From Panorpa germanica (taxonomy: Eukaryota; Arthropoda; Insecta; Mecoptera; Panorpidae): DNA of 64,000 nt. Made by a program: the position numbers and the translations under genes. How positions within the stretch are numbered: the first letter of the stretch is position 1; every line of letters begins with the position of its first letter. The notes beneath the pieces were generated by a model. It was given only the letters and a program-made list of their open reading frames with translations, searched no databases and was not told the DNA's origin. Shown in pieces: positions 1-64,000 of the stretch. The stretch lies in assembly GCA_963678705.1 (NCBI GenBank), contig OY783208.1, positions 20,362,207 to 20,426,206 on the forward strand, read 5' to 3'.

Positions 1-890
1 TTAAAATATTTAAATGTGATGACAACAAATATAAAAATTAAATTATTATAAATCATCTCTTTATAATAGTATCAACAAGCACACATTAGAAACAGTTCTT
101 TTTATAAGTATGTAGCTTTTAAGAGTAAATAAGAGTAAAAAAGTATTATTATCAGAATAAAATGTATGAAAATATTAACATGTTTAATGACTTATTATTG
201 CCTACATCTGGCTATTATTATAGATGTTTTATTTATAAATGTATAAGCAATACAATGTTCTAAACATTCTTATATTATGCAAAACAAAACACACTTAACT
301 TTATGAGGTAAAATGTGTTGTTATTTATATTTCTTTATCGGATATTATACTTCTTTAGCAAGTGATTTTTTTTTACTTACCTTAAAATCACAAACAAAAT
401 GTTGCTATATTATACTTAGAATTAAAACTATTTTTATAACTCCATTTTTAGTTATTATTTTCTAGTATTTCATTCTGCATTTCTTAATTATCAGAGCTAC
501 AAATATGCAACTATTTATTTAATTAAACACACAGATATAAAAAGTAAAAATTACAGGAATAAAAAATACGTCATACGTCAAAAAATCTGACGTCACTATT
601 TTAATTTCTTAAACCTAGCAGTAACACTCTTGCCAGATGAAAAATGAACGTAGAAATAATGACAAAAATGAACTTTAATATTCATTTACAAAAAAATTAG
701 AAAATTCACATATCTTATAATTAAGTTTTCAAATATTGAATAAAAGAAATTAGTTCATAATACAATTTACCTTTTTTGGTAAATTATATTAATGGTAAAC
801 TACATTAAAAGTTATATACATTATTATATACAAGCTAACTTAACCTAAATTTACTTCTATGTAGAGTGGAACAAATAAAAGTGAATTTAG
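1..890. other. AT-rich stretch, no gene seen
   Basis: I see no convincing coding exon on either strand. There is a small cluster of TGACGTCA-like motifs near 568-595, the kind of site bound by CREB/ATF factors, but nothing links it to a promoter. Confidence 0.4.
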
Positions 891-896
891 ACGCAC

Positions 897-1143
897 CTTC
901 AGAATAAATAATATTGGAAGCTGTGAATTGATTGTTCGTTCCAGCTACAGATATTGAAGGAATGGAACCTATAATTTTCATATTTCGCCTAAAACAAATA
1001 ACATACGTTCACTATATTACAAGTGTTCACTACAATAAAACATTTTCTTACCGTCTTTGTAAATATTCCTTAAAAGAAGCTCCAGTTCTTTTCTTTCTCC
1101 TTGTAGTCAAATATAGTCTTGTTTTATGACCACGTCTTGGCAT
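897..1143 (-). CDS. possible small spliced gene, two 5' exons
   Basis: On the minus strand an ATG at 1143 opens a 30-codon exon (1052-1143) starting MPRRGHKTRLYLTTRRKKR, ending at a good donor, CG|GTAAGA. A short intron of 63 bases with a TTTGTTTTAG acceptor leads to a second exon at 897-988 in the matching phase. That exon encodes RNMKIIGSIPSISVAGTNN and onward. It can either end at a GTGCGT donor (896) or read on about 20 codons to a stop. Both exons are open and the N-terminus is strongly basic. I do not recognise a family. The support is the phase-matched splice pair and the clean codons; chance is not excluded because the exons are short. The 3' end is not established. Confidence 0.33.
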
Positions 1144-2481
1144 TGCTAAATATTATAAATGAAACACAAAATAAACCTCAAACGAAAAAATGCCTATTAT
1201 ATGCAGCAAACAATATATTGAATACTAAGATGAAAGCCTTTCATATTCTGAACTAACTCAGAACGATATTAGTTTAGAGCCTGTAAATGGTATTGATAAA
1301 ATAGAGAGATAACATACACCATACAGCATAACATACTCCAGATATGATACACACATACGCACAAAAATATATGCACACATGCATACAAGTCAGCATCTTA
1401 AACTGCCTCTGACAATTAATTACTCCCACCATTAACCCCCTGCCCGATTCTTCACCGCATCCTAATGCTGGCGAGTGATTTATTGCATAAAATAATTCAA
1501 AAATATGACTTAGTTTAATACATTTTCTAATTGGTATTTTAAGTCGAAAATTATCAAAGATAATGAAGTATTCAAGGGTAAGGTTAAACCTACAAGTTTA
1601 TATGTTCAAATTTTTAATATTATAATCTTAAGGGCACAATACCTTAAACCACCTTAAACATTGCAAAAATTGGTACTTGTTAGGAATTAAATTGTACTAG
1701 TTGCATACATATTTTTAAAATTTTTGCATTACAAAACCTTTTATTTATCTTTATTTAATACATTTTACCAAGAAAATATTTTCTAAAGAGTAAATGTTTG
1801 ATAGAAAATATATAATACGAAGACACGATTTATATTAAATCTTAAGAGACGATCCCCTTAAGAAATGGTAGTATGAATATGCTTCTTAGAAGAAAACAGC
1901 ACTTCAAAGAGATTTAAAAGTTATTTTTTAATGGATGCAGTAGTTTTTAAAATTAACGATACATTCGGATGTATTTTTGTCACTTGTTGTAATTCACTAC
2001 GAAAACAATAAAAAGACCTAAAATAAGAAAACCTTTTCAATCTTAATTTGATATATACATATAAGTACTAAGTTGTGAAATTCCGTAAATATAATTTGGG
2101 GGAGCAAGAGACCATATTTTCTCCTTTACAAACACATATTTTTTAAGAAAATGTAATACTAAGAAGAAATGTGTAATATGTATAATAATTAACATACTAT
2201 TAATTTTGACATATTTTAGCGAATGACTTTGACTATAAACCAAGCCTGTCATAGCAAACTAAACTATTTTGTTATGTTAAAATATGAAAAAAGAAATCTA
2301 TTTAAGACGTCTCTTGTATTTTCTATCTTTTATTGTTTTAATTGTATTCTTTGCAGTTGCTAATTTGTGACAGTTATATATTTTTAATTAAAATTTTGAG
2401 GTTATTTTTATATTTGTAATACAACTTGACAATACCAGACATGATTGTGTTTAATATTATACATTTTTTATTTAATTACAG
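1144..2481. other. intergenic, no gene seen
   Basis: AT-rich sequence with short open frames of unconvincing composition. It should contain the promoter and first exon of the zinc-finger gene that follows, since that gene has a splice acceptor (TTTAATTACAG) just before its start codon at 2471-2481. I cannot place the promoter. Confidence 0.35.
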
Positions 2482-2516
2482 TAATCGCTTTCTCATTTAA
2501 ACACAATTCTATTAAA

Positions 2517-3233
2517 ATGAACGAAGAAAAACAACAAATAAAACTGGAACTTGATCAGAAGTTAAATTTTACTATAAAAGTAGAAGATACATGTGTAAGC
2601 AAGAAAAATGCCTTACATGAAGAATGTGCCTCTGTAAATGAGAAAATATCACGAGATGAGTTCAAGGTGATAATCAAAGAAGAACCAGTTGAGAATTCAG
2701 ATGAAGCAGAAACTTCAGTTCATGAAAATATTAGATTTGAACCCACGAAAAGATTATTCAAAATTATCGAAACTGAAAGCAAGATAAAAAAACTTGAATC
2801 AAAATTGAACAAGTTATATATTTGCGAAATATGTAATACATCATTTAACAAAGCGGAAATTGTGCACCATTTGCTTGTACACTACGGCAAGAAATCATAT
2901 TCATGTAATGAATGTAATAAGTCTTACACTCGGAATGATAGTTTAGTTATGCATAAACGGAGCCACACTGGAGAAAAGCCGTTTTCTTGTGACATATGTA
3001 ATAAAATGTTTGCAAGAACACATACCTTAAAACGACATAGAAATACACATTTTAATTTGAAACCGTTTTCTTGCACTCAATGTGTTAATCAGTATGGCAC
3101 TTCAGATGAATTAAAACGACACAAAATTGCGCATATGGATTTCAAACGTTTTTCTTGTACAGAATGCAGTAAATCCTATGGACGAATAAGTAATCTAAAT
3201 CGACATAAGAAAATACATCTAAATAATTTCTAA
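2517..3233 (+). CDS. C2H2 zinc-finger protein, five fingers
   Basis: A 238-residue open frame beginning at the ATG at 2517. Residues 1-100 are acidic and lysine-rich, with a VIIKEEP motif (residues 51-57) that fits the SUMO-attachment consensus. Residues 103 to about 234 hold five C2H2 fingers (CEIC, CNEC, CDIC, CTQC, CTEC, each followed by H-x3-H); only one linker is the classical TGEKP. The product is presumably a nuclear DNA-binding regulator with unknown targets. An acceptor, TTTAATTACAG|T, lies 36 bases upstream, so the 5' UTR is probably spliced and the upstream exon is not identified. I chose the ATG after the acceptor because the frame before it is hydrophobic and unlike the rest. The same plan (spliced UTR, IKEE-type N-terminus, terminal fingers) recurs at 24.6-25.7 kb and 60.8-61.6 kb, which suggests paralogues. 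Confidence 0.85.
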   Translation: MNEEKQQIKLELDQKLNFTIKVEDTCVSKKNALHEECASVNEKISRDEFKVIIKEEPVENSDEAETSVHENIRFEPTKRLFKIIETESKIKKLESKLNKLYICEICNTSFNKAEIVHHLLVHYGKKSYSCNECNKSYTRNDSLVMHKRSHTGEKPFSCDICNKMFARTHTLKRHRNTHFNLKPFSCTQCVNQYGTSDELKRHKIAHMDFKRFSCTECSKSYGRISNLNRHKKIHLNNF

Positions 3234-4253
3234 AGAATCTTAGAGTTTTTTAGTCTCAGAAGTTTAGCTAGTAAAACAAATATATGATAAATATGTAAAT
3301 GCATAACCGTACAAACATTTTGTCATGTCGTAGTAATGTCGCATATGTCTGATTAGTCTTTGTGTGACATTTTTTGAAGTACGTTCTACGCCACAGTTCG
3401 AAAATATATTTTGTTAGGATTTGGTTACGTTCAGGACTTCATAAATGGAGTGTGAAATTGGCGCTAGTTGTGCGACTAGATTATTATAGAGGAGGGTTAT
3501 GTAGAAGCGCATTAGTTGAAATCTAAGTAGACGTGGGGTAATGCATTTTACTGAGCCTCAGTTGCCCAGTACTAACATATGTTCTCCCGAACTCTGTCTG
3601 ACTACTGTCTAACCGTTCTCTGATGCGAGATTGCTAAGATACGACAAATTGTTTGTAGGGTAGGTATTATGAAAGGAGTAAGATACCGATTTTTATTATA
3701 AACATTTTTCGTTAAGTTAACTCCGGTCTTTGACAAAACTAGATCAAAACCAATTTTTTTTAGTTAATATTGTAATTATAGTTTATAGTTTAACTGACTA
3801 TTGAAAAGTCGGAACTAAATAAATTCAAAAATTTGTTGAAGATAGTAAAATTAATTACTAATTTCGTAGTTAACTTAAAATTTTAAACATATTTTCTAAA
3901 AAAATAACCAATTTATACAATTTGGTAAACATAAAATTATATGGCATTTATTAATTCATTTATATATTAAAACAATAAACAATTTGTATTCTTAAATGTT
4001 TTATTTTTCTTTACAACTCTCTGGGTATAAAAGGTTAAATAATTTAAAACTAAAACAGTTGAAATTAACATTATGTACCCTGATTTTACTAATATAAAAC
4101 TATTACAAAACTTTTTAAAAATATTTGTAACAAGATTTTTAAAACCGTCTTTTAAAGAATAAAAAATAATATCTTTTTCTACAATTGAATATTATTTTTA
4201 AATCTCTCAAATACTGTTTAGTAGTAAAATTTCCTGAATAAGAGATTTGTTCA
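3234..4253. other. intergenic with one repeat fragment
   Basis: No gene seen. Bases 3560-3665, read on the minus strand, match 52845-52945 closely (shared words such as CGTATCTTAGCAATCTCG). This looks like part of a dispersed repeat, possibly an LTR piece. Confidence 0.4.
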
Positions 4254-4833
4254 TAATGGGCTTGTGTCCTATATCTTAATTTCTATAAAAGTGTACTATA
4301 TATTGATAAAGTGGGTTACTAGAACCTCAAATGTTCAATTATTTTTTAATAACTCCTTATACTCGTATGTTAAGAGATATTAACAACTAAAAAAATCATT
4401 TTGTCTCTATAGTTATTAAAGGGATTCAACGTTGTACAACATTCCAAATGCATGTGACATCACAACCGCTGCCAACCTTACAGCTCATAAATCTTTGCCA
4501 TATGTATTTAAATATCAAATATTATTTACACCTATTTTAAGGAACAATAAAATTGCCTAAGCAGGGTTAAATAAAATAAAAACTTATTATTCTTTGACTT
4601 GACTTGATTATTTCGACTACCAACAGCTACAGAACATTACCACAGCACTGACCTTCACAACAAATAACTGACGTATAAAATGCATTTCATGTCATACAAA
4701 TGGCCGACCATCTCTAGCGCTAAATCTCCATCAATATTTAGATATTTAAAAAAATAGACAAGCCATACATATTTATTAACATCAATTTCAATCAGAAATT
4801 GCAAAATCGATCACTAAAAATGAGGACAAATAT
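4254..4833 (+). mobile_element. element A, non-autonomous DNA transposon copy
   Basis: This copy starts at AATGGGCTTGTGTCCT and runs to AAAATGAGGACA. Element A is a dispersed family of about 630 bp that recurs at least ten times here. Both ends carry the same short inverted repeat (TGGGCTTGTGTCCT at the left, its complement at the right), and there is no ORF. The family looks like a MITE-type element. This copy is slightly shortened and lost its last bases before 4834. Confidence 0.75.
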
Positions 4834-4970
4834 CTTTCTTGGGCAAGCGAATTGTTTCTGGGCACTAACGGAGTCAATGATCAAATTAAGTTCGTTACCC
4901 GAGGTAGCACAAGCCTGGATTATTAAATAAAAAGATCAATATAATAATTAACAAAAAATGTATTAAAGGT

Positions 4971-5730
4971 TTAATAAATGATAAAATAAATAGGTACTTT
5001 AGGAGTTGATGCTCCATCATCTGGCGTAGTAATTGGTATGGAAGATGGTAATTTTGAGGAGGATGATGAAAAGGTAACATTGTTTGATATTAACTGACTT
5101 TGGCCACTCTCACTGATTTGGCGCTGCTTCGTCTCTATTTCTTGAATTACCGTTAAAATCTTCTCTTTTGCTTCATTTAAAAGACAAGGATTTAGTAACT
5201 TTAGCGTAGGCACGATTGCACTTAAAAAACCATCTACAGGATGTAGTTGGGACGTCCTCTTCTCTTCAGTTTCTTTCTTAGATGATATATACGCCATAAA
5301 CTGACGAGCTGGGAATCTAATGGAGGTTTATGAGGAGGTGGAATCTTGCGTTTGTTTGCTTTTGATCTCTCAAACATGTCTTGAATCCTAGAGTTTTGGA
5401 TTGAAGATAGTGTACTTGACCGAAAACTATTGTCGCTAATACGATTTGGTATATTTTTGGCTTTGGTTATAGATTGCTCGTCTTCAGGCACTTGTTGACT
5501 TGTATCTTCAGTACCATGTTCAGATCCATGTTCATCATGTTGTGTTTGTAGCACATTAGATAATCCTTCTTGTTGTCTAAGATGAGGTAAAAGTAACGAA
5601 AGGACATCTTCATATTCATAGTCAGTGTTGTTAAGAACAGCCTCGCCAGATTTCGCCTTTCTTGTTCGAAGCATCCTTCGAAGTTGGTCATCATCGGAAT
5701 TACATTTTCTTTTACAATCTTCTACACCAT
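4971..5730 (-). pseudogene. BESS-motif (MADF/BESS-type) gene remnant, frameshifted
   Basis: The minus-strand exon begins after an acceptor TATATTACAG (5731-5740). It is open for about 145 codons, then needs a one-base frame change near 5290 to continue as MAYISSKKETEEKR and onward to a stop at 4971. The second part holds a region FLSAIVPTLKLLNPCLLNEA with the leucine spacing of the BESS motif. BESS is a protein-interaction motif found at the C-terminus of MADF/BESS transcription regulators of insects. The first part is acidic and low-complexity (DEHGSEHGTED) with a basic KRKIPPPHKPP stretch. I found no MADF exon upstream, so either it lies behind transposon sequence or the locus is a truncated copy. 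A sequencing indel is the alternative to a true frameshift. Confidence 0.5.
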
Positions 5731-6189
5731 CTGTAATATACAATATTTAACTGAAATCAAACTTGTATTTACTATAAGTGTAAGTGTATTTGTAAATAGG
5801 TTAATGCAGGTCATTGTTTACTTCTCTCCAAAATAAAAACCGTATATTAAATATGCCGTAGTATGAACGAAACAGAACAAAATTGTGCGGTGATTAAACC
5901 AGAAATATTTATACATTGTGTTAAAACAGTTACATTACTAAATATTAACAATTTTCAATATCGCAAGGACAGGTAACGAATTTTGAGTAGGTATATCAGG
6001 CACGTTAACATTTTGAATAGTCTTTTATACTGCTAGAATAGGGAAAGAAACACCTGGGAGATTGTTAACGATTGATTAGCTACTGCGCAGAGTCAACTGA
6101 CAAAATTGTCAAAGACAACTCGAAAATGAAGCAAGATATTTGAAAAATTATCCGGAAAGGTGTCTGACATGAGCGAAACATATATTTAT

Positions 6190-6890
6190 CAGGCGGCGAA
6201 ATCTTAACGAAAATTAGGTAGAAGAGTAGAAAGGAGGGTGGGGGAGAAGGCCCAAAGAAGAAAAAAGAGTATTACGAAGGAATGGAATGGCGACAGAGGA
6301 GGCACAGAGAAGAAGAGAAAAAGGCACAAGTATGGAAGAGAAGCTTAAGAGAAGAAACAGGGAGATACAACAACAGGAAAGAATGGAAAAATTGAAAAGA
6401 GCAATTACAATAAAAGATATAAAAGGATTTGGGAGAGAGAGATACCACAATAGTTAAGAGAAGAAACATAAAAAAACATGAGAAGGATTGCCAGATTTAG
6501 ATTTAGAAACGAGGAGAAAGGAAACAGATACTGAGCAAATAGAGAGGAACATTGGAGCACATTAAGTTTTAAGTGAGGAGAAGGTAATAAGCGAAAAGAA
6601 TATTGGGCAGTTATTAATGGGTGTCAAGGAAGGGAAGAGGTGGATGGCGGAGATAAAGAAAAGGAACGAGGAAAGGGAAGGAATGGCAGAGTAGGAACAG
6701 GAGAGAGAGAGTAGTAGTTTTGTTTTTATTTTTATAAAGATAAGTTTATATTATTTTTTCGTTTAAAAGGAGTGAAAATGTTTAGATTTAATAAGGATCA
6801 ACATTGAATTAAGCACAATGACATGTAAATAAATGAGTTAAGGCACAAGAATTTAGAGCCAAATGGCAAAAACAATAAAAATAAAGTGAT
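6190..6890 (+). mobile_element. decayed 3' end of a non-LTR retrotransposon
   Basis: Purine-rich sequence with multiple stops that still reads NIGQLLMGVKEGKRWMAEI near 6595-6660. That is the C-terminal tail seen more completely at 62.7-62.9 kb (minus). The 3' UTR motif AAGGCACAAGAATTTAGAGCC (approximately 6840-6861) recurs at 34975 and in complement near 62575. It is an old 5'-truncated insertion and makes no product. Confidence 0.6.
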
Positions 6891-7228
6891 AAATAATATA
6901 TTTATCAGGCTTCAGACTCCAACCACGCAAACTATACTGGCTCGTGAAGAAAAACTCCCAATTACAAATAGAAAACAAATTATATATATTATATTGGTGG
7001 CCTAAGTTCTGGTCAATTTATTTAGAGAGTAGAAATCAGAAATTTTGGTCCCCTTCGCCCGTTGGCAACAGCAGGACGAATTTTCTACTCACAGACGATT
7101 GGTATACACTAAGGATTTAGCGACTGGTTAATAAGGAAAAGAGAAAATATATACTCGGAAGAAGTGGAGGGAAGAGTCTGCAAAATGTATAAAAGAGCAA
7201 AAGAGACTTAGGAATATATGAGGAAAGT

Positions 7229-7827
7229 GAACCTCAAATGTCCAATTATTTTTTAATAACTCCTTATATGTTAAGAGATATTAACAATTAAAAAAGTCAT
7301 TTTGTCTCTTTACTTATTAAAGGTATTCAACGTCGTACACATTCCAAGTGCATGTGACATCACAATCCTTGTGTAAGGTTACCAACCTTACAGCTCATAA
7401 AGCTCTGCTATATGTATGTCTTGTTTTATTTTCCTCACTGTTTATATATCAAAATATCAAATATTATTTATAGCTATTTCAAGAAACAATCAAATTTCAA
7501 TATTATGTCTGCCTTAGCAGGGTTAATTAAAATAAAAACTAATTACTCTTTGATTTGACTTGATTATTTGACTACCAACAGCTACAGAACATTACCACAG
7601 CACTGAGCTGCTCAACTATTAACTGACAATAAAATACATTTCATGTCATACAAATATGGTCGACCATTTCTAGCTCTAAAACTACAATTCAAACTTTTAA
7701 TTGCTATATCTCCGTCAACATTTAGATATTTAATAAAATAGACACACCAATACACATTTATTAACATCAATTTCAATCAACAATTGAAAAATCGACCACT
7801 AAAAAATGAGGACACAAGCCCATTAAT
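7229..7827 (+). mobile_element. element A copy
   Basis: Near full-length copy of the A family lacking the first 80 or so bases. It begins at CCTCAAATGTCCAATTATTT and ends with the intact terminal motif GACACAAGCCCATTA. It contains the small internal palindrome TAAGGTTaCCAACCTTA typical of the family. Confidence 0.75.
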
Positions 7828-7905
7828 GAAATCTAATTGATGAGATTTAAGGAATAAAACGGATATATATTTATTATATTTAAAATGTGTATAACTATAG
7901 TTATA

Positions 7906-8824
7906 CTAGCTTTTACCCCCGTCGCAAGCGACGTCTGTCTTTTGTGTGTAACTTGAACTTCATGTAAAAATTTAAATTCCACCACAGTTTACCCTCGTCA
8001 CAAAGGTTCTTTTTGGCGTGTATCATTTGAATCCAATAAAATAATTTGTAATTACATATTATATTTAACTCTATTTTTAAATTGAAATAATAAACTCGCA
8101 CACATATACATTAACACATATAAATTGACTAAAAAAATATATTTTTTTTAACAAAATATGAAATATTTTCAATTTATTCGTTATTGGACCAACTTTTTTT
8201 CAAAATTTGGGATTTTTTTTTTCGATTCGTAAATAAGTTACCAAGGTTAGCTTATATACAAAATTTCAAATTTTTAGCACAATTTTTACTCTCGGAAAAT
8301 ACTGCCCCCGTGCCCCCAAATAAAATTTTGAATTTTTTTTTATTAATACTATACTTAATTATTCTAAAATCCAGAATATAAACTTTCTCCCAAAGTTCCC
8401 TACCGGGCCCCCGAATTTCTTAAACCCCCCCTTTGTTAATTTTTGAATTTTTAATTTTTGAGAAATGTCAGCTTTAAATACCTTAATGCAAACACATGCA
8501 AAATTTCAACTTTCTATCTTTTACGAATTAAAAGTGATACAGCAAAAAAGGGCTCAATTTTTTTTCCAGTTTTTCCAAAATTACGGGTTTCCAGGAAATT
8601 CAGGGAAAAATCTGGGGACGCCAAAAGTCTTATAATTTTTTTCTCTACGAAATAGAAAATTTTCAAAAACATTGATGGAGCCGTTTTCGCGCTGTCATAC
8701 AAAATTCAGTACCAAACATATAAACATATAAGAATATAAGAATAGATTTAAACAGTTGGAACATTATAATATAGGATAAGAATATAAGAATAGATTCAAA
8801 CAGTTGGAACATTATAATATAGGA
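7906..8824 (-). mobile_element. non-autonomous Helitron, family B
   Basis: Read on the minus strand, the element ends at 7906 with GCGACGGGGGTAAAAGCTAG, preceded by the perfect stem CGTCGC-TT-GCGACG. A hairpin followed about ten bases later by CTAG is the Helitron 3' signature. The other end (8824) begins TC (TCCTATATTATAATG...), as Helitron 5' ends do. The 5' terminal block of about 45 bases is present twice in tandem (8732-8775 and 8779-8824). The interior is non-coding, and short open frames inside it are shared by all copies of the repeat. Confidence 0.7.
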
Positions 8825-8829
8825 TATTT

Positions 8830-9537
8830 TTTAAACTATAGCCCTATCTCTATATATTTCATATTTCTGGTCTTTGGCCCCCAGCGCCAAATTTCTATAG
8901 TGTGTCTTTAATGACACTCTATATAGGGCCCACGTTCCAAATATCAAAGTTCTAGCTCTGTTGCGACATTGCCCTCAAAAAATCACGCCGCTACTGAATT
9001 AAAATTTTGGTAATCCAATTATTGGCAAACATGCGCAATTAGTGTCTTAATACATACCCTAAGTTATAATACTACATTTTCAATATTTTTGGCTTTTACT
9101 GTCTCAACTCCCGCCGCCACTGGAAATTTGGGGCTGTTTTTTTTTTTTCATCAATTACTGTCTACAGCGAGCCTGCATATTAAATTTGAACGTCCTAACT
9201 CTATTCTAACATTGCCCCCAAAAATTCGCGCCGCTACTCAACTCAAATTTCAAATTTCCAACTATTGGAAAATGTGCACAATTATAATCTCAATACACAT
9301 ACCAAATTTCAGTTTTCTATCTTTTCTAGTTCGTCAGATATTTGCAAAAGTATTTTTTCGAATTTTCCAGTTTTTCCAAAATTACGGGTTTCCAGGAAAT
9401 TCAGGGAAAAATCCGGGGACGCCAAAAGTCTTAGAATTTTTTTCTCTACGAAATAGGAAATTTTTAAAAAGATCGCCGGAGCCGTTTTCGCGCTGCCATA
9501 CAAAATTCAGTACCAAACATATAAGAATATAAGAATA
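8830..9537 (-). mobile_element. truncated family B Helitron copy
   Basis: This shares the 5' half of family B. The block with GACGCCAAAAGTCTTAGAAT, GCCGTTTTCGCGCTGCCATA and the ATAAGAATA tail (9400-9537) is nearly identical to 8610-8740. The 3' half (8830-9250) is diverged and has no hairpin end, so the copy is truncated or belongs to a related subfamily. Confidence 0.55.
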
Positions 9538-9640
9538 CTAGCTTTTACCCCGTCGCAAAGCGACGTTTGTTTAATATATATTGTTTGAATTTCATAAAGT
9601 AATACGTAATTTAATTTCAAATTTTTCATATTAAAATTAG
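9538..9640 (-). mobile_element. Helitron 3' terminus, family B
   Basis: CTAG at 9538-9541 followed by CTTTTACCCCGTCGCAAAGC on the plus strand: a second 3' end with stem CGTCGC-AAA-GCGACG. It abuts the previous copy head to tail. Homology fades after about 100 bases. Confidence 0.55.
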
Positions 9641-10119
9641 AAAAACACTGTCGCTATTTCTTAGATATCATACTCGTACATGAAATAAATAAATATTTTA
9701 AAATGAAAATGTTGTATTTCATCTTATAATATGATTTACTACTTTAAAATTTCTTATTGGAACAAATATTCTACAGGATTTACTTATTATATCATATCAA
9801 AAAAAAATTAAAATTCTAGTTTTATAATAATTTTTAAATGTTTCATAATTAAATTTAAATATTTCTGTTAAATATATTAAATATAGATTTATATACATCG
9901 TCTTCATTTTTCGTACACTTTAATATACATAATTAAAATTATTTCTTCATTAACCAGTAAACTGTATTCTTTGTATTTTTCATGTTGTTATCATTCTTGT
10001 TGTTTCTTCATAAACGTATAGCTATTAACGCACTGTCGTTTCAGATTGTCATGCCTTAATCGGTGTGGATATAACATCTTCTGTGATAGTAGGACAGTAG
10101 TCTTCTGTGATGGCGGTTA

Positions 10120-10405
10120 TTATCTCATTTCTATTCCAGGGTTAGCATTTAAATAGTAGCACTTTATTATTCCCCTCCTAAAAGAAGCATTCTTAATAAA
10201 TAAATAAAGAAAATATACTGAATGCAAAACAAATAAATTATGCACTTACAGTTTGTACATGTGATGAACAGCACTAATATCTGCTTCATTGAATTGTTTA
10301 TCAGAATAATAGACAATGAATTTCCCGTAAGCCGGGTCTTTGTTGTATTTTATAAATATACACGATCAACTAAAATCTTCTTATTGCCACGGCCCTTTTT
10401 TCGCT
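10120..10405 (-). CDS. possible last two exons of an unrecognised gene
   Basis: On the minus strand an exon at 10250-10405 follows a TTTACAG acceptor and ends at CT|GTAAGTG. It reads DPAYGKFIVYYSDKQFNEAD and on to HHMYKL. In the matching phase a second exon (10120-10177, after TTTTAG) adds RGIIKCYYLNANPGIEMR and a stop. The composition is protein-like and the splice phases agree. However, the 5' half of the first exon (RKKGRGNKKILVDRVY) is in another frame, so there is a one-base shift near 10350. It may be a pseudogene, or the exon may start later than I think. Family not recognised; no upstream exon found. Confidence 0.35.
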
Positions 10406-10499
10406 CTGTAAATTACAATAACATTAATTTACATCGTACTTGCATGATCGTCTTAAACAACATGAAGAATATATTGTATTTATTTTTAATAAAAGGATA

Positions 10500-11397
10500 A
10501 TATAGAATAGTAATAATATTTGTAGTAGTTATTTCACAAAAATTAAACACAAAAATAATGTTTTGCAACATCAAAAGCATTAATTCATTTGTTTAAAAAT
10601 CTATTTAAAAAGCATAATACCTGAGAATGTTATGTTATTTTAAAGAATCTCAGCATAATGATATGATTGTATCATCATGCTGATATATATAATTGTGTCG
10701 TAAAGGTATTTTAGGTTACTTTTTAACGTATTTTAGACAAATGATTCTTTATACACTTCTTAGTTGCAAAGACCTAAAAACTTAATATGTACTATATTAA
10801 TATTAATATTTAATGTTAATTATTTGTAATAGCAATATTCGTATTAATAATTAATAATATGAAAGCATATATTATAATTTAAAAAGGAAATATTCTTTTT
10901 AGTTAATTTATCTGCAAACGTTGTAATAAAAATACTGATCTGGTAACAGTTATTACACATTAGACTACACTTAAAAATGTATTACGATTATTGATTTGTA
11001 AATAAGAGTATTTTTCTAAACGTTATCAAATAAATCATGCGACAACACCAGCGAGCAGGTAAAGAATATGAAACAAACTTTTAAAATATATTATTCATAT
11101 GATAATGTAGCATGCATGTAGTTATGTAGAAGTTATTTCAATATGAATATGACTGAATTTTATAAATTTGAAACTTCGTTGTCGGGAGAGGAGAGGACCA
11201 ACACAGGATTATAAAAAGGAAAGAATTCATAAAAGGATATGTGGTAATCTGAAAACAAATAAAATGCCAATAACATACAATATAATATATATAACACTTA
11301 CATCTAAAAGTAAATAATAAAGTAATAATAAGTACTTAAATAATAAATCTCAATTATACCTATCTAAAAGCAATTAAATAATAATCTCACTCTCCCG
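10500..11397. other. AT-rich stretch, no gene seen
   Basis: No coding signal or recognisable repeat. It lies next to the satellite array and could hold the 3' end of the large Helitron, but I could not find a hairpin-CTRR terminus. Confidence 0.3.
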
Positions 11398-13225
11398 ATC
11401 AGAGTATTTGTTTAACAAATGACTGCTAAAAGAAAAATACGGAAAGAGAATTTAAAATTTAAGAACACTACTATTTGGCTTGAAAACAATGAAATATAAA
11501 ACTATTACTTTTAAAACACGAAAAGCAGGTAAAATGGCAAAGAGTACATCACTTCGTACACACAATATAATATATAACACTTTCATCTAAGGGTAAATAA
11601 TAAAATAAAAATGAGAACTCAAATAATAAATCTCAATTATACCTATCTAAAAGCAATCAAATGATAATCTCACTCTCCCGACCAGAGTATTTGTTTAACA
11701 AATGAAAGCCAATAGAAAAATACGTAAAGAGAATCTAAAATTTAAGAGTAAATAATAAAATAATAAGAAGAACTTAAATAATAAATCTCAATTATACCTA
11801 TCTAAAAGCAATCAAATGTTAATCTCACTCTCCCGACCAGAGTATTTGTTTAACAAATGAAAGCCAATAGAAAAATACGTAAAGAGAATTTAAAATTTAA
11901 GAGTAAATAATAAAATAATAATAAGAACTTAAATAATAAATCTCAATAATACCTATCTAAAAGCAATCAAATGATAATCTCACTCTCCCGACCAGAGTAT
12001 TTGTTTAACAAATGAAAGCCAATAGAAAAATACGTAAAGAGAATCTCAAATTTAAGAGTAAATAATAATATAATAATAAGAACTTAAATAATAAATCTCA
12101 ATTATACCTATCTAAAAGCAATCAAATGATAATCTCACTCTCCCGACCAGAGTATTTGTTTAACAAATGAAAGCCAATAGAAAAATACGTAAAGAGAATC
12201 TAAAATTTAAGAGTAAATAATAAAATAATAATAAGAACTTAAATAATAAATCTCAATTATACCTATCTAAAAGCAATCAAATGTTAATCTCACTCTCCCG
12301 ACCAGAGTATTTGTTTAACAAATGAAAGCCAATAGAAAAATACGTAAAGAGAATTTAAAATTTAAGAGTAAATAATAAAATAATAATAAGAACTTAAATA
12401 ATAAATCTCAATAATACCTATCTAAAAGCAATCAAATGATAATCTCACTCTCCCGACCAGAGTATTTGTTTAACAAATGAAAGCCAATAGAAAAATACGT
12501 AAAGAGAATCTCAAATTTAAGAGTAAATAATAATATAATAATAAGAACTTAAATAATAAATCTCAATTATACCTATCTAAAAGCAATCAAATGATAATCT
12601 CACTCTCCCGACCAGAGTATTTGTTTAACAAATGAAAGCCAATAGAAAAATACATAAGAGAATCTAAAATTTAAGAGTAAATAATAAAATAATAATAAGA
12701 ACTTAAATAATAAATCTCAATTATACCTATCTAAAAGCAATCAAATGATAATCTCACTCTCCCGACCAGAGTATTTGTTTAACAAATGAAAGCCAATAGA
12801 AAAATACGTAAAGAGAATCTAAAATTTAAAGCACTATTTGGGTTAAAAGTGATAAAATAAAACGTCATTACTTATAAAACACGGAAAACAGGTGAAATCG
12901 CAAAGATTAAATAATTTCGAACCGTAAAAACGATGAAAGGTTTTTAAGGTTAATAGTTTAATTAAGTAAAAATTATTGTGAACTATATAATAAAAAAAAA
13001 AATGAGAACTTAAAAAATAAATCTCAATTATATCTATCTAGAAGCAATTAAATGATAATCTCACTCTCCCGATTAGAGTATTTGTTTAACAAATGACTGC
13101 TAAAAGAAAAATACGTAAAGAGAATTTAAAATTTAAGGACACTATTACTTGACTTGAACATGATGAAAGATTATATTATTACTTATAAAACACGAATAGC
13201 AGATGAAATAGCAAAAAGTAAATAG
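11398..13225. repeat. 155-bp tandem repeat array with 465-bp higher-order period
   Basis: The word GACCAGAGTATTTG recurs at 11680, 11835, 11990, 12145, 12300, 12455, 12610 and 12764, an almost invariant 155-bp step. More diverged units sit at 11398 and 13072. Each unit contains the palindrome TTTGTTTAACAAA. Three unit types alternate (A: GAATCTAAAA with ATGTTAAT; B: GAATTTAAAA with CTCAATAATA; C: GAATCTCAAA with ATAATATAAT) in the order A-B-C-A-B-C-A, so the true recent unit is a 465-bp trimer. The outer units carry extra sequence (AAAACACG...GCAGGTAAAATGGC) and are about 283-307 bp long, probably the ancestral form. The array begins just 3' of the helicase end of the large Helitron. Confidence 0.9.
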
Positions 13226-13246
13226 TTTCGAATAATTTGGAGGTAT

Positions 13247-16200
13247 CTATTCTAATAGAAGTACATTTTTATAAACTACGTTAGATGTAAATATATCTTT
13301 CTTTGATTTAGCAACAGAAGTTAATGTTTCAATTTTTAAGTTATTGGATGATTTAACCCTTGAAAACGCGACTATAATTGGCCATAGGTAAAAACTGGTT
13401 CCCGTAATAAAACACCTACTGTTTCAAAAGTTTGACCTTGTGATTTATTTATTGTCATAGCAAATGCTAATCGAACAGGAAACTGAACTCTTTTAAGTAT
13501 AAATGGAAGATTTATATCAGAAGGAGCTAAAACTATTTTAGGAATAAGAGCGCGATCACCAGTGTGACTTCCAGTAATTATTTCTGCATCTATTACAGAT
13601 GTATAGATATGTTTTACAATTAAACGGGTTCCATTGCAAAGTCCACTATTAGCATTCATATTTCTTAAAAGCATTATGATTGCACCTATTTTAAAATTTA
13701 ATTTATGTGGAGGCATACCCGATGGTGTCAAACTATTTAAAAATTCTACTGGGAAATGATTTTGTTCTGTATCAGAATCAGTTGAAACAGAGTCATGACT
13801 TAAAGAGCAAATTTGTTCCCCATCCAATAAATTTAAAATTTTTTCATTAATCTGTAATGTGTCTTCATTTAATGGACATAAAATTACGCGAGATTTTAAT
13901 TCATCAAGAGTAACTAAATTAATATCGCCGTATATTTCATCGACTAAAGGTTTGGCGGAAATGAATTTATTTGGAATTTTAACCATGTTTACTACACTAC
14001 CTGGACAATCATTAATTAGTCCATCTCCAAGTTGTAATAACCACGTTTTAAAATCGATTTCTTCTTGCGCAACTCTCATGTTAATTGTCAGATGCTTAAT
14101 TTTGAAAAGTGACCATAACCTGCTATTTTGAATACACGTTGAAACTATATCTGCAACCGTTCCGCGTTTAACAACAGGAAGACATTGTCGAAAATCTCCT
14201 CCTAGTAAAATGATTTTATTACCAAATGGCTTATTATTTTTCATTAAATCGCGAAGGCACATATCTACTACATCTAAAGCAAAGTAAGGCGCCATTGTAA
14301 CCTCGTCCCATATAATTAACTTAGCTGACTTTAATAATTTCCCATCAATAGAGTTGTGCCTTATGGATGAAGTTGAATTTATATCTAGGGGAACCGGTAA
14401 TTTAAACTGTGAATGAATTGTCCTCCCCGCTTTCAGTAAAGTCGCAGCTATCCCTGTCCAAGCCACAGGTATAGCAGTTAATCCCATTCCACGTACGACG
14501 TGTAGTAAAGCAGTATAAAGAAATGTTTTCCCAGAACCACCCGACCCATGAATAAAGAAATATCTTTGCTCTTCATTATCATTGTTTATGCAAAGCATTA
14601 TTTCATCAAATACGTTTTTCTGTTCCGAATTTAATTGATTACTAAAATTAACCCCTTGCTCAAATTCTTCTGTTTGGTTAAATGTTTCCCTAACTAAAAC
14701 TAAATTTACATTACGATATTCCAGAAATCCAAAGTCAGTATAATTAAAATTATGTAATTTAAAAATATCAATGATGTCATTGATAGCTAACTGTTCCGCA
14801 GTTTCTTGGTTATAAGTTAAACTATAATCCTCGCATAAAGTTACTTTATGATTATCCCATAATAAATTAGGATTGCAGGGTTCGCAAAAAATACAAATAA
14901 AAGCAAATAGCTGTCGTAGCTGTTTGGGCATTTTACAAATTGAAGCATCATCTAAACAACGATCCCATTGAGTAGAATCATTCAATAAACCTAATTGTTT
15001 TGCTGTTTCGTGGAAAGTGGAATATTCGATTCCATTGAGAGTTCGCAAGTCTTTGAAACATGTAGCGCCGCGTACATGAAGCAACAATAACCTTAAATAA
15101 AACCTTTCACCTTCTTTAGGACTAACACTATACATTCTCGGAATTATCAAATGACTTATGCGCTGTCTTAAAGTCCATGTCTTTTTGCGATCAAAAATGT
15201 AATGTTCGGGTATTTCCGTATACAAATAAGTTTTAGCCTCTACCGATGTTGAATTTAATTTAAACCAAGCCGTTAATGTAGTTTCTGAAGACTTTGCTAA
15301 TGCAGATTCTTCATTTCCTTCAGTAAATAAAATATTTTGTTGGTTTTCTAAATGAACTGCTAACCTATATATAGTGTGTGTTTTATATTGCAGATCGAAT
15401 GCAAATATTCTCCACATGGCTTCCGGTGGTGATACATATCGCGCGTCTAAATAAAATGAAACTTCATCCCAGTCTAATTGTGCTTGTCCTTCAGATGTTA
15501 TTTTAACATTGGCACAATCATGGCCCTTATATATATATTTAAATAAATATTTTACGCTTTTAACCGAAGCGCAAATTTCAACATTAATGTGGCATCTATA
15601 TTTCAAGGAAAGGAATCTATTGTACGGTACAACCCATCTATTATCTACTGTATGTTTTATAGTGCCTTTTGCCGTGTAAAAATCAATTTTTGAATTATTA
15701 TCCCGACGTCTGTACAAAGGATACCCGTTACTGTTATTTACAGTGGAAGCTTGAAATGATTTCGGAAAATCTTTACTGCATTTATTGTCTTTCATGCATG
15801 GAGCATTTAAATTATATGGTACACATGGACCGTGAATCATACATTTCTTGACCACATCAAATAAAATGGGATGAGTTTCACTATCTGGAATTTCTGCAGA
15901 TACAACTTTATCAATAAGTTCCGTGTTTCGAATTTTATTTTGATTATTTAAAATTATTAGAATGTGAATGTGAGGTAAACCACGTTTTTGAAATTCAATA
16001 ACAGAAACGATAGCTGTTACCTTACCGAAAATATGTCTTTTCAATAGATCGTCAAAGAGTTCTTTCACTTTTAATTGAAATACTCTAACAACTAAATCGG
16101 GACGATTTTCGGTTCGTTGATTATTAAGTAAATTACTTTTAATTTCTGGCCACTCGGGATTACATGTCATTGTAATAAACAAATCCGGTGAACCATATTT

Positions 16201-17526
16201 ACAAATAATTCCCATAGCATCAAGATAATGTTGTGACATGCTACGTGGACTTCCGACAAATGTACTTGGTAAAATAACCATTCTGCCAGGTATAATTCCT
16301 TCATTAATGGATTTATTTTTGACGTAATCCATCAACCCTTTATACATTTCTGACCGCAATTTCTTTTGTGTATTTGCGTTCCGAATGAAATTAAGTCTAT
16401 TACCTTCAATTTTGGAATACGCCTCAACAATATACTGTTGAGTAAGTTTTCCGGCACTAAGAAATGGATTGAAAGAGCCCGTGCATCTAAGTTTATAAGA
16501 ATAAAATTGCCGATGAGAAATTCTTCTTTCTAATGATACATTTAGTAAATGTTCCGAATGACCGAGTTCACCGGTTGGACATAACAGCGGATAAGTCATT
16601 GGATCGCAATTTTCGTTTAGAATATTAATGTTGCGGAGATTACTATCTTTTTGATAGACACAAATGTCTCTATCAGAAGGTGGTAATCCATCTTTGCTTG
16701 TAAAAATTAAAGCTACTTCATTAGTAGACGGCACGTTGTATCGCCGTGGATCTTTTGTGAGCTGCTGAACAATATTCATCTGCACATCAAAAGGGTTTCT
16801 ACCTTCTAAATTAGCTTTTGCAATCTCCTCTCTTTCTACTTCAGCCATCATTTTATATGCAGCAGCGTATGGATTTACTTTTCTTATTAAAGAATCCAAT
16901 TGCTCAAATAGTTGTCTCTTGCATTTACGGTTAATATCGCCTTGCATTCTCATCAGGATCTAGAATATACAGCTGACCATATTGTGGCTGTTTTCCTTCT
17001 GTAGGGTGTGCCGATGATATTCTATGGTAAACCTGACCACATATCCTGAAACAGTACGGCCCACGTGTGCCTGGACGGTGATCAATATGTGCTCCCAATG
17101 AAGCAAATGCAAGCGAACTATTGTAATTTCTGATGTTATCCATAAAATTGGCAGAAAGGGGATGCATATTAGTCATTAATTCCATTAACAGCTCTGGAAA
17201 ATGGTTAGAAGAGTTCGGAATTGAAACTTTGCCTTTTGAACAGCATAATGAAAATTTCCCATCTGTTGGCTTCTCATTTTTGAAATGAGTTGCTTGGCAA
17301 AATTGACAGATAACGTTCATAAATCCACAGTTATGTTGTATTACAAGTACTTCATCGTCTATTTCTTGAAGGGATGTGCTGAATGTTTGTTGCGATATGG
17401 ATGGTGCAATATTTTGCGTTTCCTTTTCTCTTTGTGTTTCAAGTTCTAACGCTTTATCTAATTTGCTTTGCTTTTGCAAGGCTATATTATTTAATCTATT
17501 GCGCTTTGCCTCTTCTTTTTCACTGG
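13247..17526 (-). pseudogene. Helitron Rep nuclease and Pif1-type helicase
   Basis: After a frame change in the A-rich tract, a zinc-binding N-terminal region (17479-16931: C-x2-C-x4-H near CQFCQATH, then YILDPDE) leads by another one-base shift into a 1193-codon frame (16953-13372). The Rep domain has the HUH motif GLPHIHILII (about 15961-15995) and the two-tyrosine motif YLFKYIYKG (about 15522-15556) used for rolling-circle nicking and joining. The helicase has Walker A GSGGSGKT (about 14523-14552), Walker B IIWDE and the late motif INKSQGQTFE. At 13374 one base is lost from the GQLYVAFSRV region, making a premature TAG. The old frame then resumes and ends at a stop at 13247-13249. The element is therefore nearly full-length but dead. 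Not a host Pif1, because Rep is fused upstream. Confidence 0.9.
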
Positions 17527-20361
17527 CTAACCTAATTCTTTTGCGAAATAATATTTTTTTTTTCTTCTTTTTTTTTCTTTTGTACTTTCCTGTAACAATC
17601 GCTTTTTGTTTATTAAATTCTGCTTCTTTAGACGAACTTGTTTTGCGTGTCTTGTTTCCAAAATAATTCTCTTCTTAAAATCTGCTTTCAGTTTCTCTAG
17701 TCTTGTTCTTCTTTTGTCAGGCGTTTCTCTTTTGAATCTTTTAGTATCTCTCACCGCCTGTTCCTTTAAGCGAATTTGTTTTAATTCATTCGTTTCCTTA
17801 TTTAATTTCTTCTTAAAATCTGCTTTCAATTTCTCTAGTCTTGTTCTTCTTTTGTCAGGCGTCTCTCTTCTGAATCTCTTGCTATCTCTCACCGCCTGTT
17901 CCTTTAAGCGAATTTGTTTTAATTCATTCGTTTCCTTATTTAATTTCTTCTTTAAATCTGCTTTCTTTTTCTCTAGTGTTGTTCTTCTTTTGTCAGGCGT
18001 TTCTCTTCTGAATCTCTTGCTATCTCTCACCGCCTGTTCCTTTAAGCGAATTTGTTTTAATTCATTCGTTTCCTTATTTAATTTCTTCTTAAAATCTGCT
18101 TTCAATTTCTCTAGTCTTGTTCTTCTTTTGTCAGGCGTCTCTCTTCTGAATCTCTTGCTATCTCTCACCGCCTGTTCCTTTAAGCGAATTTGTTTTAATT
18201 CATTCGTTTCCTTATTTAATTTCTTCTTAAAATCTGCTTTCAATTTCTCTAGTCTTGTTCTTCTTTTGTCAGGCGTCTCTCTTCTGAATCTCTTGCTATC
18301 TCTCACCGCCTGTTCCTTTAAGCGAATTTGTTTTAATTCATTCGTTTCCTTATTTAATTTCTTCTTAAAATCTGCTTTCTTTTTCTCTAGTCTTGTTCTT
18401 CTTTTGTCGAGCGTTTCTATTCGAAATCTGTTGCTATCTCTCAACGCCTGTTCTTTTAAACGAATTTGTTTTAACTCACTTGTTTCGCTGTCTTATTTCT
18501 TTTCAAAATATGTCTTCAGTTCTTTTAATCTTTTTTGCCTTTCATCTTTAGTTTCTTTACTGAAATTATCCCTATTTCTTAAAATCTGTTTTTGTAAGCG
18601 TTTATTTTTGTCTTCATCACCTTGAGACTCCAATATTGTTTTCCTTCGTACACATTCGGCTTGTTTCGCCTTTTTTAAGAGCCTTTCACTTACTCTTGTT
18701 TTTAATATAGTACATCCTCCTTGGTTTTCTTCTATTGACAATACTGTATCACTAACTTTTTCTAATTTATTTAACTGCACATTATAATCACTTACTAAAA
18801 TATCACATGCTACATTATCACATATTACACCATCACTATTTATATTGGCACTTATTTCACTAATTTCACTGGTAAACTTTGAGTAAGAATATTCACAAAT
18901 TTCTGAAATATTAATATTACCTGTAATACTTGTTATGGTAATTGGGTTAATTGTAAATAATAAAGAACCCGCAGAATTCTGAAAATTGTATTTAATCAAG
19001 TCGACTAAATCAGTTACATATTTATAACACAAAAGTACTGCTTTGCCATTAGAATTTGAAGTAGATTGTCCCTTTAAACCCCTTGAGTGGGAATCAAAGA
19101 TCCAAAAAAGACTGTTATGTGTAAAGATTGCAAATGTTTGACTGCAAGTAGTGAATAGCCCGTTGTTGTATTTTTTAAAATATTTTTCTAAAAAGTCTCA
19201 TGTTAATATATTAAGATTACCTTGTGCAGTGTTCATAAGATCATGACTAATTTTACATGTACCGTTACCAATCGATATAATTGGATTAATCTCTTCGATC
19301 AGTAAAAATGGGTGACAACCGGTTTTTAAATTTTTTCGATAACAATTGTCTCCTAGTATTAAAATATAATCTAATATGTGAGTGGTCCAGTTATTTAATG
19401 CAATTAATGCATGTATACATATACTGAATGTAGCTATTGCCGTACATTGAGAATTTTTCGGAAAATTTGTAAAAATATCACTTGCTTGATTAAAATTAGC
19501 TTGCACTATATTATAAGGTTCAGGCAATTTGAATTCAGTTACACCTAATTCAGAGACATTAAGATTTGGAGAACTATAAATGGAAGTTGTCACGATTTCC
19601 TCAATGTTTACAGAGTTTGCAGAATTATTTATTTCTGTTAAAGTAGTATTGTCCATAGTGCTTAATATACTAACAGGAACAATAGAAAATTGAGTGTTTT
19701 CACAGTTACTAAAATTAAATTTAATCAAGTTTATGACATCTAGAAGGTCATTAAAACATAAAAGAACGGATTTTCCATTTTTTTCACAAACAATTTGTCC
19801 TTTAATACCTCTTGGATGTGAATCGAACACCCAAAATAAGTCAGATTCTTTAAAAATAACAAAAGTCTCATTACTAATTGTAAATAGTCCTTTTTCATGT
19901 TCTACGAAAAATGATTCTAGAAATGAAATTGTTAATTCATTAATACCTGCCTTTGCATTTATAATGTCACCACACAGAGTTTTTGATTTGTCACAATATA
20001 CGACGTATGTGTGACCTTTTACGGAGATGTTTTGTTTGAGTTTATCAACTAATAACAAATCGTGTTGATTACCTACAAAATTATCTAAGTAACATCGATC
20101 TCCTAATTTTAAAATATCATTTAAAGTCTCTGAATGCCACGTATTTAATGCAGTAGTTTCGTTTACACATATTGCGACAAAGCAATTGAAAGTACACGGC
20201 TTACCAAGGGACCTATCACAAAATCTTTTGTCAAATTGACTGAAACTACCTCTTACAATTGATAATGGCTTCTTTAGTTCATTTGCATTAGTTCTTAAAT
20301 TCCTAATATTAACAGAAGACACATATCGTTTCCTTCCAAATCCGAATAAAGATTTAGACAA
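17527..20361 (-). pseudogene. Helitron protein N-terminal part: two deubiquitinase-like domains plus basic repeat coiled coil
   Basis: One reading frame, broken only by TGA at 19198 and TAA at 18493, covers about 945 codons. Residues 38-220 and 288-460 are two copies of one domain. Each has a Cys after a Gly/Ser-rich turn (GKPCTFNC, Cys56, codon 20194-20196; SQCTAIATF, Cys306, codon 19444-19446), a conserved ILxLGDxCY segment, and later FDSHxRG supplying Asp and His (19822-19824 and 19816-19818; second copy Asp at 19093-19095). Cys plus D-x-H matches the catalytic layout of the herpesvirus tegument (UL36-type, peptidase C76) deubiquitinases, so a ubiquitin-cleaving role is inferred. Then comes a Lys/Arg/Glu-rich coiled coil with six near-identical units. 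There is no ATG at the 5' side; the first in-frame Met is residue 236, so the true start is missing or on another exon. Confidence 0.7.
17650..18480 (-). repeat. 138-bp coding tandem repeats in the Helitron ORF
   Basis: Six units of about 138 bp encode a 46-residue unit (RDSKRFRRETPDKRRTRLEK, then a KLNKETNELKQIRLKEQA part). Central units are almost identical in DNA, so they expanded recently by unequal exchange or slippage. The stop TAA at 18493 replaces a TTA leucine codon of the repeat, a single-base nonsense change. The opposite strand is also open over the array simply because of its composition. Confidence 0.85.
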
Positions 20362-20807
20362 ATTGAAGAAACAAATAAATATGTTATATATAAAATAAAA
20401 TTTAAAAGTATTAACTAAACTATTATTAGATATAGGTAATGAATAAAGATTAAATAAAAGAAATAAGCAAATATTTTAATATAATATACTTAGCTCCTTA
20501 AAAGATCTCTGGAATGTAACATACGCCACAGAAAAATATGTCCTCACGTATATTGTAATATATACTTATATAAACATATGTCCAATGGAGTGATTTAAAT
20601 TCTTATTTTCCTAAAATTAAAAAAAACAATACGATAATTAAAAATATATATGACTACGTTAATCTATAACATAAAGGTAAATGATTATGGAAACTAAAAT
20701 ATTTTGTGGAAACTAAAGTAACATGCAAGAACATAAGTTTATTTAAAATGTGAATAATAAATGTGAAACATGAATAATAAAACATGCACTGTAAACAGAA
20801 TGGATTG
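20362..20807. other. flank of the Helitron, no gene seen
   Basis: AT-rich; the Helitron frame remains open upstream to about 20480 but without an ATG. It may contain the element's 5' terminus, which I could not recognise. Confidence 0.3.
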
Positions 20808-21032
20808 AAAACATGCTTTAGACGCCTTTTTCTTACGCTAGGGCTGCACTGCGGAAAAGAATGCTCCAGAAATAATAACAATAAAAATATAAATTATTTC
20901 CGCCTACTTTTAAATTTGAATTTAAATGTACCATATATACATTTGTATGATTCAAGTGATGGATATAATTCTGTACTATTCTTTTTCGCAGTGTAGCTTT
21001 AGCATAAGAAAGAGGTGTCTAAAGCATTATTT
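20808..21032. repeat. long inverted repeat (foldback/MITE-like)
   Basis: Arms of about 55 bases at 20808-20862 and 20978-21032 are imperfect reverse complements (ATGCTTTAGACGCC against GGTGTCTAAAGCAT, and GCACTGCGGAAAAGAAT against ATTCTTTTTCGCAGTG). The spacer is about 115 bases. It is probably a small foldback transposon. A structured transcript is the alternative. Confidence 0.75.
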
Positions 21033-23265
21033 CGACGAATATTTTTACAATGTAGAATATAAAACATTTATAAATAAATAAAATTAACAAACCAGTAATA
21101 AAAATTATACTCGTCTTAGCTCAAAATTAATATAGCAGCAATATATAATAAGTATAATGTGTATCATTCAAGAATCTGAAACAAATAAAAGAATTTCATT
21201 TTTCTAAAAGCAAAATTAGCCTCATGTAATTTTTACTGAAGGTATTAAATATGTTATGAATATCGAAAACAGATTACAAATCATTTTAGTTATGTAATGA
21301 CAGGTGTAATTATGCAATGTCAAACAGATTTGGTAAAACTGCTGTCTGAATGACTTGTCTGTCTTTGATTTGAATTTTACATTTTCGTTTCAATACTGAA
21401 ACATGTATAATTTCCAGCCATATGACATGTAAACTGGAGTTCTGACTGAATCATTTCTGCAATGCTTAAAATGGTAAGCAGTCAAATTTAGATCTCAATC
21501 AATAACAGAGATGTATGTTTGGCCAATATCGATATCAATTAACTAATATCAGTAGAAGCTAAAAGTGTTAAACATCAATACTGAACTGTTAACTTTAACA
21601 ACTACCAAACCATACTAAAATAGTCCTTTTCTGTTTGAACCATAGACTAAATATGTTAGAATTAAAATAATTTTTAATAACATTGGTAATAAGCCTTTCA
21701 AAAATGTGGAAGTTTTGACATTTGCCTTTTTGCATCGAGCCACAGATAAAAAAAATATGAAAGATTGAATTAATTTAGAATAAAATACAGAAATAGATTA
21801 GATTAATAACTGTAAGTTATTAATAACTTACCTTTACTAAATATATCACGGGCCACTTTACTTTGACAGCAAGGGAAACACAATATATGTCTCAATACCT
21901 GAAAAACATAGTATAATTATTAAACCATATTTTAAATAAGTTGCATTGTTAATTAAAGCATTTTGTTATCATCAGTAAATAATGTAAATATTTGAAAGTT
22001 TCACTTTTAGCACAGTTAAATTTTATCTATTAGCGAGTAACAAAAGTTATATTTTAAGTACTGTCATAGTAATTGTTATTTACTACAGAACATTTTACAC
22101 TATTAATATGTTTCTATATTTGGTACGGAAATATAACATTTTTATTTACTATTGAAATATTTCTAAACTAATACTCATGAATCGTGTAATATTACATAGA
22201 ATGTCAGACAATTACTACTATCGTTAAAAAAGGTTTACACAACTCATATTGTAACAACATATTGTAGAAATATAAATGCAAATATAAAATAAGATTATAG
22301 AAAACTTACCTTATATCAATTAAAACGTAATATAAATCAATATGTATAGATTTATTACATAAAGAAATTATTATTAACCACTTAAGAAAACAATTAATAT
22401 TTATAACTTTATGCAAAAAATATAATAATCTGTAGTAACTCAACCAACTGCACTGACTTTAACAGACTGAAGATATTCACTTTATTTATTTGTATCTATT
22501 CCCTCCAAAATATTTGCAAAGAATGCAACATAAAAAAAACGAAACCAACGTTTCCCGCTATTAACAAATACAATACACACAGTACACAGTACAGGGAGCC
22601 AACATGAAAAATATAAAACACATTGCAGTAGAGCATTAGTAAACAATTACCATACATTCAACCAGTTAAACTTATACATGTATGGCAAACATATATATTG
22701 TATATTACAATACAGATCCATATGCATATGCACCGTCACACCGAGTATATAAATGTTTACAGGAATCTAGCCCCAAAGTTTTTATATCAATAAACTGTTA
22801 ATATGTGTTCATTTGTTTACATTTAAAAAAAAAATCTTTTAAAATTTAGAATAATTACGTTGTGTAAACATTTTAAATAGTGACGTTCTTTAAATAGTTG
22901 GGTTCTTAAGCCTGTCGCAGTACGAAACCGTATTTAAGCGACGGCGAATTCCGACGTAAATCAGCGGGTTGGATGAGCGGCTACTATTCTCAAAGCAAAC
23001 CGACTCTGTGTGTTATAACACATACATACCCCGTACCGATATGACAGTACTCCCAGCAACTTGTGTACTGTAGGGGGTGTATTGGAGTTGTTTTACACTA
23101 ATATAATTTATCATGAGAGTAAACTTTTACTTTAATTTTTATCGATACACCATTGGTATTAAAGAGACTTTAGCATTTTTTATATATCTGAGTTCTGCTT
23201 GGCGTGAATTTTAATTGTATTACGATTTATTGTATTTTTGTGGTGGTATGTCGTTACAGTTACAG
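21033..23265. other. intergenic, no gene seen
   Basis: Long AT-rich stretch with one less AT-rich block at 22910-23090. No exon with protein-like composition was found on either strand. The block could be a promoter or 5' UTR, but there is nothing to attach it to. Confidence 0.35.
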
Positions 23266-23269
23266 TACA

Positions 23270-24092
23270 CAAGTGTGTGGTTTTTATTTCATGTCAAAAT
23301 TTAATTCCCTTTTTAAATTGAAATATTCAAATCGTTTTATATAAATTCTACATATAAAAACAAATAATTTTTCATACAAACTGACTAAAAAAATATATTT
23401 TTTTTATCAAAATAAAAAATATTTTCAATTTATGCGTTATTTGACCAACTTTTTTTCAAAATTTGGGATTTTTTTTTTCGATTCGTAAATAAGTTACCAA
23501 GGTTAGCCTATATACAAAATTTCAACTTTCTAGCACAATTTTTACTCTCGAAAAATACTGCCCCCGTGCCCCCAAATAAAATTTTGAAATTTTGAATTTT
23601 TTTTTGTTAATAATATACTTAATTATTCTAGAATTCGGAATATGAACTTTCTCCAAAGTTCCCTACCGAGCCCCCAAATTTCTTCAACCCCCCCCCTTTT
23701 ACAATTTTTGAATTTCTAATTTTTGAAAAATGTCAGCATTAAACACCCTAACACACATGCAAATTTTCAGCTTTCTATCTCTTACCAACTCAAAGTTATA
23801 CAGCAAAAAGTGCAAATTTTTTTTACCAGTTTTTCCAAAATTACGGGTTTCCAGGAAATTCAGGGAAAAATCCGAGGACGCCAAAAGTCTTAGAATTTTT
23901 TTCTCTACGAAATAGGAAATTTTCAAAAAGATCGTGGGAGCCGTTTTCGCGCTGCCATACAAAATTCAGTACCAAACATATAAGAACATAAGAATATAAG
24001 ATCATAAGAATATAAGATCATAAGAATATAAACAAACAGTTGGAACATTATAATATAGGATAAACATACAGTTGGAACATTATAATATAGGA
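23270..24092 (-). mobile_element. non-autonomous Helitron, family B, 3' truncated
   Basis: Same family as 7906-8824. The interior matches over about 700 bases, and the 5' terminus on the minus strand (from 24092) begins TCCTATATTATAATG. The terminal block with CAGTTGGAACATTATAATAT is present twice (24037-24060 and 24069-24092). The hairpin-CTAG 3' end is missing at the 23270 side. Confidence 0.65.
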
Positions 24093-24389
24093 TTATAATT
24101 ATAAATATTAATTACACTTATTAATATAATTTAGATTCTATATAGGCAATAATTAGATTAATAAATAATTATTAATAAACACAATAAAATGTGTTTAAAC
24201 ATTTATTTAACATTAATTTTAATATTTTTACACATTTTAATTTGTTGTTAAATTGCCTAAGTAAAACTTTCAAAATTTATTTGTATATTTATGCATAATA
24301 CAAATAATATATAATTTTTCTAAGAGTTAAACGCCACGTATGTAAGAAGTAAGCGATTATTAAAAAAAAATGTTATGCAACAATGTCAT

Positions 24390-24596
24390 CTTATTTCTAA
24401 CCTCAAATTTGTAATGTCACCCTTTAATCCTTAATATTGCCTATTTCTTAATAAAATGGGCAAAATGAATATTAGGTAGTGATTTGTACATGATTTGAGT
24501 ATGCAACAAGTGTCACAAAACATACCAAAATGCAGCAGTTTTTTATAAATTAAAAAACAAAAGGTGTAAATACATCGAATAAATACCAAAAATATT
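24390..24596 (-). mobile_element. half copy of inverted-repeat element C
   Basis: This matches the right half of the element at 28304-28733 (shared blocks ATTTCTAACCTCAAATTT, GTGATTTGTACA-like sequence, AACAAAAGGTGTA, TCGAATAA). Its terminus lies next to the zinc-finger stop codon, so it seems to supply the start of that gene's 3' UTR. Confidence 0.6.
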
Positions 24597-24597
24597 T

Positions 24598-25692
24598 TTA
24601 CTCATGTCTTAATTTATGTCGTTTTAAACTATTTGAACTAGAGAACGATTTCACACAAAGACTACAAGAAAAAGGTTTCACTTCTAAATGACAATTTTTA
24701 TGCTGGTTCAAACTATTCAATCGAGAAAATGATTTATGACAAATTTTACAATTAAAAGGTTTCTCTTCTAAATGACCAATTTTATGTTGATTTAAATAAT
24801 TCAATCGAGAAAATGATTTACTACAGATGTTACAAGGAAACGGTTTAATATCTAAATGATTATTCGTGTGTTGTTTCAATGAGCTAGAATAAGCAAATGA
24901 CTTATTACAGATAGCACAAGAAAATGGCCTAACTTCTAAATGACTGTTTTTATGACTTTTTAATTGATCTGATGTTGCAAAAGTTTTTAAACAAGAATTA
25001 CAGGGGAACGGTCTCACATTCAAATGAATATTTTTATGTTTTTTTAAATGACTTGAGCTTATAAACGATTTTTTACAAATGTCACATGGAAACGGTTTAA
25101 CCTCTAAATGGATAATCTTATGATACTTTAATTGACTTGAAAAAGTAAATGTTTTATTACATTCATTACAAGCAAACGATTTGGAATGACATCTTTTATG
25201 GATTACTAAATTCTTTTTTTTCTTATAAGATTTATCACATGTATTACAAGGGTATAATGTCGTTTCTGAGTGAACATGCAAATGTTTTAGGAGTTCAGAT
25301 TTTATATTAAATGACATGCAACAAATTTCACACAGATAATTCTTTTGAATAGAATTTAATTGTTCTAATTCAAATGTTGTACTATCTTGCGATTCAACAA
25401 TACATTTTGTATTACCAACATTTTCTATTGATTTATTTGGTCTTTCACAAATTTCTTTACACTTAGTCGATGTTTCCAAAACAACATATGAATTATTATC
25501 AGGTTCATCTTCAATGTAATTACCTGACAAACTTATTGTTTCATCCGACTGACAATCATAGATTTCTACTTTAATTTCTGTTTCTAATTTAACAGATATT
25601 TCTTCTTTAATAATGTCTTCCTTATCTTCTATTTGCATGGGCTCATTTTGTGCAACTTCAATTTTTATTTGCGGTGACTCTTCTTCAGTCAT
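24598..25692 (-). CDS. C2H2 zinc-finger protein, nine fingers
   Basis: A 364-residue open frame from ATG at 25692 to TGA at 24598. Residues 1-115 are acidic with repeated SUMO-type motifs (DIIKEE, IKVE). From about residue 120 to the end, nine C2H2 fingers follow each other every 27-28 residues (first CEICCMSF, last CSLCVKSF...HKLRH). Linkers are HLEVKPF-like rather than TGEKP, so they form a lineage-specific set. A TTTTAG acceptor sits about 25 bases before the ATG, implying a spliced 5' UTR as in the gene at 2.5 kb. The product is presumably a nuclear DNA-binding protein; targets unknown. The frame is intact, so it is likely functional. The 3' UTR starts inside a transposon end. Confidence 0.87.
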   Translation of the reverse strand: MTEEESPQIKIEVAQNEPMQIEDKEDIIKEEISVKLETEIKVEIYDCQSDETISLSGNYIEDEPDNNSYVVLETSTKCKEICERPNKSIENVGNTKCIVESQDSTTFELEQLNSIQKNYLCEICCMSFNIKSELLKHLHVHSETTLYPCNTCDKSYKKKKNLVIHKRCHSKSFACNECNKTFTFSSQLKYHKIIHLEVKPFPCDICKKSFISSSHLKKHKNIHLNVRPFPCNSCLKTFATSDQLKSHKNSHLEVRPFSCAICNKSFAYSSSLKQHTNNHLDIKPFPCNICSKSFSRLNYLNQHKIGHLEEKPFNCKICHKSFSRLNSLNQHKNCHLEVKPFSCSLCVKSFSSSNSLKRHKLRHE

Positions 25693-25929
25693 TTTAATAT
25701 AGTAATTAAACTAAAATCAAGAACATGTGGAATATTGTAGACATATTTAATGAATAACTGGCTGTCTTTATAGTTTGGACACTTTTCAATAAAACGTTTC
25801 ATTGAGTTACAGAAAAGTTCGGAGAAAGAAGAATCTATATTATATACAGTAACTACCTAAACCTTACAGCAAGGCACAATTTTGTATAAAATAATGAAAG
25901 TTTATCTTCAGAGTTGTTTAATAATAGAA

Positions 25930-26256
25930 CGAAACAAGTAACAAGTAATTTTATTGTTACTTGAAATAGCTGTAAATAATATTTGATATTTTGATATATA
26001 AATACATATATCAGAGATTTATGAGCTGTAATGTTGGTAACCTTACACAAGGATTGAGATGTCACATGCACTTGGAATGTGTACAACGTTGAATCCCTTT
26101 AATAATTAAAGAGACAAAATTAATTTTTTAATTGTTAATATCTCTTAACATATAAGGAGTTATTAAAAAATAATTGAATATTTGAGGTTCTAGTAATCCA
26201 CTTTATCAATATATAGTACACTTTTATAGAAATTAAGACACAGGACACAAGTCCTA
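25930..26256 (-). mobile_element. element A partial copy
   Basis: Left half of the A family in reverse orientation, from about AAATAGCTGTAAATAATATT to GACACAAGTCCTA with the terminal motif decayed. It lies between the zinc-finger gene and the 3' end of the esterase gene. Confidence 0.7.
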
Positions 26257-26344
26257 CAAAATACATTAAAAATACTTAATTCTCTTGAAATGGTTTAATT
26301 AATTAATCTTACATTGAAAAATATATAAGACATTTTAAATAAAT

Positions 26345-43848
<17,504 letters not shown>

Positions 43849-44141
43849 TTTAAACACAGTTTGTTTTAAAATAAAATAATACCTTTTAGATATTCTACTC
43901 AAGAGGCTATTTTGTATCAGTTTTATTATGTCATTATTTATACAGATGTTTTAACTTCTTATCTGTGTTTACCCAGAAATAAAATATGTTTATAAAGTTG
44001 TTTTTCTTAACAATAAAACTTCTGCAACGTCAACGGTATACGTTTATGTTAACTAAGCAACACTATATGAATAACAACTGTGAACATACAGACTTTAAGA
44101 TATAATACATCGTACTTTTAATAAAGAATCCTGTATTATAA

Positions 44142-44633
44142 TGTCCCAGGTGTATATTTATCTCAAGAATTAGAAATTCAAAAATTGAAAAAGGGGGGGT
44201 TGAAGAAATTTGGGGGCCCGGTAGGGAACGTTGGTGAAAGTTCATATTCTGGATTCTAGAATAATTAAGTATATTTTTAATAAAAGAAAATTCAAAATTT
44301 CAAAATTTTATTTGGGGGCACGGGGGCAGTTTTTGCCGAAAGTAAAAATTGTGCAAAAAACTTAAAATTTTGTATATGGGCTAACCTTGGTAACTTATTT
44401 ACGAATCGAACAAAAAAATCCCAAATTTTAAAAAAATGTTAGTCAAATAACGCATAAATTGAAAATATTTTTTATTTTGTTTAAAAAATTATATCTTCTT
44501 AGTTATATTTTTGTATGTAAAATTTATATAGAACAAGTTAAATATTTGAATTTAAAAATGTAATTTAAATTTGACATGAAATTAAAGACATACACAAAAG
44601 ACAGACGTCGCTTGCGACGGGGGTAAAAGCTAG
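44142..44633 (+). mobile_element. non-autonomous Helitron, family B, internally deleted
   Basis: Starts TCCCAGGTGTATATTTAT like the copy at 29064 but jumps directly to the middle (TAGAAATTCAAAAATTG). It ends with CGTCGC-TT-GCGACG, GGGGGTAAAAGCTAG at 44633. Located in the upstream region of the esterase gene. Confidence 0.75.
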
Positions 44634-44636
44634 TGA

Positions 44637-45160
44637 TCTTATATGTTTGGTAGTGAATTTTGTATGGCATCGCGAAAATGGCTCCGTCAATGTTTTTGAA
44701 AATTGCCTATTTCGTAGAGAAAAAGATTCTAAGACTTTTGGCGTCCCCGGATTTTTTCCTGAATTTCGTGGAAACCCGTAATTTTGGAAAAAACTGGAAT
44801 AAAAAGTAAGCCCTTTTTTGCTGTATTACTTTTAATTCGTAAAAGATAGAAAATGCTGACATATCTCAAAAATTAGAAATTCAAAAATTGAAAAAGGGGG
44901 GAGGTTGAAGGAATTCGGGTGCCCGGTAGGAAACTTTGAAAAATGTTCATATTCTGAATTCAAGAATAATTAGGTATATTTTTAATAAAAAATAAATTAT
45001 TTTGGGGCACGGAGGCAGCATTTGCCGAGAGTAAAAATTGTTGAAATTTTGTATTTTGATAAATTGAAAAACTATTTTATTATTGTTAGAGTTTATTATT
45101 TCAATTTAAAAATAGAGTTAAATATGAAATGTAATTACGAATTATTTTATTAATATTATT
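44637..45160 (+). mobile_element. family B Helitron, 3' truncated
   Basis: Begins TCTTATATGTTTGGTAGTG three bases after the previous copy's CTAG. It runs through the GACTTTTGGCGTCCCCGG block and stops at 45160 without the hairpin end, where an element A piece begins. Confidence 0.65.
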
Positions 45161-45258
45161 ATAACGTCATAAATATGGTCGACATCTCTAGTGCTAAAAC
45201 TACAATTAAAATAGATATTTATTAAAATAAATACGCTAATATACATTTATTAATAGCT

Positions 45259-46469
45259 AGCGGATGGCCCATCAGTCCTTTGAAATGTAAATTTTGAATA
45301 AAATGCAAAGGGCACGCGGGAGTGGTGCGAAGGAAGTACTGACGGTTTCTGGGAATTTAGTCGTCATGGAGCGTTTCACCAGTGCCCACCGTGCTTTTGT
45401 GTGTCCGAGTTTTATCGAAACAATAATTCGGTTCCAAGTGTTCAAACGATTAAGAACTGGGTTATTAAGTTCGAGGAGACTGGTTCGACGTTGGATAAAC
45501 AGCGGTCAGGTCGACTGAGGACATCAAGTTTGTAAAAATCCAGTCCGTTCGTGAAAGTCCTACCCAGTCTACTCGTAAGCGTTCGAGTGCATTAAACTTA
45601 CTCAGAACATCGTTATAGCGAATTTCAAAGAAAAATTTATATCTTCACCCGTACAAGATTCAGTTGGTGCAGGAATTAAAAGATACTGACACTATCCACA
45701 GACTAAATTTCACAAAGGAAATGTTGAACGCATTACTTCGTTTAATAACGTGTTATTCTCTGATGAGGCTCACTTCCACATCAACGGCAATGTAAATACG
45801 GCTACAGGAACTTCGACAATCCAAATCGCAAACATGAAAAGCCTTTACACGGCCCTAAAGTGACAGTTTGGGTGGCTATGTCAGAGCATGGCATCATAGA
45901 CCCTTACTTTTTTAAGGACGCCATAGGTCGCTCGGTTTGTGGTAATGATCGAGGACATTTTTACACTAGAGTTGCAGAATTGTCCAGGATTCAATACGTG
46001 GACCTGGTTTCACCGGGATGGAGCAACTGCCCATACTTCCAACACCGCTTTGCCCGTCGTCCGTCAACTTGACCCTAATAAAGTGATCTCTTGAAGAGGA
46101 GACATTCCCAGGCATCACGAAGTCCAGATCTAACCCCATTGAACTTTTTCTTATTGCCCTATCTTCAGAGTAAAGTGTACGAAACCAACCCGCGGTCAAT
46201 TGATGTCCTGAAAGAGAATATCCGACGAGAAATGGCAAGCATTGCAGAGCTTACTTGCCGCTCCGTGATAATTTTAGACGTCTCTTACATGAGTTCCGCG
46301 ATGGTAATGGGTTACATTCTAAGGTCTAATTTTCAAAAAATTATTTTCATTTTATAAGGATTACTACGAAATAAAAACCTTTTTCATAATGTAATAATTT
46401 AAAAATAAATATTTTTTAACATTTCAAAGGACTTATGGGCAAACTTGTCTGCCAATTAACAATTTAGAA
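45259..46469 (+). mobile_element. Tc1/mariner-type transposon with inverted ends
   Basis: Ends share CCCATcAGTCCTTTGAAATGT (left, 45268-45288) with the complement of ACATTTCAAAGGACTTATGGG (right, 46420-46440). It encloses one degenerate transposase gene. Outer bases of the two ends have diverged. Confidence 0.7.
45300..46356 (+). pseudogene. Tc1/mariner (IS630 superfamily) transposase remnant
   Basis: Frames in order read FTSAHRAF, NWVIKFEETGSTLDKQRSGR (the helix-turn-helix part), VLFSDEAHFHINGNVN with the first catalytic Asp, VTVWVAMSEHGIIDPYFF, WFHRDGATAHTSNTALPVV with the second Asp, and SPDLTPLNFFLLPYLQSKVY with the third acidic residue. At least four frame changes and several stops break it. 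It would have catalysed cut-and-paste of the enclosing element. Confidence 0.7.
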
Positions 46470-46824
46470 ATCAACCCCTAAAAATATGTGCACAAGCCCA
46501 TTACACATAAAAACTTTACTTAGTAATACACAACGTCTGTTAGTGATTAAAGTATTTATAACCATCTATTTTTGCTTTTTAGAAAAAAGCAGAACTTCAA
46601 ATATATAAAAAAAAGAACCAATTGTCATTAATTTTAATAAACATTTATTTCCACCAATATAAATCAATGTTTCAAAACTCTATGAAGAGAATTTTATAAA
46701 TTAAAGAAAAACGATTTTTAGAATAATTCAATATAAGTTGATTGAAGATCATGTTTTCAAATTACCAATCGTAATCACCATTACATTTCCAACAATAAGC
46801 CCTAAATTAAAGCAATGAAAAATA

Positions 46825-48381
46825 TCTTAATATATAAAAGAAAGACGGGTTTGTTACAACACTTATAACTCGAGATCTGCTGAACCAATATTCATGGTTA
46901 TTAATTCGTTGGATTTGTCTCCGCCCCGAATAGCATAATACATCTTAAAAACAATGAAAATCTTAATATATAAAAGAAAGACGGGTTTGTTACAACACTT
47001 ATAACTCGAGATCTGCTGAACCAATATTCATGGTTATTGAATGTTGGTCGATTGACTTGTTTACCGGCGACATACACAGGTAGCCCGCGTCATTTGCATG
47101 AATATGCGCAAGATGCAATGACATATGTTCGTCATTATGGTCGGCCAGATCTATTCATTACATTTACATGTAATCCGAAATGGATAGAAATTATTCAATT
47201 GCTACTTCCCGGACAAACATCAAGTGATCGACACGACTTCACCGCACGTGTTTTCAGGCAAAAAATTCGGTCACTAATGAATTACATTGTTAAGCAACAC
47301 GTCTTTGGGAATACTCGGTGCTGGATGCATTCAATCGAATGGCAAAAACGAGGCCTACCGCATGCTCACATTCTAATTTGGTTAGTCGAAAGAATTCGGC
47401 CAGATCAAATAGATGACATCATATGTGCGGAGATTCCTGCTCCTGAAACCGATCCAGACCTACATGATGTTGTAATCACGAATATGATTCATGGACAGTG
47501 TGGCACTATCAACCGCCAATCACCGTGCATGGTCGACGGCAAGTGTTCCAAACGGTATCCACGAAAATTGACGGCAGAGACCATTACAGGCAACGATGGT
47601 TATCCATTGTATCGGCGTCGATCGCCCGATGATAATGGTAGAACTATCACAACTAAAGTGAAAGGAAACGATTTCGTAGTTGACAACAGTTGGATTGTTC
47701 CATATTCGACACTTTTTTCCAAAACATTCAAGGCACATTGTAATGTTGAGTATTGCAATTCGGTCAAGTCAATTAAATACATTTGCAAATATGTCACGAA
47801 AGGGAGCGACATGGCGGTTTTTGGTATCCAAACATCCAATATCAACGATGAAATCACGCGCTATCAAGTCGGTAGATATGTGAACTGCAATGAAGCCATT
47901 TGGCGTATATTTTCATTCCCTATTCACGAACGTCATCCCACTGTTGTACATTTGGGGGTGCATCTAGAGAACGGTCAGAGAGTATATTTCACAGCGTCGA
48001 ATGCTGCTCAACGTGCCGAAACACCTCCAGCGACAACACTGACCAGTTTCTTTGCGATTTGTCAAAGCGATCCGTTCGCACGAACTTTGCTTTACTCAGA
48101 AATGCCACGTTATTACACTTGGAACACTACATCGAAGAAATTTCAACGTCGGAAGCAAGGCGATGCAGTTCCTGGTTATCCAGATATGCGTTCTACTATT
48201 CTCATTCTGTATGTTTTCATCATCATTCATCATAATAAAATACTTTTATGTTTCTATCTATATTAATAAATATTATTTTGTATCATTGTATTACGTTCAT
48301 CAAAGCCTAAATTAGTTCAGCTAAAAGGTAACACGACATTCATTGACTGTTAGGCGGTACGAAGTTCGCCGGGTCAGCTAG
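46825..48381 (+). mobile_element. internally deleted Helitron with intact Rep frame
   Basis: The 5' end is TCTTAATATATAAAAGAAAG preceded by A. That terminal segment is repeated at 46961, a 136-bp tandem duplication. The 3' end carries the hairpin GGCG-GTACGAAGTT-CGCC, then GGGTCAGCTAG at 48381, followed by T. Only the Rep nuclease frame lies between the ends; the helicase is deleted. The stretch is less AT-rich than its surroundings, which suggests a recent arrival. It ends 112 bases past the fatty acid synthase stop codon (opposite strand). Confidence 0.85.
47037..48266 (+). CDS. Helitron Rep (HUH) nuclease domain, truncated protein
   Basis: About 410 codons without a stop or shift. It begins inside the Rep domain (VGRLTCLPATYTGSPR) immediately after the element's 5' terminal sequence, with no ATG in that frame at the junction, so the N-terminal zinc-binding part is deleted. 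It carries GRPDLFITFTCNPKW, the HUH motif GLPHAHILIWL, YPLYRRR, and the two-Tyr motif YICKYVTKG. It ends after PGYPDMRST with about 20 unrelated residues where the helicase should start. The catalytic residues for nicking are all present. It resembles the Rep of the element at 13-17 kb but is clearly a different lineage. Whether it is expressed is unknown. Confidence 0.8.
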   Translation: MNVGRLTCLPATYTGSPRHLHEYAQDAMTYVRHYGRPDLFITFTCNPKWIEIIQLLLPGQTSSDRHDFTARVFRQKIRSLMNYIVKQHVFGNTRCWMHSIEWQKRGLPHAHILIWLVERIRPDQIDDIICAEIPAPETDPDLHDVVITNMIHGQCGTINRQSPCMVDGKCSKRYPRKLTAETITGNDGYPLYRRRSPDDNGRTITTKVKGNDFVVDNSWIVPYSTLFSKTFKAHCNVEYCNSVKSIKYICKYVTKGSDMAVFGIQTSNINDEITRYQVGRYVNCNEAIWRIFSFPIHERHPTVVHLGVHLENGQRVYFTASNAAQRAETPPATTLTSFFAICQSDPFARTLLYSEMPRYYTWNTTSKKFQRRKQGDAVPGYPDMRSTILILYVFIIIHHNKILLCFYLY

Positions 48382-48492
48382 TAAATATATAAATCCTACA
48401 TTGATTCAAATTGTGTCATAAGAAATTACAAAACCTTCAACTAAAATCATTTCCATTACTAATAGATAATCACTGCTAATTTATGTGACAAC

Positions 48493-50905
48493 TCATTCTT
48501 TACAAATCATGTCGTTAACTATAGCTGCGCATAGTTCATTGTCCACTACGTCAGTGTGGTTTCCTTCCACTGAATGGACGACAACCGGGTTCTTCGTGTA
48601 CTTGGACAACCCATAGTCGTTTTCCACATTAGACAACGATGCAACTGTTGGTTTTATCAGCACTAAATTAGATTCCAGTACGTAAGCATCATCCAAGTTA
48701 AACTCTGCGTAAGCTTGTGTTCTATAGTAGTATGTGCAGTATAATAACTTCATAAAGGTTAAAGAAAATGGTGCGGAAGGCGGTGACATATTCAGGCACA
48801 ATTCTAATTTTTCTTCAAATGTTGGTAGGTCCTTTATTAGGTTCTGAAATCATAATTAGAATGTAAAATATTAGGTTTAAACTACGAGAATATTTTAACT
48901 TAATACATTTTAGTTTAATTAATAAAATTGGTCTTCTGTAATAAGACAAAAGGAAATGCCTTTAACATCAATTGCATAGAAAGCTATGAAGAAATACAAT
49001 GATAAAAGTTAAGAAGATAAGGAAAGGAGCAAGTAATTAAATGTTACCTTAATCTTAAGTCCTTTAGCAAGCTGTAGCAAATTAGTGAGTACTTCCATGT
49101 CAAAGTCTTGATCTTTTGACAATATATGCTTGGATAAATCAGGAGAACCATCAATTAACCAGGTTATTCCCCGTTTTCCTTGCTTCTCCAGCAAATAACT
49201 CATCTGTAGCCCGATCAACGCCCCGAAGGAATATCCAACAATGTAAAATAAGGAGTTGCTACCGATCCAGGATGCAACATGCTAAAATAAGATCATTTTG
49301 TGTCATTGTATCAAATCACGATATAGATATTTTCATTATAAAACAGATAGTATGAATTGTACCGGAAGAAGTTCGTTTGCCAAATCCTCAACACTCTTAT
49401 ACGAAGACTGGTAAGCTAGCTGAAGACAATACACCCGATGCTTGAGGTTAGACGCTAACTTAATCATGCTAGCTGATGCTCCTTCTATTCCAGGAATTAG
49501 AAACACGGATGGTTTGGTACAGTCATTCTGTAAATATGAAATGTACATTAAATTTTTTTCGTTCGTAAACAAATTCACTGATGAATTCACTGATTGTACG
49601 TGGATTATGTTAATGTACATGTGTTAATTTTTTCCGCTGATTATCGCCATTAGTCACAATCATATGATTGAGGAAGTGTGAGTGAGAAAGAATTTTCGCT
49701 TTTCACAAGATGATAATAAATACTAAACTATTAAATTTTGTGTGAATTCCAGATGGAAACAATCCATAAGATTAATCAGGCGTTTGAGGACTAAGTAATG
49801 ACCAGGACGCAAATAACGGAGTGTTAACTGCTTTAAAGATGGCAGAATATCAATGAAGAGATGAATATTGAGCAAGTGAGAACCACGAAGAACCATAAGT
49901 TGAGATTTTTAAAACAAGTTAAATATCAGCATCCTGGACATCTTGTTGGCTGCGTGTAATTGACAAATCAACTGTCCTACATTAATCTTATATATTGATA
50001 ATATATAAGACAAAAGCAGGAAACGAAATATGTAAATATTGTATGTATATACAGGAGAAATCTCTGGTAGAATCGGGCAAATATTGAATCAATGCATATT
50101 CCTGCTAAATTGAGAGTGATAAAATACAGACCGCTTATGAGGAAACACAAATGCGTTGCTTATAAAATTAAATGCCTAGATTGCAATACCGTATATATAG
50201 GACGCGACAAGTACACTGAAAGAAAAGATGACGAAACATAGGTGTGACATAATATTAATACCAGACAAGTTGCGCCAAATTGTACATAAATTATCAACGA
50301 CTCTGGTTGTTTCATGGGAAAATGATATTGCACTAAGATAAAGATCTGGGGTTCGATTGTCAGCTAGGTTGTTATTGTTTTTAAACTACTAGACACTTTG
50401 GATAATATTGAAACATGTTATTTCTTTCTTGAAACAATAGAAATTATCTTTGAACAACTTTTGAAATTATCTTATAAATTTCTTGATAAAACATAAATAA
50501 AACCTACCACTTTAGAATTTGATATGCTGCTTTGAAGCAACACTACTGGTTGTGATGTCTCTACTTCGCTGCCAAATCTACTCATAAAGAGACTCAAATC
50601 ATTAGGTTTAATTGGCGATATACTCGTAATAACATCGGGCTGGGAAGATGAATTATCGGTACTTTTACCATCTGATAATTCCTGTAATCTGCAAAAAAGA
50701 AAGACATAAAGTAAGAAAAATTCATTAAAAATAATGAAATTATTCTGCTTCTACTTAGCAAATGTTAAATCCCTTATTTCTTGAGCTGTGAGAAATATTC
50801 CATAGTCTCGTTCCAGTCCTTGTTTCATCTCGACGGCCATCATGGAATCCATGCCCAGCTCGGGAAGAGGAGTTTGTGAACTGACATTGCGAATATCGCG
50901 GACAC
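48493..50905 (-). CDS. fatty acid synthase, C-terminal five exons (ACP and thioesterase)
   Basis: Exons (minus): 50755-50905, 50508-50688, 49363-49527, 49048-49281, 48493-48843; phases agree at every junction. The first encodes acyl carrier protein with ELGMDSMMAVEM, the Ser that takes phosphopantetheine. A linker follows, then a thioesterase with PGIEGA, GYSFGALIG (nucleophile Ser), DGSPDL and GNHTDVV (catalytic His), ending ...VNDMICKE. This is the carrier and chain-release end of cytosolic animal type I fatty acid synthase, which makes palmitate and, in insects, hydrocarbon precursors. It starts in phase 1, so it needs an upstream exon. I found none of the KS, AT, DH, ER or KR domains in the remaining 13 kb. 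Either the intron is very large or this is a truncated copy; the intact catalytic residues favour a real gene. Confidence 0.85.
50040..50240 (+). mobile_element. GIY-YIG-like fragment, possibly of a Penelope-like element
   Basis: The frame KHKCVAYKIKCLDCNTVYIG followed by RDKYTERK resembles the start of a GIY-YIG endonuclease domain (AYKI...CNTVYIGR) as found at the C-terminus of Penelope-like retroelements. Short, then a stop. It lies in a fatty acid synthase intron. Low certainty. Confidence 0.4.
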
Positions 50906-50959
50906 CTAAAACATAAAAGGAAAATGTAACCTTCGATTGTAACGAGGGAATTATGAACA

Positions 50960-51690
50960 ACAGAAGTAGGCCAGAGTTTTGGGATCGTTCCCAGCTCGAA
51001 GCATTGACTTTATTTCTAGTTACAGATCGAACAAATGATTAAGACGATATTGAAGAATTCATTTTCTTCTTCAATTTTTAACAAAAATTATTTTACAACT
51101 TTATTATACCCGCATCTTCACTTTTCAAGTGTCGTCGTATAGTCGTTATCAGTCACAGTCGTGTCTAAGATTTTAGTCTTGTGTAATTTTATAAAATTAA
51201 CTAAAAAATTTCTACTTTTCTATAAAGAAAGTTTTCTTCTGTTTTGTGTTGTATGTACGAGTATTTGTCTGTAGAATGATATCTTCAGGTAGTCCTTACC
51301 TAATTTAGAATGGCAGGCTGTCGTGTGTGTATTATCCCAGATGTGTATCAATGTATTGTCTAAAGTGTAAGACCTGTAAAATGATTCATTTTGATATGGC
51401 ATCCTGTTAGCTCAAATAGAACATTAGTGTTGCTTAAATTTGCCAAGTTAGTGTTCCGAAGTGCTTTAAAAGTTGTAGAGAGATTAAATAACTGGGTAAC
51501 ACTTATGGATTATGAAATATAAATCGGTCTCAAAAAGCGTTAGTAGATTTCTTAAGCACAAGTCTAAATAAAGTATTAGAACTCTGATGCAACAACAAGA
51601 AAACTGCTTAATTGGTTAGTAACAATCGTGGAATAAAATAAGGATTCGAGGGAAAAAAATTAACGTGACATTATTATATAGGAGCGACGC
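50960..51690. other. upstream of the synthase exons, no exon seen
   Basis: AT-rich; no fatty acid synthase domain motif on the minus strand and no recognised repeat. Confidence 0.35.
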
Positions 51691-52085
51691 GGGAACTTCT
51701 TTACTTGAAGCGTCGTTTGATCATTGCAATCCGACGTGCATTGTCTCGTTCCTGATCGAAATTCATTTGCTCACTAGTTGGACACGAGACTGGTAGTGTG
51801 TGGAAAAATAAACCACCACGACACCAGAAAACGTCGAGAGAAAAAACCTATAAGCAATACACAGGCAAATATGCAGCTGCTCTTACAATTTCTGATCAAA
51901 CAATGACACGAATTTTTCATAAAGACCTGAAATTTCATCCATACTAACTGCAATTTTGTTTCATGAAAAAGGCTACAAGCCCTTATTAAAAACCTGCGTC
52001 ATGAGACTTGCCAGATTTAGCACCCAGAGATTATTTTTTATGGGGATATCTTAAATCATTGCAGTATAATAAACATTCATTGTCA
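51690..52085 (+). pseudogene. Tc1/mariner-type transposase remnant
   Basis: Frames read KYAAALTISDQTMTRIFHKD, LKFHPY and, near 52005, DLPDLAPRDYFLWGYLKSLQ, the region of the third catalytic residue. The central catalytic part is deleted. Inactive. Confidence 0.6.
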
Positions 52086-52380
52086 TATACTACTTCTAAT
52101 ATAAGATAAGTTTCAGTAGTGGTTTTTCCAAGTTTCATATGAATTTATTATAAGACAATTCGTTGTTCTACTAAAACATTTATCATTTTCCGGAAAAACT
52201 AAAGAATAAATCTTCAGCAAACAAAGAGTAATATGTCTACTGGCACGGAGGGTGGTAATTCAAGGATATGGGTTCACGTGACACATTTGTCAGTCGTGAG
52301 ATATTAGCTCATGCGTAGTTCATCTGTATTTGCATAACTTTTTCTAAAATTCTAAATATTCTGTAAATCCTAATTTCACC

Positions 52381-52760
52381 TAAAACGTTCAGTCAATCAC
52401 AAAGTTTAAAAGACCATAAAAACACACATTTAGGTCTAAAACTATTTTCTTGTGGTGTATGTAATAAATGTTTTTCAGCTGCAAGTTCTTTAAAGAGACA
52501 TCAAAAACGTAATTTGCATTAGGCTAAGTAAATCGTTCTTACATTTCCTAACTTAACTTGTGTTTATTGTTTGTATTAGTTTTACCGCACGAAGCTTATT
52601 GAATAAATATTGGTAGGAAGACAAAGGATCATGTAGTTTTCTTTGATCAAGAGACATCATTTCTTCTTAATTAATTTATTTATTGTTCATTATTGTTTTG
52701 ATATTGGTATTTACTACATGTTTAAGACGTAAAATAATTATAAATTTATCATCTCCCTAT
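52381..52760 (+). pseudogene. C2H2 zinc-finger 3' end fragment
   Basis: KTFSQSQSLKDHKNTHLGLK is followed by a finger CGVCNKCFSAASSLKRHQKR and a stop at about 52520-52525. The coding end and about 240 bases of 3' UTR match 61420-61770 closely (TACATTTCCTAACTTAACTT, ATTGGTAGGAAGACAAAGGA), so this is a duplicated 3' end of the gene at 60.8 kb or of a common parent. No upstream fingers. Confidence 0.7.
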
Positions 52761-52799
52761 TATAATGTACGTAGTTTTCAAAGTGTTCCACCGTTTATA

Positions 52800-53340
52800 T
52801 GAAAAACCCATAAGAACACTTGTTTATATATATAGGGCGGTAGATATTTATACCCTCAAACAATTTCTCGTATCTTAGCAATCTCGTATCAGAGAGCGGT
52901 AAGACAGTAGCCAGATAGTAGTCAAACAGTGTCCGGGAGAACTACCAGTACATAGACTGGTACGGAGTATTATAGTCCACAAAAACAAATAATAAAAGAG
53001 GTGTTGTCTATTTATACGATTTCAAGAATATTACGAGTAGTTTCGTGTTAGCCGAACATTTACGAAGATTAAGTATATTCAAGATCAAGATCAAAGGCAT
53101 ATGCATATAAGTCGCTAGTGCTCGTGTTCTACTCGTGTACGGTCGTTTGGAGGTGTGGTTATGTTGAAATCTGAGTAGAAGTGGTAGAAGCATGACTTGC
53201 ACCTCGGCAAACCTCGTTAGGAAAGTATTAGGAAGGGCATCAGAGGGTGTACGGAGCGTTCTGGCCGGTTCAGACATGCTGTCCAAAGCTTCATGTAATG
53301 TCACACTAATGTCCAATCACCATTCAAAATGATACGATTC
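52800..53340 (+). mobile_element. possible LTR-type fragment
   Basis: A TATATATATA box (52826) precedes GGGCGGTAGATATTTATACC. The following 100 bases (52845-52945) match the complement of 3560-3665. A dispersed promoter-bearing repeat such as an LTR would explain this; ends not identified. Confidence 0.35.
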
Positions 53341-53364
53341 GCATCTAATTGGATTCCGATCAAA

Positions 53365-53785
53365 ATGGGCTCGTGTCCTCATTTTTAAGTGGTCGATTTT
53401 TCAATTGTTGATTGAAATTGATGTTAATAAATGTGTATTGGCGTGTCTATTTTATTAAATATCTAAATATTGACGGAGATATAGCAATTAAAAATCTGAA
53501 TTGTAGTTTTAGCGCTTGAAATGGTCTAGCGCAGTTATTTGTTGAGTAGGTCAGTGCTGTGGTCATGTTCTGTAGCTGTTTGTAGTCGAAATAATCAAGT
53601 CAAGTCAAAGAATAATAAGTTTTTATTTTATTTAACCCTGTTACAGCAGACATAATATCGAAATTTTATTGTTCCTTGAAATAACTGTAAATAATATTTG
53701 ATATTTTGATATATATATATACATAAAGCAGAGATTTATGAGCTGTAAGGTTCTAGTAACCAACTTTATCAATACTAATTTACTT
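53365..53785 (-). mobile_element. element A copy, internally deleted
   Basis: From TGGGCTCGTGTCCTCATTTT to GAGCTGTAAGGTTCTAGTAA and CAACTTTATCAATA. The middle segment between GCTGTAAGGTT and TCTAGTAACC is missing. A full copy in opposite orientation begins 16 bases later. Confidence 0.75.
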
Positions 53786-53800
53786 ATTATAAAAAATTAA

Positions 53801-54427
53801 ATGGGCTTGTGTCCTATGTCCTAATTTCTATAAAAGTGTACTATATATTGATAAAGTGGGTTACTAGAACCTCAAATGTTCAATTATTTTTTAATAACTC
53901 CTTATATGTTAAGAGATGATAACAATTAAAAAAGTCATTTTGTGTCTTAAATTTTTAAAGGGATTCAACGTTATACACATTCCAACTGCATGTGACATCA
54001 CAATCCTTGTGTAAGGTTACCAACATTACAGCTCATAAATCTCTGCTATATGTATTTATATATCAAATATTATTTACAGCTATTTCAAGGAATACTCAAA
54101 TTCCAATATTACGTCTGCCTTAGCAGGGTTAAATAAAATAAAAACTTATTATTCTTTAATTTGACTTGATTATTTGACTACCAACAGCTACAATACATTA
54201 CCACAGCACTGACTCAACAAATAACTGACGTTAAAATACATTTCTCGTCATACAAATATGGCCGACCATTTCTATCGCTAAAACTACAATTCAAACTTTT
54301 AATTGCTATATCTCCGTCCACATTTAGATATTTAATAAAATAGACACACCAATACACATTTATTAACATCAATTTCAATCAACAATTAAAAAATCGACCA
54401 CTAAAAAATGAGGACGCAAGCCCATTT
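53801..54427 (+). mobile_element. element A, full-length copy
   Basis: 627 bp with both termini (AATGGGCTTGTGTCCTATG; GAGGACGCAAGCCCATT). Very similar to the copy at 27289-27925. Confidence 0.8.
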
Positions 54428-55050
54428 CTTAATTAATATCTTCACAGTCGATTAATTTAAATCATAATTTGCACAAACGTTGCGAATTGTAACTGCCCAG
54501 CTTTCATCATGTTTAAAAAATTATTTATAATGAAAACACAAAAAATTTTAGTAAAAATACATTAAACGCAAATGACGGCAAATATTGAATATAATTCTAA
54601 GAAATGATTCTTGGCTTAATGATTAAAAAAGTACTGTGTACTAGGCTTGTGAAGTACAATTTTATTGAGAGGTTTACACATAAATTAAAAAATACTTTGA
54701 AAATAGATATTGTATTACAACAAAATAAAGTTGACATCAATCATCGAATAAATATTCAGGTTCATAAATCCCGCCCGTCCTCGAACCATAAACGCATTTA
54801 TAATAAAGAAAACTGTAATATCTTTATTTTGACAGCTCATTGTAAGGTTTTACTCAGTTCATCTTATTCTATTCATATTTTATAAAAAGATTAATAGAAG
54901 GCTGTAGATTTATGAGAAAAGTGGTAAATTAATATATAAATACCCTATTATATTAAAATGAATTTTTATTTTACCTAATTAATTACTTTATATTTTAGGG
55001 AGTAAGAAACAAAATATTAAAATGGTTATTGCCTTAAGGGTTTTAATCTT
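54428..55050. other. intergenic, no gene seen
   Basis: AT-rich. The open frame at 54604-54885 has no family features and I do not regard it as a gene. Confidence 0.35.
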
Positions 55051-55188
55051 GCCTTTTATATATTTTTTTTTTTTTTTATTAAAAAAGCTTTGGCTTATTC
55101 AACCTGCTTGCCATTACATAAAAACTTTACAATAAATATTTAAAATATTTACATAATAATAATGTCGATATTAATAATAAAATACAGT

Positions 55189-58100
55189 TTATATTTCAAT
55201 TTTATTAGCTATTATGAAATTATAGATTTTCTTTGAGCATTCTTCTATACTAATCAGGTAGGATATGTTTGCGGGAAAAGAAGCCTCCTCAGCTAAGTTG
55301 AACATCAAATCGTCAATTTCTTTTTTTAATAGTCTGCATCCTAAAATAACATGATCTAATGTTTTCTCCTCGTCACATATACAATTTGGGGTTCTCAATA
55401 AATTTATTTTGTGTAAATGAAATGGAACTCTGCAATGGCCTGTTTTGATTCGCGTCATTGTTGTTATGAATCTTCGGGAGTGATCTTTTGTGAACCATAA
55501 TGTCTTTAGTATTTTTGGGTTATTTGAAAAGAATTGTTTACCTGTAGTTTCACTTCTTTGCTTGTAGTTAACCTGCCAGTCTATATTACTTCTTTCATTG
55601 ACAATTATTTTGACATCTTTATAATTCCATTTGATATCAAGGAATTCCCCATTAAGGCAAGCTTCCTTTGCAAGTTTGTCAGCAATTTCATTTCCTTTTA
55701 TACCAGAGTGACCGGGGATCCATAGGATTTTAATATTTATACCTCTATTCTTTGATTTTAAAAGATATTTTTTAATTGAACAAATCTTGTAGTTGTTATT
55801 ATTTTTAAAAATGTTGTTGTTTAAAGATTGACATACACTATTAGAGTCTGTGATTATTAATATATTTATACTATCTTTAGTTTGCAGTATTTCTATTAGT
55901 TTCATGATCGCTATTAATTCTACGGAATATGAACTTTTAACATTATTTACTTTATATTTGTATTGTAGATTGTTACTTTGGTTATATATTCCTATTCCCC
56001 CAGAATTAGTATCTTTTTGCAAGGAACCGTCAGTGAACCATAAATCCCAATTTATTCCATCTTTCCCAATATACTCCATATACCTCTTTTGTGTAATTAA
56101 GTTGTTGTCATTCTTTTCGAAGTAGCTTGTTTCTGTATTTATTTTGAATATACTTGTCTCTAATGTAAATTTAAAATAAGGTGTGATTTTGTATGATTCT
56201 ATGTTTAAGTTGTTGTATCTGTCATAGCTTTCTAGAAGTGCAGGTTTATTTTTCATTAACCAATAGGGATTATCGTATAATTCACGAAGTACTTCGATTC
56301 TTGAGGATATTAGTTCAAATGAGTTTAGAATGTTTTTGCAGTAAAAATTGTCTGCAATTTGTTGTATCCTTATGTTGACAGGAGTTATATTAGTTTCAAA
56401 ATTTAGAATTTGTGAGGGAGTTGATTGCATTACTCCTAAAATTATTCTTAAACATTTATTTTGAATTATTTCAATCTTTTTCTTCCTCATATTATTAGCA
56501 GTACAGATCAAGGTACTAGAATAATCTATATGTGGTCTTACTATAGCTTTATATATATTTATTAAAGTTAAAGGGTGTGCACCCCATTTGTATCCGGCCA
56601 GACATCGCATTAAACTTAGTCCTTTGTGCATTTTGGTAATAATGAAATCAATTTGTTTTGACCATGTACTTTTTGTATCGAAGAATACACCCAGAAATTT
56701 TATGTTAGCACTAACAATAATGATCTTGTTTTTAATGTTTATTTTTGGGCTACAGATTATTCTATGTCTTGTAAATATGGCTAATTTACTTTTTTCTAAA
56801 GATATATTCAATTTGATATCTGATAACATACTGACCAGTTTATTTAGTTTGATTTGGAGTCTCTTTTGAGCTATTTCTAGAGTATGACCTCCACTATAAA
56901 TTACTATATCATCAGCATACATAAGTACTGTTGTATTGTTATCTGATATTGATGTTAAATCTTTAGTATATATATTAAACAATAAAGGGGCAATGATTGA
57001 ACCTTGTGGAATACCGTGATTGCAATTTATAGGACCCGTTAACTTGTTGTTGTATCTGATGGTTATTTTTCGGTGTTGAAAGTAATTTATAATCCAGTTT
57101 GTTGTTTTCGATGAAATTCCTAAACTTTCCATCTTTTCTTTCAATATTAGGAGATTTACGTTGTCATATGCTGCTTCGATGTCAATAAAAGCAGCAATCA
57201 TGTAATGATTTCTGCTATAAGTTTTTTGTATATCCATGTTCAGAATGTTAAGATTGTGTTGAGTACTCATTGCTTTTCTGAAAGCAAAATGTAGGTCAGG
57301 TAATTTTTTATGATGTTCTATAAACCATTCCAATCTGTTTTTTATTATTGCTTCCATCGTTTTTCCAAGGCATGATAATAATGTTATAGGTCTGTATGAT
57401 TCTTCGTAATTTGGGTCCTTGGTGGGTTTTAGGATCGGTACCACTATATGTTTCTTCCAATCTTCAGGTATGTTTGCAGAATTTAGTGAGAGATTGTAAA
57501 TTTGGGTAAGATAAATTTTTGCGTTCAGTGGAAGATTTTGTATCATTTTATAGTTTATTCTGTCATGTCCTGTGCTGCTATTTTTATTATGGTTTAAAGC
57601 GAAATTTACTTCATTAATTTTGATAGATTTATCAAGGAATTGGTTTTTTATGGTTGAAGTGTTTGGGATTGTAATATTTAGGTGGTTTTGTGGGAATTTA
57701 TTAGCAATAAATTCATCTATCCAATTTTCGTCATCACTTATTTTCTTTTTACTATAATTTTTATTATTAACTTTTCTTATATTTTCCCATATAGTGTTTG
57801 TTGTCATGTATGGATTTAACGTTTCACAAAATTTCTGCCATTCAATTTTTTTTCGAGCCCTAAAATAGCGTCTGGTTTTTGCTTGTTGTTTTTTATACAT
57901 TAAGTAATTATCTATTGTCATATTTCTGTTGAAGGTTGTTAATGCTAATTGTCTTTGGGCAATAAATTTATTACATTCTGTATCCCACCAATTCGGTTTT
58001 ATTTTTCTTGGGGTTATGTTGTAAACTGTGGTATTTGGTATGTTTTCATTAGCGGAATTATTTATAATCTCTGTAAATTGTGAGTATGTTTCTTCTATCT

Positions 58101-58910
58101 CGTTATTTTCGGACCCTTCAATTAAATTTATATTTGTAATTTTTTCTTCTATATCTATTCTATATCCCACCCAATCGACTTTTCGGAAGTTTCTTCTAGT
58201 AATATGTTCAGAAGTTTGTCTATTTGTATTGTCTTCTAAACAAAAATATATTGGAAAATGATCACTACCCATACTATCTTTTAGTACCTGCCATGAAGTA
58301 ATTTGTTGAGTTAATCTTGGAGATAGTATAGTGAGATCTAATATGCTATTTCTATAGTTTGGACTGCTAACCCTAGTTGCTTTATCATCATTGAGAATAT
58401 GTAGATTTTCGTTTTCTATAAATTCTAGGAGTTCGTTACCTTCATAGAAACTCCCTGGACAATATATATCCCAAGCAAGGTGAGTGGCGTTGAAATCTCC
58501 GGCTATTATAACAGGTACATTTATTTGTTGTTTTATATGAGACCAATTTAGATTTGATAGATTATGGTTAGGTTTGGCATAGATGGATAAGATACATATT
58601 TCTTCATTTTTGTTAGCTGTTATAGTGATAGCTGTTATTTCGACTGAATTAAATGGATTGTTTAACATTACTCGTTTATATTTTATTGATTTATGAATTA
58701 AAATAGCGACCCCCCATGAGGATTGTAGTTTGTTTGCTGCATTCTATCTTTTCTTTCAATAAAATATCCTTTCATGTTGAAATTGCAAGCATTTGTTAAA
58801 AATGTTTCTGATAAAATGCATATATGTATATTATGTTTCCGTAACATATATTGAAGTTCTTCTTTAATGTGTCTGACTCCTCTACAATTCCATTGAATAA
58901 TATTATACAT
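55189..58910 (-). pseudogene. non-LTR ORF2: endonuclease, reverse transcriptase, RNase H
   Basis: Starts MYNIIQWNCRGVRHIKEELQ at 58910. After 70 codons a one-base loss in a run of G (complement of C6 at 58710-58715) shifts the frame, then 1159 codons stay open to 55189. APE endonuclease motifs: IIQWNCRG, LSETF, IIAGDFNATH, LDLTI, GSDHFPI. RT motifs: KPTKDPNYEESYRPITLLSC, AFIDIEAAYDNV, GIPQGS, YADD at LMYADDIVIYSGG. RNase H: FTDGS, SVELIAI, ITDSNS, IPGHSGIKGNEIADKLAK. The C-terminal Cys motif is CICDEEKTLDHVILGC. Only the single shift prevents expression. It copies the element RNA at nicked chromosomal DNA. Confidence 0.88.
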
Positions 58911-58914
58911 TATC

Positions 58915-58919
<5 letters not shown>

Positions 58920-58947
<28 letters not shown>
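58920..58947 (-). repeat. internal poly(A) run between ORF1 and ORF2
   Basis: A run of about 28 T on the plus strand (A on the element's strand) fills the gap between the ORF1 stop and the ORF2 start. Confidence 0.9.
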
Positions 58948-59064
58948 TTCCTTTTTTAATTCTATATTTTAATATGTAATAAAGTATATTATAATTATGT
59001 ACTATCGTTTATATTTTAACTTAGTTAAATGTATTTATAAAATAGTTTTTAAGTTTTATTAAAG

Positions 59065-60412
59065 TTATATTTTATTGTGTTTGTTAAAAACCGGATTCCT
59101 AAACAATTCAATTTTATAAAGTTGATCCTTGAATCTTATCGGTTCTGTTATGACTATGCTTCTTAAATTATATCTCTCTTTAGTTTTACTTGTGTAATTA
59201 TCTATTTCATGTAGGGTTTCTCTGTTTGTTGCAGAAGACGAACAGTATTGTGATTTATTTTCTATATGTTGATTTGACTTATTTGTGTTAGTATCATTGG
59301 AGCAACTCGATCTTTCAATTAAAGTGTTAACTTTTTTTAACATTTCGTTCAAAAGTTCTACATTATCTGATGGGGTATTAGTAATTAGATCCATTCTTCT
59401 TTTCTTCGTTACTGCTGATACGGAATCTCTGTCTTTATTTGTATTATAATGATTATCAGTTTGAACGTGAGTTGGTGGTTTGTTATTATGAATCGTTGTT
59501 GTTTTTTTATTGTTTCTCCTTGTTAATGGTTTCGGTTTGTATGCTGGAATGTTGTATGTAGTATTGTTGTCTATTTCAATTGTAGGGAAATTATTATTAA
59601 AATTATTAAATAAATCGAATCTATTTTCAGTTCTTACGGAGTATAGGTAGTCCTTATTTCCATTTCCGTCTATTTCCAGCCTTGCTTCCTGAAAACTGAG
59701 ATTGTGCTGAGCCATTACTTCCTTAATTTTTCTTTGTTTTCCTCTTTCCGGGCAATTAATGTCCATAGCTTGATGCGCACCCTTCACGTTCACACGTTTT
59801 CCTTACTCTCCAAATGTACACGTATTCAGGCAGCGTCAAACCGTCAAAGAACACTTTTATTGTTGTACAAGGTACATATTTAATATTATTGTCCTCTGAG
59901 GTTTTCCTATTTAAACGTTGCACTCTTTTCACCTTAAACGGTGCACATTCTATATTGTTAAATAAATCTTCTTCCGAAACATCCAAGTCCACACCTTTAA
60001 TGATTGCGGCTTTAGTTGTCCAAAAATATGGTATATAAGCTTCGTATTCATGCTTCTTTAGCGTTGAATCGGTAACAAATTTATTAGCTAAACTAGCTGT
60101 GGCACATTGAACTATAACCTTGTTTTTCCCAACTTTTTTTATATCTATAATGTCTTTTTTATCACTTATCTTACATATTAATTGTCCTAGTTTTAAACAA
60201 CTGAAATTATACTTTACGTCATTGTTTACTTTTTTGGTAATTATGACCTTGTAAACTGAATTGGTATTTTCTGTGTTGTAAAGATTTGTTACGAATGTTT
60301 TGGTTGTATTACTGGCTAAATATGAAACACTAGTATCATTATCACTTGTTATATTATTTATTCTATCTACAAGTAGATTATAAGTCTTTAATGGGGCCCC
60401 TGCCCCTTCCAT
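59065..60412 (-). pseudogene. non-LTR ORF1 (gag-like), damaged at the zinc knuckles
   Basis: The first part (60412-59756) opens MEGAGAPLKTYNLLVDRINN and has an RRM-like region (FWTTKAAIIKGVDLDVSEED ... CTTIKVFFDGLTLPEYVYI). At KTCEREGC the frame ends. The downstream part (59793-59065, one frame over) resumes with VKGAHQAMDINCPERGKQRK, which is what normally follows the CCHC zinc knuckles. The knuckle cluster itself is missing, so an internal deletion with a shift removed it. The C-terminal part is Asn/Thr-rich. The product would normally bind the element RNA as a particle. Confidence 0.75.
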
Positions 60413-60840
60413 ATTTATTTGTAACCAGTAACTAACAAAAAAATAAAATTTTCACTTCACTAAAATAAAATTTAAAAAAATTAAACAAAAAATAAAATAA
60501 AAAACAACAAAAAATTCTATTGATGTTTAAATTATAATAATACAGCTGCTATTAATTATTATCAAAAACTATTCGAACCGTTCGCTTCAAGCGTTACAAC
60601 TCGACTGCGCCTTTTATATAAACTTTATTTATTTAGTTAATGTTTTACATAGCATACATTTATTACATAAAAGCCTTTACGTTAATTTAGTATACCTTCT
60701 CTTATTTATTTTTATTATGTCACAAAGTTTTGTTTCATTTCTTAAACACCTCAGATTTATTTTATTAACACAGATTTCTTATTTTTTGTTGCTAAAATTT
60801 GATTTTGTTTTTAGCAAACTTCAAAATTGTTCTACGTATA

Positions 60841-61566
60841 ATGGAGAATTGCAAATTAGAACAAATAAAGCTAGAAGTTGATGTGGTATTAACTGAACCA
60901 ATGAAAACGGAAAATTTAAACGAAGATATCAAAATTGAAATAAAAGAAGAACGAATCGTCAAAGAAGCAGCGCTATGTGATGAAATAAAAACAGAATTTA
61001 AAGAAGAACCAGAATATAACTCAGATGAAGCTGCACATCTACCCCGAGATGATTACTTCATAAAGCTTGAAGTTCCAGAGCAACAACGTCAAAGTAAAAT
61101 AAATACGAACGTGAAGCCTTATATTTGTGATGTATGTAACAAATTGTTGAATTAGTAAAGAAACTACATTCATGTAATACATGTAGTAAAATATTTGCTT
61201 ATTCGTCAATTTTAAAACGACATAAAAACACATTTAGACCTAAACCCATTTTCTTGTAATGAATGTAGTAAAACGTTCAGTTATTCATCGCATTTAAATG
61301 AACATAAAAACACACATTTAGTTGTAAAATCATTTTCTTGTAATGAATGTAGTAAAACGTTCAGTCGATCAACTCATAAAAACACACATTTAGTTGTAAA
61401 ACCATTTTCTTGTAATGAATGTAGTAAAACGTTTAGTTATTCATCGCATTTAAATGAACATAAAAACACACATTTAGGTCTAAAACCATTTTCTTGTGGT
61501 TTATGTAATATATGTTTCTCAACTGCAGGTAATCTAAAGAAACATCAAAAACGTAATTTACATTAG
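60841..61566 (+). pseudogene. C2H2 zinc-finger pseudogene
   Basis: ATG at 60841 follows a TTGTTTTTAG acceptor (60805-60814), as in the two other C2H2 genes here. The N-terminus is open for 104 codons with IKIEIKEE and EFKEEP motifs. It reaches YICDVCNK and then TAG at 61153. A finger in a shifted frame follows (CNTCSKIFAYSS...). A two-base loss near 61228 changes the frame again, and then four fingers with CNECSKTFS...HKNTH and a last CGLCNICF...HQKRNLH run to a stop at 61564. One finger (SRSTHKNTH) is shortened by about nine bases between its Cys and His pairs. Two frame changes and a stop mean it is not expressed as a full protein. Confidence 0.75.
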
Positions 61567-61769
61567 GTGGAGTAAGTCGTTTTTACATTTCCTAACTGAA
61601 CTTGTGTTTATATTTGTATTAGTTTTACTGTGTGAAGTTTATTTAATAAACATTGGTAGGAAGATAAAGGACCCTGATCCGCTTTTATGTGGTAAGGGAC
61701 ATCCTTTTCTTCTTAGTTAATTCCGTTAATGATTTGTACTACATCTTTAGATGTAAAATAATAATTTAT

Positions 61770-62530
61770 CTATATATAAGGAATGATGAAGATCTGCAGA
61801 GGGTTACGGGATATATATACATATAGTTCAACAAAAGGGTATAGACTTATTCCAAAACTCAATAACCACTCTTTCAAAATTCAAGTGTAGTTTAAGTACC
61901 TTAATAATTGTAAAAAAGTAGTTAAAACATGAATTCCTGACACTTTGACGTTCTCTTGGGGAGCCCGATTAAATTCACGATAAATTAATTGGTAACTCTT
62001 TTAAATGTAATTTTAAGATTCTTTTTTTGTTTAACTTTATTTTATTATATATTGTTTTAAAATGTGTGTTTGTTTTTTTATTATGTCAGTAATATCCTTA
62101 ATTTTTCCATGTCCAATGTGCATTGCGTAACTCTAGATTCCGGTAAATAATTATTATTCTTATTAATGTTTTTGAGACATTTGTACGCTTTGTATTGAAC
62201 GCAAAACTGTCTCAGATCGGACCGAATCAATAGTTATATTTAACTGTTTTGCCTTTTTTTGTTATAGTGTTCATTATTTTATTAGCTGCTTTCCTAATTT
62301 ACATCTTAAATTTAAATTAGGTGGCTCTGCGAAATAACGTTTTAAAAATTAGGTAAAAAAGTTTAAATAATAAAAATAAATATGAACTCATCCCGCAACT
62401 TATCCTTTGGCACTCTCTGATTTCTTTTACATAATTAATAGGCGGCTCAGGCAACATTCTCGCCTCAACTTAACTACCCCTTGAATAACATCATACCCCA
62501 TACCCCTGGTTCATCTATTAAAACTAAATC
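61770..62530. other. intergenic, no gene seen
   Basis: AT-rich, beyond the duplicated 3' UTR. No exon or repeat recognised. Confidence 0.35.
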
Positions 62531-62890
62531 AAACCTTATTTATTTATTTATTTAATGTTTACCTTGCGGCATTACATTCTTCTGCCTTAGTACAAAACAT
62601 TTTATTTCTTAAATATATATCTATTTCCTTCTACCAAAAACAAAAACATAAATTCTCCTAATATCTAAAAGAAAATACATGGTTTTGCACATTTTTAGAA
62701 AATAGCTTCAGCCTTCCTTATAGTTATTTCTGCCATCCATCTGTTCCCTTCCTTGCCCCCTTTTAAAAGCTGCTCATTCATCTCGCTCCCTACTTTTTCC
62801 TTACAATCAAACATAATGTGCCCAGTGTTTCGTCCTCCGTTCCGCACACTCTACACATTCTTTCCTCTCTACTTTCTCAGTATCTGTCTG
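62530..62890 (-). mobile_element. 3' end of a non-LTR retrotransposon
   Basis: On the minus strand, 62875-62700 reads RMCRVCGTEDETLGHIMFDC, then NEQLLKGGKEGNRWMAEITI and a stop: the C-terminal Cys motif of a reverse transcriptase ORF2. The 3' UTR ends in a TAAA repeat (complement at 62535-62553). It is the best preserved copy of the family seen at 6.2, 34.5 and probably 37 kb. Confidence 0.7.
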
Positions 62891-63200
62891 AATCAAACCT
62901 TATATTAATTCAACATTTAACTATATTCAATTAATTTGTATGTAACTAATTGTTTTTCATTTGTGAACTAATAAACGTGTATTCTAAATAAAAGAAGACA
63001 TCATGGTTTTATTTCTTCGAGGTCATCCAAGTCCACTGTCTTCTGAGATCATCTGCAACTATTTTTTATTATCGTGTATTAATTACTACATTTTTAGGGC
63101 CCCGTAATGGTAAATGTCTTATGACGAAATCTTCATGCAATAAAAATTTTTATTAGTTTTAATAGTTTTTATTGTTAGTACGGCAATTTTAAAAATAAAC
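62891..63200. other. no gene seen
   Basis: AT-rich sequence, nothing recognised. Confidence 0.3.
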
Positions 63201-63805
63201 AATGGGCTTGTGTCCTCATTTTTTACTTGTCGATTTTTCAATTGTTGATTGAAATTGATGTTAATAAATATGTGTTGGCGTGTCTATTTTATTAAATATC
63301 TAAATGTTGACGGAGATATAGCAATTAAAAGTTTGAATTGTAGTTTTAGCGCTAGAAATGGTAGGCCATTTTTGTATGACGTGAAATGCATTTTAACGTC
63401 AGTTATTTGTTGAGTAGGTCAGTGCTGTGATAATGTTCTGTAGCTGTTGGTAGTCAAATAATCAAGTCAAATCAAAGAATAATAAGTTTTTATTTTATTT
63501 AACCCTGCTAAGGCAGACATAATATTGAAATCTGAAATCTGGTTGTTCCTTGAAATAGCTGTAAATAATCTTTGATATTTTGATATATAAATACATAAAG
63601 CAGAGATTTATGAGCTGTAAGGTTGCACTTGGAATATGTACAACGTTGAATCCCTTTAATAATTAAAGAGACAAAGTGACTTTTTTTTAATTATTAATAT
63701 CTCTTAACATATAAGGAGTTATTAAAAAATAATTGAACATTTGAGGTTCTAGTAACCCACTTTATCAATATATAGTACACTTTTATAGAAATTAAGACAT
63801 ATAGA
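63201..63805 (-). mobile_element. element A, near full-length copy
   Basis: Starts AATGGGCTTGTGTCCTCATT and ends AGAAATTAAGACATA with the last terminal bases decayed. A segment around the GGTTACCAACCTTACAC block is deleted. Confidence 0.75.
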
Positions 63806-64000
63806 CCAGGGTAGATAATTTTAGAAACATAAAAAAATTAAAGTAGAATGAAACCTATTGGAAATGGAAGGGAATACTACTAAAATGAAAGGAAAAATAA
63901 ATTACGGTCGATCTGAGGTTGGGAAGGGGTAGGGGGTGAGGTTTTAAGGGTAAAATTCGGTAAATCTCGATTTCCGGCAAAACTACAAGTCCTATCGAAA
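63806..64000. other. window end, possible repeat
   Basis: G-rich sequence (GGGAAGGGGTAGGGGGTGAG) followed by TCGATTTCCGGCAAAACTAC. It looks like a dispersed repeat cut by the window edge; not identified. Confidence 0.25.

Follow-up and report, generated by a model that had tools for sequence, protein, structure and literature searches.

Identification of the locus and its layout

A reading frame upstream of a Rep-helicase in the genome of Panorpa germanica appears to encode two tandem domains resembling tegument-type deubiquitinases, and this raises the question of whether these domains belong to the transposon, whether they are likely to be active enzymes, and what they could contribute to transposition. 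The stretch of DNA analyzed here, referred to as the window, is 64,000 nucleotides of contig OY783208.1, and the genome searched with it comprises 464 Mb in 249 contigs. Read 5' to 3' on the minus strand, the locus encodes two candidate viral tegument-like deubiquitinase (VTD) domains, VTD1 and VTD2, followed by an STPR array, a Cys-rich linker, and the Rep-helicase (Rep-Hel) (Table 1). The element to which they belong is 14.5 kb in size and thus reaches far beyond the interval of 17527-20361 on which the earlier note had focused.

Table 1. Features of the Helitron copy in the window (window coordinates)
Feature	Position	Strand	Remarks
Whole Helitron copy	9538..24060	minus	14,523 bases; 5'-TCCTATATTATAATG...GCGACGGGGTAAAAGCTAG-3'; between A and T
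5' terminal TC	24059..24060	minus
First predicted VTD region, from lost start codon	19567..20361	minus	Catalytic domain ~19642-20277; Gln, Cys, Asp-x-His
Second predicted VTD region	18745..19566	minus	Catalytic domain ~18892-19539; in-frame TGA at 19198-19200
STPR array	17664..18486	minus	138-base units (46 aa = 2 x 23), ~6 copies; TRF; Pfam PF21107 E 1.4e-27
Basic linker and Cys-rich segment ahead of Rep	16931..17674	minus	Frame shifted in window copy; in frame with Rep in relatives
Rep (PF14214, residues 161-335) and PIF1 helicase (PF05970, residues 775-984)	13372..16959	minus
155-base minisatellite	11588..12829		8 units, 97% matches; 3' noncoding part of Helitron
3' terminal hairpin CGTCGC-TTT-GCGACG	9551..9565	minus	Exact match
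3' terminal CTAG	9538..9541	minus

The frame first reported at 17527-20361 is not open. It begins at a TTG where the start codon has been lost, and in-frame stops interrupt it at 19198-19200 (within the second VTD), 18493-18495, and 17527-17529. Two changes of frame, near 17.6 and 16.95 kb, precede Rep-Hel, and the end of the helicase is lost to a stop near 13372, relatives being longer. Because of these stops and frameshifts, the lost start, and the clipped helicase end, the window copy cannot make the complete protein, and it is a dead member of a canonical Helitron family. The decay that the earlier note described holds for this copy but not for the family, as open-frame copies of 2,171-2,416 aa exist. 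Furthermore, not all of the reported interval encodes deubiquitinase-like sequence, the part at 17664-18486 being the STPR array with its period of 138 bases.

The size of the family became apparent when the 425-residue frame covering VTD1 and half of VTD2 was used as a genome query, which gave at least 101 matches at 55-100% identity with 99 of the 344 candidates scored. In 13 fetched copies, picked mostly for long frames, a single open frame spans the VTDs, STPR, Rep, and helicase, and the same frame end, VVYKNVLLLE, is found in 12 of these, L045 stopping before the end of the helicase. No frame of at least 90 aa lies 5' of the main frame in the window copy, and an unassigned one of 114 aa is present there in another copy (C20; L031/L032).

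The STPR array is likewise a feature of the family. PF21107 is matched in two other copies (E 2.3e-24 and 1.6e-15), and between 3 and 7 units of 46 aa are detected per copy with a loose pattern. Among arthropod Helitron proteins that lack annotation, arrays of this type appear to be common. Open-access full texts gave no report of a Helitron paired with STPR, and for STPR repeats in transposons more widely they gave one paper, on plant WHIRLY proteins.

Assignment of the tandem domains

The two domain copies that had been noted upstream of the Rep-helicase are present in the minus-strand frame and are 38% identical over 211 aa (E 7e-48, from a single comparison with VTD2 read through its stop), a likeness well above what chance would give. 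When the 425-residue frame was compared with all PDB chains, the sole match at E values up to 10 was 8ADD (E 8.5e-8, residues 70-271), in which the second VTD of the zebrafish Helitron DrT1 was solved by crystallography, DrT1 having two active VTD domains (PMC9741609). A joint profile of 15 domains (nine first and six second copies) matched 8ADD only, at E 1.5e-14, and a profile built from nine second copies matched it at 1.6e-7; the 12 other PDB hits of this second-copy profile, 11 to VPS29 and one to titin, have E values of 0.03 or worse and look like chance.

The Pfam family Herpes_teg_N (PF04843) was reported at E ≤ 1 for 4 of the 15 domains (best 2.4e-4), with unrelated families also surfacing at weaker E values, and Pfam scans of the window copy's own VTDs did not name the family, VTD1 being without any Pfam match. 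The NCBIfam search returned no families, the PF04843 family search gave no matches in this genome and likewise none in 14 control genomes, which makes it uninformative, and the joint VTD alignment confirmed no relative among viral_contigs (52 pattern stretches) or genome_contigs (147 stretches). AlphaFold reached a pLDDT of 32.7 for the window tandem as a single sequence and 41.1 for VTD1 with VTD2 as the sole other row, both models being too poor to assess the fold; with the latter, Foldseek returned 555 matches at E ≤ 10, none of them at E ≤ 0.001.

Considering the matches to 8ADD, both tandem domains are, by sequence homology, VTD domains, which agrees with the tegument-type cysteine deubiquitinase family proposed in the earlier note. 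Their identity to DrT1-VTD2 is 23-30%, and VTD1 and VTD2 are more alike (39%). This closer likeness hints at a separate duplication, in a comparison that is unrooted and has DrT1-VTD2 as its sole outside VTD.

Conservation of catalytic residues and selection

Mutation has established the catalytic Cys, Asp, and His of DrT1-VTD2 (PMC9741609), and these align with the Cys and Asp-x-His of VTD1 and VTD2, whose columns also align with each other. All 15 rows of the smaller alignment have the Cys, the Asp, and a Gln upstream of the Cys, and 14 have the His. A larger alignment of 37 rows, drawn from the ~101 matches, represents 35 distinct places (L029 is L043, and L019 is L050) and is biased toward close relatives by the 30 rows that are the best-scoring of the 101; here VTD1 keeps the complete C-D-H triad in 34 of 37 rows, or 32 of 35 places, and VTD2 keeps it in 36 of 37 rows, or 34 of 35 places. 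The residue preceding the catalytic Cys is Gln in 36 rows and Pro in one, and the GKPC motif read earlier from the window copy is therefore present in it, but with a Pro that is peculiar to that copy.

Other positions weigh against the proposed activity. The site aligned with DrT1 Glu377 is Glu in all 37 rows of VTD2, whereas in VTD1 it is Lys in 30 rows, Glu in 6, and a stop in 1; in DrT1-VTD2, the E377A mutation strongly reduces activity (PMC9741609). The stretch aligned with the ubiquitin-binding loop required by DrT1-VTD2 is gapped, and it is even shorter in VTD2. As this loop region is gapped and shortened, ubiquitin recognition may differ, and the differences at the Glu377 site and in the loop make it conceivable that VTD1 and VTD2 differ from each other in substrates or strength.

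Over 13 copies (78 pairs), Rep and the helicase have median dN/dS values of 0.11 and 0.14, compared with 0.25 in VTD2, 0.26 in the STPR region, and 0.42 in VTD1, these being simple Nei-Gojobori counts for pairs with dS > 0.02, with an uncertain alignment for STPR and a selection of copies for open frames that favors low values. VTD1 and VTD2 both look constrained, VTD1 least. From the sequence comparison, we infer that both domains would have deubiquitinase activity.

The conservation of the triad also bears on whether the VTDs could instead be binding modules that hold ubiquitin or a partner and have no enzyme activity, in the manner of the insect inactive VTDs (iVTDs), several of which are likewise found within one protein (PMC9741609). 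The Lys at the Glu377 site in most VTD1 rows and the shortened loop of VTD2 could be accommodated by such a role. The iVTDs, however, are described as being without one or more catalytic residues (PMC9741609), whereas the triad is kept here at nearly all distinct places and across lineages with VTD synonymous divergence of up to ~0.3-0.6, and we regard a binding role of this kind as unlikely.

Proposed function of the polyprotein

The family encodes a canonical Helitron polyprotein, arranged VTD1-VTD2-STPR-Cys-rich-Rep-helicase and still open elsewhere in the genome, and we consider it probable that its VTDs strip ubiquitin to keep the transposase undegraded. The STPR array would direct the protein to the nucleus, deliver it to DNA, and hold it there; the STPR of FMBP-1 is known to bind DNA and to contribute to nuclear localization (PMC4821344). 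Rep-Hel would nick at the TC/CTAG ends and peel off a strand, while VTD1 and VTD2 would remove ubiquitin, by analogy in K48-type chains, from the transposase or from nearby chromatin or replication proteins. Removal of ubiquitin could then spare the transposase from degradation during its work. Here we infer ubiquitin removal by both domains after the example of DrT1 and herpesviral VTDs, for which cleavage of K48, K63, and K11 linkages is described (PMC9741609), and Erven et al. have proposed that Helitron VTDs prevent the degradation of proteins required for transposition (PMC9741609).

It could also be speculated that protease-type domains at the N-terminus of one long polyprotein serve its maturation and cut it into deubiquitinase, STPR, and Rep-Hel pieces, much as cleavage of the Rep, Hel, and endonuclease subunits has been suggested for the OTU proteases of Helentrons (PMC4067079). 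As the VTD proteins characterized in PMC9741609 cleave ubiquitin, such self-processing appears quite improbable.

Element class

Canonical Helitrons are defined by TC/CTRR ends, an A-T target site, and a palindrome close to the 3' end, published as 16-20 nt in length and ~11 bp from that end, and Helentrons are defined by an AP endonuclease and by a HUH motif with S in place of L ahead of its P (PMC4067079). At the 5' end of the family described here, the boundary A|TC falls at the identical aligned base in all four copies compared. The terminal sequence of the window copy is repeated once further upstream as a 32-base unit, and an alternative element start at 24092 is possible because this repeat lies 32 bases upstream of 24060. 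At the 3' end, the 15-nt hairpin (CGTCGCTTTGCGACG) stops 13 nt short of the terminus and is slightly under the published length; it has three matches in the window at up to 2 mismatches, where 0.01 are expected and none of 100 shuffles reached three. The eight copies that reach the 3' end (the remaining fetched stretches end before it) all have this hairpin, followed by GGGTAAAAG and CTAG|T. The 27-base 3' end pattern occurs at 133 places in the genome at up to 2 mismatches, not all of which need be full elements, and the reversed-pattern control gave none.

The protein features point the same way. The L031 and L048 frames contain the Rep motifs EFQKRGLPHIH and YLFKYIYK and the helicase motif GSGGSGKT, and the HUH region accordingly reads RGLPHIH, with L and not the Helentron-type S between G and P. 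Both PF14214 (Rep) and PF05970 (PIF1 helicase) are found in the window and in the L031 and L048 frames, and in the latter two neither endonuclease, OTU, nor RPA gave a Pfam match at E ≤ 0.1. Residues 9-1195 of the 1195-residue Rep-Hel align with Helraiser (7lcc, 1207 bits), and in three copies (window; C20, L031/L032; C2, L041/L042) the sequence 3' of the main frame contains no further frame of 90 aa or more. By every feature tested, the family is a canonical Helitron, an assignment made because of the TC/CTAG ends, A-T target, hairpin, RGLPHIH motif, and the fact that no AP endonuclease was found.

Helitrons with recognizable VTDs are said to carry an AP endonuclease and to belong to the Helentron subclass (PMC9741609), and a Phytophthora proto-Helentron without endonuclease and with a CTAG end is known (PMC4067079), both of which would favor a Helentron that has lost its endonuclease. 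With TC/CTAG ends, an A-T target, a 3' hairpin, the Helitron-type L in RGLPHIH (PMC4067079), and a Rep-Hel alignable with Helraiser over nearly its whole length, a Helentron identity was rejected, and loss of an endonuclease from a Helentron seems very improbable. The VTD-bearing canonical Helitron is, as such, an exception to the Helentron placement given in PMC9741609.

Several further features were observed around the element. Repeats related to the 155-base minisatellite occupy the equivalent position in other Helitron copies. Short tandem repeats of the 5' terminal sequence are present at some insertions (window 24028-24093; L054 443-520), Helitron flanks often contain other Helitron-like ends (GCGACGGGGGTAAACTCTAG), and the L043/L044/L054 copy is flanked on its 5' side by a Helitron-like end at which the terminal sequence is repeated. 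The repeated termini and Helitron-like flank ends suggest that elements have inserted into AT-rich ATAAGAATATAAG tracts in a nested or head-to-tail fashion. Another copy of the 15-base hairpin, with one mismatch, is located at window 29850-29864 and may mark the terminus of a non-autonomous relative. Just upstream of the Helitron 5' end, a minus-strand frame of 370 aa (window 24598-25710) contains several C2H2-like zinc fingers as judged by eye.

Mosaic structure of the family

Beyond the 13 copies in which VTDs and Rep share one open frame, a VTD match lies upstream and on the same strand in 39 of 39 scored Rep-Hel matches (the 39 closest of 2413 candidates, with match tables compared side by side and not by script), so that the suggestion of a host gene merely adjoining the Helitron is scarcely credible and was rejected. 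The domains belong to the Helitron, as the earlier note had proposed, and not to the separate neighboring gene that it had considered.

Across these 39 matches, Rep-Hel identity is 96-100% and upstream VTD identity 69-100%. The same disparity is seen in median dS among the 13 copies (0.26 for VTD1, 0.50 for VTD2, 0.06 for Rep, and 0.10 for the helicase) and between lineages, where VTDs differ by ~8-25% and Rep-Hel by 0-6%. Segment comparisons were made for L031, L035, L043, L045, L048, L049, L050, and window 13372-20475. L043 and L031 differ at 7/999 sites in the 5' flank, 104/790 in VTD1, 137/791 in VTD2, and 21/2020 in Rep, and the window copy and L048 differ at 161/790 sites in VTD1 and at 2/700 and 4/709 in the helicase halves. 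In the triplet L043/L031/L045, informative sites favor L031 by 122:1 in the 5' flank but run 32:63 in VTD1 (Fisher p 2e-29), and L049 sides with L048 in VTD1 (147:9) and with L045 in VTD2 (46:94; p 5e-31), the p-values being descriptive because the triplets were chosen after the distance tables had been inspected. VTD2 is undecided in the first triplet (59:56), and for this reason L045 is not regarded as the donor of the L043 VTD2. Segment trees for the 5' flank, VTD1, VTD2, and the helicase halves conflict likewise. The contrasts between segments are too large for a single shared history, and the copies are recombinants.

It is tempting to view the two VTDs and the STPR array as an exchangeable front module, in which one recent Rep-Hel core has recombined onto several VTD-STPR modules that are old and divergent, with VTD1 and VTD2 also reshuffled against one another; antagonistic pressure from host ubiquitin ligases could then be possible, and the module would be the host-interaction part of the element. 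We put this forward tentatively and consider it somewhat doubtful. Breakpoints also occur outside the front, with L035 and L050 changing sides within the helicase, and noncoding sequence diverges as well, a third of the 5' flank differing between L031 and both L048 and L049. Because of this noncoding divergence and the helicase breakpoints, the apparent module swap may in part reflect a young 3' half joined to old 5' halves, within a family that recombines along its whole length.

Comparison with known systems

A tandem pair of this kind in one transposon polyprotein had been thought little described, an expectation that does not stand. The zebrafish DrT1 pair is published (PMC9741609), for which reason a claim to the first tandem pair was rejected, and VTD Helitrons in insects were described by Erven et al. 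in 2022 (PMC9741609). Tandem transposon VTDs, insect Helitron VTDs, and their likely role are thus already in print, and what is new relative to the portions of PMC9741609 used here is the setting in a canonical Helitron that lacks AP endonuclease, together with its STPR array and the exchange of segments between copies. Another paper that appeared to link Helitrons to deubiquitination, PMC12910113, has no bearing on the family. Tegument-type deubiquitinases are thereby extended from Helentrons to a canonical Helitron, and with VTDs in an element of this class, deubiquitination may be a general need of rolling-circle transposons. As one genome offers a large family with many open-frame copies, the need for either deubiquitinase becomes testable genetically and the shuffling of their modules between copies traceable.

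Of the systems to which the family can be compared, Helraiser (7LCC), a bat Helitron, has a homologous Rep-Hel that is matched by window-frame residues 9-1195; the match begins at Helraiser residue 254, and the alignment includes neither VTD nor STPR. The silkworm protein FMBP-1 shares the 23-residue STPR repeats but is a transcription factor with four repeats and no Rep-Hel (PMC4821344). Helentrons with OTU cysteine proteases (PMC4067079, PMC6431247) are similar in being rolling-circle elements with an accessory protease of deubiquitinase type and are different in carrying OTU, Helentron ends, and an endonuclease. Inactive VTD proteins of insects, among them Drosophila CG32436, resemble the family in their insect origin and multiple VTD copies, but are described as lying outside transposons and being without catalytic residues (PMC9741609). 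DrT1 (PMC9741609; 8ADD) likewise has two VTDs in one transposon polyprotein and the catalytic Cys and Asp-x-His. The VTD elements of PMC9741609 are, however, placed among the Helentrons and have an AP endonuclease at the C-terminus, which was not found in the window family, and the latter instead combines its VTDs with canonical Helitron ends and an STPR array.
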